Shown here: positions 1-64,000 of the stretch, piece after piece
Numbering within the stretch: the stretch's first letter is position 1
How the letters are laid out: every line of letters begins with the position of its first letter
Assembly (NCBI RefSeq): GCF_008124715.1
Contig: NZ_VNHO01000008.1
Span: 1-64,000 of the forward strand
DNA from: Thermosediminibacter litoriperuensis
GTDB taxonomy: Bacteria; Bacillota; Thermosediminibacteria; Thermosediminibacterales; Thermosediminibacteraceae
Direction: 5' to 3'
Length of the DNA: 64,000 bases
The notes under the pieces: model-generated
The model's input: the letters and a program-made list of their open reading frames with translations, nothing else
Databases searched by the model: none
Told to the model about the DNA's origin: nothing
Position numbers and translations under genes: made by a program

Positions 1-477
1 GAATACTTCCTTTCTGAACTTATCCTTGGCGGAGAAATTTTCAAAGGCATAATGGAATTCACATTGCCCAAGATAAAACAGCAGGATGTGCAAAAGGTTG
101 GAAAGATAGTGTTGGGGACGGTAAAGGAGGACGTCCACAACATAGGCAAGGACATATTCAAAGTATTTGCGGAGGCATCGGGGTTTGAAGTGGTGGACAT
201 AGGCATAGATGTTCCCGAGGAGAAATTTGTAGAAGCGGTGAAAGAACACAATCCGGACATAGTGGGCATGTCGTGTCTCATCACGGCGGGAGTAAGCTCG
301 ATGAAGAAGACCGTGGATTCACTAAAGGAAGCCGGGGTAAGGGACAATATAAAGATAATAATAGGCGGAGGCAGGGTAGATGAAGGAGTAAAAGAGTTTG
401 CCGGGGCGGATGCCTGGGCGGACGATGCGGCGAAGGGAGTAAGGCTTTGCAAACAATTAATGGGGATTGAGGGGTGA
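1..477 (+). CDS. Corrinoid (B12-binding) protein of a methyltransferase system, 5' end outside window
   Basis: The reading frame is open from base 1, so the gene starts upstream; 158 residues are visible. The first ~25 visible residues are the end of the helical cap domain usual in MtaC/MttC/MtvC-type corrinoid proteins. A Rossmann-like B12-binding domain follows, with the D-x-H-x-x-G signature (D44, H46, G49 of the visible part) whose His is the lower cobalt ligand, then S-x-L and GG motifs. It would carry a methyl group between the two methyltransferases encoded at 477 and 5821. Its stop overlaps the next start (TGATG), so the two are translationally coupled. Family assignment is firm; the methyl donor is unknown. 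Confidence 0.93.
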   Translation, partial: EYFLSELILGGEIFKGIMEFTLPKIKQQDVQKVGKIVLGTVKEDVHNIGKDIFKVFAEASGFEVVDIGIDVPEEKFVEAVKEHNPDIVGMSCLITAGVSSMKKTVDSLKEAGVRDNIKIIIGGGRVDEGVKEFAGADAWADDAAKGVRLCKQLMGIEG

Positions 478-1706
478 TGGCGATGGCGGTAAATACTGCA
501 AAGGAACTTGCTGAAAAGCGTCTAGCGCGAATAATGGCGGCTATTAACTTGGAGGAACCGGATAGAGTTCCCCTTCGGGGGTTTGGAGGAGATGTGATTC
601 CGGCCTATTACGGCATAACACAGCATGAATATTGCTATGACTACGAAAAAGCTATAAAAGCAGTAGAGAAGTATTTAAAAGATTTTCCCTTCGACTGGCC
701 TACGGCAGGAATTACCGGTTTGGACGGGCGCGTATTTAGTGTGGCGTTTTCGGAATATCCCGATATAGCGTCAAACACCACGTTTATAACGGGTCCGATG
801 CACGATGTGTTAGGAGACAAATACTACCGGTATCCCGGCAGGGAAATAGCCGAAGATGCATCTCCCCAGTTTATCGGCGGCACTTTTATGGAAGCCGATG
901 AATACGACAAATTGATCGAAGACCCCGTGAAGTTCGTTGCGGAAACGGTGTTACCGAGAACGTGCCGCAATATGGGGACTCCGCGCCAGACCATGGCGAC
1001 AATGGTGAAGTTGGGTATGGAATTCAGCAGGTTTGCCGCCGCCGCCCGCGAAATTGGAGCAATTTCGGCTCAATTGGGGTATCCCTCCATTCCGCTGGGA
1101 GGAGCTTACGCACCGCTGGATATTATCGGGGACTTTTTAAGGGGTATAGAAAATGTACTTTTGGATATCAGGAGATATCCCGAAAAAGTCAAAAAGGCTG
1201 CTGAAGCTCTGGTGGAACCGATCGTAAATTATGCCCTGGCCTTTAAAAAGAGAGGAATAAATATTGCATTCATTCCGCTGCACTTGAATGAATACTTATC
1301 GCCGAAGCTTTATAAGGAGTTTTACTGGCCCACCCTGAAAGCGGTCATATTGAGACTTGTAGAGGAAGGTATGAAGGTATTTGTATTCTTTGAGGGCCGC
1401 CATGACGCCCATCTGGAGACTATCCTCGAGCTGCCCAAGGGCTGGGGTATAGCGTATTTTGAAAAGACCGATGTGGTGAAGGTAAAAAATCTCCTACAGG
1501 GCCACACCTGCGTCATGGGAGGTATACCCATCAGCCTACTGGTAGGAGGTACGCCGGCATCCATAGAAAAATACGTAAAGAACCTGCTGGAGCAGGTAAA
1601 ACCCGGCGGAGGCTTTATACTTTCTACGAATATTGGAACTGCTCCTAAGGAGACTCCGCTCGAAAATATCACCGCTTTGATTGAAGCGGTAGAAAAATAC
1701 GGTTAA
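477..1706 (+). CDS. Uroporphyrinogen decarboxylase-family methyltransferase (substrate:corrinoid, MTI-like)
   Basis: About 409 residues of the UroD/MtaA superfamily TIM barrel (PF01208 type). In catabolic methyltransferase operons such proteins move a methyl group from a substrate to the Co(I) corrinoid protein encoded just upstream. The C-terminal third has an E-G-R-H segment and a C-V-M-G-G-I-P motif, positions where relatives hold zinc ligands; assigning them as ligands is inference. The start is ATG 477, overlapping the previous stop; ATG 483 has better spacing from the GAGGGG site at 469-474 and is a real alternative. True heme-pathway UroD is unlikely because of the corrinoid partner and the missing hem genes. 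The substrate could be a methoxyarene, an N-methyl compound or a betaine. Confidence 0.85.
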   Translation: MAMAVNTAKELAEKRLARIMAAINLEEPDRVPLRGFGGDVIPAYYGITQHEYCYDYEKAIKAVEKYLKDFPFDWPTAGITGLDGRVFSVAFSEYPDIASNTTFITGPMHDVLGDKYYRYPGREIAEDASPQFIGGTFMEADEYDKLIEDPVKFVAETVLPRTCRNMGTPRQTMATMVKLGMEFSRFAAAAREIGAISAQLGYPSIPLGGAYAPLDIIGDFLRGIENVLLDIRRYPEKVKKAAEALVEPIVNYALAFKKRGINIAFIPLHLNEYLSPKLYKEFYWPTLKAVILRLVEEGMKVFVFFEGRHDAHLETILELPKGWGIAYFEKTDVVKVKNLLQGHTCVMGGIPISLLVGGTPASIEKYVKNLLEQVKPGGGFILSTNIGTAPKETPLENITALIEAVEKYG

Positions 1707-1719
1707 GTTTTATAAAGCC

Positions 1720-1750
1720 GGACACCGGTGGATTTTTTCCATCGGTGTCC
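1720..1750 (+). terminator. Stem-loop after the methyltransferase gene
   Basis: GGACACCG at 1720-1727 pairs with CGGTGTCC at 1743-1750, and TGGA/TCCA extends the stem inside. The sequence after it is A-rich rather than a T run, so it is a weak intrinsic terminator or an mRNA-stabilising hairpin. Confidence 0.45.
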
Positions 1751-1782
1751 CGTTAAAAAAATTTCAAATTAGAGGTGTAAGT

Positions 1783-3093
1783 ATGTGGCTGGAAAAAGGT
1801 ATCGGTGAAGAAAAAAGATGGTTTTATCCCATCTCCGCCTTTATAATAGGTGCGGCCACTTTCGTAACCCAACTTTGGACCATGTTTTACCCTCATATTC
1901 AGGCCCATTTCGGACTGGAAACCACGGCATCAATAGTTTTGGCCGCCACTTTCAGCGGAATGGGTGTCATGATTATCGGTCCACCCATTACCGGGACCAT
2001 TTTGGATAAATATGGCCCCAAAATACCGTTTATGATGTCGGCGGCATCTTTTGTGGCAGGTCACAGCCTGATATTTAAAATGCTCACAATGAAGGATTGG
2101 TCCACGGCAATGTACCTTTGGTATTTGGGAAGCTTCCTGGTGGGTTTGGGAGCCGGATTTTACTCGGGCACATATACGGCTACGGTGGGGAAATGGTTTC
2201 CCGACAAGCCCGGAACGGCTATGGGTCTGGCCGTCGCCGGCGCGGGTTCCGGAACGGTCATATATTCACCTTTAGTAGCATCTTTGATAAGGTCTTACGG
2301 TTTTTCGGGGAATGTTTTCTTACTTTTCGCAATAATTGCGTTGGTGGCTTTGGTAGGATTAGGGATACCTTTTTGGAAAACACCTCCTCACGACTGGGTT
2401 CCTGCCGGAATGCAGCCTAAGTCTAAGTCTTTCAACGCAAAGTCTATTCATATAGCCAAAGATTACACCCTTCAGGAAGCGGTTAAAGATAAAAGGTTTT
2501 GGCTTCTTTACGTATGTTTTATTTGCGCGGCCTTTTCCAACATGTTCTTTGTGCAGAATGCCTCTTTAATAATCATTGAAGGATTAACCCAAACCATGAG
2601 CAGAGAGGACATCCTAGCTTCAGTCGTACCGCTATTTCTCACGATATCCGCGCTGGCTGGACTCCTGGGGAGATTTGGATGGGGTGTAATCTCCGATAAA
2701 TTGGGTGGGCCGTGGAAGACTCTCTGGATGGTTTACCTTTTCCCCGCAATACTAATGAGCGCCTTTTACCTCGGATATCATTCGGTAATGCTTATATTTA
2801 TAATTGGATTTTTGCTGTATTTTGGTTTTGGCGGCGAGCCGGTGGTTCACTACGCAATAGTTCCCTATGTGTTTGGTAGAAGGCATCTGGGAAAGATCAT
2901 GAGTACATTAAACGCCTTTTCGGTGGGTATAGGAATAGCTTTCGGGCCGTATGTGGGGGCTTATATTAAAGATGTAACCGGAGGGTATTACTGGGCGTTG
3001 GTGTTGGCGATAGTTATACGTTTGTGCGGAACGGCCTTTGCTCTTTTGGGATTGAGGCTTGCCCAACAACAGGAAAGTTCGGCGAAGGCTTAG
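1783..3093 (+). CDS. MFS transporter, oxalate/formate antiporter (OFA)-like
   Basis: 436 residues with about 12 hydrophobic segments and the major-facilitator loop motif (D-K-Y-G-P-K near residue 74, repeated in weaker form near residue 305 as D-K-L-G-G-P). The K-W-F-P-D-K...G-x-A-V-A-G segment near residue 140 is typical of the OFA family, which moves small carboxylates. It starts at ATG 1783 behind AGAGGTG. Lying between the methyltransferase subunits and their activator, it probably imports the methylated substrate or exports the demethylated product. The transported compound cannot be read from the sequence. Confidence 0.85.
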   Translation: MWLEKGIGEEKRWFYPISAFIIGAATFVTQLWTMFYPHIQAHFGLETTASIVLAATFSGMGVMIIGPPITGTILDKYGPKIPFMMSAASFVAGHSLIFKMLTMKDWSTAMYLWYLGSFLVGLGAGFYSGTYTATVGKWFPDKPGTAMGLAVAGAGSGTVIYSPLVASLIRSYGFSGNVFLLFAIIALVALVGLGIPFWKTPPHDWVPAGMQPKSKSFNAKSIHIAKDYTLQEAVKDKRFWLLYVCFICAAFSNMFFVQNASLIIIEGLTQTMSREDILASVVPLFLTISALAGLLGRFGWGVISDKLGGPWKTLWMVYLFPAILMSAFYLGYHSVMLIFIIGFLLYFGFGGEPVVHYAIVPYVFGRRHLGKIMSTLNAFSVGIGIAFGPYVGAYIKDVTGGYYWALVLAIVIRLCGTAFALLGLRLAQQQESSAKA

Positions 3094-3099
3094 ATAGGC

Positions 3100-3500
3100 A
3101 AAACAGGCATGACCATGGCATCCACTATGACAAAGGTGAAACGTTTTTATCTATAGGGCCTTGAAATCCGGGCTGTACAATAGAGTCGACGTTTTTACCG
3201 AGTTCAGAAATAGTAGATTTAGAAAACTCGGTACCGCAAAGCTGAGGTGATTTCTTCAATTGAACTCTGAACATAAGGGTGCCGACTCTGGTAATAAGAT
3301 TTCTCGGATAGTAGCTGTTACGGTAGGCTTGTCTTTCCACGGTTCTTTCATAAAGTTCTGCTTTTTTTGTTCGGTTGCCTGGGCTTGCAGTATTTGATTG
3401 AGTACTGATTCAAAAAGTTTGGTCATCCCCTCATCTCTAGCTTCTTATAAAAAGAGGTGGTGCAAATTACAGAATCAATGGTAATATTATATTGAGCCAT
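3100..3500 (-). pseudogene. Decayed IS256-family transposase remnant
   Basis: On the minus strand an ATG at 3500 opens M-A-Q-Y-N-I-T, the usual IS256 transposase N-terminus. Pieces then follow in several frames: L-x-E-S-V-L-N-Q-I-L-Q-A-Q-A-T-E-Q, then R-Q-A-Y-R-N-S-Y-Y-P-R with R-V-G-T-L, then C-G-T-E-F-S-K-S-T-I-S-E-L, and finally P-F-V-I-V-D-A after another shift. The segment between R-V-G-T-L and C-G-T-E-F, some 35 residues in full-length relatives, is deleted, and everything after the V-I-V-D-A region is missing. Several frameshifts and a stop near 3428 make it non-functional. The bases from 3500 to 3650 contain its old upstream region. It marks a past insertion inside the methyltransferase cluster. 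Confidence 0.82.
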
Positions 3501-3648
3501 TCTCATCCCTCCAGTTAGGTTTTTGAGTTCGTCACCTTTTATTCTAACCAGAGGGGTGAGGGTGGCTCAACCCTTTTTTAAAACTTCTTTTTTACGCAAT
3601 TATACGGACTTAGCTCCATTTTTTTTAATATTTTAGGTGGTGTTTGCA

Positions 3649-5409
3649 ATGAACAAATACAAAATTACGATACTTCCGGATAATATTGAAATCTCAGTGG
3701 AGGAAAACACTACTTTTATAAAAGTTTTAACGGAAAACGGCATAAAATTTGAATTTCCGTGCGGTGGGGCGGGCAAATGCAAAAAGTGCAAGGTAAAGAT
3801 CTTCAAAAAGAGCGGTCAAGAAGAGGTACTTGCCTGCCAATTGAAAGTAACCGAGGATTTAGCTGTTGAAATTCTCAAAAAGGAACAGAAACACGAGATA
3901 CTGACAGAAGGTGTGGAGCGACAGGTGGTGCTGGACCCTTTAATAAAAAAGGTGTATCTGGAATTGCCCCGACCTTCCTTAGAGGATAATCGCGATGACT
4001 GGAAAAGGGTAGCCGGGAATACTGGAATAAAGACGAATCTTAAAATATTGCAGGATTTGCCGGAAAAGATAAGGGAGAGCGATTTCAAGGTTACCCTTGT
4101 ACTTACAGGCGATGAAATTGTGGCCATTGAAAGCAGGGATACCAGCGATAAATTATTGGGGATGGCCTTTGATATCGGAACTACCACCATTGCAGGATAT
4201 CTTCTAAATTTAAAAACGGGGCGGGAACTTATCCGAGTATCAGCTTTGAATCCGCAGACAAAATACGGTGCCGATGTGATTTCGCGCATAAAGGTTGCTT
4301 CCGAATCTAAAGAGGGGTTGGAGAAACTACATAAAGAAGTTGTGGCAGAAATAAACAACTTAATAGAAAAGGCGGTAAAAGAAACCGGCTATAAACCGGA
4401 GGAGGTATATGCCCTTACTATTGCCGGAAATACTACGATGCACCATCTTTTATTGAAAATCCAGCCGAAATATTTGGCCCGGGCCCCATACGTGCCGGTG
4501 GTAACGGAACGGGTGATTGTCGATGCCGGCGATATCGGTATAAGGATAAATCCGGCGGGAAAAGTCTTTATACTTCCCAATATAGCCGGTTTTGTGGGGG
4601 CGGATACGGTAGCGGCGGCTCTGGCTGCCGAGATGGATAAGTCCGATGAATTAAAGCTTTTAATCGATATCGGGACTAATGGAGAAATGGTGCTGGGCAC
4701 CAAAGGAAGGCTCTTTGCCTGTTCCACCGCCGCGGGACCCGCCTTTGAAGGTGCCCATATATCCTGCGGAATGAGGGGAGCTCCGGGCGCCATCGACCAC
4801 ATCCGTATCGATGAAGAATTAGAATATACCGTAATTGGTGAAACATTACCCAGCGGTATATGCGGTTCGGGACTTTTGGATGTGGTGGCGGAACTTTTGA
4901 AGGCAGGGATTGTGGACAAAAACGGTCGAATTTTAAAACCCGAAGGGGTTACAAGTGAGTTGGGCCAAAAGTACAGGGACAGGATTGTCGACATCAACGG
5001 TATTCGGGCATTTATTCTTGAAGAAAACACTGCAACGGGACAGCCGGTATATATTAACCAAAAAGATATCAGGGAACTTCAGCTGGCAAAAGGCGCCATT
5101 GCCGCCGGAATAGAGATCCTCTTAAAAACTTTTAATGCTAAAGTTGAGGATATAAGTGAGGTATTTCTCGCGGGGGCTTTTGGGAACTATTTGAAGCCCG
5201 AAAGTGCCTGCGAGGTGGGATTAATTCCTCGAGAACTTGAGGGTAAAATAAAAGCAATTGGAAACGCAGCGGGTGGCGGAGCAAAGCTGGCCCTGCTTTC
5301 GGAAAAGGAGTATGAACGGGCAGTAATGATTTCCAAAAAGATACATTACATCGAACTCAGTACAGAGCCGGAATTTAGCAGCGTATTTGCTAAGAATTTA
5401 GGGTTTTAA
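3649..5409 (+). CDS. Reductive activator of corrinoid proteins (RamA/RACE-like, 2Fe-2S ferredoxin plus ASKHA domain)
   Basis: 586 residues. The N-terminus is a plant-type [2Fe-2S] ferredoxin domain with C38, C44, C47 and C63. A linker and a DUF4445-type ASKHA ATPase core follow, with D-I-G-T-T-T near residue 174 and D-I-G-T-N-G near residue 339. Such proteins use ATP to drive one-electron reduction of inactive Co(II) corrinoid back to Co(I). ATG 3649 is chosen because AGGTGG lies 7 bases upstream; the two GTG codons further up overlap that site. The likely client is the corrinoid protein at 1-477. A second, longer homologue lies at 25370 in the acs operon. Confidence 0.9.
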   Translation: MNKYKITILPDNIEISVEENTTFIKVLTENGIKFEFPCGGAGKCKKCKVKIFKKSGQEEVLACQLKVTEDLAVEILKKEQKHEILTEGVERQVVLDPLIKKVYLELPRPSLEDNRDDWKRVAGNTGIKTNLKILQDLPEKIRESDFKVTLVLTGDEIVAIESRDTSDKLLGMAFDIGTTTIAGYLLNLKTGRELIRVSALNPQTKYGADVISRIKVASESKEGLEKLHKEVVAEINNLIEKAVKETGYKPEEVYALTIAGNTTMHHLLLKIQPKYLARAPYVPVVTERVIVDAGDIGIRINPAGKVFILPNIAGFVGADTVAAALAAEMDKSDELKLLIDIGTNGEMVLGTKGRLFACSTAAGPAFEGAHISCGMRGAPGAIDHIRIDEELEYTVIGETLPSGICGSGLLDVVAELLKAGIVDKNGRILKPEGVTSELGQKYRDRIVDINGIRAFILEENTATGQPVYINQKDIRELQLAKGAIAAGIEILLKTFNAKVEDISEVFLAGAFGNYLKPESACEVGLIPRELEGKIKAIGNAAGGGAKLALLSEKEYERAVMISKKIHYIELSTEPEFSSVFAKNLGF

Positions 5410-5473
5410 AGGTTAAAAGACCACAAAAATAAAACCAAACCATAGAGCTAAACGATCTTTTGGTTGTCCATTG

Positions 5474-5549
5474 ATATTCCTTCCAATAGAAATGTACCTT
5501 AAAATACTTCTATAAAGAAGCACCTTGTACCTTCTATTGGAAGGAATAT
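5474..5549 (+). repeat. 18-bp perfect inverted repeat with 40-base loop
   Basis: ATATTCCTTCCAATAGAA at 5474-5491 is the exact reverse complement of 5532-5549. The loop holds a smaller hairpin (CTTCT/AGAAG around 5508-5520), and TTTTTT follows the right arm. It may be a terminator of the activator gene or a small miniature-element remnant. No gene is visible in 5410-5611. Confidence 0.7.
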
Positions 5550-5611
5550 TTTTTGTACCAAAAAGCATCAATTTATATTATAACTTCAGAAAAAAAGAAA
5601 AATGATCAACA

Positions 5612-5640
5612 TTGACAAATATTAAAAAATGTGTTAACTT
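5612..5640 (+). promoter_or_regulatory. Sigma-A type promoter
   Basis: TTGACA at 5612-5617, a 17-base spacer and TAACTT at 5635-5640. It gives the methyl-THF methyltransferase gene its own promoter with a leader of about 175 bases. Confidence 0.6.
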
Positions 5641-5662
5641 AATAACGGAGGGAACGATATAC

Positions 5663-5743
5663 ATGTATAGACAAGATATTTTCCGTGATAAGGGAGAATA
5701 TATCGGGGTTCTGTTGAAGGTTTTGGCTAAACCTTCTGGCTGA
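5663..5743 (+). other. Possible 26-codon leader ORF with stem-loop
   Basis: An ATG at 5663 sits 8 bases behind GGAGGG and opens 26 codons ending in TGA at 5741-5743, within the leader downstream of the 5612 promoter. Its 3' part contains a perfect 8-bp hairpin (GAAGGTTT 5716-5723, AAACCTTC 5729-5736). It could be a regulatory leader peptide or chance. There is no T run, so it is not a simple attenuator. Confidence 0.3.
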
Positions 5744-5820
5744 AACATGTAAGATGTCCGGAGTGTGCCGTTCTGGAAATGATGAATTATCAAAATATAA
5801 TATAAAAAGGGGAGGATAAA

Positions 5821-6645
5821 ATGATTATAATAGGAGAAAAGATCAACGGAACAATTCCGCGCGTCAAAAAGGCTATAGAAGAAAGAGATGAAGCCTTTAT
5901 TCGCGAACTTGCGGTAAAACAGGCAGAAGCAGGTGCCGATTTCATCGATGTGTGTGCGGGGACTTCCCCGGAGGAAGAGGAAGAGACTTTAAAATGGCTG
6001 ATGGAAATTGTCCAGGATGCGGTTGACAAACCTTTATGTATTGACAGTCCAAATCCCAGAACCATAGAGCAGGTATTTAAATATGCGCGCAAACCCGGAA
6101 TAATAAATTCGGTATCTGAAGAAAGGAATAAATGCGAAATTATATACCCCCTAATAAAAGGTACCGAATGGCAGGTCATCGGGCTTACTTGTGATAATAG
6201 AGGAATTCCTTCAGATGTTCAAACGAGGATAGATATAGCAAAAATACTTGTTGAAAAGGCACAAAAATATGATATTAGTCCCGAACGTATACATATTGAT
6301 CCACTGGTCATAGCCATAGCAACGGATAACCAATCGGTGCATAAGTTTGTGGAAACATTGGTCAGTATAAAAAAAATTTTTCCCAACGTCAAGGTCACTT
6401 CAGGACTGAGCAATGTTTCTTTCGGAATGCCCTTGAGAAAAGCGATCAATCAAACTTTCTTAACTGTAGCGGTCTTTGCTGGAATGGATTCGGCCATTAT
6501 GGATCCATGCAATAGAGAAATGATGACAACGCTGCTGGCGGCTGAAGTTATAGCGGGCCGGGACAAACATTGCAGAAGATTTGCTAATGCGTATCGAAAG
6601 GGTTTAATTGGTCCTATAAAGACGCTGCCCGGTGATGCAAATTAG
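5821..6645 (+). CDS. Methyltetrahydrofolate:corrinoid methyltransferase (MTII-like, DHPS fold)
   Basis: 274 residues of the dihydropteroate synthase-like methyltransferase family, sharing with AcsE the G-E-K-I-N-G start, the D-x-C-x-G-T segment, G-L-S-N-V-S near residue 198 and D-P-C-N near residue 230. It would take the methyl group from the corrinoid protein and place it on THF, feeding methyl-THF into the pathway encoded from 8378 on. It is a paralogue of AcsE (21866), not a copy: the C-terminus is longer and only the folate-site motifs are shared. GGGGAGG lies 5 bases before the ATG. It completes the set of two methyltransferases, a corrinoid protein and an activator. Confidence 0.88.
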   Translation: MIIIGEKINGTIPRVKKAIEERDEAFIRELAVKQAEAGADFIDVCAGTSPEEEEETLKWLMEIVQDAVDKPLCIDSPNPRTIEQVFKYARKPGIINSVSEERNKCEIIYPLIKGTEWQVIGLTCDNRGIPSDVQTRIDIAKILVEKAQKYDISPERIHIDPLVIAIATDNQSVHKFVETLVSIKKIFPNVKVTSGLSNVSFGMPLRKAINQTFLTVAVFAGMDSAIMDPCNREMMTTLLAAEVIAGRDKHCRRFANAYRKGLIGPIKTLPGDAN

Positions 6646-6679
6646 AGGAGAGGTAAAGCTGCGGTAGGAAAGGATTATC

Positions 6680-7648
6680 ATGGTAAAAACTAGTACCGTT
6701 CTTGATGGCCGCCTTCACCGTAAAATGCGGGATGATATAATGTTCGTAGATTCTCACGTACATATTTCTTTGAACGGCATGAATTCAAAAGATTGGCGCA
6801 GGATTTTAGCGGAAGGCAACTATAAGCCAATCATGGAAATATTGGATTTATACAAAAGTAAAAACATCCTGATACTTCGCGATGGCGGTGACAATCTTGG
6901 GGCATCTTTAGCCGCCAGGGAAATAGCGGGGCGAATGGGTATCATTTATAAAACACCGGGATGGGCGATTTACAAAAAAGGAAGGTATGGAGGCTTTTTA
7001 GGTAGGCCCGTCACCGATATTAAAGATTTTAAAAGCATGTTCGCTGAACTTTTGAAATCTAAACCCGACCATCTTAAGGTTATATTAACCGGGATTGTGG
7101 ATTTTAACTCGTACGGACAATTCGGCGGAATTTCATTTTCTTATGAAGAATTGTATTATATGATTCAACGGGCAAAGGAAAAGGAATTGCCTATAATGGT
7201 CCATGCAAACTCATCCGCGGCAGTTAAAATGGCTATCGAAGCTGGAGCCGATACGATAGAGCACGGGTATTTCATTACCGATGAAGAGCTGCATATGATG
7301 GCTGAAAGAGATGTAATATGGGTACCAACTCTGTCGCCTTTGGGTAACATTATTGAAAATAAAGATTTCAGATATCGATATCGCAATCAGATACAGATTA
7401 TTAAAAGGATTTTTAATGAACATTTAGCAGCTGTCAAAAAAGCGATTGATTTAGGAGTAAAAATCGCTATCGGAAGTGATTCGGGCTCATTCGGTGTGTA
7501 TCACTCTCAGGGCTTCTTCGATGAAGTTAAACATATAAAAAAGTGTGGAATTTCTGAAAATCAAATATTTAAGATAGCCTTTGTAAATGGAATAAAAGCT
7601 CTGGGTATAAAGCACCTCGAACTCAAATTGTTAGAAAACCAGGGTTAA
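6680..7648 (+). CDS. Amidohydrolase-superfamily protein
   Basis: 322 residues with a metal-dependent hydrolase pattern: H-V-H near residue 27, a candidate bridging Lys in L-K-V-I-L-T near residue 134, H near residue 175 (M-V-H-A-N), H near residue 195 (E-H-G-Y) and D near residue 274 (G-S-D-S-G). These would form a one- or two-metal site in a TIM barrel. Families with this pattern cleave amides, lactams or deaminate rings. ATG 6680 follows AGGAAAGGA. Its place right after the methyltransferase suggests that it processes the demethylated substrate, which is inference. The exact reaction is not recognisable. Confidence 0.75.
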   Translation: MVKTSTVLDGRLHRKMRDDIMFVDSHVHISLNGMNSKDWRRILAEGNYKPIMEILDLYKSKNILILRDGGDNLGASLAAREIAGRMGIIYKTPGWAIYKKGRYGGFLGRPVTDIKDFKSMFAELLKSKPDHLKVILTGIVDFNSYGQFGGISFSYEELYYMIQRAKEKELPIMVHANSSAAVKMAIEAGADTIEHGYFITDEELHMMAERDVIWVPTLSPLGNIIENKDFRYRYRNQIQIIKRIFNEHLAAVKKAIDLGVKIAIGSDSGSFGVYHSQGFFDEVKHIKKCGISENQIFKIAFVNGIKALGIKHLELKLLENQG

Positions 7649-7670
7649 TATCGGAGGAGGATATATATTT

Positions 7671-8201
7671 ATGAAGATAGGGACGAGGAAAATTACGTAT
7701 CTTGCTATGTTCGTCGTGCTCAACATAGTACTCACCAGAGTTGCCAGTATAAGGATAGCTTCTGGAACGGTGGAGGCTATAAGGATCGGATTTGGAGGAT
7801 TTCCGGTTATACTGGCGGGCATTGCACTGGGTCCGGCTGCGGGGGGTGTTGTGGGTGCGTTGGGAGATTTGCTGGGTTACTGGATAAATCCCATGGGGCC
7901 TTATATGCCTCATTTTACGGTGACAGCAGCCTTAACCGGTATAATACCAGGGCTTGTGATGCGAATTTTTAAAAATGAACAACCCGCTCTTTGGCAGCTG
8001 TTTTTAGCTATTGCAGTGGGGCAGATAATAACATCGGTTCTGCTCGTCCCATATTTCCTTTATAAACTGTTCGGTGTTCCGCTGGTCTACAAAATGTCCA
8101 CGGCTTGTCTGGTACAGGCTTTTAATATACCTATATATACAATATTCACCAGGCTGCTTTTAAAAAGGGTCAACCTTAAGCCAGCGCTTTCAAAAAATTA
8201 A
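7671..8201 (+). CDS. folT: Folate-type ECF transporter S component
   Basis: 176 residues, about five to six membrane segments. The R-I-G-F-G-G-F-P stretch near residue 41 and the G-A-x-G-D-L-L-G-Y stretch near residue 66 match the folate-binding S components of energy-coupling factor transporters. The shared EcfA/EcfT parts are not in this window and must be elsewhere. It sits 22 bases behind the amidohydrolase with a strong GGAGGAGG site. A folate importer beside a THF-demanding pathway is functionally sensible, and no promoter separates it from the methyltransferase module. Confidence 0.8.
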   Translation: MKIGTRKITYLAMFVVLNIVLTRVASIRIASGTVEAIRIGFGGFPVILAGIALGPAAGGVVGALGDLLGYWINPMGPYMPHFTVTAALTGIIPGLVMRIFKNEQPALWQLFLAIAVGQIITSVLLVPYFLYKLFGVPLVYKMSTACLVQAFNIPIYTIFTRLLLKRVNLKPALSKN

Positions 8202-8295
8202 GTAGAATAATGGTTGATAACTTTGGTCTTCAGCCCCGAGGCGAAAAAGAATCCATAAATTTCAACTTAGGGGTATTTTTCAATTTCAACATATA

Positions 8296-8324
8296 TTGAC
8301 AATAATTTAACAAAATAGTATTAT
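8296..8324 (+). promoter_or_regulatory. Sigma-A type promoter of the Wood-Ljungdahl operon
   Basis: TTGACA at 8296-8301, exactly 17 bases, then TATTAT at 8319-8324. The first gene starts at 8378. This is the best promoter seen upstream of the 19-gene run. Confidence 0.75.
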
Positions 8325-8377
8325 AAATACGTAGAGTTGTGAAAACATTAACAAACTTGTACGAGAGGAGAAATAAG

Positions 8378-8794
8378 ATGGTTAAGATCCTTTTCGAGAA
8401 GGATAAATGCCTGGGTTGTAAGACATGTGAACTTGCCTGTGCCGCTGCCCATTCAAAGACCAGAAGCTTGCTGGGTGCCATAAAAGAAAAAAAGGTTCCC
8501 CGGATTAGAATAAAGGTCAAAAACGGTAAGCTCAGAGCAGAGCAGTGTACCCTTTGCAGCAGTCCCAGGTGTATTGAAGTCTGCCCTGTCGGTGCCTTGA
8601 ACAGGAGCAAAAGCGGGATCATCAAGGTAAATACCCTCTTATGCACTATGTGCGGCCTGTGTCAGGAGGCGTGTCCCTTCGGCGCCATCGTCTTGAGCGA
8701 TTACCCCACCGTTTGCGACCGCTGTATAGAAATGGATGAACCTTTTTGTGCAAAAGCATGCCCTACAAGGGCGCTCGAGGTAAAAGCTGTCTAG
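8378..8794 (+). CDS. CooF-like polyferredoxin (4Fe-4S electron carrier)
   Basis: 138 residues with four clusters of Cys: C-x2-C-x2-C-x3-C near the N-terminus, C-x2-C with C-x3-C-P in the middle (around residues 54-66), a clear C-x2-C-x2-C-x3-C-P near residues 86-96, and C-x2-C with C-x3-C-P at the C-terminus. This is the CooF/HycB/DmsB layout of four [4Fe-4S] clusters. ATG 8378 follows GAGAGGAG. Directly before acsA it probably takes electrons from or gives them to CO dehydrogenase. It is cytoplasmic, with no signal peptide. Confidence 0.85.
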   Translation: MVKILFEKDKCLGCKTCELACAAAHSKTRSLLGAIKEKKVPRIRIKVKNGKLRAEQCTLCSSPRCIEVCPVGALNRSKSGIIKVNTLLCTMCGLCQEACPFGAIVLSDYPTVCDRCIEMDEPFCAKACPTRALEVKAV

Positions 8795-8806
8795 GGGGGT
8801 ATAATC

Positions 8807-10693
8807 GTGGAAAACTGTGCATGCAACACATGTGATGCAGCAACAAAAAAATTATACGAAAAGGCCAAGAGTGAACGAATAGACACCATATGGGACCGCG
8901 CTCTTGCCATGCAGCCCCAGTGCGGCTTTGGAGAAATGGGGTTATGTTGCACCAATTGTTCCATGGGTCCATGCAGGATCGTAAAGATTTCTGAGGATGG
9001 CCCTAAAGCGGGTATATGCGGAGCTACCGAAGACACCATTACTTCGAGAAACTTTGCTAGAGCGGTTGCCGCCGGTGCCGCGGCCCATTCCGACCATGGA
9101 AGGGATATTGCCCTGGCACTTTATCACGCCGGGGATAAAACCCGAATAAGGAATGAAGAAAAGCTGTTTAAAATAGCCGGTGAGTGGGGGATAACGGTAG
9201 AAGGCAAAGATACTGTGCAGATCGCCAGAGAAATGGCCGAAAGGGCTCTGGGAGAGTTCGGTAAAGTATTCGGAAAACTTCAATTTTTGCAGAGGGCTCC
9301 TGAAAAGAGAATAAAATTGTGGGATGAACTAGGGGTGGCTCCCGGGGCTATAGACAGAGAAATAGTAGAGGTTCTGCACTCTACTCATATGGGATGTGAT
9401 GCCGACTATAGGAATATAATCAGGCAAGCTATAAGGGCCGCTCTGAGTGACGGATGGGGAGGCTCCATGATCGGCACAGAGTTGAGCGATGTGCTCTTCG
9501 GTACTCCCATGCCGAAGAAAGTGGAGGCCAACCTGGGCGTTCTAAAGAAGGAATGTGTAAACATAGTGGTACACGGCCACGATCCCACACTGTCCGAGGC
9601 AATCGTACTGGCGTCCAGAGACCCGGAACTCCTGGAACTTGCGAGAAAACAGGGGGCGGAGGGTATAAACGTAGTGGGTATGTGCTGCACGGGCAACGAG
9701 ATAGCCATGAGGCAGGGAATCCCGATGGCAGGCGATTTCTTCCAGCAGGAACTGGCGATCGTGACCGGTGCCGTTGAGGCTATGATAGTTGATGTGCAGT
9801 GCATAATGCCTTCCCTCGCCACAGTTGCTAAATGCTACCACACCAAGTTGATTACTACCTCTCCTAAGGCAAAGATCCCAGGGGCAATACATATAGAATT
9901 CAACGAACAAAAGAGTTTGGAGATCGCTAGGAGAATCGTGAAGGATGCGGTGATGAATTTCAAAAACAGGAAGGTGGAAGTTTTTATTCCCGATGATAAA
10001 AGCGAGGGGAGAATAGGGTACAGCTTTGAGGCGATAATTAAAGCCCTCGACCGGGTTACGAATTCCTTTGCCCATCCTTCCGGGACCGTAAAACCTCTCG
10101 TGGATGCCATAAAATCGGGTGTGCTCAGGGGTGCAGCCGCGATAGTGGGCTGCAATAACCACAGGCAACCTCACAACACGTGCCACGTCACTCTTGCAAA
10201 GGAGCTTCTTAAGCGGGACATAATTGTTGTGACGACGGGGTGCGGCGCCCATGCCTGCATTAAGGCGGGGTTAATGGATAAGGATGCCCGAAAATATTGT
10301 GGTAAAGGCCTTGCCACCGTATGCGAATTACTTGACATACCTCCCGTGCTCCACATGGGGTCCTGTGTGGATATAAGTCGTATCCTGGTACTGTTATCTG
10401 AAGTTGCGAAGTACATGGGGGTGGATATCAGTGATCTGCCGGTAGCTGCGGCGGCTCCAGAATGGATGTCGGAGAAGGCTCAGTCTATAGGGCTCTATGC
10501 TGTAGCGTCCGGTGTATACGTGATACTGGGTGTACCTCCCGCGGTCACCGGGTCTGAAAATGTAACAGGCTACCTGACAAAAGGCCTGGAGAGCGTTCTG
10601 GGGGGCAGGTTTGAAATAGAGAATGATCCGGTCGAAGCTGCAGCAAAAATCGCGGCTCACGTGGAAAACAGGCGCAAACGGCTGGGAATATAA
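8807..10693 (+). CDS. acsA: Anaerobic carbon monoxide dehydrogenase catalytic subunit
   Basis: 628 residues, the usual length for Ni-Fe CooS/AcsA. N-terminal Cys C39 and C47 match the intersubunit D-cluster ligands, and C48, C51, C56 and C71 match the B-cluster. Downstream H-M-G-C, C-C-T-G-N-E, G-C-N-N and C-G-A-H segments belong to the Ni-4Fe-5S C-cluster. It interconverts CO2 and CO and, with AcsB, supplies the carbonyl of acetyl-CoA. The start is GTG 8807 after GGGGGGT. CooC follows at once and AcsB lies 12 kb downstream in the same operon. Confidence 0.97.
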   Translation: MENCACNTCDAATKKLYEKAKSERIDTIWDRALAMQPQCGFGEMGLCCTNCSMGPCRIVKISEDGPKAGICGATEDTITSRNFARAVAAGAAAHSDHGRDIALALYHAGDKTRIRNEEKLFKIAGEWGITVEGKDTVQIAREMAERALGEFGKVFGKLQFLQRAPEKRIKLWDELGVAPGAIDREIVEVLHSTHMGCDADYRNIIRQAIRAALSDGWGGSMIGTELSDVLFGTPMPKKVEANLGVLKKECVNIVVHGHDPTLSEAIVLASRDPELLELARKQGAEGINVVGMCCTGNEIAMRQGIPMAGDFFQQELAIVTGAVEAMIVDVQCIMPSLATVAKCYHTKLITTSPKAKIPGAIHIEFNEQKSLEIARRIVKDAVMNFKNRKVEVFIPDDKSEGRIGYSFEAIIKALDRVTNSFAHPSGTVKPLVDAIKSGVLRGAAAIVGCNNHRQPHNTCHVTLAKELLKRDIIVVTTGCGAHACIKAGLMDKDARKYCGKGLATVCELLDIPPVLHMGSCVDISRILVLLSEVAKYMGVDISDLPVAAAAPEWMSEKAQSIGLYAVASGVYVILGVPPAVTGSENVTGYLTKGLESVLGGRFEIENDPVEAAAKIAAHVENRRKRLGI

Positions 10694-10708
10694 GTGAGGG
10701 TAAGAGGT

Positions 10709-11485
10709 ATGAAGATAGCTGTGACCGGCAAGGGCGGTGTCGGCAAGACCACCCTTGCCGGAGTCCTTGCAAAATTGTATGCAGAGGAAGGCTACAGGGT
10801 TCTGGCCGTAGACGCGGACCCCGACGCCAATCTGGCAATAGCGCTGGAATTTCCGCGGGATAAACTGGATAAGATTATGCCTCTTTCGGAGATGAGAGAA
10901 CTTATAGCGGAAAGGACCGGAGCCCAGCCTGGTCTTATGGGCCAGATGTTTACGCTGAATCCAAAAGTTGAAGACGTACCTGAAAGATTTTGCGTCGAGC
11001 ACGGGGGCGTTAGACTCCTGGTGATGGGTGGTATAAAAAAGGGCGGCTCGGGCTGTGCCTGCCCGGAACACGCCTTTTTGCGGGCCATAATGCGGCACTT
11101 GCTTCTTGAAAATAAAGATGTTCTGATAGTGGACATGGAAGCGGGCATCGAACATCTGGGAAGGGCAACGGCGGATGCGGTAGACGTTTTCATAGTTGTG
11201 GTCGAGCCTGGCTTGAAGAGCATTAACACGTATCACTCTATACGAAAGCTGGCCGCGGATATCGGTATAAACCAGGTGCTGGTAGTGGGAAATAAGGTTA
11301 AAGACCGCGAGGATGAGAAGTTCATAAAAAGCAACGTGGAAGTGGAAAAACTCCTAGGGATCATAAATTACGATCCGCGAATCGCGGAAGCCGAACGTGA
11401 CGGCCTTTCTCCCCTTTTCGCCGGCGAAAAAATCAGGCAGGCTGTCGCCGCTATTAAAAACAAGATTGACAAACATTTCGGTTAA
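10709..11485 (+). CDS. cooC: CO dehydrogenase nickel-insertion ATPase CooC
   Basis: 258 residues, MinD/SIMIBI-class NTPase. The deviant P-loop G-K-G-G-V-G-K-T-T lies at residues 7-15, and C116-A-C118 is the C-x-C metal site at the dimer interface known from CooC. It inserts nickel into the C-cluster using ATP. ATG 10709 is chosen because GAGGG lies about 8 bases upstream; the in-frame GTG at 10694 is too close to the acsA stop. A paralogue lies at 18708. Confidence 0.93.
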   Translation: MKIAVTGKGGVGKTTLAGVLAKLYAEEGYRVLAVDADPDANLAIALEFPRDKLDKIMPLSEMRELIAERTGAQPGLMGQMFTLNPKVEDVPERFCVEHGGVRLLVMGGIKKGGSGCACPEHAFLRAIMRHLLLENKDVLIVDMEAGIEHLGRATADAVDVFIVVVEPGLKSINTYHSIRKLAADIGINQVLVVGNKVKDREDEKFIKSNVEVEKLLGIINYDPRIAEAERDGLSPLFAGEKIRQAVAAIKNKIDKHFG

Positions 11486-11588
11486 ACCAGCTTTTATCCT
11501 CTCATGCTGACAAATTATGCCTGAGGGGAGTGTTTTATTGAACTTAAACGGAGAGTCTAAATTATTTTAAGAAAGGATGGGTATAGTT

Positions 11589-13268
11589 ATGACTTTCAAA
11601 AGCGATATTGAAATAGCCCAGGAGGCTAAACTTGAGCACATAAAAGATATCGCCATTAAAATCGGTCTTTCCGAAGAAGATATCGAATACTACGGGCGGT
11701 ACAAGGCTAAGGTTGATTACAACATATTAAGGCGGTTGGAAAATAAAAAAGACGGGAAGCTGATACTAACTACGGCCATAAACCCCACACCTGCGGGCGA
11801 AGGTAAGACCACCACCACCGTCGGACTCGGCGATGCCCTCAGGAGACTTGGTAAAAACGCCGTCATCGCCCTCCGGGAACCTTCACTGGGGCCGGTTTTC
11901 GGGGTAAAAGGCGGAGCGGCCGGAGGCGGTTACGCACAGGTAGTGCCGATGGAAGATATAAACCTGCATTTTACCGGAGACCTGCATGCAATAGGTGCAG
12001 CAAACAACCTGCTGGCGGCAATGGTGGATAACCACATATACCAGGGGAATGAACTGGGTATTGATCCGCGGCGCGTTGTATGGAAGCGCTGTATGGATAT
12101 GAACGACAGGCAGCTGCGGTTTGTAGTGGACGGCCTGGGGGGGAAGGCTAACGGGGTTCCGAGGGAAGACGGCTTCGATATAACGGTGGCTTCCGAGGTC
12201 ATGGCGGTTTTCTGTCTGGCTACCGACCTGGAAGACCTTAGGAATCGACTTTCCAGAATAGTGGTCGCATATACATATGACGGTAAACCGGTAACCGCCG
12301 GTGACCTGAAAGCCCACGGTGCCATGACCGCCCTGTTAAAAGACGCCTTTAAACCCAACCTGGTCCAGACCCTTGAAGGGACTCCTGCTTTCGTCCACGG
12401 AGGTCCTTTTGCCAATATCGCCCACGGCTGTAACAGCCTCATAGCAACGAAAATGGCGATGAAGCTGGCGGATTATGTGGTAACCGAGGCAGGGTTCGGT
12501 GCTGACCTGGGTGCCGAGAAGTTCCTGGATATAAAGTGCAGGGTTGCGGGGATAAAACCCGATGCGGTGGTAATCGTAGCCACGGTCAGGGCGCTGAAGT
12601 ACAACGGAGGCGTACCTAGGGAAAAGCTGAATGAAGAAAATCTGGAAGCCCTCCGGAAAGGCTTACCGAACCTGCTGAAGCATGTGGAAAACGTAACAGT
12701 TAAATTCGGCCTGCCGGCTGTGGTTGCCATTAACCGTTTCCCCTCTGATACTCCGGCAGAACTGGACCTGGTTAAAAATGAATGCATGGCTATGGGGGTA
12801 AAAGCGGTTATTTCCGAAGTATGGGCAAAAGGAGGCGAGGGTGGAATAGATCTGGCCCGAGAAGTGCTCCGCCTTATAGACGAAGGCAAGAACAATTACA
12901 AACCCCTTTACCCGCTGGAAAAGGGCATTGCAGAGAAGATCGAGATCATAGCCAGAGAAATTTACGGGGCGGATGGTGTCGACTTCACCACCGCCGCTAA
13001 GAAGGAGATAGAGACGATAGAAAAACTCGGTTTCACAAATTTGCCGGTTTGCATAGCAAAGACGCAGTACTCCCTGAGTGACAATCCGGCTTTGTTGGGA
13101 AGACCCACTGGATTTAAGATAACAGTAAGAAATGTGCGTATTTCCGCGGGGGCAGGGTTTGTCGTGGCCCTAACCGGGGAAATAATGACAATGCCGGGAT
13201 TGCCGAAAAGGCCGGCTGCAGAAAACATTGATGTGGATGCAAACGGGAAGATAAGCGGGCTGTTCTAA
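11589..13268 (+). CDS. fhs: Formate--tetrahydrofolate ligase
   Basis: 559 residues, the normal size. It makes 10-formyl-THF from formate, THF and ATP, the first methyl-branch step. The N-terminus M-x-F-K-S-D-I-E-I-A is the family start, the ATP loop [10 protein letters not shown] lies at about 67-76, and [11 protein letters not shown] and D-L-G-A-E-K-F follow. ATG 11589 is preferred over ATG 11577, which overlaps the AAAGGATG ribosome site. A weak TTGAAC(17)ATTATT promoter-like pair lies at 11538-11566. Confidence 0.97.
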
Positions 13269-13320
13269 GGAATTAGAAAGCACCGGACCATAAAGGGGCT
13301 GACGATGGGGGCGGTGGCAG

Positions 13321-14142
13321 ATGAAGGAAAAATTTAAAATATTAATAGCTTCGGGGGCCGATGAACCTGCCGCCCCCGGACCCTTTCAGGTAAGATACAG
13401 CGGTGAGTACGTACACCGTAGATTACTACCACATCTGACCGACTATAAAAGGGGCAAGGGTGTACCGGATAAAAAATGTTTGGAGTACAGAAAAAGATTC
13501 AACCTTGACAATTCTAAGTATATAGCAGGAATTATTCTTACTCCCGGAATTTTGCCGCAAATCGTAGATGAACCGGAGGAGTTTATACCTTCGGAAATCC
13601 CGGAACACAATATTCTTATAGCAGCGGGGGTCCACCCGGATATAATGATCGAGCTCATTGAAAAAGCCGCGGGCAACGGATGCCGGGCGCTGATCGCCCC
13701 CAGGGAAGATCCGAGCTGGATTGACTCGGTTCTTGAAAGAAAGATCAGAGGGCTATGCGCCGGCTTGGGCATCGAATGTGTTTTCCCACGCCCCTTCTGC
13801 GCCCTGCAGAAAAGCGGCTTTGCTTTCATTGATGAATTTCTCGAAACTTTTGGCCTCGGAAAGCCCGAATATGAGATTACATTGAACAAAAACGGGATCA
13901 TTGAGGATGTTTTGGTCAGATATTCGGCACCCTGCGGCGCCACATATTACGTGGCGGCGGGCCTTATCGGTATGAAAAAAGAAGAGGCTGTAGAAACGGC
14001 TAATAAACTCTGGCACTGTTATGTGTGCCTCGCAAGCGGCAAGATAGATCCGGACCTCGGCGATTCGATAATGCATATTGCGGCCCATATAAATCTAGCC
14101 GTCGCGAAAAAAGCGGTGGAAAAAGGGAGCGGGAGGGTATAA
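13321..14142 (+). CDS. DUF166-like protein of unknown function inside the folate branch
   Basis: 273 residues, soluble. I relate it to DUF166 (PF02593), a family mainly known from methanogens and some Clostridia, because of the C-G-A-T-Y-Y-V-A segment near residue 202 followed by W-H-C-Y-V-C-L-A-S-G and a D-S-I-M-H-I-A-A-H tail. Several Cys (near residues 119, 148, 156, 202, 229, 232) could bind a metal or Fe-S cluster. It sits between fhs and fchA, 1 base before fchA, with a GGCGGTGG site. No reaction is established. A role in folate one-carbon chemistry or its electron supply is only suggested by position. Confidence 0.6.
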   Translation: MKEKFKILIASGADEPAAPGPFQVRYSGEYVHRRLLPHLTDYKRGKGVPDKKCLEYRKRFNLDNSKYIAGIILTPGILPQIVDEPEEFIPSEIPEHNILIAAGVHPDIMIELIEKAAGNGCRALIAPREDPSWIDSVLERKIRGLCAGLGIECVFPRPFCALQKSGFAFIDEFLETFGLGKPEYEITLNKNGIIEDVLVRYSAPCGATYYVAAGLIGMKKEEAVETANKLWHCYVCLASGKIDPDLGDSIMHIAAHINLAVAKKAVEKGSGRV

Positions 14143-14143
14143 C

Positions 14144-14773
14144 GTGCTGATAGATAAGAACATTTACGAATTCGTCAAATTACTGGCCTCCAGGGAACCG
14201 GTGCCGGGAGGAGGAGGGGCGGCAGCTCTGGTCGGTGCCATAGGTGTGGCTCTGGGCAGTATGGTTGGAAATCTTACAGTTGGCAAAGAAAAGTATAAAG
14301 AAGTGGAAGCAGAGATAATCGGGATACTGGAGAGCGCCGGAAGCCTGCAGGCTAGGCTGCTGGATCTTGTTGACGAAGACGCTAGGGTATTCGGCAAAGT
14401 CGCCGGTGTATACAAAATGCCGAAAGATACCGAAGAGGAAAAGAAAAAGAGAAATGAGGCGATGCAGCAGGCCTTAAAGGAAGCTTGCGGTGTGCCGCTT
14501 AAAATCATAGAACTTTCATATGAGGCTATAAAACTCCACAGGAGGCTGGCGGATATCGGTACAAGACTGGCTGTCAGTGACGTCGGCGTCGGTGTATTGT
14601 GCCTGAAGGCCGCGCTGCTGAGCGGCCGGATGAATGTGCTCATAAACCTGAACGGCATCACCGATGAGGAATTTGTAAAAAATACAACCGATTATATGGA
14701 AAGAATCTGCTCTGAAGCTTTAGCAATCGCCGGTGAAACTTATGAGAAAGTTGAGAATATATTAAAAAAATAG
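14144..14773 (+). CDS. fchA: Methenyl-THF cyclohydrolase / formiminotransferase-cyclodeaminase family protein
   Basis: 209 residues, helical cyclodeaminase family (PF04961). The P-G-G-G-G-A-A-A-L segment near residue 22 and D-E-D-A near residue 77 are family marks. In acetogen operons it makes 5,10-methenyl-THF from 10-formyl-THF. GTG 14144 starts one base after the previous stop, behind GGGAGGG. FolD downstream also carries cyclohydrolase activity in most bacteria, so the two overlap in function. Confidence 0.88.
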   Translation: MLIDKNIYEFVKLLASREPVPGGGGAAALVGAIGVALGSMVGNLTVGKEKYKEVEAEIIGILESAGSLQARLLDLVDEDARVFGKVAGVYKMPKDTEEEKKKRNEAMQQALKEACGVPLKIIELSYEAIKLHRRLADIGTRLAVSDVGVGVLCLKAALLSGRMNVLINLNGITDEEFVKNTTDYMERICSEALAIAGETYEKVENILKK

Positions 14774-14866
14774 CTATTATCAAAGGGGGTAAATGGAAGC
14801 CGCCGGGTGAGGGGTATTACCGGCTGTTATTTAAATTATTAAGCATGCATATAGGGGGCGTGTCAG

Positions 14867-15727
14867 ATGGCTGATATTGTTAGCGGTAAAGAAGTTGCTG
14901 AAGCTTTGAAGCAAAAACTTGTAGACGAAGTGGATGAATTAAAGTCCAATGGTATAATTCCGGGCCTTGCAATAGTTCTGGTTGGAGACAGGCCTGATTC
15001 TTTATCGTATATAAAAGGTGCACAAAAAAGGTGCAGTGAAATAGGCATTGACTGCCGGTTGGTTCAACTGCCGGCGGATACATCGGAAGAGGAATTTGTA
15101 TCCCGGATCCGCCAGCTCAATCAAGACAGGAGCGTACATGGTATTCTCGTCATGAGGCCCCTTCCCGCAACTATATCCGAAGACAGGGTAAAATACGAGA
15201 TTTCGCCGCTGAAGGATGTGGACTGTTTCAACCCGGTGAATATGGCCAAAGTTATGAGCGGTGAGGAAGGAGGCTTTGCTCCGTGTACACCGTCGGCCGT
15301 CATGGAGATCCTGGATTATTACGGCATAGAACTCACCGGGAAAAGGGTGGTAATCGTCGGCCGCAGTATGGTAGTGGGAAGGCCGCTGTCCATGATGATG
15401 TTGAAACGGCACGCCACTGTAACCATTTGCCATACCAGAACCGTTGACCTGGCGAAAGAGACTTCCAGAGCTGAGATCCTGGTGGCTGCAGCTGGAAAAG
15501 CACGAATGATAAAAAAGGATATGGTGGGCTCCGGAGCGGTGGTGATAGACGTAGGAATCAATTTCGATGAAAACGGTAAGATGTGCGGTGACGTGGATTT
15601 TGAAGCTGTAAAGGAACTTGCCGGCAAAATAACACCGGTCCCCGGTGGAGTGGGTTCCGTCACGTCGACGGTGCTGGCCAAACATGTCATCCGCGCCTGC
15701 CGGATGCTGATTGATCAGGAGGGTTAG
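14867..15727 (+). CDS. folD: Bifunctional methylene-THF dehydrogenase / methenyl-THF cyclohydrolase
   Basis: 286 residues, standard length. Y-I-K-G-A-Q-K near residue 49 holds the catalytic Tyr/Lys; the Rossmann part has G-R-S-x-V-V-G-R-P near residue 165 and ends with P-V-P-G-G-V-G-S-V-T near residue 262. It reduces methenyl-THF to methylene-THF with NAD(P)H. A 93-base gap without visible promoter separates it from fchA; GGGGGCG precedes the ATG. Confidence 0.96.
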   Translation: MADIVSGKEVAEALKQKLVDEVDELKSNGIIPGLAIVLVGDRPDSLSYIKGAQKRCSEIGIDCRLVQLPADTSEEEFVSRIRQLNQDRSVHGILVMRPLPATISEDRVKYEISPLKDVDCFNPVNMAKVMSGEEGGFAPCTPSAVMEILDYYGIELTGKRVVIVGRSMVVGRPLSMMMLKRHATVTICHTRTVDLAKETSRAEILVAAAGKARMIKKDMVGSGAVVIDVGINFDENGKMCGDVDFEAVKELAGKITPVPGGVGSVTSTVLAKHVIRACRMLIDQEG

Positions 15728-15729
15728 AA

Positions 15730-16392
15730 ATGATTATCATGCAGGGCAAACCCTTTGAAAAAATTCTAGAAATGATAAAAGATGTAGATAAGGTATTCAT
15801 CACCGGGTGCAGTCTTTGCGCCACATCCTGCATGGCCGGTGGAGAACAACAGATTATGGAAATGAAAGAAAGGCTTGAAAAAGAAGGCAAGGAAGTTACA
15901 GGCTTTGTAGTGCTTGAAGCATCCTGCAACAGGCTTCAGGTAAGATCGGCCCTGAAAAAGAAAAAGGAAGAACTGGGGAAAGCCCAGGCCGTCCTTTGTA
16001 TGGCGTGTGGAGATGGGGCTCAGACCGTGGCCGGAGTTCTGGAAGATATTCCCGTATACCCCGCCAATGACACTTTATTTATAGGCGAAGTTGAGCGCAT
16101 AGGTCATTTCTCCGAGATGTGCAGGGCCTGCGGGGAGTGCGAACTGGGGTGGACAGCCGGCATTTGTCCTGTGACGCGGTGTGCTAAAGGGCTTTTAAAT
16201 GGGCCCTGCGGCGGCTCGAGGGACGGGAAATGCGAAGTAGACAGGGAAAATGAGTGCGCATGGGTGCTCATATATGAGAGACTGAAGAAGATGGGCCGGC
16301 TGGAAAATATTAAGGAGATAAAAGCTCCCAAGGATTACAGCAGGGCTTATAATCCCAGGAAGATTGTAGTCGGCTGCAGGAAGGAGGGATAA
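15730..16392 (+). CDS. metV: Methylenetetrahydrofolate reductase partner subunit MetV
   Basis: 220 residues of the MTHFR C-terminal-like family (PF12225). The N-terminal C27, C30 and C34, and a C-terminal Cys-rich block (C-x2-C-x2-C, then C-P-V-T-R-C, G-P-C-G-G and a later Cys) would bind Fe-S clusters or zinc. In acetogens MetV pairs with MetF to make the MetVF reductase. It is 3 bases after folD and 2 bases before metF, with AGGAGGG before the ATG. Confidence 0.92.
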   Translation: MIIMQGKPFEKILEMIKDVDKVFITGCSLCATSCMAGGEQQIMEMKERLEKEGKEVTGFVVLEASCNRLQVRSALKKKKEELGKAQAVLCMACGDGAQTVAGVLEDIPVYPANDTLFIGEVERIGHFSEMCRACGECELGWTAGICPVTRCAKGLLNGPCGGSRDGKCEVDRENECAWVLIYERLKKMGRLENIKEIKAPKDYSRAYNPRKIVVGCRKEG

Positions 16393-16393
16393 T

Positions 16394-17266
16394 ATGGGAC
16401 TCAGGGAAAAGCTGGAGAGCGGCGGATTCGCGCTAACCGCCGAGATGGCGCCACCTAAAGGGGTAAATACGTCCAGATTCAGAGAATGCGCCAGGGGAGT
16501 AAAGGGCCGGGTGGATGCGGTTAACGTCACGGACTTCCAGAGTGCCGTGGTGAGAATATCCTCATTGGGAGCTGCAATTATGCTGCTGGAAGAAGGAATC
16601 GAGCCGGTAATGCAGTTGACCGGCCGGGACAGGAACCGGATAGCAATACAGGGAGAACTCTTGGCTGCAGGAGCGCTGGGGATTAAGAATATCCTGGCCC
16701 TCACCGGTGACCATCCGGTATTCGGAGACAACAGGCAGGCAAAGCCGGTATTCGAATTGGACTCGGTCAATATCCTCCAGATTGCAACCCTTCTCATGGA
16801 AGGAAAGGATCTGGCGGGCAACCCCCTGGACGGCGCCCCGGACTTTTATCTTGGAGCCAGCGTGACACCGCTTTTTAATCCGCTGGAACTTCAGGTGCTG
16901 AAAATGGAAAAGAAAATAGCAGCCGGGGCCAAATTCTTTCAAACTCAGGCGGTATACGATATCGAAGTGCTGAGAAGGTTCCGGGAGAAAACAGCCCACC
17001 TCGATGCAAAGGTGCTGGTAGGTGTAATTCCATTAAAATCACCGGGAATGGCCAATTACATGAACAAAAACGTGCCCGGCATATTCGTGCCTGAGGGTGT
17101 CATAGAAAGGCTCAGGAATTCAGAAAACAAGGTACAGGAAGGGCTGAGGATCGCAGCGGAATTCATAATGCAAGCGAAAGAAGAGAAGCTTTGTGATGGG
17201 GTCCACATAATGGCAATAGGTGCTGAAGAAAACGTACCAATACTTTTGGATATGTGTGGATTTTAG
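16394..17266 (+). CDS. metF: Methylenetetrahydrofolate reductase
   Basis: 290 residues, FAD-binding TIM barrel. A-E-M-A-P-P-K-G near residue 17 holds the catalytic Glu, L-T-G-D-H-P near residue 104 the FAD-binding loop, and F-F-Q-T-Q-A-V-Y near residue 180 a folate-site strand. It reduces methylene-THF to methyl-THF. With only MetV beside it and no RnfC2 or HdrABC gene nearby, the electron donor cannot be named from the context. Confidence 0.95.
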   Translation: MGLREKLESGGFALTAEMAPPKGVNTSRFRECARGVKGRVDAVNVTDFQSAVVRISSLGAAIMLLEEGIEPVMQLTGRDRNRIAIQGELLAAGALGIKNILALTGDHPVFGDNRQAKPVFELDSVNILQIATLLMEGKDLAGNPLDGAPDFYLGASVTPLFNPLELQVLKMEKKIAAGAKFFQTQAVYDIEVLRRFREKTAHLDAKVLVGVIPLKSPGMANYMNKNVPGIFVPEGVIERLRNSENKVQEGLRIAAEFIMQAKEEKLCDGVHIMAIGAEENVPILLDMCGF

Positions 17267-17311
17267 GTACCGCTGTAGGTAGACGAAATCAGTATTGGGG
17301 GAGGAAGGGAA

Positions 17312-18694
17312 GTGTCAAAACGGATTGTCGTAATTGGGGCAGGTCCCGGCGGATATGTAGCTGCACTGACGGCTGCCAAGCTGGGTGCTCAGGTGACGGT
17401 CATAGAAAAGGACAGGGTGGGCGGAACCTGTCTGAACAGGGGTTGCATCCCCACGAAAGCCCTTCTGGCCTCAGCGGAGGTACTCACCGCCGTGAGGGAG
17501 GCGGAAGAATACGGGATCAAGATTGAAGGCGAAATAATACCCGATATGGGGCTCATAATCGCCAGAAAAAACAAAGTCGTCGAAAGACTGAATAAAGGAA
17601 TAGAATTTTTATTCGAAACAAATAACGTCAGGCTTGTGAAAGGCAAGGGGACGCTGGTAGACAATAAAGCTGTAAAAGTTGATCTGGAGGAGGGCGGCTG
17701 CGAGACACTGGAGGTTGATAATATTATAATCGCTACCGGTTCGTCGCCGGCAAAAATACCGGTGTTTCCTTTCGATGGGAAAAAGGTGCTAACCAGCGAT
17801 GAAATACTGAATTTAGGCTACGTGCCTTCAAGCATAATCATAGTCGGCGCCGGCGTTATCGGATGCGAATTTGGCACCTTCTTCAGTACGATGGGAAGCG
17901 CGGTAACCATGGTCGAAATGATGGAACGGGTTCTTCCCACCGAAGATCCCGATGTGGGCAAAGAGATGGAAAAGGTGCTGAAGAGGAAGAAGATAAAGCT
18001 GCACCTCAAATCCAGAATAGAAAAGGTAGAAATTCAAGAAAACGGCGTTAAAGCTGTGCTGGACAGTGGTAAAGAACTGGAAGCCGAAATAATGCTGGTG
18101 GCGACAGGCCGGAAGGCCGAAATTAATGGCATCGGCCTGGAGACTGTAGGTGTGAAGATGGATAAGGGCCGGATAATCGTCGACGATCGCATGGAGACCA
18201 GCGTAAAGGGGATTTATGCCATAGGGGATATCGTACCCGGACTACAGTTAGCTCATGTGGCTTCGTTTGAAGGTATTTGTGCTGCAGAAAACATAATGGG
18301 GATTGAAAGCCGTATGGATTACAGCGCGGTACCCAGAGGAATATTCACAGACCCCGAAGTTGGGGCGGTGGGAATGACAGAAGAAGAGGCGCTAAATGCA
18401 GGATTCAGGATCAGGACGGGCAGGTTCTATTTCAGGGGATTGGGAAGAGCTCAGGCTGCCGGAAAAATTATAGGTTTCGCCAAGATAATCGCCGAAGAAG
18501 ATACGGACCAAATACTTGGTGCTTCTATAATGGGACCGAACGCCACAGACCTGGTCCACGAGATCGTGCCGGCCATAAAGTACGGTATTACCGTAAAGGA
18601 TTTGAGTAAGTTAATCCACTCTCATCCGACTTTCAGCGAGGCGGTTATGGAAGCGCTGCACGATGTGCACGGCCAATCAATACATAATGCGTAA
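17312..18694 (+). CDS. lpdA: Dihydrolipoyl dehydrogenase
   Basis: 460 residues with the FAD dinucleotide site G-A-G-P-G-G at 9-14, the redox-active disulfide C40-x4-C45 in G-G-T-C-L-N-R-G-C, a second NAD-binding G-A-G-V-I-G-C-E near residue 185 and the C-terminal H-x-H-P-T-x-S-E motif. It reoxidises dihydrolipoyl groups. The lipoyl carrier GcvH lies downstream at 24821. This lpdA...gcvH bracket around acs genes is known from other clostridial Wood-Ljungdahl operons. GTG 17312 follows GGGGGAGG. Confidence 0.95.
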   Translation: MSKRIVVIGAGPGGYVAALTAAKLGAQVTVIEKDRVGGTCLNRGCIPTKALLASAEVLTAVREAEEYGIKIEGEIIPDMGLIIARKNKVVERLNKGIEFLFETNNVRLVKGKGTLVDNKAVKVDLEEGGCETLEVDNIIIATGSSPAKIPVFPFDGKKVLTSDEILNLGYVPSSIIIVGAGVIGCEFGTFFSTMGSAVTMVEMMERVLPTEDPDVGKEMEKVLKRKKIKLHLKSRIEKVEIQENGVKAVLDSGKELEAEIMLVATGRKAEINGIGLETVGVKMDKGRIIVDDRMETSVKGIYAIGDIVPGLQLAHVASFEGICAAENIMGIESRMDYSAVPRGIFTDPEVGAVGMTEEEALNAGFRIRTGRFYFRGLGRAQAAGKIIGFAKIIAEEDTDQILGASIMGPNATDLVHEIVPAIKYGITVKDLSKLIHSHPTFSEAVMEALHDVHGQSIHNA

Positions 18695-18707
18695 CGGAGA
18701 TGATTAT

Positions 18708-19502
18708 ATGGCATACACCATAGCATTTGCCGGCAAAGGAGGCACCGGCAAAACGACGCTGGCCGGTTTTACTGTAGATTACCTGGTGGAAAAAGAATTA
18801 GGAACGGTACTGGCGGTGGACGCCGACCCGAACTCCAATCTAAACTCGGTTCTCGGCGTTGAAGTAGAATTTACGCTGGGTGAGATAAGAGAAGAAGTGA
18901 AGAACAATCAAGATGGAGTTTTCCCTGGAGGCATGACCAGGGCCGAATACCTGAATTTCCGGCTGCAACAGTCCATAGTAGAGGCGAAAGGCTATGATCT
19001 GCTTGTCATGGGAAGGCCGGAGGGCCAGGGATGTTACTGCTTCGCCAATGGTGTTTTAAGGGGAGCCACCGATAAACTTTCCGACTCCTATGCTTTTATG
19101 GTGATAGATAATGAGGCGGGCCTGGAGCATTTGAGCAGACGCACCACCAGAAAAGTCGACCTAATGTTTGCGGTAAGCGAGTGCTCCAAAAGGGGTATTG
19201 ATGCCGCATACAGAATTAAGGGGCTCATAGAAGAACTTAAACTCGATGTAGGCGAGCTTTTCCTGATAATAAACCGGGTCCCGGAGGGGGGACTTACCAC
19301 GGAAATTGTGGATGCAGTAAAACGTTACAATCTTACCCTTGCCGGCACTGTTCCCCTGGATGAAGAGATTTATGATTACGACAACAGAGGGATACCCCTC
19401 GTGAAGGTTCCCCGGGAAAACAAAGCGTTGATGGCTTACCGGAAAATACTTGATGACATTCTATTGTCCAGAATTGAGTTGCATAACAAAAAAGGCTGTT
19501 AA
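18708..19502 (+). CDS. cooC2: Second CooC-family nickel ATPase of the CODH/ACS operon
   Basis: 264 residues, with P-loop G-K-G-G-T-G-K-T-T at about 8-16 and metal site C109-Y-C111. It is a diverged paralogue of the protein at 10709, placed before the ACS/corrinoid protein genes. In comparable acetogen operons this position has the AcsF-type maturation factor, which may serve the Ni site of acetyl-CoA synthase. ATG 18708 behind GGAGATG is preferred; the longer frame from 18663 lies within lpdA. Confidence 0.88.
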   Translation: MAYTIAFAGKGGTGKTTLAGFTVDYLVEKELGTVLAVDADPNSNLNSVLGVEVEFTLGEIREEVKNNQDGVFPGGMTRAEYLNFRLQQSIVEAKGYDLLVMGRPEGQGCYCFANGVLRGATDKLSDSYAFMVIDNEAGLEHLSRRTTRKVDLMFAVSECSKRGIDAAYRIKGLIEELKLDVGELFLIINRVPEGGLTTEIVDAVKRYNLTLAGTVPLDEEIYDYDNRGIPLVKVPRENKALMAYRKILDDILLSRIELHNKKGC

Positions 19503-19526
19503 AGGCCGAAAACGGAGGCGAAGGAT

Positions 19527-20465
19527 ATGACGTATAAAAAACCGGTTCAGAAGCTTGCAGGAAAAATTAGAGAAATCACCCTCGGAGAAAACCTGAAACT
19601 GGGAGGAGAGTCGGTACTCCCGTTCTACAGCTTTGACGGAGATACGGGCCATAAGCCCGTAATAGGTATGGAGATCTGGGACGTGCACCCCGAAAACTGG
19701 CCAACCACCGTTATGGAAGAGCTGGGCGATAGGGTCAGAAACCCGGTTGAATGGGCGAAATTCTGTGAGGAGAAATACAAGCCTGATTTTCTCTGCCTGC
19801 GGTTCGTCGGGGCGAATCCGGATATGGGCGATAGGACTCCGGAGGAATGCGCTCAAATTGCAAAAGAAGTAGCCGAAGCCGTAACGCTTCCTTTGGTAAT
19901 AGCCGGATGCGATTCCAATGAGAAAAACGGAAAGATTTTCACGAAGGTCGCAGAAGCGCTGGCAGATAAAAATTTCGCTTTTCTTTCGGCGGTGGAGTCG
20001 AACTACAAGGAAGTCGGAGCGGCGGTAGGGCTGGCATACGGCAACATAGTGGTAGCGGAATCGTCGGTAGATCTTAACCTGGCAAAGCAGCTGAATATCC
20101 TTTTGATGCAGCTCGGCGTGAAACCGGAAAAAATGCTGATGAATCCCGGATGCTCGGCCGTCGGCTACGGTTACGAGTACGTTATAACCACGCTGGACAG
20201 GATAAGACTCGCCGCCCTGGACCAGAACGACGCCACCCTCCAGTTGCCCATAATTATGCCGGTATCCTTTGAAACCTGGAAGGTGAAAGAATCCGCAGCT
20301 TCGGTGGAAGATGTGCCTGAATGGGGAGACCAGGAAGAGAGAGGAATCGCTATGGAAATTTCTACATCAGTTGGAATTCTGGCAGCAGGGGCAAATGCTG
20401 TTGTATTAAGGCATCCCAGATCCCTGGAAGTTGTCAGGGAGTTTATCAACAGCTTGATCCAGTAA
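19527..20465 (+). CDS. acsD: Corrinoid iron-sulfur protein small subunit (ACS complex delta)
   Basis: 312 residues, TIM-barrel small subunit of the CFeSP. L-P-F-Y-S-F-D-G-D near residue 33, P-V-I-G-M-E-I-W-D, M-N-P-G-C-S-A-V-G-Y-G near residue 207 and D-Q-E-E-R-G near residue 269 are highly conserved family stretches. With AcsC it carries the methyl group from methyl-THF to AcsB. It starts at ATG 19527, 24 bases after cooC2. Confidence 0.96.
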   Translation: MTYKKPVQKLAGKIREITLGENLKLGGESVLPFYSFDGDTGHKPVIGMEIWDVHPENWPTTVMEELGDRVRNPVEWAKFCEEKYKPDFLCLRFVGANPDMGDRTPEECAQIAKEVAEAVTLPLVIAGCDSNEKNGKIFTKVAEALADKNFAFLSAVESNYKEVGAAVGLAYGNIVVAESSVDLNLAKQLNILLMQLGVKPEKMLMNPGCSAVGYGYEYVITTLDRIRLAALDQNDATLQLPIIMPVSFETWKVKESAASVEDVPEWGDQEERGIAMEISTSVGILAAGANAVVLRHPRSLEVVREFINSLIQ

Positions 20466-20485
20466 ATAGGGAAGGAGAGATAAAA

Positions 20486-21847
20486 ATGGCTTTGACCGGA
20501 ATGGATATATACAAACTTTTGCCCAAGAAAAATTGTAAGGAATGCGGCTTTCCCACCTGCCTGGCTTTCGCAATGAAGCTGGCCCAGGGGGGTGTTGAAG
20601 CAGAAAAATGCCCCTACATGTCTGAAGATGCCAAAACGCGGCTTTCCGAAGCAACAGCCCCACCAATGAGGACAGTCAGGTTCGGTGCCGGTGATAGGTG
20701 CTATACATTGGGAGGAGAAACGGTCCTTTTCAGACACGAAAAAACATTCGTCAACAGGCCCCGGTTTGCCGTCGCCTTTTCCGATACCATGAGCAATGAG
20801 GAAATTCAAAGCAAAATAGAGCGCATGAATAAGGTCGATTATATAAGGATTAGCGAAGAAATGTACGTGGAAATTGCGGCATTGGAGTGCAAGAGCGGAA
20901 ATAAAGATACATTCCTATCCTTGATAAAGCGGGTAAAGGATGGCTGCAAGAAAGCTGTACCCATGATCATAACTTCAGATCCGGAAATTGCCAGAGCAGC
21001 TGTTGAGGAATGCAGGGAGTCAGGTCCGATTCTTTTCGGTGCCGACGAACAGAATTACGAGGCTATGGTTAACCTGGCAAAGCAATACAACCTGCTGCTT
21101 GGCGTAACTGCACTCGACCAGGAAAAGCTCTACGATCTCGTCCAGAAAATCCAGAACCTGGGTTACCGAGAGCTGCTTCTGAGTACCGGGAGCACCGCTC
21201 TCAAACAGGTATTTGACGACGTGGTCAATATAAGGAGGACCGCTCTGGTGTCCCAGGACAGAACTTTCGGTTACCCCACGGCGGTTTTCGCCCACAAGCT
21301 GGCAAAAGAAAAAATGATGCAGCTGGCGATAGCCACGCTCTTTGTAGAAAAATATGCATCGGTGATCGTGCTGGATGATATCGACTATTCTCTGGCTTTA
21401 CCGCTTTTCGCCCTGAGACAAAACATTTACACCGACCCGCAGAGGCCGATGAGGGTCGAGCAGGGCCTTTACCGGATAGGTTCCGCCGATGAAAATTCAC
21501 CCCTCCTTGTCACCGTTGATTTTGCCCTGACATATTTTATAGTCTCCGGCGAGGTTGAAAGGTCAAAAGTTCCTGCCTGGATGCTCATTCCCGACGCCGG
21601 TGGATATTCGGTGCTTACCGCATGGGCCGCCGGCAAGTTCAGCGGTAAGACCATAGCCAGAGCAGTAAAGGAGTTTGCCGTAGAGGAAAAACTGAAGACC
21701 AGAGAGATCATAATACCCGGGAAGGTGGCAGTGCTGAAAGCCGATATCGAAGATGAGCTGCCCAGCTGGAAGGTCGTGGTAGGTGCCGAGGAAGCAGCCC
21801 TGCTGCCCAAGTTCCTCAGAGATTATACAGGCAAAAAAGTATCGTAA
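20486..21847 (+). CDS. acsC: Corrinoid iron-sulfur protein large subunit (ACS complex gamma)
   Basis: 453 residues. The N-terminal low-potential [4Fe-4S] domain has C17, C20, C25 and C42, followed by a TIM barrel and a C-terminal B12-binding Rossmann domain (G-G-Y-S-V-L-T-A-W-A-A-G-K-F region). ATG 20486 lies behind GGAAGGAGAG; upstream in-frame codons are inside acsD. The Fe-S cluster reduces Co(II) to Co(I) when the cofactor is accidentally oxidised. Confidence 0.96.
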   Translation: MALTGMDIYKLLPKKNCKECGFPTCLAFAMKLAQGGVEAEKCPYMSEDAKTRLSEATAPPMRTVRFGAGDRCYTLGGETVLFRHEKTFVNRPRFAVAFSDTMSNEEIQSKIERMNKVDYIRISEEMYVEIAALECKSGNKDTFLSLIKRVKDGCKKAVPMIITSDPEIARAAVEECRESGPILFGADEQNYEAMVNLAKQYNLLLGVTALDQEKLYDLVQKIQNLGYRELLLSTGSTALKQVFDDVVNIRRTALVSQDRTFGYPTAVFAHKLAKEKMMQLAIATLFVEKYASVIVLDDIDYSLALPLFALRQNIYTDPQRPMRVEQGLYRIGSADENSPLLVTVDFALTYFIVSGEVERSKVPAWMLIPDAGGYSVLTAWAAGKFSGKTIARAVKEFAVEEKLKTREIIIPGKVAVLKADIEDELPSWKVVVGAEEAALLPKFLRDYTGKKVS

Positions 21848-21865
21848 TTTGATGGAGGTGTCAGT

Positions 21866-22651
21866 ATGGCGAGATTTATGACAATAGGCGAGAGAATTCA
21901 TGTTATTTCTCCGGTTATTAGGAAAGCCCTCCAGGAGAGAGACCCCGCCCCTATCCTTGAAAGAGCCAGGGAACAGGTTGAAGCCGGAGCTCATTACCTG
22001 GACGTCAACATCGGACCTGCCGAACGGGACGGGGAAGAGCTCATGCCCTGGGTGGTGAAACTCCTGCAAAGCGAATTTCCCGATACGCCTTTGTGCTTGG
22101 ATACTGCAAATACAAAGGCTATCGAAGCGGGGCTTAAGGTTTACGACCCAAAACCGGGCAAGGCAATCATAAATTCCGCCGACGCCGGCGCCAGGATAGG
22201 TATGCTGGAAGTGGCCGCCGAATACGGGGCGATGGTTATAGGGCTGTGTGCCAAGGAAGGTATACCCAGGGACAATGATGAGCGCATAGCCTACTGTACA
22301 GAGATCCTTGACAGGGCAATGGCTGTGGGCTTGAATCCGGAAGATATACTCTTTGATCCCCTGTTCGTCGTAGTAAAGGGGATGCAGGAAAAACAGCAGG
22401 AGGTGCTCGAGGCCGTAAGACAGATTTCTGAAATGGGTCTGAAGACCACCGGGGGCTTAAGCAATGTCTCTAACGGATGCCCCAGAAACCTGAGGGGTCT
22501 TATCGAGGCGGTATTTTGTTCAATGGCAATTCAGTGCGGCTTAACCTCCGCCATTATCAACCCCTGCAACAAGCTGCTTATGGATGTAATAAAGACGTCC
22601 GAGGTCATTAAGGGGTGGAACCTGTACTGCGATTCTTATCTTGAGTTATGA
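21866..22651 (+). CDS. acsE: Methyl-THF:corrinoid iron-sulfur protein methyltransferase (MeTr)
   Basis: 261 residues, equal to the usual ~262. DHPS-like barrel with G-E-R-I-H-V, D-V-N-I-G-P near residue 48, L-D-T-A-N near residue 77, G-L-S-N-V-S-N near residue 196 (the Asn that hydrogen-bonds folate N5) and N-P-C-N near residue 229. It moves the methyl group of methyl-THF to Co(I) of AcsCD. GGAGGTG precedes the ATG. Confidence 0.96.
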   Translation: MARFMTIGERIHVISPVIRKALQERDPAPILERAREQVEAGAHYLDVNIGPAERDGEELMPWVVKLLQSEFPDTPLCLDTANTKAIEAGLKVYDPKPGKAIINSADAGARIGMLEVAAEYGAMVIGLCAKEGIPRDNDERIAYCTEILDRAMAVGLNPEDILFDPLFVVVKGMQEKQQEVLEAVRQISEMGLKTTGGLSNVSNGCPRNLRGLIEAVFCSMAIQCGLTSAIINPCNKLLMDVIKTSEVIKGWNLYCDSYLEL

Positions 22652-22679
22652 GATTAGAAAGATAAAAAGGAGGGTAATT

Positions 22680-24803
22680 ATGACGCTGTTTGACATTATT
22701 TTCACAGGGTCCAGGCAGGCGCTGGAAGCCGCGAAAGCCACTGTGGCAGCGGCGGTCGAGAAAAAGGGAAGCGACGCAAGGGTAGCATTTCCCGAGACCG
22801 CCTACAGCCTTCCCACCATCTATGCGGCTACCGGAAAGAAGATTGGCAGTCTGGGGGAACTCCGGGATGCCCTTTCCATCGTCGAGAGCCTTATCGTACC
22901 CGAGCAAAATCTGGAAAAGGCTTTAAACGCCGGGCTTGCCACCGCCCTTTCGGCAGAGATTATCGAAGCCTGCAAGTATGCGGTTGAAGAGAAACCGTAC
23001 AGCGAGCCATGCGCCGGGTTCATTTCCGACGCAGTGATCCGTTCCCTCGGTGTACCACTGGTCACCGGTGATATACCGGGTGTCGCAGTGGTGCTTGGTG
23101 AAGCCCCGTCGGCGGAAGAAGCGGCAAAAATTATCAAGGGTTACCAGAATAAAGGCCTTCTCGTCTTCCTGGTGGGGAAAATAATCGACCAGGCCATAGA
23201 GGGCAAAGTCAAGATGGGGCTTGAACTCCGCGTTATACCTCTCGGCTATGATGTAACTTCTGTTATCCACGTGGTGACGGTTGCAATAAGGGCGGCACTT
23301 ATATTCGGCGCAGTACCTCCCGGTAATCTGGAAGAGCTACTCAAGTACACAAAGGAAAGGGTACCGGCTTTTGTAAACGCCCTGGGGAGCTTAAGCGGGC
23401 TGGTCGTATCCGCCGGTGCCGGTGCCATAGCCCTCGGATTCCCGGTAATTACCGATCAGGACGTGCAGGAAGTGCCTCACTATCTAATCGTCCAGAAGGA
23501 CTACGATAAAATTGTGCCCACTTCCCTGGAGGCGAGGGGCATAAAGATAAAAATAACAGAAGTGCCGATACCCGTAGGATTTGCAGCTGCCTTTGAGGGC
23601 GAAAGGGTAAGAAAGGAAGATATGTTTGCCGAATTCGGCGGCGGGAGAACTCCCGCGTGGGAGCTGGTACGGATGAGAGACATGGCGGAGGTGGAGGACC
23701 ATAAGATAGAGGTAATAGGTCCCGACATAGATACCCTTGCGCCCGGTGGCGGCAAACTGCCTTTAGCCGTTCTGGTGGAAGTAGCGGGTAAAAATATGCA
23801 GGAAGACTTCGAACCCGTTATAGAGCGCCGGATCCATTACTTCCTCAACTATATAGAAGGTGTAATGCATATAGGCCAGAGGGATATAATGTGGTTGAGG
23901 ATCAGCAAGTCTACCTATGAAGCCGGCTTCAGGCTGCACCACATCGGAGAGGCGCTCTACGCCAAGTTGCTGGATGAGTTTGGCAGCATAGTTGATAAGA
24001 TACAGGTAAAAATTTACACCGACAGGCAAAAGGTGGAGCAGCTCGCCGAGGAAATAGCAAAGCCGAAATATGAGGCTAGGGACGCAAGACTTGCCGGGCT
24101 TACTGATGAAAGCGTGGATACCTTTTACTCCTGCCTGCTGTGCCAGTCCTTCGCACCCGCCCACGTCTGCATAGTAACGCCGGAAAGGCTGGGGCTCTGC
24201 GGAGCTGTAAGCTGGCTTGACGCAAAGGCGACGAAGGAGATCAATCCCACCGGCCCCTGCCAGCCGATAGTAAAGGGCGAATGCAGGGATGAGGTAAAGG
24301 GTTCCTGGGATTCGATAAATAAGGCGGTGCAAGAACTTTCCCACGGAGGGACTAAGGAAGTAAACATCTACTCAATTATGGATAATCCTATGACCTCCTG
24401 TGGTTGCTTCGAGTGCATCTGCGGCATAATGCCGGAAGCAAACGGCGTGATAATCGTCAATAGGGAATATACTGGCATGACTCCTCTCGGTATGACCTTT
24501 GGAGAACTGGCATCCACCACAGGAGGAGGCGTCCAGACTCCCGGTTTTATGGGTCTGGGCAGGCAGTATATAACGAGCAAGAAATTCCTCCTTGCCGAAG
24601 GTGGAATCAAGAGGCTGGTTTGGATGCCGAAGGAATTAAAAGAGGCCCTTAGAGATAAATTAAATCAAAGGGGCAGAGAAATCGGAATAGAAAATTTCGC
24701 CGATAAGATAGCTGACGAAACCGTGGGGACAGACCCCGATTCTGTGGTAGAGTTCCTTAACAGAGTAGGTCATCCCGCTATAGCAATGGATCCAATCATG
24801 TAA
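22680..24803 (+). CDS. acsB: Acetyl-CoA synthase (CODH/ACS beta subunit)
   Basis: 707 residues, bacterial type with the N-terminal CODH-interacting domain. A-cluster ligands are all visible: C485, C488, C497 and C507 for the [4Fe-4S] cube, and C574-G575-C576 for the proximal/distal nickel pair. It condenses CO, the methyl group and CoA to acetyl-CoA. ATG 22680 follows AAGGAGGG; the longer frame upstream overlaps acsE and lacks a ribosome site. Confidence 0.97.
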   Translation: MTLFDIIFTGSRQALEAAKATVAAAVEKKGSDARVAFPETAYSLPTIYAATGKKIGSLGELRDALSIVESLIVPEQNLEKALNAGLATALSAEIIEACKYAVEEKPYSEPCAGFISDAVIRSLGVPLVTGDIPGVAVVLGEAPSAEEAAKIIKGYQNKGLLVFLVGKIIDQAIEGKVKMGLELRVIPLGYDVTSVIHVVTVAIRAALIFGAVPPGNLEELLKYTKERVPAFVNALGSLSGLVVSAGAGAIALGFPVITDQDVQEVPHYLIVQKDYDKIVPTSLEARGIKIKITEVPIPVGFAAAFEGERVRKEDMFAEFGGGRTPAWELVRMRDMAEVEDHKIEVIGPDIDTLAPGGGKLPLAVLVEVAGKNMQEDFEPVIERRIHYFLNYIEGVMHIGQRDIMWLRISKSTYEAGFRLHHIGEALYAKLLDEFGSIVDKIQVKIYTDRQKVEQLAEEIAKPKYEARDARLAGLTDESVDTFYSCLLCQSFAPAHVCIVTPERLGLCGAVSWLDAKATKEINPTGPCQPIVKGECRDEVKGSWDSINKAVQELSHGGTKEVNIYSIMDNPMTSCGCFECICGIMPEANGVIIVNREYTGMTPLGMTFGELASTTGGGVQTPGFMGLGRQYITSKKFLLAEGGIKRLVWMPKELKEALRDKLNQRGREIGIENFADKIADETVGTDPDSVVEFLNRVGHPAIAMDPIM

Positions 24804-24820
24804 AATAGGGAGGTAATATT

Positions 24821-25198
24821 ATGAATCTGCCTTCTGATATAAAGTATCACAAGGAACATACCTGGGCGAAAGTAGAAGGAGATTATGCCGTCATCGGCAT
24901 TACCGACTACGCCCGGGATAAATTGGGAGAAGTGCTTTTCGTGGACCTTCCCGAAGTCGGTGATTATATTAAAAAGGATGATGTTTTTGGGACCGTGGAA
25001 TCCGGGAAGGTTGCCTCGGACCTTTATGCCCCGGTAAGCGGAGAAGTGGTAGAGGTTAACGAGGAGCTGGCAGACAGCCCGGAGCTCGTGAACGAGTCCC
25101 CGTATGAAAAGGGCTGGATGATTAAGGTGAAAATGAGCGACCCATCCGAGTTGGAAGAACTGCTGGATGGCGTCGAATATTCAAAGTTACTCAAGTAA
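24821..25198 (+). CDS. gcvH: Glycine cleavage system H protein (lipoyl carrier)
   Basis: 125 residues, the standard length. Lipoylation Lys is K63 in V-E-S-G-K-V-A-S; most H proteins have V/V-K-A-A at the positions flanking this Lys, so the local sequence is slightly atypical. No gcvT or gcvP is in the window. With lpdA in the same operon it forms the lipoyl half of a glycine cleavage/synthase system that exchanges methylene-THF with the pathway. GGGAGG precedes the ATG. Confidence 0.94.
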
Positions 25199-25243
25199 AT
25201 CCCGGTTACCGGTAAAATACTCCCCAACTTCATGATTATCCGG

Positions 25244-25297
25244 CGCTCCAGGGTCCGGCTTTCTTGCTTCAAATTCGCCTTCAACGACCCTGGAGCG
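25244..25297 (+). repeat. 11-bp perfect inverted repeat in the gcvH-acsV gap
   Basis: CGCTCCAGGGT at 25244-25254 pairs with ACCCTGGAGCG at 25287-25297 across a 32-base loop, in the 171-base gap. CCGGTTACCGG at 25202-25212 is a second small palindrome. There is no T run. It may be an mRNA processing or stability element that separates the acs part from the activator gene. Confidence 0.5.
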
Positions 25298-25369
25298 AAT
25301 GTTTATACGTTTAAAAACTTTCGCTGCTTTTGAAGAGGATTTATGTATTGTTAAAGAAAAGGTGAAAAC

Positions 25370-27295
25370 ATGGATGGATGCACTATACTGTTTAAACCCC
25401 AAAACAGGATCATAAAAGTGAAAGAAGGCACCAGCCTATTGGAAGCCGCCCGCAAGGCCGGGGTTTTCATCGACGCGCCCTGCGGCGGCAGTGGTCATTG
25501 TGGGAAATGCAGGATAAGGATACTCGAGGGAGATTACAGGTTTGAGAAATCTCTCGTTCTTCCCGATGCGGATTTTGAAAAAGGGATACGTCTGGCGTGC
25601 CTCACTTATGCACTGAGCGACATGGTCGTAGAGCCCCTGGAAATTAAGGTGACAAACGAGGTGCTGGTAGAGGATGTGGATCCCGGCGAAGAAGAAAAGG
25701 GGTGGATCAAAAAGGCTCGAAGGATGATGGAAGATTCGGGGATAGAAATTAAAAGCGGGTTAGAAAAAATAAGGCTCGCCCTCGACCCTCCAACCTTGGA
25801 CGATAATATCCCGGATTGGGAACGCCTTTGCGGGGGACTTGCGACAAAGTGCGGCCCCCAATCCCCCCGGTGTTCCCTGGATGTGTTGAAAAGGCTGCCG
25901 GGAACTCTTAGAGGGAATGGGTTTGATATAAACGTAATACTGGCAAGAGAACATGGCGATTGTGAGATAATAGACGTTAGGGGTTCCTGTGCGGATAAAC
26001 CCCTTTACGGGATATGTGTTGACGTGGGGACAACCACCGTAGCGGCAAATCTGGTGGAGCTTGAAACAGGAAAGATAAAGGAGTCGGCGAGCGCCGGAAA
26101 TCTCCAGATGCAGTACGGCGCCGATGTTATAAGCCGGATCATTTATTCGACCGGTGAAGGCGGTCTTGCCGCCCTCAAACATGCAGTCGTCGAGGGTACA
26201 ATAAACCGGCTGGTTGAAGAGATGACCGCGAGGCTTAATATATACCCGGAGGATATAATCTTTGGGGTTTTTGCGGGCAACACCACAATGGCTCATCTTC
26301 TTCTTGGAGTTGAAGCGGAAAACATACGGCTGGAACCCTATATACCAGCTTTTAGGAACCATCCACCGCTTAAGGCTAGGGATGTGGGAATTCGTATAAA
26401 TCCCGACGCGCCGGTGTTTATAGTGCCGGGTGTGGCGAGTTATGTCGGTGGGGATATTGTTGCGGGGGTCCTGGCGGCCGGCATTTGGGACAGCGACGAG
26501 AATGTGCTGTTTCTCGATCTTGGTACCAACGGTGAGTTAGTATGCGGAAACCGGGAAGTCATGGTTGCCTGCGCGTGTTCGGCAGGCCCTGCTTTTGAAG
26601 GTGGAGAAATAAGCTGCGGCATGAGGGCTATGCGGGGAGCCATAGACGAAGTAACGATAGACGGAAGGACTTTAGAGCCCTGCTACAGCGTGGTAGGAGG
26701 TACCAAACCCCGCGGGATATGCGGTTCCGGTTTGATAGACCTCGTAGCCGCCATGTTTATGACGGGGATTATAGACCCGAAGGGAAAGATAAACGCCGGT
26801 TTGAAATCCGAAAGAATAAGATTCGACGATAACCTGGGCGTCCACGAATACGTAATAGCATCTCAGAACGAGACTGAAGACGGCCGCGAGATAACCATAA
26901 ATGAGATAGACTTGGACAATTTCATCAGGGCAAAAGGTGCGGTCTACGCCGGGATAAGGACGCTGCTTAAAACCCTTGATATGAATGTCACGGACATAAA
27001 TAAAATAATAATAGCCGGCGGCATAGGCAGAGACCTGAATATTAAAAATTCCATAAACATAGGCTTGCTGCCGGAATTGGAAGAAGAAAAGTTCGTTTAC
27101 ATCGGCAACAGTTCCCTCATTGGGTCCTATCTTTGCCTCATCAGCAGGGGGGCGAGAGAAAAAGCAAAACATATAGCGGAATCAATGACCTATGTGGAAC
27201 TCAGCGCCTTCCCCGGTTACATGGAAGAGTTCGTAGGGGCCTGTTTTCTGCCCCACACCGATATAAGGCTTTTTCCGGGTGTTATGAAGAAGTAG
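25370..27295 (+). CDS. acsV: Corrinoid activation/regeneration protein AcsV-like
   Basis: 641 residues. The N-terminal [2Fe-2S] domain has C38, C44, C47 and C77, with a longer gap before the fourth Cys than in the homologue at 3649. The ASKHA ATPase part has D-V-G-T-T-T near residue 217 and D-L-G-T-N-G near residue 382. It would re-reduce the AcsCD corrinoid to Co(I) with ATP. The position after the acs genes is the typical acsV place. A 171-base gap holds an inverted repeat but no clear promoter. Confidence 0.9.
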   Translation: MDGCTILFKPQNRIIKVKEGTSLLEAARKAGVFIDAPCGGSGHCGKCRIRILEGDYRFEKSLVLPDADFEKGIRLACLTYALSDMVVEPLEIKVTNEVLVEDVDPGEEEKGWIKKARRMMEDSGIEIKSGLEKIRLALDPPTLDDNIPDWERLCGGLATKCGPQSPRCSLDVLKRLPGTLRGNGFDINVILAREHGDCEIIDVRGSCADKPLYGICVDVGTTTVAANLVELETGKIKESASAGNLQMQYGADVISRIIYSTGEGGLAALKHAVVEGTINRLVEEMTARLNIYPEDIIFGVFAGNTTMAHLLLGVEAENIRLEPYIPAFRNHPPLKARDVGIRINPDAPVFIVPGVASYVGGDIVAGVLAAGIWDSDENVLFLDLGTNGELVCGNREVMVACACSAGPAFEGGEISCGMRAMRGAIDEVTIDGRTLEPCYSVVGGTKPRGICGSGLIDLVAAMFMTGIIDPKGKINAGLKSERIRFDDNLGVHEYVIASQNETEDGREITINEIDLDNFIRAKGAVYAGIRTLLKTLDMNVTDINKIIIAGGIGRDLNIKNSINIGLLPELEEEKFVYIGNSSLIGSYLCLISRGAREKAKHIAESMTYVELSAFPGYMEEFVGACFLPHTDIRLFPGVMKK

Positions 27296-27333
27296 AACGC
27301 AATCGGGTTCATGAAGAGAGTGAGGTGAAGAGT

Positions 27334-27522
27334 ATGTGCGAATCCAGGGCAGTTCTGCTTGAAGACGGCCGGGAAAAGGAACTAATGGAAAATGTCATTT
27401 ACCTAGAGCCCCGAAATGGCAGTATCTTCTTGTGCGACCTTCTCGGGAGAGAAATAACGGTGGAGGCCAGGATTAAGGAAATCAAGCTCCTCGACCACAA
27501 GATCATTCTGGTGAAGCAGTAG
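27334..27522 (+). CDS. cooT: CooT-family nickel-binding protein
   Basis: 62 residues starting M-C-E-S, with Cys2 as the only cysteine near the N-terminus. CooT of CO dehydrogenase operons binds one nickel per dimer through this Cys2. The length and small all-beta pattern (V-x-L-E-D-G-R, I-F-L-C-D-L-L-G-R-E) match the family. It closes the operon, 38 bases after acsV and before a strong terminator, so a nickel delivery role for AcsA/AcsB is likely. GTGAGGTGAAG precedes the ATG. Confidence 0.85.
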   Translation: MCESRAVLLEDGREKELMENVIYLEPRNGSIFLCDLLGREITVEARIKEIKLLDHKIILVKQ

Positions 27523-27576
27523 TTAACGGAATAAGTAAGGGCATTCGCCGCTGTTACGAAAGCAGCGCAATGAGGA

Positions 27577-27605
27577 GAAAGGTGAAACGAGACGTTTCAC
27601 CTTTC
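27577..27605 (+). terminator. Bidirectional intrinsic terminator
   Basis: A 13-bp perfect stem (27577-27589 with 27593-27605) with loop AGA is followed by TTTATCTTTC. It ends the Wood-Ljungdahl operon and, in the other direction, the two small minus-strand genes. Confidence 0.85.
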
Positions 27606-27613
27606 TTTATCTT

Positions 27614-27802
27614 TCAATTCTGCTTGTTATGCATCTTCAGCTTGACATCTTTCCGCGTGCCCGGCTGGTTGCTCTCCAGCTGGGCTTTCTGTGATTTGAC
27701 TTCCCGTGGACTGGGCCTGCCCGCAGGTTTGTATATATTTGATCCTATCTCGGTACGGGCAAAGGTCTTTTTACGGGCAAACAGCTTTTTCTTCAAAGAC
27801 AA
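27614..27802 (-). CDS. Small basic protein, unknown function
   Basis: 62 residues, rich in Lys/Arg, without Cys or membrane segment. It starts at TTG 27802, 6 bases behind a perfect AGGAGGG, which makes translation believable. It lies 12 bases after the 64-residue gene on the same strand and ends at the shared terminator. I do not recognise a family; the low-complexity basic character suits a nucleic-acid or ribosome-associated peptide, but that is a guess. Confidence 0.5.
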   Translation of the reverse strand: MSLKKKLFARKKTFARTEIGSNIYKPAGRPSPREVKSQKAQLESNQPGTRKDVKLKMHNKQN

Positions 27803-27814
27803 AACAATCCCTCC

Positions 27815-28009
27815 TCATGTTTGGTCCAGGCTGGACAGTACCTTATCGAAGAGGTCTATATCGCACCTCCCCCTGACCCAGTGTATGCAGGTCTCGCAGC
27901 TAACCGCCTTTTCCGCGTTATCAAAAGAGCTGGCTACCGCATCATCGCCGATGTAGGTATATCCGGGGCAGGCTTCTCCCACCGCGTGAAGTTGCATTTT
28001 ACTTACCAT
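27815..28009 (-). CDS. Small four-cysteine protein, unknown function
   Basis: 64 residues with C14, C38, C41 and C49, a spacing that could bind one metal or Fe-S cluster (C-x2-C-I-H-W-V-x-G-x-C at the core). ATG 28009 follows AGGAGTG at good spacing. It forms a two-gene unit with the basic 62-residue protein, convergent to the acs operon. The family is not recognised. Confidence 0.6.
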   Translation of the reverse strand: MVSKMQLHAVGEACPGYTYIGDDAVASSFDNAEKAVSCETCIHWVRGRCDIDLFDKVLSSLDQT

Positions 28010-28090
28010 TTTTTCACTCCTGTTCGGGCTTTTTTAACTCTGATATTATTGTGGGGCAATTTTAGATAAAATATTAAAATTTTAGCCGGA

Positions 28091-28119
28091 TTAACATTTC
28101 GACCAAACAGTTGTATAAT
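28091..28119 (+). promoter_or_regulatory. Sigma-A type promoter of the FmdB gene
   Basis: TTAACA at 28091-28096, 17 bases, TATAAT at 28114-28119; the coding start is 55 bases downstream. Confidence 0.65.
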
Positions 28120-28173
28120 ATAATTCAAGTATGAGTCAATAATCGGATTAAAGGTGTGAAAGGAGGATAGAAA

Positions 28174-28383
28174 ATGCCCGTTTACGAATACAAATGTGAA
28201 GACTGCGGACACCGATTTGAAGTACTCAGGAAGTTACAGGAAAGGGACGAACCCATCGAATGCCCCGGCTGCAGAAGCGGAAACACTCGCAGGGAGGTAT
28301 CGGCCTTCGGGACCGGCATAAGCAGCGGGAGTTCTGGAACGCCGGGCTCCTGCGGTTGCTCCGGGGGCTCGAAGTTCGGGTGA
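28174..28383 (+). CDS. FmdB-family zinc ribbon protein
   Basis: 69 residues: M-P-x-Y-E-Y-K-C-x-x-C-G near the N-terminus, a second C-P-G-C, and a Gly/Ser-rich tail. The two C-x2-C pairs form a rubredoxin-like zinc ribbon. The family is named after a putative regulatory protein of formamidase operons, but its function is not settled. GAAAGGAGG precedes the ATG. Confidence 0.88.
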
Positions 28384-28397
28384 GCTCAGGTTTAACA

Positions 28398-28412
28398 GCC
28401 CCCGGCGGGGGC
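28398..28412 (+). terminator. GC-rich hairpin after FmdB
   Basis: GCCCCC (28398-28403) and GGGGGC (28407-28412) pair across GGC, followed by a loose T-rich stretch. Confidence 0.5.
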
Positions 28413-28432
28413 CGTTTCATATTTGGGCGATA

Positions 28433-28461
28433 TTGTAAATAAAAAGGGCTTTTGTTACAAT
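28433..28461 (+). promoter_or_regulatory. Sigma-A type promoter of the mrfAB operon
   Basis: TTGTAA at 28433-28438, 17 bases, TACAAT at 28456-28461, 42 bases before the helicase start. Confidence 0.6.
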
Positions 28462-28502
28462 AAAAAGAAATGAACCATTCGGGAGGGGAGAGGGTCGATA
28501 AC

Positions 28503-30764
28503 ATGAATCTCGAACAGCTTTTGGTGAAACTAAAGAATTCGGACCGTTTTAAAAGATGCGTAACCCGGTGGGAGGTCATTCCTCCGAAAACGGCGGAATA
28601 CGAACCCTTTCCCGACTATCTCGATAAAAGACTCATTTTTGCCCTGAACAAAAAGGGCATTCACAGTCTTTATTCTCATCAGGCGAGAGCTCTGGAGGAG
28701 GTCACGAAAGGCAACTGCGTGGTGGTCGTGACTCCTACCGCTTCCGGGAAGACCCTATGCTATAACCTGCCTGTCCTCAACGCCATTATGCAGGATAAAA
28801 ACAGCAGAGCCATCTACCTCTTTCCTACGAAGGCCCTTTCCCAGGATCAGGTGGCCGAACTCATGGAAACGGTAGAGACTATGGGAGAGGATATAAAGAC
28901 CTTTACTTACGACGGCGACACCCCGCCTTCAGCCAGGGTGGCCATACGCAAGGACGGTCACATAGTTGTGACCAATCCCGATATGCTGCACACCGGTATA
29001 TTGCCCCACCACACCAAGTGGATAAAACTTTTTTCCAATTTGAAATACGTGGTAATAGACGAAGTCCATACTTACCGGGGGGTCTTCGGCAGCCATACCG
29101 CCAACGTTATCAGGCGCCTCCACAGGATATGCAGGTTTTACGGCTCAAATCCGGTATTCATATGCTGTTCGGCCACCATAGCCAATCCGAAGGAACTGGC
29201 CGAAAAACTCACCGGCAGGCAGATGGTACTCATCGACAGGAGCGGGGCGCCTTCCGGCGAAAAAAACGTGATTTTTTACAATCCCCCGGTCGTAAACCGG
29301 CAGCTCGGTATCAGGAAGAGCAGCCTTCTGGAGGCGAAAGACCTGGCCCTTGAGTTTTTAAAAAACGGCATTAAGACGATAGTATTCGCCAGGAGCCGGT
29401 TAGGCGTAGAGGTAATGCTCACGTATCTTAAGGAGGGAATGAAAAACGCCCTTTATGGTTCCGATTCCATAAGAGGCTACAGGGGCGGATATCTGCCCCG
29501 GGAAAGGCGCGAGATAGAGAAAGGCCTGAGGGAGAACCGGATTCTCGGGGTTGTCAGCACCAATGCCCTGGAGCTGGGTATAGATATAGGAGGACTGGAT
29601 GCCAGCATAATAACCGGCTATCCGGGTTCCATAGCAAGCACCTGGCAGCAGGCGGGCCGGGCCGGAAGGCGTTCGTCGGTATCGGCTTCTATACTCGTGG
29701 CCTCCAGCAGTCCCCTTGACCAGTATATAATAAACCACCCGGACTATTTCTTCGGTTCACCGCCCGAAAGCGGCCTGATAAACCCCGACAACCTGTACAT
29801 ACTGGTCAGCCATATAAAGTGTGCGGCTTTCGAGCTGCCCTTTGAAGACGGTGAAAAATTCGGCGTGGAGACCACCGAAGAGATACTTTCATTTTTGGAG
29901 AGCGAGAAAATCCTGCGCCATGTGGGGGGCAGGTGGCACTGGATGGCTGACGCCTTCCCGGCCGAAGAGATCAGTCTGCGCAGTGCTTCGACCGAGAATT
30001 TTGTAGTAGTGGACATCACCGAAGAGCCCAGGGTTATCGGAGAGGTGGACAGGGTCAGCGCCCCGATGCTCATCCATGAAGAGGCCATTTACATACACGG
30101 CGGTCAGCAGTACCAAGTGGAAAAGCTGGATTACGAGGAGAAAAAAGCCTACGTTAGGAAGGTCGATGTGGATTACTATACCGATGCGAACCTGGCGGTG
30201 GAAATAAAGGTACTGGATGTGTTAAAAGAACAGCCCCGGCGGGAAGATACCGCCAGGTACTTCGGAGAGGTTCTGGTTACGTCGCTCGCTACCATGTTTA
30301 AGAAAATTAAATTTTTTACCCATGAAAACGTGGGTTCCGGCCCCATACACCTGCCGCCGGAAGAGATGCATACCACGGCTTTCTGGTTTACGGTTCCGGA
30401 AACTATCTGCGGCCTCACGGCAGAAGATTTAAGATCAGGGCTTGCGGGTTTGTGCAACGTGCTGGTCAACATCGCTCCCCTTTACCTGATGTGCGACCCC
30501 AGGGATATCCGCGGCGTCATCCAGGTCAGGTCGCCCTTTACCCGGAAACCGACGATTTTCATCTACGACGCCTATCCAGGGGGAGTGGGCTTTGCCGAAA
30601 GGCTTTATCAGATGGATGTGCAACTTTTAAAAGCCGCCCGTCAGATCATCCTCGAATGCGGCTGCGACGACGGGTGTCCCTCATGTGTGGGGCCCCTGGA
30701 AGAAGTAGGTCCCGGCAGCAAAGCTTCCGCCTTAAAACTAATTCAAGGGGTGCTTTCCGATTGA
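28503..30764 (+). CDS. mrfA: DEAD/DEAH-box helicase with C-terminal DUF1998 zinc domain (MrfA/YprA-like)
   Basis: 753 residues. Walker A T-P-T-A-S-G-K-T lies near residue 77, the DEVH box near residue 186, and helicase C-terminal motifs S-T-N-A-L-E-L-G-I-D-I and Q-x-x-G-R-A-G-R follow. The C-terminus has C-G-C-D-D-G-C-P-S-C, the four-Cys zinc site of this family. In Bacillus subtilis MrfA with MrfB repairs mitomycin C damage. ATG 28503 sits behind GGGAGGGGAGAGG; ATG 28470 would lie before that site. It overlaps mrfB by 4 bases. Confidence 0.92.
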   Translation: MNLEQLLVKLKNSDRFKRCVTRWEVIPPKTAEYEPFPDYLDKRLIFALNKKGIHSLYSHQARALEEVTKGNCVVVVTPTASGKTLCYNLPVLNAIMQDKNSRAIYLFPTKALSQDQVAELMETVETMGEDIKTFTYDGDTPPSARVAIRKDGHIVVTNPDMLHTGILPHHTKWIKLFSNLKYVVIDEVHTYRGVFGSHTANVIRRLHRICRFYGSNPVFICCSATIANPKELAEKLTGRQMVLIDRSGAPSGEKNVIFYNPPVVNRQLGIRKSSLLEAKDLALEFLKNGIKTIVFARSRLGVEVMLTYLKEGMKNALYGSDSIRGYRGGYLPRERREIEKGLRENRILGVVSTNALELGIDIGGLDASIITGYPGSIASTWQQAGRAGRRSSVSASILVASSSPLDQYIINHPDYFFGSPPESGLINPDNLYILVSHIKCAAFELPFEDGEKFGVETTEEILSFLESEKILRHVGGRWHWMADAFPAEEISLRSASTENFVVVDITEEPRVIGEVDRVSAPMLIHEEAIYIHGGQQYQVEKLDYEEKKAYVRKVDVDYYTDANLAVEIKVLDVLKEQPRREDTARYFGEVLVTSLATMFKKIKFFTHENVGSGPIHLPPEEMHTTAFWFTVPETICGLTAEDLRSGLAGLCNVLVNIAPLYLMCDPRDIRGVIQVRSPFTRKPTIFIYDAYPGGVGFAERLYQMDVQLLKAARQIILECGCDDGCPSCVGPLEEVGPGSKASALKLIQGVLSD

Positions 30765-32023
30765 ACCTCTCGGAGAAATTGAAAGTCTTCGTTGCCGGAA
30801 AGGACAAAAAGGATTCATGTTATCCTGCAGCGGGAGAAGACAGTGATGAACTGAACCGTATCTCTCGCGTGCTCGGCGGTGAGCTTTTGGTAACTCCTTA
30901 CGGGAGGCACATAGCCGTAGAGAGGGTTTTTGAAGGGCATTTTTGCCACGCCGGTGTAATGCTGCGCTCTGTCCTGGAAATTTCCCCGGAAATAATAAAG
31001 CTCGCCGCCAAAAACACCGATTTTGCGGAGCTTGATTTTAAAAAGACGGCTTTTATTGATACGGAGACAACGGGCCTTGCCGGAGGTTCGGGGACCTATG
31101 CCTTTTTAATAGGAATCGGTTATTTCGAGGGGGACTCGTTCAAACTGGTGCAGTATTTTATGAGCGATTTCGACAGGGAGCCCGCAGTGCTTCACAGCCT
31201 GAGGGACCTGCTCGGCAATTTTCGGAGCGTGGTGAGTTTTAACGGAAAAGCCTACGATATACCGCTCCTTTCCGCCAGATTTCTCATAAACAGGATGGGA
31301 AATCCCCTGGAATCCCTGGCTCATCTCGACCTGCTCCATACCGCCAGGCGCATATTCCGTGAGCGACTTCAGAGCGTTAGCCTGTCGTCCCTGGAACAGT
31401 CCCTTTTTTATATGGCCAGGGAGGATGACGTACCCGGTTTTGAAATTCCTTCAATATATTTCAAATATCTCAGGGAAAAGGACCCGCTCCCCCTGAAACC
31501 CGTGCTGCACCACAATCGAATGGACATCCTCTCGCTGGTGAGCCTTCTGGTCAAAATAGGTCAGGCCCTGGGCGATCCATTTCAATCAGATGCCTGCTGC
31601 GGCCAGGATTACTACTGCCTTGGACGCCTGTACGAGGATATGGGGATGTTTAAAGAGAGCATCGAATGTTACAGGAGGGCCCTTGACGTGCCGGGCGTGA
31701 GGGACAGGGCTTATCGGCAGTTGTCTTTGCTCTATAAAAGGATGGGCCGGTGGGACGAAGCTGAAAAAATATGGATACAAATGGCCAGGGAAGGAATTTA
31801 CCTGCTCTTTGCACTGTTGGAACTTTCAAAGTTTTACGAGCACAGGAAGAGGGATTACGAGAATGCGGCCCGAACGGCTCGACAGGCTCTGGAACTGGTC
31901 TACAGCAAAAAAAGACTCCTGGGGGAGCACGATAGAACCGAAATAGAAGAAATAAAAAGGCGCTTAAATCGTATATTGTCGAAGATGTTAAAGGTGCGGG
32001 GGGATCAAATAAAAATTATATAA
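30761..32023 (+). CDS. mrfB: Ribonuclease H-like exonuclease with TPR tail (MrfB/YprB-like)
   Basis: 420 residues. The DEDD-type nuclease start F-I-D-T-E-T-T-G-L lies near residue 98, with further acidic positions in F-N-G-K-A-Y-D near residue 158 and the H-x-x-x-D of H-N-R-M-D-I near residue 251. The last ~150 residues are TPR-like helices. TTG 30761 overlaps the mrfA stop (TTGA), giving translational coupling. The mrfAB pair is known from B. subtilis. Confidence 0.88.
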   Translation: MNLSEKLKVFVAGKDKKDSCYPAAGEDSDELNRISRVLGGELLVTPYGRHIAVERVFEGHFCHAGVMLRSVLEISPEIIKLAAKNTDFAELDFKKTAFIDTETTGLAGGSGTYAFLIGIGYFEGDSFKLVQYFMSDFDREPAVLHSLRDLLGNFRSVVSFNGKAYDIPLLSARFLINRMGNPLESLAHLDLLHTARRIFRERLQSVSLSSLEQSLFYMAREDDVPGFEIPSIYFKYLREKDPLPLKPVLHHNRMDILSLVSLLVKIGQALGDPFQSDACCGQDYYCLGRLYEDMGMFKESIECYRRALDVPGVRDRAYRQLSLLYKRMGRWDEAEKIWIQMAREGIYLLFALLELSKFYEHRKRDYENAARTARQALELVYSKKRLLGEHDRTEIEEIKRRLNRILSKMLKVRGDQIKII

Positions 32024-32056
32024 AAGTCGAATAAAAGGCTGTGGAGGTGTTAAATT

Positions 32057-32578
32057 ATGAAAGACGCCATCAAAATGGCTGCCCAGCTGATGGCTCTTTC
32101 GGCCAGGACGGCCCCCAAAGCCGGCGGCAGGGACAACATCGAGATAAGGATAATCGAGGGCGAGGATCTGAAAAAAATAGCCGGTGAGATGTACGCTTAC
32201 GGAGAAAAGACGCAGAAGATCAATTTTGACAGGGACGGAAAAAACGTCGAAGATTCCGATGCGGTGCTACTCATCTCATTACACGGAGCCAAACCGATGG
32301 GGCTGAACTGCGGTGCCTGCGGTTATCCAGAATGCTCAAGGATTCCGGCATCGGTAAACGGGCCGGAATTTGCCGGACCGGTATGTGCATGGAAGTTGCT
32401 CGATCTGGGGATTGCCGTAGGGTCAGCGGTAAAAACCGCCAGCATACTGAATGTGGACAACCGCATAATGTACCGCATAGGCGTTATAGCCAGGAAGATG
32501 GGCCTTATAGACGGGGAAGTTGTGGTCGGTATCCCGCTGTCTGCAACCGGCAAAAATATTTTCTTTGATAGGAAATAA
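32057..32578 (+). CDS. DUF2148 ferredoxin-domain protein
   Basis: 173 residues with a C-G-A-C-G-Y-P-E-C motif near residue 84 and a later V-C-A-W-K-L segment near residue 113, together a possible 4-Cys Fe-S site. The family is common in strict anaerobes and its function is unknown. GGAGGTG precedes ATG 32057. It is followed by the T-box promoter of glyS, so it ends its own unit. Confidence 0.85.
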   Translation: MKDAIKMAAQLMALSARTAPKAGGRDNIEIRIIEGEDLKKIAGEMYAYGEKTQKINFDRDGKNVEDSDAVLLISLHGAKPMGLNCGACGYPECSRIPASVNGPEFAGPVCAWKLLDLGIAVGSAVKTASILNVDNRIMYRIGVIARKMGLIDGEVVVGIPLSATGKNIFFDRK

Positions 32579-32580
32579 AC

Positions 32581-32609
32581 TTGTATAGTGTGAGCCGCTG
32601 TGCTATAAT
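32581..32609 (+). promoter_or_regulatory. Promoter of the glyS T-box transcript
   Basis: TTGTAT at 32581-32586, 17 bases, TATAAT at 32604-32609, directly before the T-box leader. Confidence 0.65.
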
Positions 32610-32615
32610 ATATAA

Positions 32616-32833
32616 AAAATTTAAACATATACCTTCGGAAGAGTGCTTTCTCCCTGCCTGCAGCGAGCGGAGGATGGTGTGAGCTCCGCGGCACAGAAGG
32701 CATGTGGCAGCCGGAGGGATAGCATAATAAAATTTTACATGTTCTTTTAAAAGCGGCAGGCTATGGCCTGCAACTAGGGTGGAACCGTCCGCTGTCAGGA
32801 CCCCTAGACTGTTTGACCGGTCTAGGGGTTTTT
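32616..32833 (+). promoter_or_regulatory. Glycyl T-box leader with terminator
   Basis: The T-box core AGGGTGGAACCG lies at 32776-32787. Downstream CCCCTAGAC (32801-32809) pairs with GTCTAGGGG (32820-32828) and TTTTT follows, the classical terminator that competes with the antiterminator. A specifier candidate GGC (glycine) is at 32699-32701 in the AGAAGGCATG context. Uncharged tRNA-Gly would allow read-through into glyS. Confidence 0.93.
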
Positions 32834-32870
32834 AATTTTGCAATTTTTTTGGCAGAAAGGAGAGACGTAA

Positions 32871-34253
32871 ATGGCCGAGAGCGGAGAAAAGCTAATGAAC
32901 AAAATAGTTTCCCTGTGCAAAAGAAGAGGTTTTGTGTTCCAGGGGTCCGAAATATACGGAGGCCTTGCGAATACGTGGGACTACGGCCCGCTGGGGGTCG
33001 AGCTGAAACAGAATATAAAGAGAATATGGTGGAAAAAGGTCGTCTATGAGAGGGATGACGTGGTAGGCCTTGACAGCGCCATTTTGATGCACCCGAGGGT
33101 TTGGGAGGCTTCGGGGCACGTCGCCGGCTTTAACGACGCCCTGGTAGACTGCAAGCAGTGCAAGTCCAGGTTCAGGGCCGACCACCTCATCGAAGAGACC
33201 CTGGGCATGCATGTGGAAGGCAAGAGTGTCCAGGAACTTACGGAGATAATCCACGGCAACAGTATAAAATGCCCGGTATGCGGCGACGTTGCCTGGACCG
33301 ATGCCAGGATATTCAACCTGATGTTCAAGACCCACCAGGGGGTTACTGAAGATTCCAGTTCAGTAGTGTACCTGAGACCGGAGACCGCCCAGGGCATATT
33401 CGTGAACTTCAAAAACGTACTGGATAGCAGCCGCGTTAAACTTCCCTTTGGAATCGCGCAGATAGGCAAAGCTTTCAGAAATGAAATTACCCCAGGGAAC
33501 TTTATCTTCAGAACCCGGGAATTCGAACAGATGGAACTGGAATTCTTTGTAAAACCCGGAGAAGATATGGAATGGTTCGATTACTGGAGGCAGTTCACCA
33601 TGGACTTCTTCTTGTCGCTGGGGGTGAAAAAAGAAAACCTGCGCCTCCGGGATCATTCGCCGGAAGAACTTTCCCATTATTCCAAGGCCACCACAGACCT
33701 GGAATACAATTTCCCCTTCGGATGGGGTGAACTCTGGGGAGTCGCCAACAGGACCGACTACGACCTTTCGCGGCATATAGAGCATTCCGGAAAAAGCCTG
33801 ACCTATTTCGACCAGGAGGAAAACAGGCATATCGTTCCCTATGTAATAGAACCTTCGCTGGGCGTCGACAGGGCGATGCTGGCCATCCTCTGCGATGCTT
33901 ACAGGGAGGAAGAGGTGGATGGCGAGACCAGGGTAGTGCTCGGCTTTCACCCTGATGTGGCTCCCATCAAATGCGCCGTATTTCCGCTTTTCAAGAAAGA
34001 GCCGCTGGAAGAACTGGCGAGGAAGATCTACCGGGACCTTAAAAAATGTTATGTGGTGGAATACGACAATACGGGCAGCATAGGCAAGCGCTACCGCCGT
34101 CAGGACGAGATCGGAACCCCGTTGGCAATAACCGTGGATTTCGACAGCCTCGATGACCACAAGGTGACAGTTAGAAACAGGGATACCATGCTTCAGGACC
34201 GGATAGGAATAGACAATATCAAGGAATATCTGAAGGATAAACTCGGCTTTTAG
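32871..34253 (+). CDS. glyS: Glycyl-tRNA synthetase, alpha2 dimer type
   Basis: 460 residues, class II synthetase. Q-G-S-E-I-Y-G-G near the N-terminus, motif 2 region F-R-N-E-I-x-P near residue 203, and motif 3 region S-L-G-V-D-R near residue 325. An inserted C-x2-C / C-P-V-C-G pair near residues 96-142 suggests a zinc finger. GAAAGGAGAG precedes ATG 32871. Expression is under the T-box just upstream. Confidence 0.96.
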
Positions 34254-34279
34254 GTTTTTGTCCGTATACTTTTTGGAAA

Positions 34280-34316
34280 AACCGCCTACTCTATATTTGA
34301 GAAGGAGTGGGCGGTT
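34280..34316 (+). promoter_or_regulatory. 12-bp hairpin ending at a start codon, covering part of the ribosome site
   Basis: AACCGCCTACTC (34280-34291) pairs with GAGTGGGCGGTT (34305-34316), one G-T wobble. The right arm ends exactly one base before ATG 34317 and includes the GAG of the ribosome site GGAG. If formed in mRNA it would hide the initiation region of the next gene. It could also serve as a weak terminator of glyS. Confidence 0.5.
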
Positions 34317-34727
34317 ATGTATTATTACAGGTATGACGGGAACATCCTCGATTTCACGAGGGGCCCGCTTACTGGAAAAATATTGAAAATGGCGGACAAC
34401 TGTTTTATAAGGGAGAGAAAGGACCGTATAACCCTTTTCAGCCTGAAGCTCACAATGGTATGTCCCGGTACTTACAGAGAAGGCGGTTTGATGGAGTTTT
34501 TTATGCTGGTAAATAAGAAAAAAAGTTCGCCGACCTGCGACATGTGTTATTACGGCATTATGGGCCGCGGCAAGCTGTGTACTGTAAATTCCTTTCTGCT
34601 ACCAGGGCATTTTCACCATAAGAAGGCCAATTTTAATTCAATGGTCGCGCTGCTGCGCTACAATGGGTATCTGCAGTTGCCGGTGCCCGATCCACTTACG
34701 TGGAGCTATATGAACTTCAGGTATTAA
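34317..34727 (+). CDS. Hypothetical protein, 136 residues
   Basis: Soluble, with a C-x2-C motif (C-D-M-C-Y-Y near residue 75) and one further Cys, and many aromatic residues at both ends. ATG 34317 follows AAGGAG. It ends in a bidirectional terminator. I do not recognise a family. The start is embedded in the hairpin described just upstream, so translation may be controlled. Base composition matches the neighbours. Confidence 0.7.
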   Translation: MYYYRYDGNILDFTRGPLTGKILKMADNCFIRERKDRITLFSLKLTMVCPGTYREGGLMEFFMLVNKKKSSPTCDMCYYGIMGRGKLCTVNSFLLPGHFHHKKANFNSMVALLRYNGYLQLPVPDPLTWSYMNFRY

Positions 34728-34758
34728 AAAAGGCCGCTCCGGAACGAAGCGGCTTTTT
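34726..34758. terminator. Bidirectional terminator between convergent genes
   Basis: GCCGCT (34733-34738) pairs with AGCGGC (34748-34753), flanked by an A run on the left and a T run on the right. It serves the hypothetical gene on plus and the phosphomutase on minus. Confidence 0.8.
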
Positions 34759-36115
34759 AAAATGCCTTGAGAGGGCTTAAGGCCTTCTGCATCTCTTCTT
34801 TTATACTCTCCAGGCCTTCAGGGGTTTTGGCCTCGCAGCGCACGATGAGCTCGGGTCCGGTATTGGAGGCCCTGACAAGACCCCACCCGTCGGGAAAGAG
34901 CACCCTGGCGCCGTCTACGTCTATCATTGGGTATCTTTCCCTGAAGTACTTCTTGATCGACTCCACCTTTGCGAATTTTTCGTCGTCGGGGCAGGCCACC
35001 CGTATTTCCGGCGTCGAATAATACTTCGGCACGTCAGAAAGTAGTTCCGATAATTTTCTGCCGGTTCTGGAAAGGATCCTTAACAGCCGGGCGGCTGCAT
35101 AAAGGGCGTCGTCAAAACCGTAATACTCATCGGCGAAAAACATGTGGCCCGACATCTCGCCGGTGAAAACGGCGCCGATTTCCTTCATCTTGGCTTTTAT
35201 CAGCGAATGGCCTGTTTTGTAAAACATGGGCTTGCCGCCAAGCTTTTCTATCTCCTCCACCAGGGCCTGAGAGCACTTTACTTCAACGATGGCAGTGGCG
35301 CCGGGGTGTTCAGGCAGGATTTCCCGCCAGAAGAGGATCATGAGCATATCCCCATATATGACGTTTCCGATGTCGTCTACCACACCTATGCGGTCGCCGT
35401 CGCCGTCAAAACCGATGCCCAGATCCAGGTTTTGCCTCAATACCAGCTCCCGGAGGTCTTTTAGATTTTCGGGCTTCACCGGGTCGGGGAAGTGATTGGG
35501 GAAGGAGGGATCCGACTCGCAGTAGAGCGGGTATGTTTCAACTCCCAGCCGTTTGAACAACTTTTCGGCGAAAAGAGATGCAGTACCGTTGCCGCAGTCT
35601 ATCCCGACCCTCAGGGATTTGGACAACTTGATTTTATCGCATATGGTTGAGATGTAATCTTCGCTGGGGTCTATATGAGACAGTGAGCCTTTTCCGGATT
35701 CAAAGTCCCCCTTTTCCATCATGGTCCTTATTTTCTGGATGTCGTCGCCGTAGAGCGTGGCGTGCCCGAAGGCTATCTTAAAACCGTTGTACTGCGGGGG
35801 GTTGTGGCTGGCGGTTACCATGATCCCCGGATTGATACCGTAATGGATTCTGGAAAAATAAAATATGGGGGTTACCACCGTGCCAAGGTCCACTACATCA
35901 CACCCGGTGGACATCAGCCCTTCGATCAAAGCCTGTTTTAGAGAAGGCGAGGAAGACCGGTTGTCGCTGCCCACCACAACCTTTTTCTCGCCGTTTCTCA
36001 GAGCGAACGTTCCGAAAGCCCGCCCGAGGGTTTGGGCCACTTCATCGTCGAGCTCTTCACCCACGACGCCCCTTATGTCGTACTGTCTGAAAATATTGGA
36101 ATTCAACCTTTTCAT
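34757..36115 (-). CDS. Phosphomannomutase / phosphoglucomutase
   Basis: 452 residues, alpha-D-phosphohexomutase family. F-R-x-Y-D-I-R-G near the N-terminus, the phosphoserine loop T-A-S-H-N-P near residue 103, the Mg site D-G-D-G-D-R near residue 240 and G-E-M-S-G-H near residue 323. The start is ATG 36115 behind GGGAGGTGGG; upstream in-frame codons lack a ribosome site. It interconverts hexose 1- and 6-phosphates for cell-wall sugars. The DUF155 gene lies just upstream on the same strand. Confidence 0.93.
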   Translation of the reverse strand: MKRLNSNIFRQYDIRGVVGEELDDEVAQTLGRAFGTFALRNGEKKVVVGSDNRSSSPSLKQALIEGLMSTGCDVVDLGTVVTPIFYFSRIHYGINPGIMVTASHNPPQYNGFKIAFGHATLYGDDIQKIRTMMEKGDFESGKGSLSHIDPSEDYISTICDKIKLSKSLRVGIDCGNGTASLFAEKLFKRLGVETYPLYCESDPSFPNHFPDPVKPENLKDLRELVLRQNLDLGIGFDGDGDRIGVVDDIGNVIYGDMLMILFWREILPEHPGATAIVEVKCSQALVEEIEKLGGKPMFYKTGHSLIKAKMKEIGAVFTGEMSGHMFFADEYYGFDDALYAAARLLRILSRTGRKLSELLSDVPKYYSTPEIRVACPDDEKFAKVESIKKYFRERYPMIDVDGARVLFPDGWGLVRASNTGPELIVRCEAKTPEGLESIKEEMQKALSPLKAF

Positions 36116-36135
36116 GGGACCCACCTCCCTGAATA

Positions 36136-36966
36136 TTAATAGTGTATTCCCAGCGCCCACATGATTATGGTAAGGAGTATCTCGAAGGCTATGAGAAATA
36201 TGATCATCCACTCCAGCCTTGTACCCCGCTTGGCGTGGACCAGGCTTGTAAAAACCTCCGTAATATCCAGCAGGGTTTCGGTCTTATGCCGGATTTTCTC
36301 GTACCGGTCGCCCAGTTCAAACTGTTCTACCAGCTGTATGTAAAGGTTTTCACTTTCCTCGTTGATCCAGGTTATTTCTGGTTTATCCAGCAGCATTATA
36401 TAAGAGAGGGTGTTGTATTTGAAGCCCAGAATCTTGCCGGACATCCTGGCGAGTTTTTCGTCCGATATGTTCAGTCTACCCGTTTCCAGGTAATTTATTA
36501 TATCTTCGACGGCATCCATTAAATCGTCAATTTGGTCTTCAATTCTGGCCAGGGCTACGGATTTAGCCAGTACTGTAGCTATTATTTCCAGATACATTTC
36601 CCTAATTTCCGGGATGACAGTGTACTCGTGGCTGACCGAGAGCTCTTTCCCGGGATTTATCATTAGCGTGTAATCGTCGGTGTAATCAAGGGAGGTTACG
36701 GGAGGAAGATTTTTTTCTGTATCCTTCAGATATTCCAGCAGGTCCATTATCTCGTGGTGTTCGAAATTTAAAAAGACCATGGAGCCGAAAGAAAATATAT
36801 AAGCGGATTTGCCCTCGGGCATCCGGACAATACCTTTGAGTTGCTCCTGGGACAGCACCAGAGGTTCGTCACACTGGTATTTTTTGTTTATGCCGAAGTG
36901 AAGCGACAGGCGGTTTCTATTTATCTCGTTGCAGAGGGAAGCTGCCTGTAATTTTATGCTTCTCAA
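36136..36966 (-). CDS. DUF155 (RMD1/Sif2-like) membrane-anchored protein
   Basis: About 276 residues with the DUF155 core: a G-S-M-V-F-L-N-F strand near residue 60, S-x-A-L-A-R-I-E-D near residue 136, and a long helix R-L-E-W-M-I-I-F-L-I-A-F-E-I followed by a C-terminal hydrophobic segment. Relatives are mitochondrial RMD1 proteins and bacterial proteins of unknown job. TTG 36966 is chosen because GGGAGG lies 10 bases upstream; the longer frame to 36990 covers that site. It probably forms one transcript with the phosphomutase. Confidence 0.75.
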   Translation of the reverse strand: MRSIKLQAASLCNEINRNRLSLHFGINKKYQCDEPLVLSQEQLKGIVRMPEGKSAYIFSFGSMVFLNFEHHEIMDLLEYLKDTEKNLPPVTSLDYTDDYTLMINPGKELSVSHEYTVIPEIREMYLEIIATVLAKSVALARIEDQIDDLMDAVEDIINYLETGRLNISDEKLARMSGKILGFKYNTLSYIMLLDKPEITWINEESENLYIQLVEQFELGDRYEKIRHKTETLLDITEVFTSLVHAKRGTRLEWMIIFLIAFEILLTIIMWALGIHY

Positions 36967-37062
36967 AACAATCAAACCTCCCAATATCAAAATTATACCA
37001 TTTTATCCGGATTCTCACAAGAAAAGGCGGGATTGTGCGGTCGATAATTTCGCTTTATATTA

Positions 37063-37091
37063 TTGACGGCGAAAAATAATATAAGTATAAT
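37063..37091 (+). promoter_or_regulatory. Sigma-A type promoter
   Basis: TTGACG at 37063-37068, 17 bases, TATAAT at 37086-37091, 58 bases before the polyferredoxin-like gene. Confidence 0.7.
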
Positions 37092-37148
37092 TAAAATATG
37101 CTCTAACCAACCAAAGTTACGAGAAAGTTGTCCAAGGAGGATGCAGTT

Positions 37149-37826
37149 ATGAAAATAAACAATTACAACAGAAGATACTGGCCGGTGCTGATAATTTTCA
37201 TCACTCTTGGGGCGTACAATTCTACATTCGGATTGCTGGCTGTAGCGTGTATGATTGCCCCGGTGCTTACGGCCTTTTTTAAGGGCAGGATGTGGTGCGG
37301 AAGATTCTGCCCCAGGGGGAGTTTTTTTGACCATGTGCTGGCCAGGTTGGGTGACAGAAATCGGCGCATACCGCAGCTTCTTAAAAAGACATGGATGCGG
37401 TGGATCATTTTTATTTCGCTGATGACGTATATGGGTTTCAACCTTTATATAGCAGAAAAGAGTATCTATGGTATAGGTGCAGTTCTGTTTAAAATGGTAA
37501 TTATAACCACAGTCTTCGGCGTATTGCTGGGGTATCTCTTTGCGCCGCGCAGTTGGTGTAAAATTTGCCCGATGGGCACTCTGGCGATGATAGCAGGAAG
37601 GGGCGCGAAGGTTCCCCTGGTTATAAAATCGAGTGAGTGCAGGCTCTGCGGTATATGTGCCCGAAACTGCCCTTTAGAAATTCCCGTACATTCTTTCAGG
37701 GATGTGGGGATAGTTGAAGATCCTGATTGCCTGAAATGCGGAGTGTGCATTTCATCCTGCCCGGTGACGGCGCTGAAGTTGGAAGATAAAAACGAATCCC
37801 GGGGCGCCGTAGAGATTTACTCTTAA
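37149..37826 (+). CDS. NapH/polyferredoxin-like membrane 4Fe-4S protein
   Basis: 225 residues. Membrane segments lie near residues 12-45, 80-98 and 108-130. C-G-R-F-C-P-R-G and C-K-I-C-P-M-G are the paired Cys-Pro motifs of the NapH/NosR-like family, and the C-terminus holds two [4Fe-4S] motifs (C-x2-C-x2-C-x3-C-P twice). It would pass electrons near the cytoplasmic membrane face. ATG 37149 follows AAGGAGG. It stands alone between promoter and terminator, so the partner redox enzyme is unknown. Confidence 0.85.
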   Translation: MKINNYNRRYWPVLIIFITLGAYNSTFGLLAVACMIAPVLTAFFKGRMWCGRFCPRGSFFDHVLARLGDRNRRIPQLLKKTWMRWIIFISLMTYMGFNLYIAEKSIYGIGAVLFKMVIITTVFGVLLGYLFAPRSWCKICPMGTLAMIAGRGAKVPLVIKSSECRLCGICARNCPLEIPVHSFRDVGIVEDPDCLKCGVCISSCPVTALKLEDKNESRGAVEIYS

Positions 37827-37831
37827 TCCTG

Positions 37832-37856
37832 AGGACCGCGTCATGCGGTCCTTTTT
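37832..37856 (+). terminator. Intrinsic terminator
   Basis: AGGACCGC (37832-37839) pairs with GCGGTCCT (37845-37852), followed by TTTT. Confidence 0.85.
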
Positions 37857-37932
37857 ACCGAAATTTTGCGGTAGGATTTGAAAATATGTTATAATAAAAA
37901 CAAAATGCTACTTTTCACCGGCGGAGGAGCTT

Positions 37933-38574
37933 ATGAGGGCCGTTATTTTTACCGGAGGGCGTATCGAGGATTACGAACCTCTTAAAAAATACGTAAAACA
38001 GGCGGATTTAATCATATGCGCTGACCGCGGCGTATATCACGCCCTGAAGATGGGGGTTATACCCCATTTGGTAGTCGGAGATATGGATTCCATAACCGAA
38101 AAAGACTGGGACAAAATATGCGAATATAAAGCAGAATTACGTACATTCCCGAAGGAAAAGGATTTTACCGATACCGAACTCGCCGTGGAAGCGGCTCTGG
38201 AAAAAGGGGCGAAAAAGACGGTGCTGCTGGCCGGATTGGGCGATAGACCCGATCACAGCCTGGCAAATATTTTTCTCATGGTCAACTATAAAAAAAAGGG
38301 AATGGACCTGATGCTGGCCGGGGAGAACTGGGAGATGTTTGTGATAGACGGCGCAAGTGAAATCGAGGGCGAAAAAGGTCAGATCCTTTCCTTGATACCG
38401 CTCACTCCTGAAGTAAGTGGTATTGAGACTGCCGGATTGTACTACCCTCTCAAGGGTGAGATTATTCCAATGGGGGCGTCCAGGGGGATCAGCAACGTCT
38501 TAACCGAAGACAGGGCTGTGGTAAAGGTTAAGCGGGGTATGCTGCTGGCCGTGAGGTTGAGCGGCGTTGAGTAG
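37933..38574 (+). CDS. thiN: Thiamine diphosphokinase
   Basis: 213 residues. D-R-G-V near residue 34, G-D-M-D-S near residue 53, K-D-x-T-D-T-E near residue 76 and G-x-x-G-D-R-P-D-H-S near residue 101 are the family motifs. It makes thiamine diphosphate, cofactor of the 2-oxoacid oxidoreductase encoded at 45050. A TATAAT lies at 37890-37895 with a poor -35. GGAGGAG precedes the ATG. Confidence 0.93.
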   Translation: MRAVIFTGGRIEDYEPLKKYVKQADLIICADRGVYHALKMGVIPHLVVGDMDSITEKDWDKICEYKAELRTFPKEKDFTDTELAVEAALEKGAKKTVLLAGLGDRPDHSLANIFLMVNYKKKGMDLMLAGENWEMFVIDGASEIEGEKGQILSLIPLTPEVSGIETAGLYYPLKGEIIPMGASRGISNVLTEDRAVVKVKRGMLLAVRLSGVE

Positions 38575-38624
38575 ATTGCCCTGGGATTTAAAGTGTACGC
38601 AATATTAAGAAAAGGTGGAATTTT

Positions 38625-40334
38625 ATGCTTTCAATGGATGTCTTCAGGGCTATAATTGATTCCATCCACGACGGCATTATAGCCGTGGACCCGGAAGAAC
38701 GTATAATTATAATTAACCGCTCCGCCGAAAAGTTGCTTAAAATTGACAGAAACGCGGCCCTGGGTAAGAGCGTGGGAGATGTGGTTCCCAATACCAGGCT
38801 CCCGGTCGTGCTCAAGACGGGGAGGGCGGAACTCAACCAGTTTCAACAGCTGGAGGATACCACCATAGTAACGAACCGGATGCCGGTTTTCGACAGCAGG
38901 GGAAAAATAACGGGGGCGGTGGCGGTTTTCAGGGACATAACCGAGGTAAAGCACCTGGCCGAAGAGGTGACTAACCTGCGGGAGCTCCATAGCCTTTTGG
39001 AAGCAATCATAAATTCCACCCAGGATGCCATATCGGTGGTTGATGCCGAGGGCAGGGGTATCCTCGTAAATAAAGCCTACACCAGGATAGTGGGGCTAAC
39101 CAAGGAGGATGTGATAGGCAAACCCGCCACCGTGGATATAGCCGAGGGTGAGAGCGTGCATTACCAGGTGTTGAGGACGGGCGAGCCCATCAAGGGTGTG
39201 CCGATGAAGGTCGGCCCGAACAAGAAGGAGGTAGTAGTTCACGCCGCGCCGATAATAGTAGGGGGTAAGTTGAAGGGCAGCGTGGCCGTAGTACACGATG
39301 TATCCGAGATAAAAAGACTTACCGAAGAACTGGATTTCATAAAGCGGAGAATGAGACATCTGGAAGCCAAATACTCCTTTGACGACATTTTGGGGAAGAG
39401 CAGTGCAATAAGGGATGCCATAGAGGCTGCAAAAAATGCGGCGAGAACCAACGTCACCGTGCTGCTTAGAGGCGAGAGCGGCACGGGCAAAGAGCTCTTC
39501 GCCCATGCCATCCACAACGGCAGCGAAAGAAGGCACAATCAGTTCATCAGGGTGAACTGTTCGGCTTTGACCGACAGTCTCCTGGGCAGCGAGCTTTTCG
39601 GCTATGCGGACGGCGCCTTTACCGGAGCCCGGCGGGGCGGGCGCAAAGGGCTTTTCGAAGAAGCTAACGGCGGCACGATCTTCCTGGACGAAATAGGAGA
39701 AATAGGGCTAAACCACCAGGCCATGCTGCTCAGAGTGCTGAACGAAAAAGAAATTATTAGGGTGGGAGAAAGTAAGCCGGTACCCGTAGATGTCAGGGTT
39801 ATTGCCGCGACAAATATAAATCTGGAGAAAGCCGTTGAGGAAGGGCGCTTCCGGAAGGACCTTTATTACAGGCTCAATGTGGTGCCGATACACATCCCCC
39901 CGCTGAGGGAACGTAAAGAAGATATCCCGCTCCTGACGGACCATTTTATCAGGAAGTACAACCAGGAATACGGCAGGGCCGTAGAATCCATTGACGAAGA
40001 AGCTTTAGAGATTCTTATGGAATACGATTGGCCGGGGAATATAAGAGAACTGGAGAATGTTATAAGCCGGGCGATTATAAACATGAAGTTCGGCGAAAAC
40101 GTAATCAGTAAAGAACACTTGCCCAGGCTCTATCTCCATCAAAACGAGGACAAATCCGAAACCATAAGCATAACCCAGCCTTCAAAGCCCTTGAAGGAAA
40201 TACTGGAAGACGTCGAGAGGCAGACGATAAAAAGCGTCCTTGAAAAAGTGGGCGGCAACCGGAATGAAGCCGCGAGGATTCTCGGAATTTCTGTGAGAAA
40301 CCTGTTTTACAAGCTGAAAAAGTTCAATCTTTGA
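38625..40334 (+). CDS. Sigma-54-dependent transcription activator with two PAS domains
   Basis: 569 residues: PAS near 6-115, a second PAS near 128-230, AAA+ domain near 258-490 (Walker A G-E-S-G-T-G-K-E near 283-290, sigma-54-contacting G-A-F-T-G-A at 330-335) and a Fis-type helix-turn-helix at the C-terminus. PAS domains probably sense a metabolite or redox state. A palindromic site and a consensus -24/-12 promoter lie between this gene and the ptb operon, so it is the likely activator of that operon, comparable with BkdR of Bacillus. GGTGG precedes ATG 38625. Confidence 0.94.
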   Translation: MLSMDVFRAIIDSIHDGIIAVDPEERIIIINRSAEKLLKIDRNAALGKSVGDVVPNTRLPVVLKTGRAELNQFQQLEDTTIVTNRMPVFDSRGKITGAVAVFRDITEVKHLAEEVTNLRELHSLLEAIINSTQDAISVVDAEGRGILVNKAYTRIVGLTKEDVIGKPATVDIAEGESVHYQVLRTGEPIKGVPMKVGPNKKEVVVHAAPIIVGGKLKGSVAVVHDVSEIKRLTEELDFIKRRMRHLEAKYSFDDILGKSSAIRDAIEAAKNAARTNVTVLLRGESGTGKELFAHAIHNGSERRHNQFIRVNCSALTDSLLGSELFGYADGAFTGARRGGRKGLFEEANGGTIFLDEIGEIGLNHQAMLLRVLNEKEIIRVGESKPVPVDVRVIAATNINLEKAVEEGRFRKDLYYRLNVVPIHIPPLRERKEDIPLLTDHFIRKYNQEYGRAVESIDEEALEILMEYDWPGNIRELENVISRAIINMKFGENVISKEHLPRLYLHQNEDKSETISITQPSKPLKEILEDVERQTIKSVLEKVGGNRNEAARILGISVRNLFYKLKKFNL

Positions 40335-40367
40335 AATTATAGACTGCAAAATATTTCATGTAATCCT

Positions 40368-40392
40368 TTGCATCAAATGCAATTTTTTGCAT
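40368..40392 (+). promoter_or_regulatory. Candidate activator binding site (UAS)
   Basis: TTGCATCAAATGCAA at 40368-40382 is a perfect palindrome around CAA, followed by another TTGCAT half at 40387-40392. It lies about 65 to 75 bases before the -24 element, a normal place for an enhancer-type site. Confidence 0.6.
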
Positions 40393-40444
40393 CTAAATTC
40401 GGTCGAAAAAAGCCGAAAATTGAGGTCTTTTTAGATTTATGATG

Positions 40445-40460
40445 TGGTACGATTTTTGCT
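40445..40460 (+). promoter_or_regulatory. Sigma-54 (-24/-12) promoter of the ptb operon
   Basis: TGGTACG at 40445-40451, four bases, TTGCT at 40456-40460. This differs from the consensus TGGCACG-N4-TTGCW at one position only. The first coding start is 27 bases downstream. Confidence 0.85.
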
Positions 40461-40486
40461 CTATTATTTTATCTGGAGGTGGTCGC

Positions 40487-41377
40487 GTGAAGTCACTTCA
40501 GGAACTGCTAGAAAAGGCCCGCAGCGCAAAACCAAAAGTGATTGCGGTGGTAAAAGCCGAGGATGACGATGTTTTAAAGGCTGTCAAGACCTCTCAAGAG
40601 CTAGGGCTTGTAAAAGGTGTGCTGATTGGCGACAAAAAGAAGATCGAGTCGATAATGGATAAGCTCGGAATGGAAAAGACCAATCTTGAAATCGTAGATG
40701 AACAGGACACCTCGCAGGCTGTAGCTTCCGCGGTGGAACTAGCCAAAAAAGGTGAGGTACAGGCCCTGATGAAGGGGCTTATACAAACCAAGGATTTTCT
40801 GAAGGGTATAGTTTCAGGCGACAAATCCCTCACGGGCGGCCGGCTGTTGAGCCATGTGGCGGTTTTTCAGGTGCCGCATATGGAAAGGCTTATGCTGGTG
40901 ACCGATGCTGCTATGAATATTTCACCCGATTTATCCCAGAAGTACCAAATAATGAAAAACAGCCTGTCGGTAGCCCGGAGTCTCCAAATCAAGAATCCCA
41001 GGGTGGCAGTTTTGTCTGCCGTAGAAGTGGTCAACCCATCGATTCCCTCGACGATGGATGCGGCTATTATATCAAAAATGGCCCAGCGGGAGCGATTGGA
41101 AGCCGTGGTGGACGGTCCGCTGGCGCTGGACAATGCTGTGTCAAAAGATGCCTGTATACATAAGGGCATCGATTCTCCAGTGGGTGGCGAGGCCGACATC
41201 CTGCTGGTGCCCGATCTGATAAGCGGTAACATCTTATACAAATCGCTGGTATACTTCGCCAGGGCTAAGGTGGCCGGCATTGTGGCCGGTGCGGAGGTAC
41301 CTGTGGTGCTCACTTCCCGCGCCGATTCCGACGAGAGCAAAACCTATTCAATAGCCCTGAGCGTGCTGATGGGCTAG
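40487..41377 (+). CDS. ptb: Phosphate butyryltransferase (branched-chain acyl transferase)
   Basis: 296 residues of the phosphotransacetylase/Ptb family. K-G-x-I-x-T-K near residue 106, S-H-V-A-V-F near residue 132, and a C-terminal A-G-A-x-V-P-V-V-L-T-S-R-A-D-S near residue 280. The length suits Ptb rather than bifunctional forms. It swaps CoA for phosphate on butyryl or isobutyryl/isovaleryl groups. GTG 40487 follows GGAGGTGG; longer frames run into the sigma-54 promoter. With buk at 42670 it yields ATP. Confidence 0.92.
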   Translation: MKSLQELLEKARSAKPKVIAVVKAEDDDVLKAVKTSQELGLVKGVLIGDKKKIESIMDKLGMEKTNLEIVDEQDTSQAVASAVELAKKGEVQALMKGLIQTKDFLKGIVSGDKSLTGGRLLSHVAVFQVPHMERLMLVTDAAMNISPDLSQKYQIMKNSLSVARSLQIKNPRVAVLSAVEVVNPSIPSTMDAAIISKMAQRERLEAVVDGPLALDNAVSKDACIHKGIDSPVGGEADILLVPDLISGNILYKSLVYFARAKVAGIVAGAEVPVVLTSRADSDESKTYSIALSVLMG

Positions 41378-41465
41378 GATTTGGCTGAAAGCAAAAGTTT
41401 TGAAAAAGGGCTTTTTGATGGCTGGTTTTAGCTATCTTAAAAAAATTTAAATGGAGGGGAAAATC

Positions 41466-42503
41466 ATGGAACTTTTTAAACTGATCGGCGGGATGGGTCA
41501 TGAAGAGGTGGTATTCTGTAACGATCCCGAATCAGGACTGAAGGCTATAATCGCGGTTCACAACACAAATCTGGGCCCCGCTCTGGGCGGCTGCCGTATG
41601 TGGAACTACGCTTCCGAGGAAGACGCAATCAGTGACGTTCTGCGCCTCTCCAGGGGTATGACCTATAAAAACGCCATGATGAACCTGCCCCTCGGCGGAG
41701 GAAAATCCGTAATTATAGGCGATCCCCGCAAGGATAAGTCGGAAAAGCTTTTCAGAGCTTTTGGGAAATTCGTCAACAGCCTGGGTGGAAAATATATTAC
41801 TGCCGAAGACGTGGGAACCTGCCCGGAGGACATGAAAATCGTTGTTCAGGAGACCTCCTATGTAGCCGGCCTTGATGGAAAGAGCGGTGATCCATCCCCT
41901 ATTACCGCGCTGGGTGTGTTTCTCGGCATAAAAGCCTGCTGCGAGTGGGTTTACGGCAGTGACGACCTGAAGGAAAAGACCGTTGCGCTTCAGGGGCTGG
42001 GCCATGTAGGCATGGAACTTGTGAGGCTGTTGACTGAAGCCGGAGCCAAACTAGTCGTAACAGATATATATTCCGACCGGATCAATGAAGCTAAAGAGAA
42101 ATACGGTGTCCAGGTGGTCGAACCTGAAAAGATTTATGAAGTTCCCTGCGATATTTTTGCTCCGTGCGCCCTCGGTGCCGTTATAAATGAAAACACCGTA
42201 GACAGGCTGAAGTGCAAGATAGTGGCCGGTTGCGCCAATAACCAGCTCAAAGACGAGAGTTTTGCGGAAGAACTGGCCCAGAAGGGCATCCTGTATGCGC
42301 CTGACTACGTCATCAACGGCGGTGGCGTGATCAACGTCTCTATAGAGGTATCCGGACAGCCCTACAGCAGAGAACTCGTCAATGAAAAACTCCAGATAAT
42401 TCCCAGGAGATTGAAGGAAGTATTCCAGTTCGCCGAGAAAGAAGGAATCACTACAGCAAGGGCCGCCGACATAATCGCCGAAAAGATCTTCATGAAAAAA
42501 TAA
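41466..42503 (+). CDS. Glu/Leu/Phe/Val dehydrogenase, probably leucine dehydrogenase
   Basis: 345 residues. The P-L-G-G-G-K-S segment near residue 78 holds the catalytic Lys, the Rossmann part has G-L-G-H-V-G near residue 178, and N-G-G-G-V-I-N near residue 285 closes the active site. Length and the M-T-Y-K-N-A-M-M-N start fit leucine dehydrogenases better than the ~420-residue glutamate enzymes. It deaminates branched-chain amino acids to 2-oxo acids, substrates of the oxidoreductase downstream. ATG 41466 is used; ATG 41451 overlaps the GGAGGGG site. Confidence 0.9.
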   Translation: MELFKLIGGMGHEEVVFCNDPESGLKAIIAVHNTNLGPALGGCRMWNYASEEDAISDVLRLSRGMTYKNAMMNLPLGGGKSVIIGDPRKDKSEKLFRAFGKFVNSLGGKYITAEDVGTCPEDMKIVVQETSYVAGLDGKSGDPSPITALGVFLGIKACCEWVYGSDDLKEKTVALQGLGHVGMELVRLLTEAGAKLVVTDIYSDRINEAKEKYGVQVVEPEKIYEVPCDIFAPCALGAVINENTVDRLKCKIVAGCANNQLKDESFAEELAQKGILYAPDYVINGGGVINVSIEVSGQPYSRELVNEKLQIIPRRLKEVFQFAEKEGITTARAADIIAEKIFMKK

Positions 42504-42542
42504 CGTTCGAAATCAAAAATCCCGGCGTCCGGGAACTGAACG

Positions 42543-42576
42543 GCAGGGGCAGGAAGCGATGGGGTCCTGCCCCTGC
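42543..42576 (+). repeat. 12-bp perfect hairpin between dehydrogenase and buk
   Basis: GCAGGGGCAGGA (42543-42554) pairs with TCCTGCCCCTGC (42565-42576). No T run follows, so it is more likely an mRNA stability or processing element than a full terminator. Confidence 0.5.
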
Positions 42577-42669
42577 AGTCAATACTGTTAAATATAGTTT
42601 CACTGCGAAAATCAGTTTATTCCCTACCATAAACATTTTTCGAATTTCAATGGATTGGAGGAAATGCCG

Positions 42670-43743
42670 GTGACGGTTTACGGAATACTGGCGATAAATC
42701 CGGGTTCAACATCCACGAAAATCGCCGTTTTTGAAAACGAAGAACTAATATTTGAGGAGAAAATCAGCCATTCTACCGAGGAACTTTCAAAGTACGACAG
42801 CATATTAGCTCAGTACCTGTTCAGGAAGAAGTTAATTCTTGAAGTAATAGATCAAAAGGGTTATAATTTGAGTAGGCTTAAAGCTGTTGTCGGCCGCGGA
42901 GGCCTGTTGAAGCCTCTGGAGGGTGGGACCTACACCGTCAACGAACGGATGCTGGAAGACCTCAAAAGGGGTGTGCAGGGTGAACACGCCTCCAACCTGG
43001 GAGGAATCCTGGCTTACGAGATAGGCCGGGAGCTGGGCGTGCCTGCTTTCATAGTCGATCCGGTGGTGGTAGACGAGCTGGAACCCGTCGCCAGGATTAC
43101 CGGGTTGCCAGAAATAAAAAGGCGCAGCATATTCCACGCTTTGAACCAGAAAGCCGTGGCCAGAAGAGTGGCAAAAACTCTGGGCAGAAGTTACGAAGAG
43201 CTTAACTTGATCGTTGCCCACCTGGGCGGAGGAATCACTGTTGGTGCCCATAAAAAGGGCAGGGTGGTCGATGTAAACAACGGCCTGGACGGCGAAGGTC
43301 CGTTCTCGCCGGAAAGGGCAGGGCAGTTGCCGGCAATGGATTTTGCGAAACTTATTTTTTCCAAAAATCTGACCATTCAGGAAATAAAGAAAATGATAGC
43401 CGGCAAAGGCGGCCTGGTGGCCCACTTCGGGGTAAACGACGCCCGGGTAATAAAGAAGATGATAGAAGAGGGCAGTGAGGAAGTAAAGCTGGTATACGAA
43501 GCCATGGCATACCAGGTGGCCAGGGAAATAGGAGCATGCGCTGCGGTTCTTTGCGGACAGGTGGATGCGGTGGTTCTTACGGGCGGGCTCGCTCATGATG
43601 AGATGCTGGTGGACTGGATAAAGAAACGGGTTTCTTTCATAGCCCCCGTTCACGTCTTCCCCGGAGAAGACGAACTCAGGGCTCTCGCTGAAGGCGCATT
43701 GAGGGTTCTAACCGGCCAGGAAAAGCCGAAGGAGTATTTTTAA
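42670..43743 (+). CDS. buk: Butyrate kinase
   Basis: About 357 residues, acetokinase family. N-P-G-S-T-S-T-K near the N-terminus is the phosphate loop, H-L-G-G-G near residue 184 and L-T-G-G-L-A-H near residue 304 follow. GTG 42670 is 8 bases after GGAGG (42657-42661); ATG 42664 only 2 bases after it is the alternative. It makes ATP from butyryl- or branched-chain acyl-phosphate. Confidence 0.92.
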
Positions 43744-43771
43744 GCAAATTTAAAGGATAGGAGGTCCGGAG

Positions 43772-43990
43772 TTGAACAGGATTATCATCGATAAGGATAG
43801 ATGCAAGGGCTGCGGCCTCTGCATCGAAGTATGCCCGAAAAAAGTTCTGTGTTTTGACGATGACGTGGTCAATGCGCTGGGCTATCATCCTGTAAAGGCA
43901 AAGGAAGGATGCATTGCCTGCGGTTTCTGCGCCACGGTGTGTCCCGATGTGGTATTTACAATATACAAAGAGGAAAAAGGGGGGAAATAA
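43772..43990 (+). CDS. vorD: 2-oxoacid:ferredoxin oxidoreductase, ferredoxin (delta) subunit
   Basis: 72 residues with two [4Fe-4S] motifs, C-x2-C-x2-C-x3-C-P and C-x2-C-x2-C-x3-C-P. TTG 43772 follows AGGAGGTCC. It starts the four-subunit set delta-alpha-beta-gamma of KOR/VOR type enzymes. Confidence 0.9.
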
Positions 43991-43991
43991 A

Positions 43992-45050
43992 TTGGAAAAG
44001 ATACTGATGAAAGGCAACGAAGCCCTGGCCGAGGCTGCAATAAGGGCCGGGTGCCAGTGTTTCTTCGGTTACCCTATAACACCCCAGAGCGAACTGCCGG
44101 CATACCTCGCCAGGGAGATGCCCAAAAGGGGGGGAGTTTTTTTACAGGCGGAAAGTGAAGTTGCAGCTATAAATATAGTTTACGGCGCCGCGGGAGCGGG
44201 TGCCCGTGTTATGACATCCTCGTCCAGTCCCGGTATTAGCTTAAAGCAGGAAGGCATATCATACCTGTGCGGCGCGGAACTCCCCTGCGTAATAGTAAAT
44301 ATTATGAGGGGAGGCCCCGGACTGGGAGATATCCAGCCCGCCCAGTCGGACTACTTTCAGGCTACCCGCGGTGGAGGCCACGGCGACTACAGGACGATAG
44401 TACTGGCACCGGCGTCGGTACAGGAACTGGTTGATTTAGTCTACGATGCCTTCGATCTGGCGGATATGTACAGGAACCCGGTGCTCATCCTGGGCGATGG
44501 AATACTGGGCCAGATGATGGAGCCGGTCGTATTCAAGGAAAGGCCTGCGAGGGAACTGCCGCCCAAGACCTGGGCTACTACCGGCAAAATGGGCAGGCAG
44601 AAGCCCAATGTGATAAATTCCCTGTATCTCGACCCCGTGCAGCTTGAAGAGCACAACCGCAAGCTCCAAAGAAAATACCAGGAGATAGAGGAAAAAGAGG
44701 CCAGGTGGGAGATCCTGAACGGTGACGACGCCGAATACTTCGTTGTGGCCTACGGTATCTGTGCCCGTATTGCCCATGCGGCCGTTGAAATGGCAAGGCA
44801 GGAAGGCATAAAAGTAGGACTTATACGACCCATAACCCTGTGGCCTTATCCTAAAAAGGCCTTCGAAGAGGTTCTTTCGAGAGCCAAAGCATTCCTAACC
44901 GTTGAATTGTCCTGCGGTCAGATGGTGGAAGATGTGAAACTGTCGGTAGACGGCAGGGCACCGGTGTATTTCTACGGAAGAACGGGTGGTATGGTACCGA
45001 CCGCCGAGGAGATTTTCAGGGAAATAACGAAAATGAGGGGGCATTCCTAA
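43992..45050 (+). CDS. vorB: 2-oxoacid:ferredoxin oxidoreductase alpha subunit
   Basis: 352 residues. G-Y-P-I-T-P-Q-S near residue 23 is the substrate-side loop of the pyrimidine-binding domain, Q-A-E-S-E near residue 45 and a transketolase C-terminal-like domain follow. TTG 43992 starts right after the ferredoxin stop, behind AAGGGGGG; the frame reading back to 43914 is inside that gene. Substrates are probably 2-oxoisovalerate, 2-oxoisocaproate and 2-oxo-3-methylvalerate, judged from the neighbours; 2-oxoglutarate cannot be excluded from sequence alone. Confidence 0.92.
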
Positions 45051-45799
45051 TGAAGCTGGTTTTCGAAAGGCCGAAATCCCTGCAGCTAACAAAGACCCAT
45101 TACTGCCCGGGATGCGGTCATGGTACGATACACAGGCTTGTGGCCGAGGTGATGGACGAACTTAATATAAAAGAAAAGACTATAGGCGTTGCTCCCGTAG
45201 GGTGTGCGGTTCTGGCTTACAATTACTTCGACTGCGACATGCAGCAAGCTGCCCACGGCCGGGCTCCCGCCGTAGCTACGGGCATAAAGCGGGCTCTGCC
45301 CGACCGGGTTGTATTTACCTATCAGGGTGACGGGGACCTGGCAGCCATCGGTACCGCAGAAATTATTCATGCCGCAGCCAGGAGCGAGAATATAACGGTG
45401 GTTTTCGTAAATAACGCCATATACGGAATGACCGGTGGTCAGATGGCGCCGACGACCCTGATAGGCCAGCGCACGGAAACCAGCCCCTATGGGCGCGATC
45501 CCAAATTGGCAGGATATCCGATAAGGGTTTGTGAAATGCTGGCAACACTAGATGGTCCTTCGTTCCTAGCGAGGGTTGAGCTCACGGACGTAAAAAATAT
45601 AAACAGGGCAAAAAGTTATCTTAAGAAGGCTTTTGAGATCCAGCTGGCTGGAAAGGGGTTCTCTCTGGTGGAGATCCTGTCCCCGTGTCCGACCAACTGG
45701 GGCATGAGGCCTGTGGATGCCGTTGACTGGGTAAGGAAAGAAATGGTGAAGGTATTTCCGCCGGGTGTATTCAAGGAACCGAAGGAGGGTAATGTATGA
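45050..45799 (+). CDS. vorA: 2-oxoacid:ferredoxin oxidoreductase beta (TPP-binding) subunit
   Basis: 249 residues. C-P-G-C-G-H-G near residue 21 and the TPP motif G-D-G-D-L-A-A-I-G near residue 94 with N-N near residue 122 are visible. The ATG overlaps the alpha stop by one base. It decarboxylates the 2-oxo acid and passes electrons to the ferredoxin subunit. Confidence 0.94.
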
Positions 45800-46335
45800 A
45801 GATGGAAGTAATTATGGCAGGTTTCGGAGGCCAGGGGATCATGTTGATGGGCGAAATCCTGGCCCACAGTGCCATGCTCGAAGGGCGGGAAGTTTCCTGG
45901 ATACCTTCTTACGGCCCTGAAATGAGGGGTGGTACCGCCAACTGTATGGTGGTTATCTCCGATAAGAGGATCCCCTCGCCTATAATATCTTCACCGGATA
46001 TACTTGTTGCAATGAACAAACCTTCTATGGACAAATTTACCCCAACGGTGAAATCCGGCGGAATTGTGATCCTCAACAGAGCCCTTATAGACGAAAAACC
46101 GGCAAGACAGGATATAGAGATCATAGAAGTAGACGCCAGCGGTATAGCCGATGAGCTGGGTAATATGAAGGTCGCGAATATGGTGGCGTTAGGAGTCCTG
46201 GTGGGCAGAACCGGGATCGTGAAGCCGGAGACTGTGCTCAAGTCGATAGACTATTTTCTCCCCGAACACAGGAAGAACATGATTGAAATAAACGAAAAGG
46301 CCCTGATGAGGGGGATCGCCGAAGTGAAAAAATAA
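45796..46335 (+). CDS. vorC: 2-oxoacid:ferredoxin oxidoreductase gamma subunit
   Basis: 179 residues. G-F-G-G-Q-G near residue 9 and S-Y-G-P-E-M-R-G-G near residue 36 are the family marks. It overlaps the beta gene by 4 bases (ATGA). A strong terminator follows, so it ends the sigma-54 operon. Confidence 0.94.
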
Positions 46336-46358
46336 ACCCGGACATTATTATGTATTTG

Positions 46359-46386
46359 AATACCCAGTTTTCTGGGTATTTTTTTT
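46359..46386 (+). terminator. Intrinsic terminator of the ptb-vor operon
   Basis: AATACCCAG (46359-46367) pairs with CTGGGTATT (46372-46380), followed by a run of T. Confidence 0.9.
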
Positions 46387-46396
46387 TGCCGTATAG

Positions 46397-46560
46397 TTAC
46401 CCCAGCTCTGTCAACTCTCCCGTGTTCCGGTCGTACATTGCGTTTGCACATGCCACGCATAGACTGAAGAGGTTCCAAGACTACAGTCGCCACTGCGGAT
46501 ACTGTTCAACCGGATAAATATGATGCACCGTTGTGGCTGGAATAGTTTTGCCCCGCCCCT
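46397..46560 (-). pseudogene. HNH endonuclease fragment
   Basis: On the minus strand T-V-H-H-I-Y-P-V-E-Q-Y-P and W-N-L-F-S-L-C-V-A-C-A-N match the H-H and N-x3-L-C-x2-C parts of phage-type HNH nucleases. An in-frame TAG (46481-46483) splits them, and the zinc-binding N-terminus is missing. It is phage debris; the rest of 46336-46662 holds only the terminator before it and the LysM upstream region after it. Confidence 0.7.
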
Positions 46561-46662
46561 GGCCTGCCGCAATGGGGTGTTTTCACTCGCCCGTGATGGG
46601 CCGCATATTATGTTATTGCAAATATATTTAATGGACTAAATAATATAAATGGAGGTTTAGTT

Positions 46663-47247
46663 ATGTCTAATCAGCAACCCCGTAGAGTTCCTCGGTCCTG
46701 TCCTCCAGGATTTCAAGGACGATATATCGTTCAGCCCGGTGATACCTTTTTCAATATAGCTCAGATGTTCAGAACGCGCTTAGAGGCCCTTGCTGTAAAT
46801 AACCCTCATATCATAGATCCCAATATTATAAACCCTGGTGATGTCCTTTGCGTGCCAGGTCTTATTCCTTACCCCTGTTGTATTGTTCTAAGGCCCGTAC
46901 CTCAATTTCGTTTGCCCTTTGGAGCAGGAGCAGTAGCTTTTGTTAATTTTGCTCCTCAAGGAGGTCAAGCAGTGAGCTTTTTAGCAACCCTCCCCCAACC
47001 TTCCGCATTTGGCAATTTTGATATCTATGTGGGTGAAATTTATATTCCTGACATTGGAGGATTTGGCAATCAGTTGTTTCCGACTGCTCAGGATCCGCCG
47101 ACCTGGGCAACTAGAATAGATCTTCCTACTGCTGCAGCAATTGCACCTAACTCCAGAGTAGTAATACGTCCTGCTAATTCAAATACCGGCATATCCGGCG
47201 ATATTATATTTGATGCAACGATTCAGGGCGGTAGCTGTCATTTATAA
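46663..47247 (+). CDS. LysM-domain protein, possible spore or envelope protein
   Basis: 194 residues. The Pro/Arg-rich start is followed by a LysM repeat at about 25-68 (Y-I-V-Q-P-G-D-T ... I-N-P-G-D-V-L-C-V-P-G), then a beta-rich ~120-residue domain I do not recognise. No signal peptide is visible; spore-coat LysM proteins also lack one. Codon use is AT-rich compared with both sides, and it lies between two HNH remnants, so recent transfer is possible. ATGGAGG precedes the ATG. A CATATTAT element near 46604 may be a sporulation-type -10, unproven. Confidence 0.75.
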   Translation: MSNQQPRRVPRSCPPGFQGRYIVQPGDTFFNIAQMFRTRLEALAVNNPHIIDPNIINPGDVLCVPGLIPYPCCIVLRPVPQFRLPFGAGAVAFVNFAPQGGQAVSFLATLPQPSAFGNFDIYVGEIYIPDIGGFGNQLFPTAQDPPTWATRIDLPTAAAIAPNSRVVIRPANSNTGISGDIIFDATIQGGSCHL

Positions 47248-47287
47248 TTTTTATGTTGGGCGGCAAAGGCCCCAAGATTTAACCCCC

Positions 47288-47772
47288 CTATTCCTTGATT
47301 ATATCAATTGCTTTATCTAACGCTTCAAGAAATTCTTTCTCTCGGGCAGTATTAACAGGTTTGTCCAGTAACTCCTCGCCTAATTTGAATACACATATAA
47401 TTAAATTATTAACAAGCTTTTTCTTATCTTCTTTATCCATTCCCGAAGCCACCGGCCTCCTTTGCGTGTTTGCATCATGATGATACTTGCACAGCGGCTG
47501 CCAATTGTTCTCATACCAAAATGATTCATAATTTCCTTTGTGTGGTGTGATATGATCCACCACCGCTGTCGGTGTCAGCTTTCCTTCTCTTTGACACTCA
47601 ACACATAGCGGATGCTCTCGTAAGAATCTTTCCTCCATCTCGCATCGATCCCCTCTCTGCCGCCGTCCTCCGTCTCTCGTCCTGCGACCTTCGCTTCTGC
47701 TTCTTGTGTTTGTCGCAGTATCGTTGCGTCGTTAAGTTCGGACATCCTGGCCAACTGAAAACCGGTACTCAT
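47288..47772 (-). pseudogene. Frameshifted phage-type HNH endonuclease
   Basis: Minus-strand pieces in three frames join to one HNH protein: C-P-N-L-T-T-Q-R-Y-C-D-K-H near 47740-47700, G-I-D-A-R-W-R-K near 47640, then R-F-L-R-E-H-P-L-C-V-E-C and V-V-D-H-I-T-P-H with N-W-Q-P-L-C-K-Y-H-H in the frame ending at 47288. The active-site half is intact (116 residues from 47638), but at least two frameshifts cut the N-terminal zinc part. Such HNH genes usually stand next to phage terminase genes, which are absent here. Confidence 0.75.
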
Positions 47773-47815
47773 GGCAAAGGATGAAAGCGGCCATTAAATG
47801 TGATAAAATAAAAAA

Positions 47816-47871
47816 GTGTCGACGTGGAATACAGCCGGTGGGAATCCACCGAGTATCGGGGGAGTTGCTTT
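47816..47871 (+). promoter_or_regulatory. Short structured leader before the MobB-like gene
   Basis: A TAAAAT (-10 like) near 47803 precedes a short leader with the hairpin GGTGG-GAAT-CCACC (47837-47850), then GGGGGAG and the start codon. The leader looks faintly like the CCGGTG...AATCC part of a cobalamin riboswitch, but the rest of that riboswitch is missing. Confidence 0.3.
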
Positions 47872-48594
47872 ATGAGAGTTTTTGCCATTTACTCTCCGAC
47901 AAGATCTATAAAAAGCTTTCCGGTAACGGTTGGAATAGCCGGGGAACTGAAAAAACGAGGCTATACCGTTGGACTTATTAACGCCGGGGATGATGCTGGC
48001 GTAGAAGCTGGCCCCTTTGAAACAGTATCCCGCGCAAGCCCTGAATGTACCGCAATTTACATAGGCGGCGGGTTTTCGCTGGAGGAACTTCTCCGTTTAT
48101 ATAGACAGGACTACGTAATACTGGAGGGTTTTGAAAAAGTAGCGGCCCCCAAAATTCTATGGGTGGAGAGGGAAGAAAATCTCAGAGATTTTACCGATGA
48201 CCTGGTATTTGCCGTTACAGGCCATTTTGTAAAGGCTCCCCCTTTCTGCGAGGGCGTTCCCTTCATAGAGGTTAAAGATGTTAAACGCCTGGTGGACCTT
48301 ATAGAAGAAAGGGTCTATGAAAAGTTGCCCGGCATCGAGGGGGGAGGATGCGGCCTTTGCGGAAGGGATTGCTACGGCATGGCAGCGGATATATTGAAAG
48401 GCCGGGCATCCAGGAAAGATTGCAAAGGTTCCCAAAACGACCCCGTTGAGATTAAAATAAATGGTAAGAAGCTGGATATGGTTCCCTTTGTCAGAAACAT
48501 GGTGGTATCGGTTGTCAAAGGGGTGCTTTCCCCGTTGAAAGGCTTCGAAGAAGGACAAATAGAGATCAGGATTAGAAACCCTGGGGAGGGTTAA
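47872..48594 (+). CDS. MobB-like protein with C-terminal 4Fe-4S domain
   Basis: 240 residues. The first ~150 follow the fold pattern of MobB-type (molybdopterin-guanine dinucleotide) GTPases, but the P-loop is replaced by Y-S-P-T-R-S-I-K-S and lacks the G-K-T core, so nucleotide hydrolysis is doubtful. The next part, C-G-x-C-G-x2-C-x3-A-x5-G-x6-C near residues 161-185, is a PF04060-type [4Fe-4S] site like that in AcsC. ATG 47872 follows GGGGGAG. It is followed by a radical SAM gene 6 bases on, so the two probably act together. Function unknown. Confidence 0.65.
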   Translation: MRVFAIYSPTRSIKSFPVTVGIAGELKKRGYTVGLINAGDDAGVEAGPFETVSRASPECTAIYIGGGFSLEELLRLYRQDYVILEGFEKVAAPKILWVEREENLRDFTDDLVFAVTGHFVKAPPFCEGVPFIEVKDVKRLVDLIEERVYEKLPGIEGGGCGLCGRDCYGMAADILKGRASRKDCKGSQNDPVEIKINGKKLDMVPFVRNMVVSVVKGVLSPLKGFEEGQIEIRIRNPGEG

Positions 48595-48600
48595 AAAACT

Positions 48601-49509
48601 TTGGCCATGCTTGATATGCTGATAAACTGCCGGCTGTGCCCGAGGCGCTGCGGAGTTAACCGCCTAAAGGGTGAGAGCGGGTTCTGCGGCGCTGCGGACA
48701 GGGTGGTGGTGGCAAAGGCTTTCGCCCACCGTTGGGAAGAACCGTGCATAAGCGGGGACAGCGGGTCAGGGACCGTGTTTTTCTCGGGCTGCAACCTGAG
48801 GTGCGTTTTTTGCCAGAATTACAGGATAAGCCAGGAGTGGTTCGGCAGGGCCGTAGGCGAAGACGATCTTGTGGAGATTTTTCTCAGACTCCAGGCAAAA
48901 GGAGTGCACAACATCAACCTGGTTACGCCGACAATATATACCCCGCAGGTGGCCGAAGCACTGAAAAAAGCCAGAAGTAAAGGGCTTTTTATACCAGTGG
49001 TATGGAATTCCAATTCCTATGAAAATCCGGAAGCTCTTAAGATGCTGGAAGGGCTTGTGGACGTATACCTGCCGGACATCAAGTATTTCGACGGCGCCGC
49101 CGCCCGGAGGTATTCCAGAGCAGGTGATTATTTCGATCGTGCGGCACCGGCGGTGCTGGAGATGTACCGGCAGGTAGGGGAGCCGGTATTTGACTATAAA
49201 GGTATCATAAAAAGGGGCCTTATTATCAGGCACCTGGTTCTGCCCGGGTTGAAAGAAGATTCAAAGAAAATACTAGAATGGATAAAATCAAATTTACCCC
49301 GGGGTGTTTACATCAGCCTCATGAGTCAGTATATGCCCTGTTATAGAGCCGGGGAATTTCCCGAAATCAACAGGGTTCTTTCGACAGGGGAATACGAGGA
49401 GGTAATAGAGTATTTTTTCGAACTGGGCCTTGAAAACGGATTCGCCCAGGAGGAAGGGTCGAATTCAGTAAAGTACGTACCGGATTTCGACCTGGAAGGA
49501 ATTCCATAA
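48601..49509 (+). CDS. Radical SAM protein, pyruvate formate-lyase-activating-enzyme-like
   Basis: 302 residues. An N-terminal C-x2-C-P-x2-C site (residues ~11-18) with a later C-G precedes the radical SAM core C-N-L-R-C-V-F-C-Q-N (C-x3-C-x2-C) near residue 63. The barrel has W-N-S-N-S-Y near residue 138 and D-I-K-Y-F near residue 159. No pyruvate formate-lyase-like substrate gene is near, so its target is unknown. TTG 48601 lies 10 bases after GGAGGG; ATG 48607 is possible. It is probably co-transcribed with the MobB-like gene. Confidence 0.85.
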   Translation: MAMLDMLINCRLCPRRCGVNRLKGESGFCGAADRVVVAKAFAHRWEEPCISGDSGSGTVFFSGCNLRCVFCQNYRISQEWFGRAVGEDDLVEIFLRLQAKGVHNINLVTPTIYTPQVAEALKKARSKGLFIPVVWNSNSYENPEALKMLEGLVDVYLPDIKYFDGAAARRYSRAGDYFDRAAPAVLEMYRQVGEPVFDYKGIIKRGLIIRHLVLPGLKEDSKKILEWIKSNLPRGVYISLMSQYMPCYRAGEFPEINRVLSTGEYEEVIEYFFELGLENGFAQEEGSNSVKYVPDFDLEGIP

Positions 49510-49538
49510 AATAAAAAATAATAATAGGAGGGTTTTTA

Positions 49539-50654
49539 ATGCGAGATCCCAGATATGAAAAGCTTGCCCGGATCCTGATCCACTATTCGGTGGAGTTAAA
49601 AGAGGGGGAAAACATTCTGATTGAGGCCGGCCCCGGAGAAGCTCCACTCGTAAAAGAACTGGTGCGGGAGGCTTACAGGGTAGGAGGCAGGCCCTTCGTA
49701 TCCCTGGCCGTGCAGGAAATTCAGAGGGAGATACTGATGAATTTGAGCGAAGAGGCTGCCAGGATGATGGCCCGCTACGATTCCGAGCGGATGAAAGATA
49801 TGAACGCCTATATAGGCATCCGCGGAGGGGACAATGTGGCGGAGCTTTCCGACGTACCCCATGATAAAAAATCCCTTTACATGCAGCTTTACGTAAAACC
49901 CGTTCACGGGGATATAAGGGTTCCCCATACCAAATGGTGCGTTTTAAGATACCCCAATGCTTCCATGGCCCAGCTGGCTGACACCAGTACGGAAGCCTTC
50001 GAGGATTTTTATTTTAAGGTGTGCTGCCTGGATTACGAAAAGATGTCCAGAGCCATGGATCCGCTGGTGGAGCTCATGAACAGGACTAAAAAGGTTCGCA
50101 TAGTCGGCCCTGGGACGGACCTTGAATTTTCCATAGAAGGCATTAATGCAGTGAAATGCGACGGCAAGAGAAATATCCCGGACGGCGAAATATACACGGC
50201 TCCGGTCAGGAATTCGGTCAACGGGTACATAACGTACAACGCTCCGGCCATTTATCAGGGATACACTTTTGACAATATAAGATTCGAGTTCAAGGACGGT
50301 AAGATCGTAAAAGCCACCGCGAACGATACCGAACGACTGAACAAGATCCTTGATACCGACGAAGGGGCAAGGTATATCGGTGAGTTTGCCATCGGTATAA
50401 ATCCCTATATACTGAAGCCCATGAAGGACACCCTTTTTGATGAGAAAATAGCGGGAAGCATCCACTTTACTCCAGGAAGGGCTTACGAGGAATGCAACAA
50501 CGGTAACGAGTCAGCCATTCACTGGGATCTGGTGTACATCCAGAGGCCGGAATACGGTGGCGGAGAAATCTGGTTCGACGACGTACTCGTCAGAAAGGAC
50601 GGGCTTTTTGTGCCCAAGGAATTGCAGGGTCTCAATCCCGAAAACCTCGTCTAA
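49539..50654 (+). CDS. M29-family aminopeptidase
   Basis: 371 residues, slightly shorter than AmpS/aminopeptidase T (~410). Metal-binding motifs typical of M29 are seen: G-E-A-P near residue 29, D-G-E-I-Y-T near residue 212, E-x-K-D-G-K near residue 247, H-F-x-P-G near residue 309 and a C-terminal H-W-D-L-V near residue 328 with D-D near residue 348. AGGAGGG precedes the ATG. It releases N-terminal residues from peptides in the cytoplasm. It overlaps the convergent DUF3006 gene by 4 bases. Confidence 0.9.
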   Translation: MRDPRYEKLARILIHYSVELKEGENILIEAGPGEAPLVKELVREAYRVGGRPFVSLAVQEIQREILMNLSEEAARMMARYDSERMKDMNAYIGIRGGDNVAELSDVPHDKKSLYMQLYVKPVHGDIRVPHTKWCVLRYPNASMAQLADTSTEAFEDFYFKVCCLDYEKMSRAMDPLVELMNRTKKVRIVGPGTDLEFSIEGINAVKCDGKRNIPDGEIYTAPVRNSVNGYITYNAPAIYQGYTFDNIRFEFKDGKIVKATANDTERLNKILDTDEGARYIGEFAIGINPYILKPMKDTLFDEKIAGSIHFTPGRAYEECNNGNESAIHWDLVYIQRPEYGGGEIWFDDVLVRKDGLFVPKELQGLNPENLV

Positions 50655-50872
50655 TCCTCGAACAGGTACCTCGCCATTTCTTCGATTTCTCTTTTGCGAC
50701 GCCGGGTTTCCGGTTCGTCGATGGTTAGGTTTTCAAGATCTATTACATCTCCTTCCCTGGCTCTTTCGGGAAGGAGATGTTTTTTTATATTTATAATCTT
50801 TCCGTCCGTGGTTTCAATGACGGCAAATTCGCCCTCAAAGCGGTCTATAACTCCCTTTTTGCCCACGACCAT
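50651..50872 (-). CDS. DUF3006-family small protein
   Basis: 73 residues, beta-rich N-terminus (I-D-R-F-E-G-E-F-A-V-I) and a charged helical C-terminus. DUF3006 proteins are often coded beside ComEC-like metallo-beta-lactamase proteins, as here. ATG 50872 follows GGAGG. Function unknown. Confidence 0.82.
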   Translation of the reverse strand: MVVGKKGVIDRFEGEFAVIETTDGKIINIKKHLLPERAREGDVIDLENLTIDEPETRRRKREIEEMARYLFED

Positions 50873-50884
50873 TTTCACCTCCGG

Positions 50885-51772
50885 TTACCTGGAAGTTCTT
50901 ACTTTTATTCCGGCGCCGTCGCTTTCCATTATCACATGGCCGTTTCCGGCGGTTGTGTACACTTTTACATTATGCTTCCGCAGCCTTTCCAATGTTTCCC
51001 TGTGCGGGTGGCCGTAGTCGTTGTCCTTCCCGAAGCTGATCACCGCATAACGGGGCCACACTGATTTTAGAAATTCCGTGGAAGTGCTGGAACTGCTGCC
51101 GTGATGGCCCACCTTCAATACGTCGGCCTTCAGGTCGTATTTTTTCTCCAGCATTTCCCGTTCGGAGAGCTTTTCAGCGTCACCGGTCAGGAGAAAGGAG
51201 TTGTTTTTGTACGTTATTTTAAGCACTGCGCTGTAGTTGTTCAATTCATCGTAACGGGTATTGTTGGGAGCCAGAACCCGGATATCGATACCGGCTTCCA
51301 GCGGTATAGTCATCCCCCCCTTTACGGTAGTAATTTTGAGTTTTTTGTCGGAAACGGCCTGCATGAGATCTCTGAAGGTCTTTGTGGTCGTAGTGACCCT
51401 GGGCATGTATATTTTGCCTATGTCAAAAGTATGGATGACGTCGTCTATAGCCCCGATATGGTCCTCGTGGGGATGGGTGGCCACGACGGCGTCGATCCTT
51501 TTTACGCCTTTTTTCTTTATGTAATTTATAACCGTTTTTGCATCGTCGTTATTCCCGGCATCTACGAGCATGGTACTGCCCCCGGGGAATATTATAAAGA
51601 TGCTGTCGGCCTGGCCTACGTCCAGGAAATTCACCTCCAAAACTCCGCTGGAAGTGCCAGATCCTTCCTGATCAAGGCCGATTTCGACGGCACACCCAGG
51701 CAGGAAGGCTGCAGCGATGATGGCCAATAAAAGCAGAATGATTACGGGTTTGTTCCTAAAGGCTTTTTTCAT
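50885..51772 (-). CDS. Secreted ComEC-like metallo-beta-lactamase lipoprotein
   Basis: 295 residues. The N-terminal hydrophobic segment ends in the lipobox L-P-G-C (C27), so it is a membrane-anchored lipoprotein. The hydrolase part has L-D-V-G-Q-A-D near residue 52, T-H-P-H-E-D-H-I-G near residue 99, G-D-A near residue 199 and H-H-G-S near residue 224, the metal ligands of the ComEC C-terminal family. It may be an extracellular nuclease. It shares a unit with DUF3006 just downstream. Confidence 0.9.
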   Translation of the reverse strand: MKKAFRNKPVIILLLLAIIAAAFLPGCAVEIGLDQEGSGTSSGVLEVNFLDVGQADSIFIIFPGGSTMLVDAGNNDDAKTVINYIKKKGVKRIDAVVATHPHEDHIGAIDDVIHTFDIGKIYMPRVTTTTKTFRDLMQAVSDKKLKITTVKGGMTIPLEAGIDIRVLAPNNTRYDELNNYSAVLKITYKNNSFLLTGDAEKLSEREMLEKKYDLKADVLKVGHHGSSSSTSTEFLKSVWPRYAVISFGKDNDYGHPHRETLERLRKHNVKVYTTAGNGHVIMESDGAGIKVRTSR

Positions 51773-51903
51773 GGCGTCATACCTCCTCCTGTTTTTACAG
51801 CAACTACGATATTTTAACAGATTCTATCCTTTGCGGACAAGACTGATATATTAAAATCAAAAAAAGGGCTAAGGCTTTAACCCTAACCCATGATCCGGAT
51901 TTA

Positions 51904-52101
51904 TTAATCCCAGCACGATTTGCCGTCGGTGGTTATACAGGTTCCGCCCGCCTGATCGTCTTTTCTGGTATACGCGTCGCAATAGGTGCCCTCCTTTGAG
52001 GTACAGGTGGGCCTGATGGCGTTGACCATAACGTTTTCTGCACAGCATTCCCGGTTGTTATTGTATTTACATGTGGTGACATTGCATTTGAGGTTGGGCA
52101 T
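51904..52101 (-). CDS. DUF1540 cysteine-rich protein
   Basis: 65 residues with eight Cys, among them C-N-V-T-T-C-K-Y-N and C-C-A-E-N in the N-terminal half. DUF1540 proteins are small, probably metal-binding, and frequent in Clostridia and Bacilli. ATG 52101 follows GGAGGTG. It is transcribed opposite to hprK. Confidence 0.85.
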   Translation of the reverse strand: MPNLKCNVTTCKYNNNRECCAENVMVNAIRPTCTSKEGTYCDAYTRKDDQAGGTCITTDGKSCWD

Positions 52102-52169
52102 AAAATCACCTCCATAATAAAGTTTTCTACTAACTAGTATTTCCACCAGGGAGGAATTCACTCTTTTTT

Positions 52170-52185
52170 GTAGAATTTATTCTAC
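52170..52185 (+). promoter_or_regulatory. Palindrome before hprK
   Basis: GTAGAAT (52170-52176) and ATTCTAC (52179-52185) form a perfect 7-bp palindrome 12 bases before the hprK start, between divergent genes. It may be an operator or a leader hairpin. Confidence 0.4.
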
Positions 52186-52197
52186 GGGGTGCTAGCT

Positions 52198-53124
52198 TTG
52201 CGTAAAATAAATCTAAGCAGGGTCATTGATAAATTTGATATGGAAATTCTCGTCAAGGTGGATAATTTACCCGACATCTACGTGATCGATCTTAACCGCC
52301 CGGGACTTGAGCTTGCCGGTTTCTTTGATTATTTCGCCTTTGAGAGAATACAGATCCTTGGCATGACCGAAATTTCCTTTTTGGAAAGCCTGGCTCAAAA
52401 CTTGAGGCGCGAACGTCTGGAGAGACTGCTTTCCTACGATTTGCCCTGCATTATAATCACGAGGAACTTGAACCCGCCGGAGGAACTGCTGGACTTGGCT
52501 GAAAAGTACGGCCGGTGTATATTAAGGACCCCTGAGGCCACTACGAGGCTCATAAGCAGGTTAACCGATTTTCTCGAGAGTGAAATGGCTCCCAGGACCA
52601 CCGTCCACGGAGTGCTCATGGACATATACGGGGTGGGGGTGCTGCTCCTGGGGGAAAGCGGCATCGGGAAAAGCGAGACCGCTATAGAACTGATAAAGCG
52701 CGGCCACCGGCTGGTAGCCGACGACGCGGTTGAAATAAAGCAGGTGGCAAAAAACGTCCTCATAGGTATGGCCCCGGAAATCATACGCTATTACCTGGAA
52801 GTAAGAGGCCTGGGCATAATAGACGTCAAGACGGTATTCGGAGCCGGCGCGGTCAAGGACGATATAAGAATAGATATGGTGGTCGAGCTAGTGGAGTGGG
52901 AAAAATATAAAGAAGGAGACCGGCTGGGCCTTCAGGAGGAAAGAATTACTATTCTTGAATCCTCCATCCCAAAAAAGACCATTCCGATAAGACCAGGAAG
53001 AAATCTCGCCGCCATTATAGAGGTAGCGGCCATGGACCACAGGTTAAAGGCTATGGGCCACAATGCGGCGCTATTATTCACTCAGAAGTTATTCAGCAAA
53101 ATACAGGAAGAAAAAAATGATTGA
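52198..53124 (+). CDS. hprK: HPr kinase/phosphorylase
   Basis: 308 residues. Walker A G-E-S-G-I-G-K-S near residue 152, the catalytic D-D-A-V near residue 176, and the C-terminal signature region E-V-R-G-L-G-I-I-D near residue 200 followed by R-P-G-R-N near residue 266. It phosphorylates Ser46 of HPr or Crh, the carbon catabolite signal of Firmicutes; no HPr gene is nearby. TTG 52198 lies 6 bases after GGGGTG; GTG 52189 overlaps that site. Confidence 0.93.
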   Translation: MRKINLSRVIDKFDMEILVKVDNLPDIYVIDLNRPGLELAGFFDYFAFERIQILGMTEISFLESLAQNLRRERLERLLSYDLPCIIITRNLNPPEELLDLAEKYGRCILRTPEATTRLISRLTDFLESEMAPRTTVHGVLMDIYGVGVLLLGESGIGKSETAIELIKRGHRLVADDAVEIKQVAKNVLIGMAPEIIRYYLEVRGLGIIDVKTVFGAGAVKDDIRIDMVVELVEWEKYKEGDRLGLQEERITILESSIPKKTIPIRPGRNLAAIIEVAAMDHRLKAMGHNAALLFTQKLFSKIQEEKND

Positions 53125-53142
53125 ATACAAGGGGGGAAAATT

Positions 53143-54198
53143 GTGCTGGATAAACTGGAAAATATAAGGCAACTGGATAAAAGCGGCATGTTCGATCTTA
53201 TTTACGGCCTTGCCGACCAGTGCGAAGAGGCGGTTAAAATAGCCCGGGAATCGGTAAAGGGCCTTAGGTTTTACAACATCGTCAACGTTGTTATTACCGG
53301 CCTGGGAGGTTCCGCCATAGGCGGTGACCTGGTGAGGATGCTGGCCGGCGACACGGCTGCCCTGCCCATTATGGTAAACAGGGATTACAGCCTGCCCTCG
53401 TTTGTGGATGAGAAGACGCTGGTGATAGCGTCCAGTTATTCCGGTAACACCGAAGAAACCCTTGCGGCCTACGATGAGGCTGTGAAGAAAAAGGCCCGAA
53501 TTGTGGCCATAACCACCGGCGGCGAACTCAAGAAAAAGGCGATGGCGGATGAAATTCCGGTGATAACAATACCGCCCGGCCTGCCGCCGCGCGCGGCCAT
53601 CGGGTATTCCTTTTTCCCGCTGCTGGTGCTTCTCGAAGAACTGGGCATTATACATAACTGCACAGTTCAGATCCCCGGAGCCATCGAGCTGATGAGAGAG
53701 GTGAGGGATGAACTCGCCCCGGAGGTCCCCGAAGAAAAGAACCCGGCCAAAGCCCTTGCAAGAAAAATACACGGCAAACTGCCGGTAATATACGGTTCTC
53801 AGGGAGTTACCGATGCACTGGCGGTTCGCTGGAAGGGCCAGATAAACGAGAACGGAAAGCACCCGGCCTTTTTCAACGTGTTTCCGGAACTGAATCACAA
53901 CGAGATAATGGGGTTTGAGGGCGACCCCGGGCTCCTAAAAGAAGTGGAAATAGTGATATTGAGGTCGCCCGAAGAAAACGACCGGGTGAAAAAGAGGATC
54001 GAAATCACTTCGGCCTTGATCCGCGATAAGGTGTCGGGAATCAGCGAAGTCTGGCCCGCCGGAGACTCCCGGCTGGAGAGGATCATGTATCACGTGATTT
54101 ACGGGGATTACGTAAGTGCTTACCTGGCGGTATTGAACGAAAAAGACCCGACGGAAATAGACTTCATCAATATATTGAAAGAGAGGATGAAGGGGTAA
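53143..54198 (+). CDS. Bifunctional phosphoglucose/phosphomannose isomerase
   Basis: 351 residues, SIS-fold. G-L-G-G-S-A-I-G-G near residue 51, S-Y-S-G-N-T-E-E-T near residue 96, the catalytic Glu in E-L-N-H-N near residue 249 and a late His/Lys region. The family interconverts fructose 6-phosphate with glucose 6- or mannose 6-phosphate. GTG 53143 follows GGGGGG. It fits the phosphohexomutase at 34757. Confidence 0.9.
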   Translation: MLDKLENIRQLDKSGMFDLIYGLADQCEEAVKIARESVKGLRFYNIVNVVITGLGGSAIGGDLVRMLAGDTAALPIMVNRDYSLPSFVDEKTLVIASSYSGNTEETLAAYDEAVKKKARIVAITTGGELKKKAMADEIPVITIPPGLPPRAAIGYSFFPLLVLLEELGIIHNCTVQIPGAIELMREVRDELAPEVPEEKNPAKALARKIHGKLPVIYGSQGVTDALAVRWKGQINENGKHPAFFNVFPELNHNEIMGFEGDPGLLKEVEIVILRSPEENDRVKKRIEITSALIRDKVSGISEVWPAGDSRLERIMYHVIYGDYVSAYLAVLNEKDPTEIDFINILKERMKG

Positions 54199-54219
54199 TA
54201 CCTTGAAGGAGTGATCCCT

Positions 54220-54969
54220 TTGAAACTGGAAGTGGATACCCACTGCCACACGGTCGCCAGCGGCCACGCCTACAGCACGGTTATCGAAAACGCGAAAGCC
54301 GCAGCCCAAAAAGGCCTGAGGATGATCGCCATAACGGACCACGGGCCTTCTATGCCGGGAGGTCCTCACCTTTACCACTTCGGCAACTTGAAGGTTTTAC
54401 CGAGGCAGATCGAGGGCGTGTACATCCTGAGGGGTGTGGAGGCTAACATCCTGGATTATGACGGTACCCTCGACCTGCCGGAAGCCTACCTGCGGAACCT
54501 GGATATAGTTCTAGCCGGTTTTCATACTTATTGTTACCGGGGAGGTAATGTGGAAGAAAACACCCGGGCGGCTATAAATGCCATGAAAAACCCGTACGTC
54601 GATATACTGGTGCACCCGGGAAATCCGGAGTTTCCGATAGACATCGATAAAGTCGTGAAAGCTTCCGTGGAATACGGGGTGCATCTTGAGATAAACAACA
54701 GTTCCTTTACGGTAAGCCGGCGCGGAAGTGAAGAAAACTGTATGCTTATAGCCAGGAAAGCGGCCGGTTTCGGGGCAAAAATAGTTGTCGGCAGTGACGC
54801 ACATATCTGCTTTGATGTGGGCAATTTCGATAAAGCCCTACGCATCATCCGGGAAGCCGGCCTTCCCGAGGAAAACATTTTAAATACCTCGGCGGAGAAA
54901 GTGATAGCTTATTTGAAGTCCAAGGGGAGAGAGTTACTACCAAAACAGGACTCAAGTTCAAAAATGTAA
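54220..54969 (+). CDS. PHP-domain phosphatase (YcdX-like)
   Basis: 249 residues. D-T-H-C-H-T near residue 6, T-D-H-G near residue 40, E-A-N near residue 73, H-T near residue 106, H-P-G near residue 134 and G-S-D-A-H near residue 192 are the nine metal-site residues of the YcdX subgroup with a trinuclear zinc centre. The substrate is unknown. TTG 54220 follows AAGGAGTG. Confidence 0.9.
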   Translation: MKLEVDTHCHTVASGHAYSTVIENAKAAAQKGLRMIAITDHGPSMPGGPHLYHFGNLKVLPRQIEGVYILRGVEANILDYDGTLDLPEAYLRNLDIVLAGFHTYCYRGGNVEENTRAAINAMKNPYVDILVHPGNPEFPIDIDKVVKASVEYGVHLEINNSSFTVSRRGSEENCMLIARKAAGFGAKIVVGSDAHICFDVGNFDKALRIIREAGLPEENILNTSAEKVIAYLKSKGRELLPKQDSSSKM

Positions 54970-54985
54970 TCAGGGGGGAATTTTG

Positions 54986-55837
54986 ATGGAGGCAGTGGTT
55001 TATTTAAACGGAGAAAGGGTTGACTATGCGGATGCAAGAGTATCCGTAGAAGATCGCGGGTTCCAGTTCGGCGACGGCCTTTACGAAGTCGTCCGGGTAT
55101 ACGGCGGAAGGTTCTTTTATTTGGACCGCCATCTGAAGAGGTTGCAGAAGGGTGCTGATGAGATATACATGGAGCTCGATTTCGGCCTCGACAAGTTAAA
55201 GGATATATGCAAAAAAGCGGTGGCAGAGGGCGGTTTTAAAGATGCTTCCGTTTATATCCAGGTTACCCGGGGTGCAGCGCCCCGCCAGCACGTCTTCCCT
55301 GAGAAAAGCTCCTGCACTTGGGTCGTGATAGCGCGTGAAGCCAAACCTCAGCCCAGCCAATTTTACGAAAACGGTGTCAACGTTATCACCGTCCCTGATG
55401 AACGCTGGACTCGCTGCAATATAAAGACCGTGCAGCTTATAGCGAACTGTATAGCCAAAGAAAAAGCCAGGAGGGCAGGAGCGTACGAAGCCGTATTCCA
55501 CAGGGGTGGGATAGTCACGGAAGCATCCAGCAGCAATGTATTCATAATCAAAGATAAAAAGCTGATCACCCACCCGGCAAACAACCTGATTCTACACGGT
55601 ATAACGAGAAGCGTGGTGCTTGAAATCGCTGAAAAGCTAGGCTTCAATGTGGTGGAAGAGACTTTTTCCCTGGATAGACTTTTCGATGCCGACGAGGCTT
55701 TTCTCACCGGAACCATGACTGAGGTAATGCCAATCGTAAAGGTTGACGGCAAGATGATAGGTGACGGGGTTCCCGGCGAGATGACCAGGGACATTATCGA
55801 GGAGTTCGGGAAACTCACAGAAACCGTTGACCAGTAA
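54986..55837 (+). CDS. dat: Class IV aminotransferase, D-amino acid transaminase-like
   Basis: 283 residues, PLP fold type IV. D-R-G-F-Q-F-G-D-G-L-Y-E near residue 27, the PLP Lys in N-I-K-T near residue 146, E-A-S-S-S-N near residue 180 and T-G-T-M-T-E near residue 243. T-R-G-A-A-P-R-Q-H near residue 96 is typical of D-alanine transaminases rather than IlvE. It would supply D-Glu or D-Ala for the wall. ATG 54986 follows GGGGGG. Confidence 0.88.
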   Translation: MEAVVYLNGERVDYADARVSVEDRGFQFGDGLYEVVRVYGGRFFYLDRHLKRLQKGADEIYMELDFGLDKLKDICKKAVAEGGFKDASVYIQVTRGAAPRQHVFPEKSSCTWVVIAREAKPQPSQFYENGVNVITVPDERWTRCNIKTVQLIANCIAKEKARRAGAYEAVFHRGGIVTEASSSNVFIIKDKKLITHPANNLILHGITRSVVLEIAEKLGFNVVEETFSLDRLFDADEAFLTGTMTEVMPIVKVDGKMIGDGVPGEMTRDIIEEFGKLTETVDQ

Positions 55838-55919
55838 CGAACGATATCAAGGATCCAAATCGAATAAATTGCGACGCGGTGTAATATAGATAGGGTAAAA
55901 GGTCATGGGAGGGCGAAAT

Positions 55920-57260
55920 ATGTGCTGGCGACCTTTTACCCGATTTTTTTGCCTTTTTCTCGCTACGGTGTTGGTGCTTTCTTTGGCGGGATGTGATACA
56001 AAAAGAGACTCACGGGGGCGCGATGAAGGAGAACAGAAAACCTGGCAGGGAGTTATAACCCTGTGGGATTTCCCCAGATGGAAGGATAAAAACGGCAGCA
56101 GTTACGGGTGGATTGAGAGGAAAATCGCTGAATTTGAAAAATCGCATCCGGGAGTATTCATACACCTTAGAAAATTAAAATGGGAGTACGGGATGGTAGA
56201 GCTGAAAGCTGCGGCTGCTACGGGGACGAACCCCGATATAGCTCCCGTGGCAGGTGATATCGATTTTATCCTGCAGGGTTATCTGGAGCCCGTCGACGAG
56301 TTTTTTACACCGGAAGAGCTCAAAAGGTACGATGAAAGAGTTTTGCAAGCCTTGAGCTACAACGGCCGGCTCTATGGGTTTCCGTGGTTTATTACCACAT
56401 ACGGCTTGTATTTAAACGCTGACGCCTTTCGTGCCAGGAACGCCCGGATTCCCCCTGAGGGAGTATGGAGTTATCAGGAATTTGTAGAGGCTCTTCAAAA
56501 ACTAACATATGATAAAAATCGGGACGGCAAACCAGACTATTTCGGCTTCAACAGCTTACTGTATCCGGGTAGCTACCAGTTGTGGGGCTTTCTTACCATG
56601 GATGGGGCGAGAATTTTCGATGAAAACGGGCGCTTCGTACTTAACAGCCCTGAAGGGAAATCGGCCCTAGCTAAAATTGTGGACCTTTTGGCAAAGTACA
56701 GGGTGGTGCCCGCAGACTTTGGTACGAGCGACGAAAAACAGGTGTGGGGTGATTTCATAGAAACAAAAAAGATAGCCGTATATCCGGCAGGACCGTGGGC
56801 TATAAACATTCTTGCGGAAAAGCAGCGGGAAGGCAAGGGCTTTGAATTCGAAATAGCCCATTATCCTTCGGGCTCGAGTAAAGCGAGGCCAGTTGCCACC
56901 GTTGCCGGCTATGCTATCTTCAAGCAGCAAGACCCGGAGAAAAGGGCTATGTGCGCCGAGTTTTTAAAGTTTATTACATCGGAAAGGGAACAGGAAGAAC
57001 TCATGAATTACGGAGTTTTTCCGGCTATTAAGGATCTTCAGGAAAAGGTGAGCGAGGATAGGCACATGAAGCGCATGAAAGAAATACTCGATAATGCCGA
57101 GATTCTTCCTAAAATACGGAATTTCACCAGAGTGGATGAAATTATAACGAGCCAGGTACGCCAGGCAATTCTCGGCAGAAAGACTCCCGACCAGGCTCTT
57201 GATGATGCAGCGGAGGAGATCAGGAAACTGCAGGAGGGTACCATGCAGAATCTCCCATAA
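55920..57260 (+). CDS. Orphan extracellular solute-binding lipoprotein (sugar ABC type)
   Basis: 446 residues. Signal peptide with lipobox L-A-G-C (C25), then the family 1 solute-binding fold with G-x-N-P-D-I-A-P near residue 100, Y-G-L-Y-L-N near residue 161 and G-P-W-A near residue 293. It is bound to the outer membrane face by its lipid. No permease or ATPase gene is next to it, which is unusual; it may serve a distant transporter. ATG 55920 follows GGGAGGG. Confidence 0.88.
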   Translation: MCWRPFTRFFCLFLATVLVLSLAGCDTKRDSRGRDEGEQKTWQGVITLWDFPRWKDKNGSSYGWIERKIAEFEKSHPGVFIHLRKLKWEYGMVELKAAAATGTNPDIAPVAGDIDFILQGYLEPVDEFFTPEELKRYDERVLQALSYNGRLYGFPWFITTYGLYLNADAFRARNARIPPEGVWSYQEFVEALQKLTYDKNRDGKPDYFGFNSLLYPGSYQLWGFLTMDGARIFDENGRFVLNSPEGKSALAKIVDLLAKYRVVPADFGTSDEKQVWGDFIETKKIAVYPAGPWAINILAEKQREGKGFEFEIAHYPSGSSKARPVATVAGYAIFKQQDPEKRAMCAEFLKFITSEREQEELMNYGVFPAIKDLQEKVSEDRHMKRMKEILDNAEILPKIRNFTRVDEIITSQVRQAILGRKTPDQALDDAAEEIRKLQEGTMQNLP

Positions 57261-57322
57261 AATTGGGGATTCTAATACCGAACCGGTAATTATGGATTTA
57301 AAGGTCTCGGAGAGTGAAGGAT

Positions 57323-57562
57323 TTGAACATAAGACCCGCAGAATTTAACAGCCTGGTGGTCGTAGGTTCTCCCGTATCTCACAAGGGTTTTACCTTCATA
57401 CCCGTTATCGATGTGACTATAGGTGGTTTTACCGTAAAAAATAGTTTGATATTTTTGGGAAATATAGTCCCGCAGGCCGTGATTATTATGGACAAAGAGG
57501 ACGTAGTGGGTATATATGCGCTAAAGGAAAATTTCCGGGCGGAAGATGCGCTAAAAAACTAA
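57323..57562 (+). CDS. Small conserved-looking protein, unknown function
   Basis: 79 residues from TTG 57323 (9 bases after GGAGA) or 82 from GTG 57314. Beta-rich, with two hydrophobic strands separated by short turns, no Cys and no signal peptide. I do not recognise a family. A GC hairpin follows. Confidence 0.65.
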   Translation: MNIRPAEFNSLVVVGSPVSHKGFTFIPVIDVTIGGFTVKNSLIFLGNIVPQAVIIMDKEDVVGIYALKENFRAEDALKN

Positions 57563-57565
57563 AGG

Positions 57566-57590
57566 GACGCGGCATTCCGCCGCGTCTCTC
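57566..57590 (+). terminator. GC-rich hairpin
   Basis: GACGCGGC (57566-57573) pairs with GCCGCGTC (57579-57586). The following TCTCAC is only weakly T-rich. Confidence 0.55.
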
Positions 57591-57752
57591 ACTTGAGAAA
57601 GTTTTAAAGTGAAATCATTAATATTTTTCCGCTGACGTAAAAGTACTATATAGGAGTTTAATGTATAATATTTGTAGGAGCTTTAACATCCGGCAGGAAA
57701 TATGAGCGAATATGCAGAAATAAATAAGCATCTGGCAGAAAGGAAAGATAGT

Positions 57753-58667
57753 ATGGACATATTGTCTTTTTACAAAGATATGTGCAAGATAATACCTCCA
57801 AATAGAGTGAGAATAAACGAGTCCATGAAGTACCATACGTCCTTCCGCATAGGCGGGCCGGCGGATATTATGGTATTGCCCCAGAGCGCTGAAGAAATCA
57901 AAAAAATCTTGAGGCTGTGCAAACAAAATGATATCCCTGTTTTTATAATGGGAAACGGTACCAACCTGCTGGTCAGGGATAAAGGCATACGGGGCGTCGT
58001 GATTAAAGTCGCCCAGAACTTCAACGATGTCGAAGTAAAGGGGAATACCATAAGATCCAAGGCTGGTGTATTTCTGTCGGCGGTCGCCCGAACAGCTCTG
58101 GAGAACCATCTCAGCGGCCTGGAATTTGCCGCCGGTATTCCCGGAACGGTAGGCGGTGCAATAATCATGAACGCAGGGGCCTACGGCGGAGAAATGGCCG
58201 ATGTGATAAAAGAGGTAGTGGTGATGGACTTTAACGGAGAGATTTTTTCGATGAAAAAAGAGGAGCTGGGGTTCGGATATCGCTGGTGCAATCTGCAGAA
58301 AGGAGGCAAAGTCGTTCTGGAGGCCGAACTCGAGCTGAAGCCCGGGGATTACGAGGATATAAGGAGGAAAATGGAGGAACTTTCTGCGAAGCGCAGGATG
58401 AAACAGCCTCTCAATATGCCCAGCGCCGGCAGCGCTTTTAAGCGTCCCACCGGAAATTACGCCGGTTCTTTGATAGAAAAGGCAGGGCTAAAAGGATTCA
58501 GGGTGGGCGGCGCAATGGTTTCCGAGCTCCACGCCGGGTTTATAGTGAATACCGGAAATGCCACTGCCGAAGACGTGCTCCAGCTTATCGGGATTATCCA
58601 GCAAAGGGTAAAGGAAGAATTCGGAATTGTACTTGAGCCCGAAATAAAGGTGGTTGGCGAGGAGTAG
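57753..58667 (+). CDS. murB: UDP-N-acetylmuramate dehydrogenase
   Basis: 304 residues from ATG 57753, the normal length. H-T-S-F-R-I-G-G near residue 30, the FAD loop G-N-G-T-N-L-L near residue 69, G-I-P-G-T-V-G-G near residue 129, and S-A-G-S-x-F-K-R-P near residue 228 with the catalytic Ser. A C-terminal Glu in E-P-E-I-K-V completes the site; it is type II-like. ATG 57702 would add 17 residues; AAGGAAAG before 57753 decides for the shorter form. It makes UDP-MurNAc for peptidoglycan. Confidence 0.94.
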   Translation: MDILSFYKDMCKIIPPNRVRINESMKYHTSFRIGGPADIMVLPQSAEEIKKILRLCKQNDIPVFIMGNGTNLLVRDKGIRGVVIKVAQNFNDVEVKGNTIRSKAGVFLSAVARTALENHLSGLEFAAGIPGTVGGAIIMNAGAYGGEMADVIKEVVVMDFNGEIFSMKKEELGFGYRWCNLQKGGKVVLEAELELKPGDYEDIRRKMEELSAKRRMKQPLNMPSAGSAFKRPTGNYAGSLIEKAGLKGFRVGGAMVSELHAGFIVNTGNATAEDVLQLIGIIQQRVKEEFGIVLEPEIKVVGEE

Positions 58668-58679
58668 GAGGGTCAAGGA

Positions 58680-60371
58680 ATGATAATTGGACTCGATGTC
58701 GGCGGTACTCATATAGATGCCGTTTTATTACGCGGGGGACATGTCCTTGAAGTCGTTAAGATCCCATATAATCCGTCGACTATCCTGGAGGGCATTTGCG
58801 AGGTAATCAATAAGTTGACCCAAAAAAGGGATCTTTCCCGGATTGAAAGGGTTAATTTGAGCACCACCATCTCCACGAACGCCGTACTGGAAGGCAGGAC
58901 ATCACCGGTAGGGATGATCCTTGAGAGCGGGCCGGGCGTTGATCCTTCTTTTGTAGCGTGCGGTAAAGAAAACTTTTTTCTGGACGGTTATATAGATCAC
59001 CGGGGGCACGAAGTAGCCCCGTTCAGGGAAGCTCTGGTTCACGAAGCTTCCAGGCGATTCAAAGAAAAGGGGATTTCGGCCGTCGGCGTTGTAACCAAGT
59101 TTTCCGTCAGAAATCCTTCCCATGAGATAAGGGTTAAGGAACTACTGGACGGCGATTTTTATCCGGTAACAATGGGACATGCTCTTTCCGGGAAGCTCAA
59201 TTTTCCTAGGAGGGTTTTTACTGCTTATCTGAATTCGGCCGTTTACGAACGCTTTACTTCATTTGCTTCGGCCATCAGGCGGGCTTTTGAGGACATGGGC
59301 ATAAAAGCCCCTATTAATGTACTGAAGGCCGACGGGGGGACGATGAGCCTTAAACAGGCGATTTCTCTTCCGGTACATACCATTCTTTCCGGCCCCGCCG
59401 CCAGCGTGATGGGGTGCTGTATCCTTTCACCCGCTTCCGAAGATGCCGTGATCATGGACGTAGGAGGTACTACCACCGACATCTCTTTCCTCGCCGGGGG
59501 CGTACCGCTCCTGGAAAAGCAGGGGATAAGGATTGGGGCGTACCCCACGCTGGTGAGGGCCATTTTTTCTTTTTCCATAGCTCTGGGCGGTGACAGCGCC
59601 GTAAAGGTCGCAGACGGCCGGGTCGTTATAGGCCCCCGCCGGGAAGGACCCCCCGCAGCTCTGGGCGGTCCCGAGCCCACCCCCAGCGATGCCATGATAG
59701 TAAAAGGGTTGCTTGATTTCGGCAGCAGGGAAAGGGCTTACCTTGCTATGAAAGAACTGGGCTTTGTTCTGAAAATGGAACCGGAGGTCGTTGCTGAAAT
59801 AATACTGGAGAAAATGGGGGATATGATCAAGAATGCCGTGGACGGGCTTCTGATGGAGCTGAACAGCAGGCCGGTATATACCGTCCGGGAACTCCTTTAC
59901 GGTAAGAGAATAGAACCTAGGGAAGTCAGGATTATAGGAGGCCCTGCCAAGGCCCTGGCTCCCGTAATCGAGCGAAAGCTCAAAATTCCATGTGTGGTCC
60001 CCGATAATTACCAGGCGGCCAATGCCATCGGGGCGGCCCTCAGCAGGACTACGGCGGAGATAACCCTCATCGCCGATACGGCACGAGGGTATATTACGGT
60101 TCCGGAGCTGGGAATCCGCCAAAAAATAGACGGCAGTTTTACGCTAAAACGGGCAAGGTCAATGGCCCTGAAGCTTGTAGAGGAAAGGGCGGCGATTCTG
60201 GGAGCATCGCCGGAGGATATAGAGGCCGAAATAATAGAAGAAAGCTGTTTTAACATGGTCAGAGGTTTTTACACCGTCGGAAAAAATATACGGGTAAAAG
60301 CCCAGGTAAAACCCGGCCTAACCGGTTATGGCGGGGAAGGGAGGGAGATAGATGCTGAAGGCCGTAAATAA
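58680..60371 (+). CDS. Hydantoinase/oxoprolinase-family (HyuA-like) protein
   Basis: 563 residues, ASKHA-like N-terminus G-L-D-V-G-G-T-H-I-D-A with T-T-I-S-T-N-A near residue 61, and D-V-G-G-T-T-T-D near residue 260. It is shorter than HyuA-type hydantoinases (~680), and no HyuB is next to it. It overlaps the HDAC-like gene by 20 bases, so both are translated together. It may hydrolyse a cyclic amide with ATP; the substrate is unknown. Confidence 0.85.
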   Translation: MIIGLDVGGTHIDAVLLRGGHVLEVVKIPYNPSTILEGICEVINKLTQKRDLSRIERVNLSTTISTNAVLEGRTSPVGMILESGPGVDPSFVACGKENFFLDGYIDHRGHEVAPFREALVHEASRRFKEKGISAVGVVTKFSVRNPSHEIRVKELLDGDFYPVTMGHALSGKLNFPRRVFTAYLNSAVYERFTSFASAIRRAFEDMGIKAPINVLKADGGTMSLKQAISLPVHTILSGPAASVMGCCILSPASEDAVIMDVGGTTTDISFLAGGVPLLEKQGIRIGAYPTLVRAIFSFSIALGGDSAVKVADGRVVIGPRREGPPAALGGPEPTPSDAMIVKGLLDFGSRERAYLAMKELGFVLKMEPEVVAEIILEKMGDMIKNAVDGLLMELNSRPVYTVRELLYGKRIEPREVRIIGGPAKALAPVIERKLKIPCVVPDNYQAANAIGAALSRTTAEITLIADTARGYITVPELGIRQKIDGSFTLKRARSMALKLVEERAAILGASPEDIEAEIIEESCFNMVRGFYTVGKNIRVKAQVKPGLTGYGGEGREIDAEGRK

Positions 60372-61665
60372 ATTGGGGCTCGTATTCTTTCCGGCCTTCG
60401 ACTGGGCCATAAGCCCTACACACCCCGAAAGAGAGGAAAGGCTGCTTTATACTCTGGACCAGGTACAGGAGGAAGGTGTAGCCGATATTGAGGGGGTCAG
60501 ATTTTACAACCCGTCCGTAGCTGAAAAAAAGGATATAGAAAGGGTACATTTTTGCGTTCCGGACATATCGTCCCTTGTTACCGAATCCCATATGGTGTCA
60601 GCGGGCGGAGCGATTACGGCAGCCCGCGCTGTAATGGAGGGTGAGGTGCGCAAAGCCTTTGCTGTGGTCAGACCCCCCGGGCATCACGCCCACAGGGTGA
60701 TTTACGGCGACAGGGGGTTCTGCATAATAAATGTCGAGGCGGTCATGCTCGAATACGTAAGGCGGACGTACGGCCCCAGGAGGGTAGTCATCGTTGATAC
60801 CGACTGCCACCACGGCGACGGCACCCAGGATATCTATTGGAACGACAGGGATACTCTTTTTATCTCAATACACCAGGATGGCCGGACTCTGTACCCGGGC
60901 ACGGGGTTTCCGGAAGAGTTCGGGGGTCCCGGTGCTTTCGGCTATACAATCAACATACCTCTTCCTCCCCAGACCGGAGAGGAAGGTTTCCTCTACGTGA
61001 TTGAAAACCTGGTACTCCCGATAATAAAGGATTACAGCCCGGATCTCATCGTAAACTCGGCCGGGCAGGACAACCATTATACAGATCCGATAACCAACAT
61101 GAACTTTACCGCGCAGGGTTACGCCAAGATGACCCAGCGGTTAAATCCCGATATTGCGGTGCTTGAAGGCGGCTATTCCATCGAAGGTGCTCTCCCCTAT
61201 GTGAATCTAGGCATAATCCTGGCCCTGGCTGGTCTCGATTACTCCCATGTAAAAGAGCCCGACTATGATCCGGAAAAAATCAGACAGCCAGACTGGATTG
61301 CTGAATACTTAAAGAGGCTCTGTGAAGAGATCTACCGGCGATGGGTGTCAAAAGAGGACGCTGCAAAAAAGATGTTTGAGGGAAAGGACCGCGTGGTGCG
61401 CAAAAAGCGGATATATTACGATACAATAGCGGTTATGGAAGAACAAGAAGAGACTATAAAAGTATGTCCGGCGTGTTCGGGGCTCATTACTATAAAATCC
61501 GAGTGCGATCTGGGTTATTCGATCCTGGCGGTTACCATACCCCGGGATGCCTGCGCCAGGTGCATCGATGAAGGCCACAGGGCTTATAGAACCGCCGACC
61601 CCGGGGATTATTCCGGGATATACCTGCAGGATAAAGTGAACGACGAATATTGCGCAAAAATATGA
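60352..61665 (+). CDS. Histone deacetylase-family amidohydrolase with C-terminal zinc ribbon-like tail
   Basis: 437 residues. P-P-G-H-H-A-H near residue 105, D-T-D-C-H-H-G-D-G-T near residue 147 and S-A-G-Q-D near residue 229 are the arginase-deacetylase fold motifs, with the catalytic His pair and zinc Asp/His present. After residue ~370 an extra domain has C-P-A-C near residue 371 and C-A-R-C near residue 402, a likely zinc ribbon not found in plain AcuC or acetylpolyamine hydrolases. GGAAGGGAGGG precedes ATG 60352. It is coupled to the hydantoinase-like gene. Confidence 0.85.
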   Translation: MLKAVNKLGLVFFPAFDWAISPTHPEREERLLYTLDQVQEEGVADIEGVRFYNPSVAEKKDIERVHFCVPDISSLVTESHMVSAGGAITAARAVMEGEVRKAFAVVRPPGHHAHRVIYGDRGFCIINVEAVMLEYVRRTYGPRRVVIVDTDCHHGDGTQDIYWNDRDTLFISIHQDGRTLYPGTGFPEEFGGPGAFGYTINIPLPPQTGEEGFLYVIENLVLPIIKDYSPDLIVNSAGQDNHYTDPITNMNFTAQGYAKMTQRLNPDIAVLEGGYSIEGALPYVNLGIILALAGLDYSHVKEPDYDPEKIRQPDWIAEYLKRLCEEIYRRWVSKEDAAKKMFEGKDRVVRKKRIYYDTIAVMEEQEETIKVCPACSGLITIKSECDLGYSILAVTIPRDACARCIDEGHRAYRTADPGDYSGIYLQDKVNDEYCAKI

Positions 61666-61730
61666 AATGGGTCGAGCTGGCCGATGTGGCTGAGAAAGCT
61701 ATAAACCAGGTCATGGATCACGTTTTATAA
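61662..61730 (+). other. Possible 22-codon ORF overlapping the HDAC stop
   Basis: ATG 61662 overlaps the previous TGA by the ATGA pattern and reads 22 codons of amphipathic, acidic-start sequence to TAA 61728-61730. There is no family evidence; it could be a coupled small protein or chance. Confidence 0.3.
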
Positions 61731-61746
61731 AAATTTAAGGCAAAAT

Positions 61747-61845
61747 ATGGATGAAGAAAAGGTGCTAGAGCTGGCAAGAATATTACTACGGGAGATGCTG
61801 CGCCGGTTCATTACATCCCAATGCCGTATAAATAGAACCGGATGA
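61747..61845 (+). other. Possible 32-codon ORF, helical
   Basis: ATG 61747 behind a weak AAGG site opens 32 codons with the helical pattern E-E-K-V-L-E-L-A-R-I-L-L-R-E-M-L-R-R and a basic tail. It lies just before the coiled-coil gene. It may be a remnant or a small peptide gene. Confidence 0.3.
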
Positions 61846-61867
61846 TAAGCCGTAGGAGGTGAATTTT

Positions 61868-62446
61868 TTGGACGGCATCCAGGGAATACCTGAGGCGTTT
61901 TCGGAGAACAACAGAAAGCTCGAAAACTTTGTTAAACAAATACAGGAAAATTTTACAAATTCAACCAACATATTAAAGGATATCCAGGATAATCTGCGGC
62001 AGATAAAAATCGATGTGGAAAACAGTTTAAAAGAGTTGGAGCTGGAACTATCCCAGAACCAAAGCCTGCTCTCCAAATGGCTGGCCGGCTCAAACACCAA
62101 ATTACAGCAGAAGCAAGTATCCCAGCGAAGGATGGTAATATTGGAGGAATTAAATAATCTTGAAAACGCCATCGAACAGCTTATCAACACCCTCACAAGC
62201 GAAACGGAAACTTTTACATCTTCTTCCCAGCAGCTGACGCTCGTTTTCAGAGACTTAGAAAACCGGTTGAAAAACGGCATGAATAACCAGTATACAGTAG
62301 TATCCCAGTTAGATCTGAATCCAGTACTGTCAGTTCAGCAGACCATCCAACAGGCCATTGATACCCTTAATTCGGCCCAGGCAAATATTGCTCAGAACAG
62401 AATATTTAGCCAGATTAGCAGCTCCCTCGATAACGTGCTGCAATAA
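61868..62446 (+). CDS. Coiled-coil protein with Gln/Asn-rich composition
   Basis: 192 residues, mostly helical heptads, Gln/Asn/Ser/Leu-rich, no Cys, no signal peptide. The last ~35 residues (Q-x-I-Q-Q-A-I-D-x-L-x-x-A-Q ... I-F-x-Q-I) resemble a segment of the next protein (residues ~80-115), so the two are related. TTG 61868 is chosen because AGGAGG lies 8 bases before; GTG 61859 overlaps that site. I do not recognise the family. A structural, spore-related role is possible. Confidence 0.75.
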   Translation: MDGIQGIPEAFSENNRKLENFVKQIQENFTNSTNILKDIQDNLRQIKIDVENSLKELELELSQNQSLLSKWLAGSNTKLQQKQVSQRRMVILEELNNLENAIEQLINTLTSETETFTSSSQQLTLVFRDLENRLKNGMNNQYTVVSQLDLNPVLSVQQTIQQAIDTLNSAQANIAQNRIFSQISSSLDNVLQ

Positions 62447-62519
62447 CCATTTTTTTTTTGTTTAAAACAAATTCCCCCGGGAATATTAAAAAAGAAAATA
62501 AATTCAAAGGGGGATAGTT

Positions 62520-63032
62520 ATGACTCATAAAAAGGATTTGAATGAGTATCTCCAGGAGAAGAAAATAGAGGAGGAAGTCTCCGAAGAAGTATCGCATAGG
62601 TTAGACAGGCCCCAGGCGCAAAACCAGCCCCATGGTCAGCAGCAACAGCAGCAGTTGAGCGGGCAGCAGGCAGCCCAGCAGTTCCAGCAGCTCCTTAACC
62701 AGTTGAAGAATCAGGCTCAAAGCCAGCAGCTGCTGACCGACAACCAGGCAAGTCAGGCTATCCAGCAGGCTATTAATGCTCTTACCCAGGCTCAACAGAG
62801 CATTCAGGCGAACCAGGTTTTCTACCAGATGAACCAGCTGCTCGACCAGTTCAACAGACAGCTCCAGCAGTTGAACCAGCAATTCGTGGCAGCTATGGGT
62901 CACCAGGTCCAGTCCATGCAGACTTTGGCGCAGCAGCCCGGTCAACAGCAGGTGGGACAGATTCAGCAGCAAATCCAGCAGCTGCAGCAACAGCAGCAAC
63001 AGCTTCAGCAGCTCCAGCAGCGGCTACAGTGA
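62520..63032 (+). CDS. Glutamine-rich coiled-coil protein
   Basis: 170 residues, about one third Gln, with runs of up to six. The charged start (residues 1-30) is followed by uninterrupted Gln/Leu/Ala heptad-like sequence. The Q-A-I-Q-Q-A-I-N-A-L-x-Q-A-Q segment repeats the C-terminal motif of the previous protein. GGGGGAT precedes ATG 62520. A terminator follows. Coat or biofilm-type structural proteins have such composition; the function is not known. Confidence 0.8.
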   Translation: MTHKKDLNEYLQEKKIEEEVSEEVSHRLDRPQAQNQPHGQQQQQQLSGQQAAQQFQQLLNQLKNQAQSQQLLTDNQASQAIQQAINALTQAQQSIQANQVFYQMNQLLDQFNRQLQQLNQQFVAAMGHQVQSMQTLAQQPGQQQVGQIQQQIQQLQQQQQQLQQLQQRLQ

Positions 63033-63040
63033 TGATTACG

Positions 63041-63068
63041 AGAGAGGTTGTGCCGCAACCTCTCTTTT
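63041..63068 (+). terminator. Intrinsic terminator
   Basis: AGAGAGGTTG (63041-63050) pairs with CAACCTCTCT (63056-63065), followed by TTT. Confidence 0.88.
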
Positions 63069-63078
63069 GTATTTGCTC

Positions 63079-63106
63079 TTGACATATATTTTCAGTAAAA
63101 TATAAT
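63079..63106 (+). promoter_or_regulatory. Strong sigma-A type promoter before mgtE
   Basis: TTGACA at 63079-63084, 16 bases, TATAAT at 63101-63106, both boxes perfect. Transcription would start near 63113. Confidence 0.8.
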
Positions 63107-63159
63107 TGAAATGCAAGAGTAAATACGACTAAAGCGTGCGAATGATCCTTTTTATTATA

Positions 63160-63189
63160 CCCTTTCGCATTAGGAAGGGATTTTTTTTT
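63160..63189 (+). terminator. Terminator inside the mgtE leader
   Basis: ACCCTTTC (63160-63167) pairs with GGAAGGGT (63174-63181, one wobble), loop GCATTA, then eight more T. It lies between the promoter and mgtE, so it either ends a ~75-base RNA or works as an attenuator. Confidence 0.8.
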
Positions 63190-63193
63190 GAAA

Positions 63194-63300
63194 GGGGGCG
63201 GTAAGATGGACGCCGATCCTAGTAATAAGTGTTCTGGTTTAAAACTTAAAATTTGCCGGGTGGACCATCTTACCGTTTCCGGCGGTAGGATATAACCCCC
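63194..63300 (+). promoter_or_regulatory. Structured RNA element upstream of mgtE
   Basis: CGGTAAGATGG (63199-63209) pairs perfectly with CCATCTTACCG (63265-63275); GGGGG (63194-63198) and CCCCC (63296-63300) can close an outer stem around it. It does not show the conserved segments of the M-box known for mgtE genes. No coding frame fits this stretch. Confidence 0.6.
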
Positions 63301-63322
63301 GGCCTCTTAAGGAGGGAAGGGG

Positions 63323-64000
63323 ATGAAAAATGAAAAGGAAATTGTGCTGTTAAAGCAGTTGATTCTCGCCAGGAAGACCGACGAAATAAAGGATATACTT
63401 TCAAGATTGCATCCCGCCGATATAGCGGAAATTCTTGAAGAGATAAAGGATGAGAATAAAAAGGTCTTTTTCAAGCTGCTCGATTCGGAAAAAGCCACGG
63501 AAGTTTTGGAAGAGCTGGAGCCGGAAGACAGGATACCGTATATCGAAGCCGTACCCGAAGCCCAGGTTGTAAAAATCCTGGAAAACATGTCCGTAGACGA
63601 AATCATCGACCTCCTCCAGGAAATGCCGGACGAAAAGGTCGAGAAAGTGATCGCCAAACTACCGGAGGAATACTACCAAGAGCTGAAATCTCTGATAAAA
63701 TTAGCCGAAGATTCTGCCGGCGGTATCATGACCACCGATTATGTCTACCTCTTTCACGACATAACGGTGGCCGAAGCTATAGAAGTGGTAAGGAAATTCG
63801 GCCGCGAAGCTGAAACCATATATTACCTGTATGTCGTCGACCAGGAGAAACACCTCACCGGCGTACTCTCCCTGCGGGAGCTCATAGCAGCTCCAAGGCA
63901 TAAAAAAATCGGCGAGATAATGCACAAGAAGGTAGTTTCCGTACAGGTGGATGAAGACCAGGAAGAAGTAGCCAAACTCATATCCAAATACTCGCTGCTG
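63323..64000 (+). CDS. mgtE: Magnesium transporter MgtE, 3' end outside window
   Basis: 226 residues are visible, the cytosolic N-terminal part only. The superhelical N domain covers about 1-130 (L-H-P-A-D-I-A-E-I-L, L-L-Q-E-M-P-D-E-K), followed by the start of the CBS pair with S-A-G-G-I-M-T-T near residue 132 and L-T-G-V-L-S-L-R-E-L near residue 178. The domains close the Mg2+ channel when magnesium is high. ATG 63323 follows AAGGAGGGAAGGGG. The membrane part lies beyond the window. Confidence 0.94.
   Translation, partial: MKNEKEIVLLKQLILARKTDEIKDILSRLHPADIAEILEEIKDENKKVFFKLLDSEKATEVLEELEPEDRIPYIEAVPEAQVVKILENMSVDEIIDLLQEMPDEKVEKVIAKLPEEYYQELKSLIKLAEDSAGGIMTTDYVYLFHDITVAEAIEVVRKFGREAETIYYLYVVDQEKHLTGVLSLRELIAAPRHKKIGEIMHKKVVSVQVDEDQEEVAKLISKYSLL

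Follow-up and report, generated by a model that had tools for sequence, protein, structure and literature searches.

A probable aryl methyl ether O-demethylase module beside the acs genes of Thermosediminibacter litoriperuensis

The first genes of a contig of Thermosediminibacter litoriperuensis raise the question of which methyl donor is served by the corrinoid methyltransferase module that they encode. The window, a stretch of 64,000 nucleotides that begins at base 1 of contig C8, carries genes for a corrinoid protein (CP), a UroD-type methyltransferase (MT1), an OFA-type carrier, an activator, a methyl-THF methyltransferase (MTII) and an amidohydrolase, all of them as listed in a first-pass annotation and all on the + strand. 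The donor had been regarded there as unknown, a verdict that is too pessimistic; MT1 does group with no tested enzyme at the family level, but the methoxyarene class is favoured. The module is probably a four-component, Mto-type corrinoid O-demethylase for aryl methyl ethers (lignin-type methoxyarenes), and it would represent a new branch of known machinery whose nearest counterpart is the archaeal Mto type. What the sequence itself shows are the gene set and its synteny, the domain types, the phylogeny and conserved residues of MT1, and the shared operator; the substrate class, the roles of H270 and E307, the direction of transport and the pairing of regulator and operator are what we infer.

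Composition of the locus

The module and its neighbouring features are arranged as follows.

1..477 (+): corrinoid protein (MtoC/MtvC-like), 5′ truncated, C-terminal 158 of 210 aa, remainder at C5:1-296 (-); PF02310, 140-bp overlap, best PDB match 4jgi
474..1706 (+): UroD-superfamily methyltransferase 1 (substrate-specific), 410 aa; PF01208, CdmB PDB match, AF2 model, tree and AU tests, H270/E307
1783..3093 (+): OFA/monocarboxylate-type MFS carrier; PF07690, PDB matches 6g9x and OxlT 8hpj
3637..5409 (+): RACo-type reductive activator of the corrinoid protein (2Fe-2S and ASKHA); PF00111, PF17650, PF17651, PF14574, PDB 3zyy (E=4e-109)
5612..5672 (+): promoter and putative palindromic operator ahead of MTII; TTGACA at 5612-5617, 16 nt, TTAACT at 5634-5639, ATACATGTATAGAC at 5659-5672
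5821..6645 (+): methyl-corrinoid:H4folate methyltransferase (MTII, MtvA/MtqA/CdmA-type), AcsE paralogue; NF005719 above cut-off, 69% identity to 4o0q
6680..7648 (+): amidohydrolase; PF01979
7671..8201 (+): FolT-type folate ECF S component; TIGR04518 above cut-off

The CP lacks its N terminus because the window begins at base 1 of C8. Contig C5, when reversed, overlaps C8 by exactly 140 bp and holds the sole other copy of those bases genome-wide; the join based on this overlap gives a full CP of 210 aa with a DxHxxG motif. With the CP so completed, the co-located CP, donor-specific MT1, MTII and activator make up a complete four-component system feeding H4folate and, standing beside acs, should supply methyl-THF to the neighbouring acs genes, in agreement with the earlier proposal. 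Comparison of the intergenic gaps with those of relatives revealed no hidden gene, and a search of Rfam over positions 1-28500 returned nothing at E<=1, so that neither MTII nor FolT is preceded by a riboswitch of a known family. The gene for a FocA formate channel is the first of the MT1 unit, and formate dehydrogenase adjoins.

MTII belongs to PF00809/NF005719 and not to MtrH, and its alignment with Moorella MeTr (2e7f) and 4o0q revealed that the folate-site motifs DSxN, NS, IDPL and GLSN are kept. It is 36% identical to the organism's own AcsE (21866-22651), and the activator 37% identical to AcsV (25370-27295); the module thus has its own copies of both, separate from the acs operon. The closest PDB entry to MTII is 4o0q and that to the CP is 4jgi; we take 4o0q, 4o1e and 4o1f to be the MTII, and 4jgi the CP, of the O-demethylase of D. 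hafniense DCB-2, a system compared through these two components alone.

The activator had been called RamA-like, a type recognized by C-terminal 4Fe-4S clusters, no N-terminal 2Fe-2S cluster and a TIGR04270 (Rama_corrin_act) score above cut-off. This assignment was rejected, with 153 bits obtained against a cut-off of 500 and an N-terminal 2Fe-2S (Fer2) domain present, followed by the RACo linker, middle and C-terminal domains; by its domains, the protein is of the RACo/AcsV/acetogen activating-enzyme type. A betaine (glycine-betaine MtgB-type, MttB) system was likewise set aside, MT1 being a URO-D protein and the module having no MttB gene.

By sequence the carrier belongs to a family of carboxylate transporters, its best NCBIfam match, the SfMCT L-lactate transporter, lying below cut-off. 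Homologues adjoin MT1 in five other loci (L098, L035, L047, L052 and L252), and the carrier likely takes up the donor, which may be an aromatic acid, or exports a product. The amidohydrolase, in contrast to its earlier inclusion in the module, probably stands outside it: its gene keeps to the neighbourhood of MTII, FolT and folate genes, adjoins MTII in T. oceani, a genome devoid of this MT1, and is absent from the Tepidanaerobacter genomes that have the MT1. It was discounted as a donor-releasing enzyme.

Phylogeny and conserved residues of MT1

In a phylogeny, the kind of check that the first-pass annotation had suggested, MT1 fell into one clade with the chloromethane enzyme CdmB and with MT1s that archaea encode in mto-like operons (support 100/99), and the alternative of a joint clade with the Mtv-type enzymes of Moorella was rejected (AU p=1.3e-59). 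Several archaeal clade-mates (L051, L200, L201 and L198) are encoded in operons with CP and MtrH-like and/or RACo genes, a composition that matches mto and is hence termed mto-like. The nearest characterised relative of CdmB is MtoB (PMC13222342), and because CdmB is found inside the clade, MtoB should fall there too, an expectation based on operon make-up, protein size and the relation published for CdmB and MtoB. MtoB was also sought in another group of archaeal proteins (L181, L182, L184 and others), but this candidate was rejected, its members being larger (465-487 aa) and without CP or activator neighbours.

The AF2 model of MT1 (pLDDT 95) has the UroD/MtaA fold, and Foldseek returned UroD and MtaA matches only from a PDB copy that did not hold CdmB. 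Among 123 aligned UroD-type MT1s, those of Moorella included, H270 is kept in 118 and E307 in 119. Up to five MT1 paralogues occur per genome among relatives, often beside carriers, and this was counted in favour of O-demethylation because such paralogy is typical of O-demethylase sets. One relative at 55% identity (L050) is MAG M17C-03 which, judging from its name, apparently comes from the dimethoxybenzoate enrichment of PMC10477458.

Known systems and alternative donors

The first-pass annotation saw no described substrate to which the layout would lead. This view was not upheld: the methoxyarene operon of Archaeoglobus fulgidus runs AF_0006 (MtoC), AF_0007 (MtoB), AF_0008 (MFS) (PMC8359953), the CP-MT1-MFS order of the window, and MTII and CP are nearest to the D. 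hafniense O-demethylase parts. The operon of Methermicoccus shengliensis is also flanked by MFS carriers (PMC8630106). Shared with these Mto systems are a CP, a UroD-type MT1 of 47-48 kDa, the MFS gene directly 3′ of MT1, an activator with N-terminal 2Fe-2S and the operon type of the archaeal clade-mates, a likeness drawn from operon make-up and protein type. However, the host of the window is bacterial, MTII is of the folate MtvA/MtqA type in place of the MtrH-like MtoA, and the order of MTII and activator is swapped. The Mtv vanillate O-demethylase of Moorella thermoacetica likewise combines a UroD MT1 bearing H270/E307 with a CP and a folate MTII, but its MT1 is about 390 aa long, 31-32% identical to that of the window and in a separate clade; in the account that PMC10477458 gives, citing Naidu and Ragsdale, the Moorella system is without an activator. 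No record of growth of Thermosediminibacter on methoxyarenes was found in the literature, and reports for Thermacetogenium phaeum conflict (PMC3551663).

As an O-demethylase, the module would import a methoxylated aromatic compound, probably an aromatic acid, through the MFS carrier, and the RACo-type activator, with ATP, would bring the corrinoid protein to Co(I). MT1 would bind the aryl methyl ether beside Co(I), where His270 and Glu307 may aid protonation of the leaving phenolate during methyl transfer to Co(I). MTII would then pass the methyl from CH3-Co(III)-CP to tetrahydrofolate, and the methyl-THF would either be turned into acetyl-CoA by the acs pathway encoded alongside or be oxidised to formate, a branch that FocA and the neighbouring formate dehydrogenase would fit.

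The fold, the H/E pair and an OFA/monocarboxylate-like carrier would suit any carboxylated methyl ether, and no assayed enzyme is close to MT1; a non-aromatic methyl ether or other O-methyl donor (methoxyacetate, 2-methoxyethanol, methylated sugars or acids) is nevertheless unlikely, given that the operon order is that of the aromatic mto operon and that the ether-cleaving UroD MT1s characterised to date are, to our knowledge, all aryl-specific.

More improbable is dehalogenation of a haloalkane as by the CdmBCA chloromethane system of Acetobacterium dehalogenans (PDB 9rui; PMC13222342), in which MT1 would guide CH3Cl to Co(I)-CP and MTII would form methyl-THF. CdmB shares the clade of MT1 and alone among PDB entries matched it in sequence, and CP and MTII are of the same kind. 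However, the identity is just 34%, short of the at least 40% of the source paper's conservation set for close relatives, and exclusive sisterhood with CdmB was rejected (AU p=7e-5, for a group picked after the tree was seen). The haloalkane-specific CdmB has W and Q at the positions of H270 and E307, both kept in the window; an MFS carrier is unnecessary for a gas, and the cdmBCA name set includes none. The H270/E307 pair may distinguish ether-cleaving from haloalkane-cleaving UroD methyltransferases and, if so, genomes could be read as those of methoxyarene or of chloromethane users.

It is very improbable that the locus is being dismantled and is non-functional in this strain. A neighbouring second MFS gene on C5 is frameshifted, a FolT copy on C5 is shortened, and in T. 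oceani, which lacks CP-MT1-MFS, different activator genes occupy the slot, but the genes of the window are undamaged, retain their key motifs, promoters and operators and are 86% identical to intact orthologues. That MT1 is instead a methyl-corrinoid:thiol (MtaA/MtbA/Mlp-like) second methyltransferase can practically be dismissed: its weak likeness to the MtaA/CmuA families amounts to 47-60 bits against cut-offs of 235-244 (TIGR01463, 47 of 235), F305 and E307 occupy the H and C positions of the missing Zn-binding HxC, and a separate MTII is already present.

A putative operator and its regulator

The palindrome ACATGTATANAC occurs at three sites in the whole 2.34-Mb genome, all three in this locus and each just downstream of one of its promoters. 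This confinement predicts co-regulation of the MT1 and MTII units, and a lack of co-expression is less likely because the shared putative operator is found only here. The gap at 5410-5820 holds the MTII promoter and operator, both of which relatives keep in front of their own MTII genes.

On C5, the gene for a GntR/UTRA regulator is paired with a corrinoid-protein gene of its own, repeatedly so in relatives, which suggests that the regulator might sense through the corrinoid protein and that the locus may have a corrinoid-protein-linked transcription regulator. It probably pairs with the shared operator and would thereby control both units, that of MT1 and that of MTII; neither a GntR regulator of an O-demethylase nor a GntR-corrinoid pair turned up in the literature searched. 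For deep-sediment thermophiles, which are not known to take up methyl groups in this way, the locus offers a specific enzyme and regulon that can be tested. A fuller scenario, in which an archaeal (Mto) methoxyarene MT1 moved into thermophilic Bacillota and was there connected to a folate MTII of bacterial type, and in which the whole regulon is under a GntR/UTRA repressor that responds to whether a dedicated corrinoid protein of the same transcript is methylated, or to its redox state, is speculative and, taken whole, unlikely. A palindrome similar to the operator, with 2 mismatches, lies upstream in an Mtv-type locus (L248), where the gene order is MTII-MT1-CP-MFS.

Gene content of the corrinoid module

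The window covers bases 1-64000 of contig C8; the genome (2.34 Mb, 68 contigs) breaks within the locus. The corrinoid protein (CP) gene runs off the start of contig C8, where its 5' end is missing, and contig C5, when reversed, terminates in the same 140 bp with which C8 begins, a sequence found at just these two genomic sites. Read across the overlap, the CP comprises 210 amino acids and contains DVHNIG. From this overlap we infer that the contigs are contiguous, in the order:

C5, first part: formate dehydrogenase-like gene (in-frame TGA), FeFe hydrogenase, short FolT copy, DUF1638 (other strand)
C5, middle, after DUF1638: second CP and second, divergent UroD (453 aa), frameshifted MFS, third CP, GntR/UTRA, FocA
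Last part, after FocA: CP; MT1, UroD-type methyltransferase (474-1706, +); MFS carrier (1783-3093, +); RACo activator (3637-5409, +); MTII, methyl-corrinoid:H4folate methyltransferase (5821-6645, +); amidohydrolase (6680-7648, +); FolT (7671-8201, +); ferredoxin, CooS, CooC, Fhs and onward

Domain searches confirmed the B12-binding, URO-D, MFS_1, Fer2 plus RACo, pterin-binding and amidohydrolase families, in agreement with the complete corrinoid module proposed in the first-pass annotation. MTII lies above the NF005719 cut-off and is 69% identical to PDB 4o0q. Its identity to AcsE of the window's own acs operon is just 36%, and that of the activator to AcsV (25370-27295) is 37%; the module therefore owns a separate MTII and activator. 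The activator had been considered RamA-like, but its score falls far under the RamA cut-off, and it carries instead N-terminal 2Fe-2S and RACo domains, like the activating enzymes of acetogens.

The amidohydrolase, initially counted within the methyl-donor module, probably belongs rather to the folate/C1 gene set. In Thermosediminibacter oceani, which is without this MT1, it is present (87% identity) after MTII with an activator gene between, and in other relatives it adjoins Fhs, FolT or MTII; no match at 1e-20 was found in five genomes of the same order that all encode MT1 (G011, G014, G015, G018, G020).

In the MFS gene by the second UroD/CP pair (L100:3779-4678, a C5 locus), a frameshift interrupts the reading frame, leaving 299 aa where T. 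oceani has 423 aa. The FolT region is present twice (window 7646-8265 and L100:8086-8705; 620 bp, 89% identity), the C5 copy having a shortened frame, and is reduced in T. oceani to a 47-bp trace between the amidohydrolase and ferredoxin genes. A 273-aa protein is encoded between fhs and fchA (13321-14142; T. oceani counterpart, 84%).

Lineage of MT1 and its probable methyl donor

The sole PDB sequence matching MT1 was the Acetobacterium dehalogenans chloromethane methyltransferase CdmB (34% identity). Relatives at 60-87% identity occur throughout the Thermosediminibacterales and in a few other Bacillota, with up to five per genome. Archaeal relatives (phylum of locus L051; 42-56%) mostly adjoin a CP gene, and four of their loci (L051, L200, L201, L198) additionally hold MtrH-like and/or RACo genes, the composition of the operon for the archaeal methoxyarene O-demethylase, Mto. 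In the maximum-likelihood tree, a phylogeny having been proposed in the first-pass annotation as the means of placing MT1, the protein formed one clade with the archaeal proteins and CdmB (100/99), separate from those of Moorella thermoacetica, a source recognised by its MeTr, which matched at 100%. With groups defined after tree inspection, constraining the bacterial clade to the Moorella Mtv-type (vanillate) group lowered lnL by 203 and was rejected by the AU test (p=1.3e-59), as was its exclusive pairing with CdmB (lnL down 39, p=7e-5). Given that the closest characterised relative of CdmB is the Mto methyltransferase MtoB (31% identical; PMC13222342), MtoB should also fall in this clade. 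In the tree, archaeal branches enclose the bacterial clade, a pattern that suggests an MT1 transfer between the domains; its direction may run other than the published bacteria-to-archaea view.

The AF2 model of MT1 (pLDDT 95) has the UroD/MtaA fold. The E-G-R-H and C-V-M-G-G motifs singled out earlier proved to be the strand-6 and strand-7 segments that hold the active-site positions; C346 varies across the clade. Of 123 aligned UroD-type MT1 sequences, Moorella proteins included, 118 have H270, and position 307 is E in 119 and D in 3, whereas CdmB has W and Q at the two positions; the Zn-ligand HxC positions of the same genome's MtaA-like paralogue correspond to F305 and E307. We infer that H270 and E307 help the phenolate oxygen to leave, help that chloride does not need.

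The closest matches to the carrier are the L-lactate transporter SfMCT and the oxalate antiporter OxlT, and homologues of the carrier adjoin MT1 genes in four loci (L098, L035, L047, L252) and, at 30%, in Jordarchaeum locus L052. The order CP-MT1-MFS is that of Archaeoglobus fulgidus AF_0006-0007-0008, an operon induced by 2-methoxyphenol (PMC8359953). Were the donor a gaseous haloalkane, a dedicated carrier would not be expected. The locus encodes a complete corrinoid demethylase, most likely for methoxylated aromatics, in which a putative Mto-type MT1 is paired with an MTII of the folate type. The enzyme class is already known; for this MT1 branch the function is predicted.

Promoters and a candidate regulator

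Upstream of MTII, a segment kept in relatives (5612-5672) consists of TTGACA, 16 nt, TTAACT and then ATACATGTATAGAC. It includes one of three palindromic putative operators, ACATGTATANAC:

Window 5659-5672 (pattern at C8:5661): ahead of MTII
C5:1325-1336: ahead of FocA-CP-MT1-MFS
C5:7044-7055: ahead of the second CP-UroD pair

Exactly three copies exist genome-wide (2.34 Mb), all in this locus and each shortly after a TTGACA-type promoter; a reversed control pattern gave none. T. oceani has two sites, one ahead of MTII and the other approximately 1.5 kb ahead of its second CP-UroD pair, and in relative G022 both lie in the region of MTII and the second CP-UroD pair. From the shared sites, the MT1 and MTII units are predicted to be regulated together. 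Upstream of RACo lies a separate gap of 543 bp.

The regulator is likely the GntR/UTRA protein (C5:2062-2832), whose gene overlaps a corrinoid-protein gene by 4 bp (pair, L100:2062-3530, - strand). Same-strand GntR-corrinoid neighbours, with DxHxxG retained in the corrinoid protein, occurred in 17 of 19 loci examined, which is no frequency estimate as the loci were picked for methyltransferase content and some are closely related. As a pair, the two proteins could form a regulator sensing corrinoid state, of which no report was found in the literature searched. Besides L100, the loci with such neighbours are L083, L085, L086, L089-L093, L209, L220, L206, L248-L250, L253 and L221, and they include sites near the Mtv-type genes of Moorella.

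Fate of the methyl group and other methyltransferase loci

FocA is the first gene of the MT1 unit, and is followed in Fervidicola and Thermovorax by an extra FchA paralogue; close by on C5 are genes for an FeFe hydrogenase and a formate dehydrogenase-like protein. The latter, a molybdopterin oxidoreductase frame with one internal TGA, possibly selenocysteine, adjoins the FeFe hydrogenase near the demethylase locus (L282, C5:10579-11847; L100:8703-9992). With these genes, methyl-THF may have either of two fates, conversion to acetyl-CoA via the acs genes or oxidation to formate.

Elsewhere in the genome, L101:7588-11649 (contig C3) encodes a 616-aa UroD-corrinoid fusion with the domain order of CmuA. 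Its neighbours are a further UroD gene and a gene of the MtrH family. L099:5757-12575 (C5, approximately 76-83 kb) resembles the type 1 mlp gene clusters associated with methyl-sulfur/selenium (PMC10418091): besides a RACo activator, it holds three UroD genes and PLP genes of the Cys/Met type.
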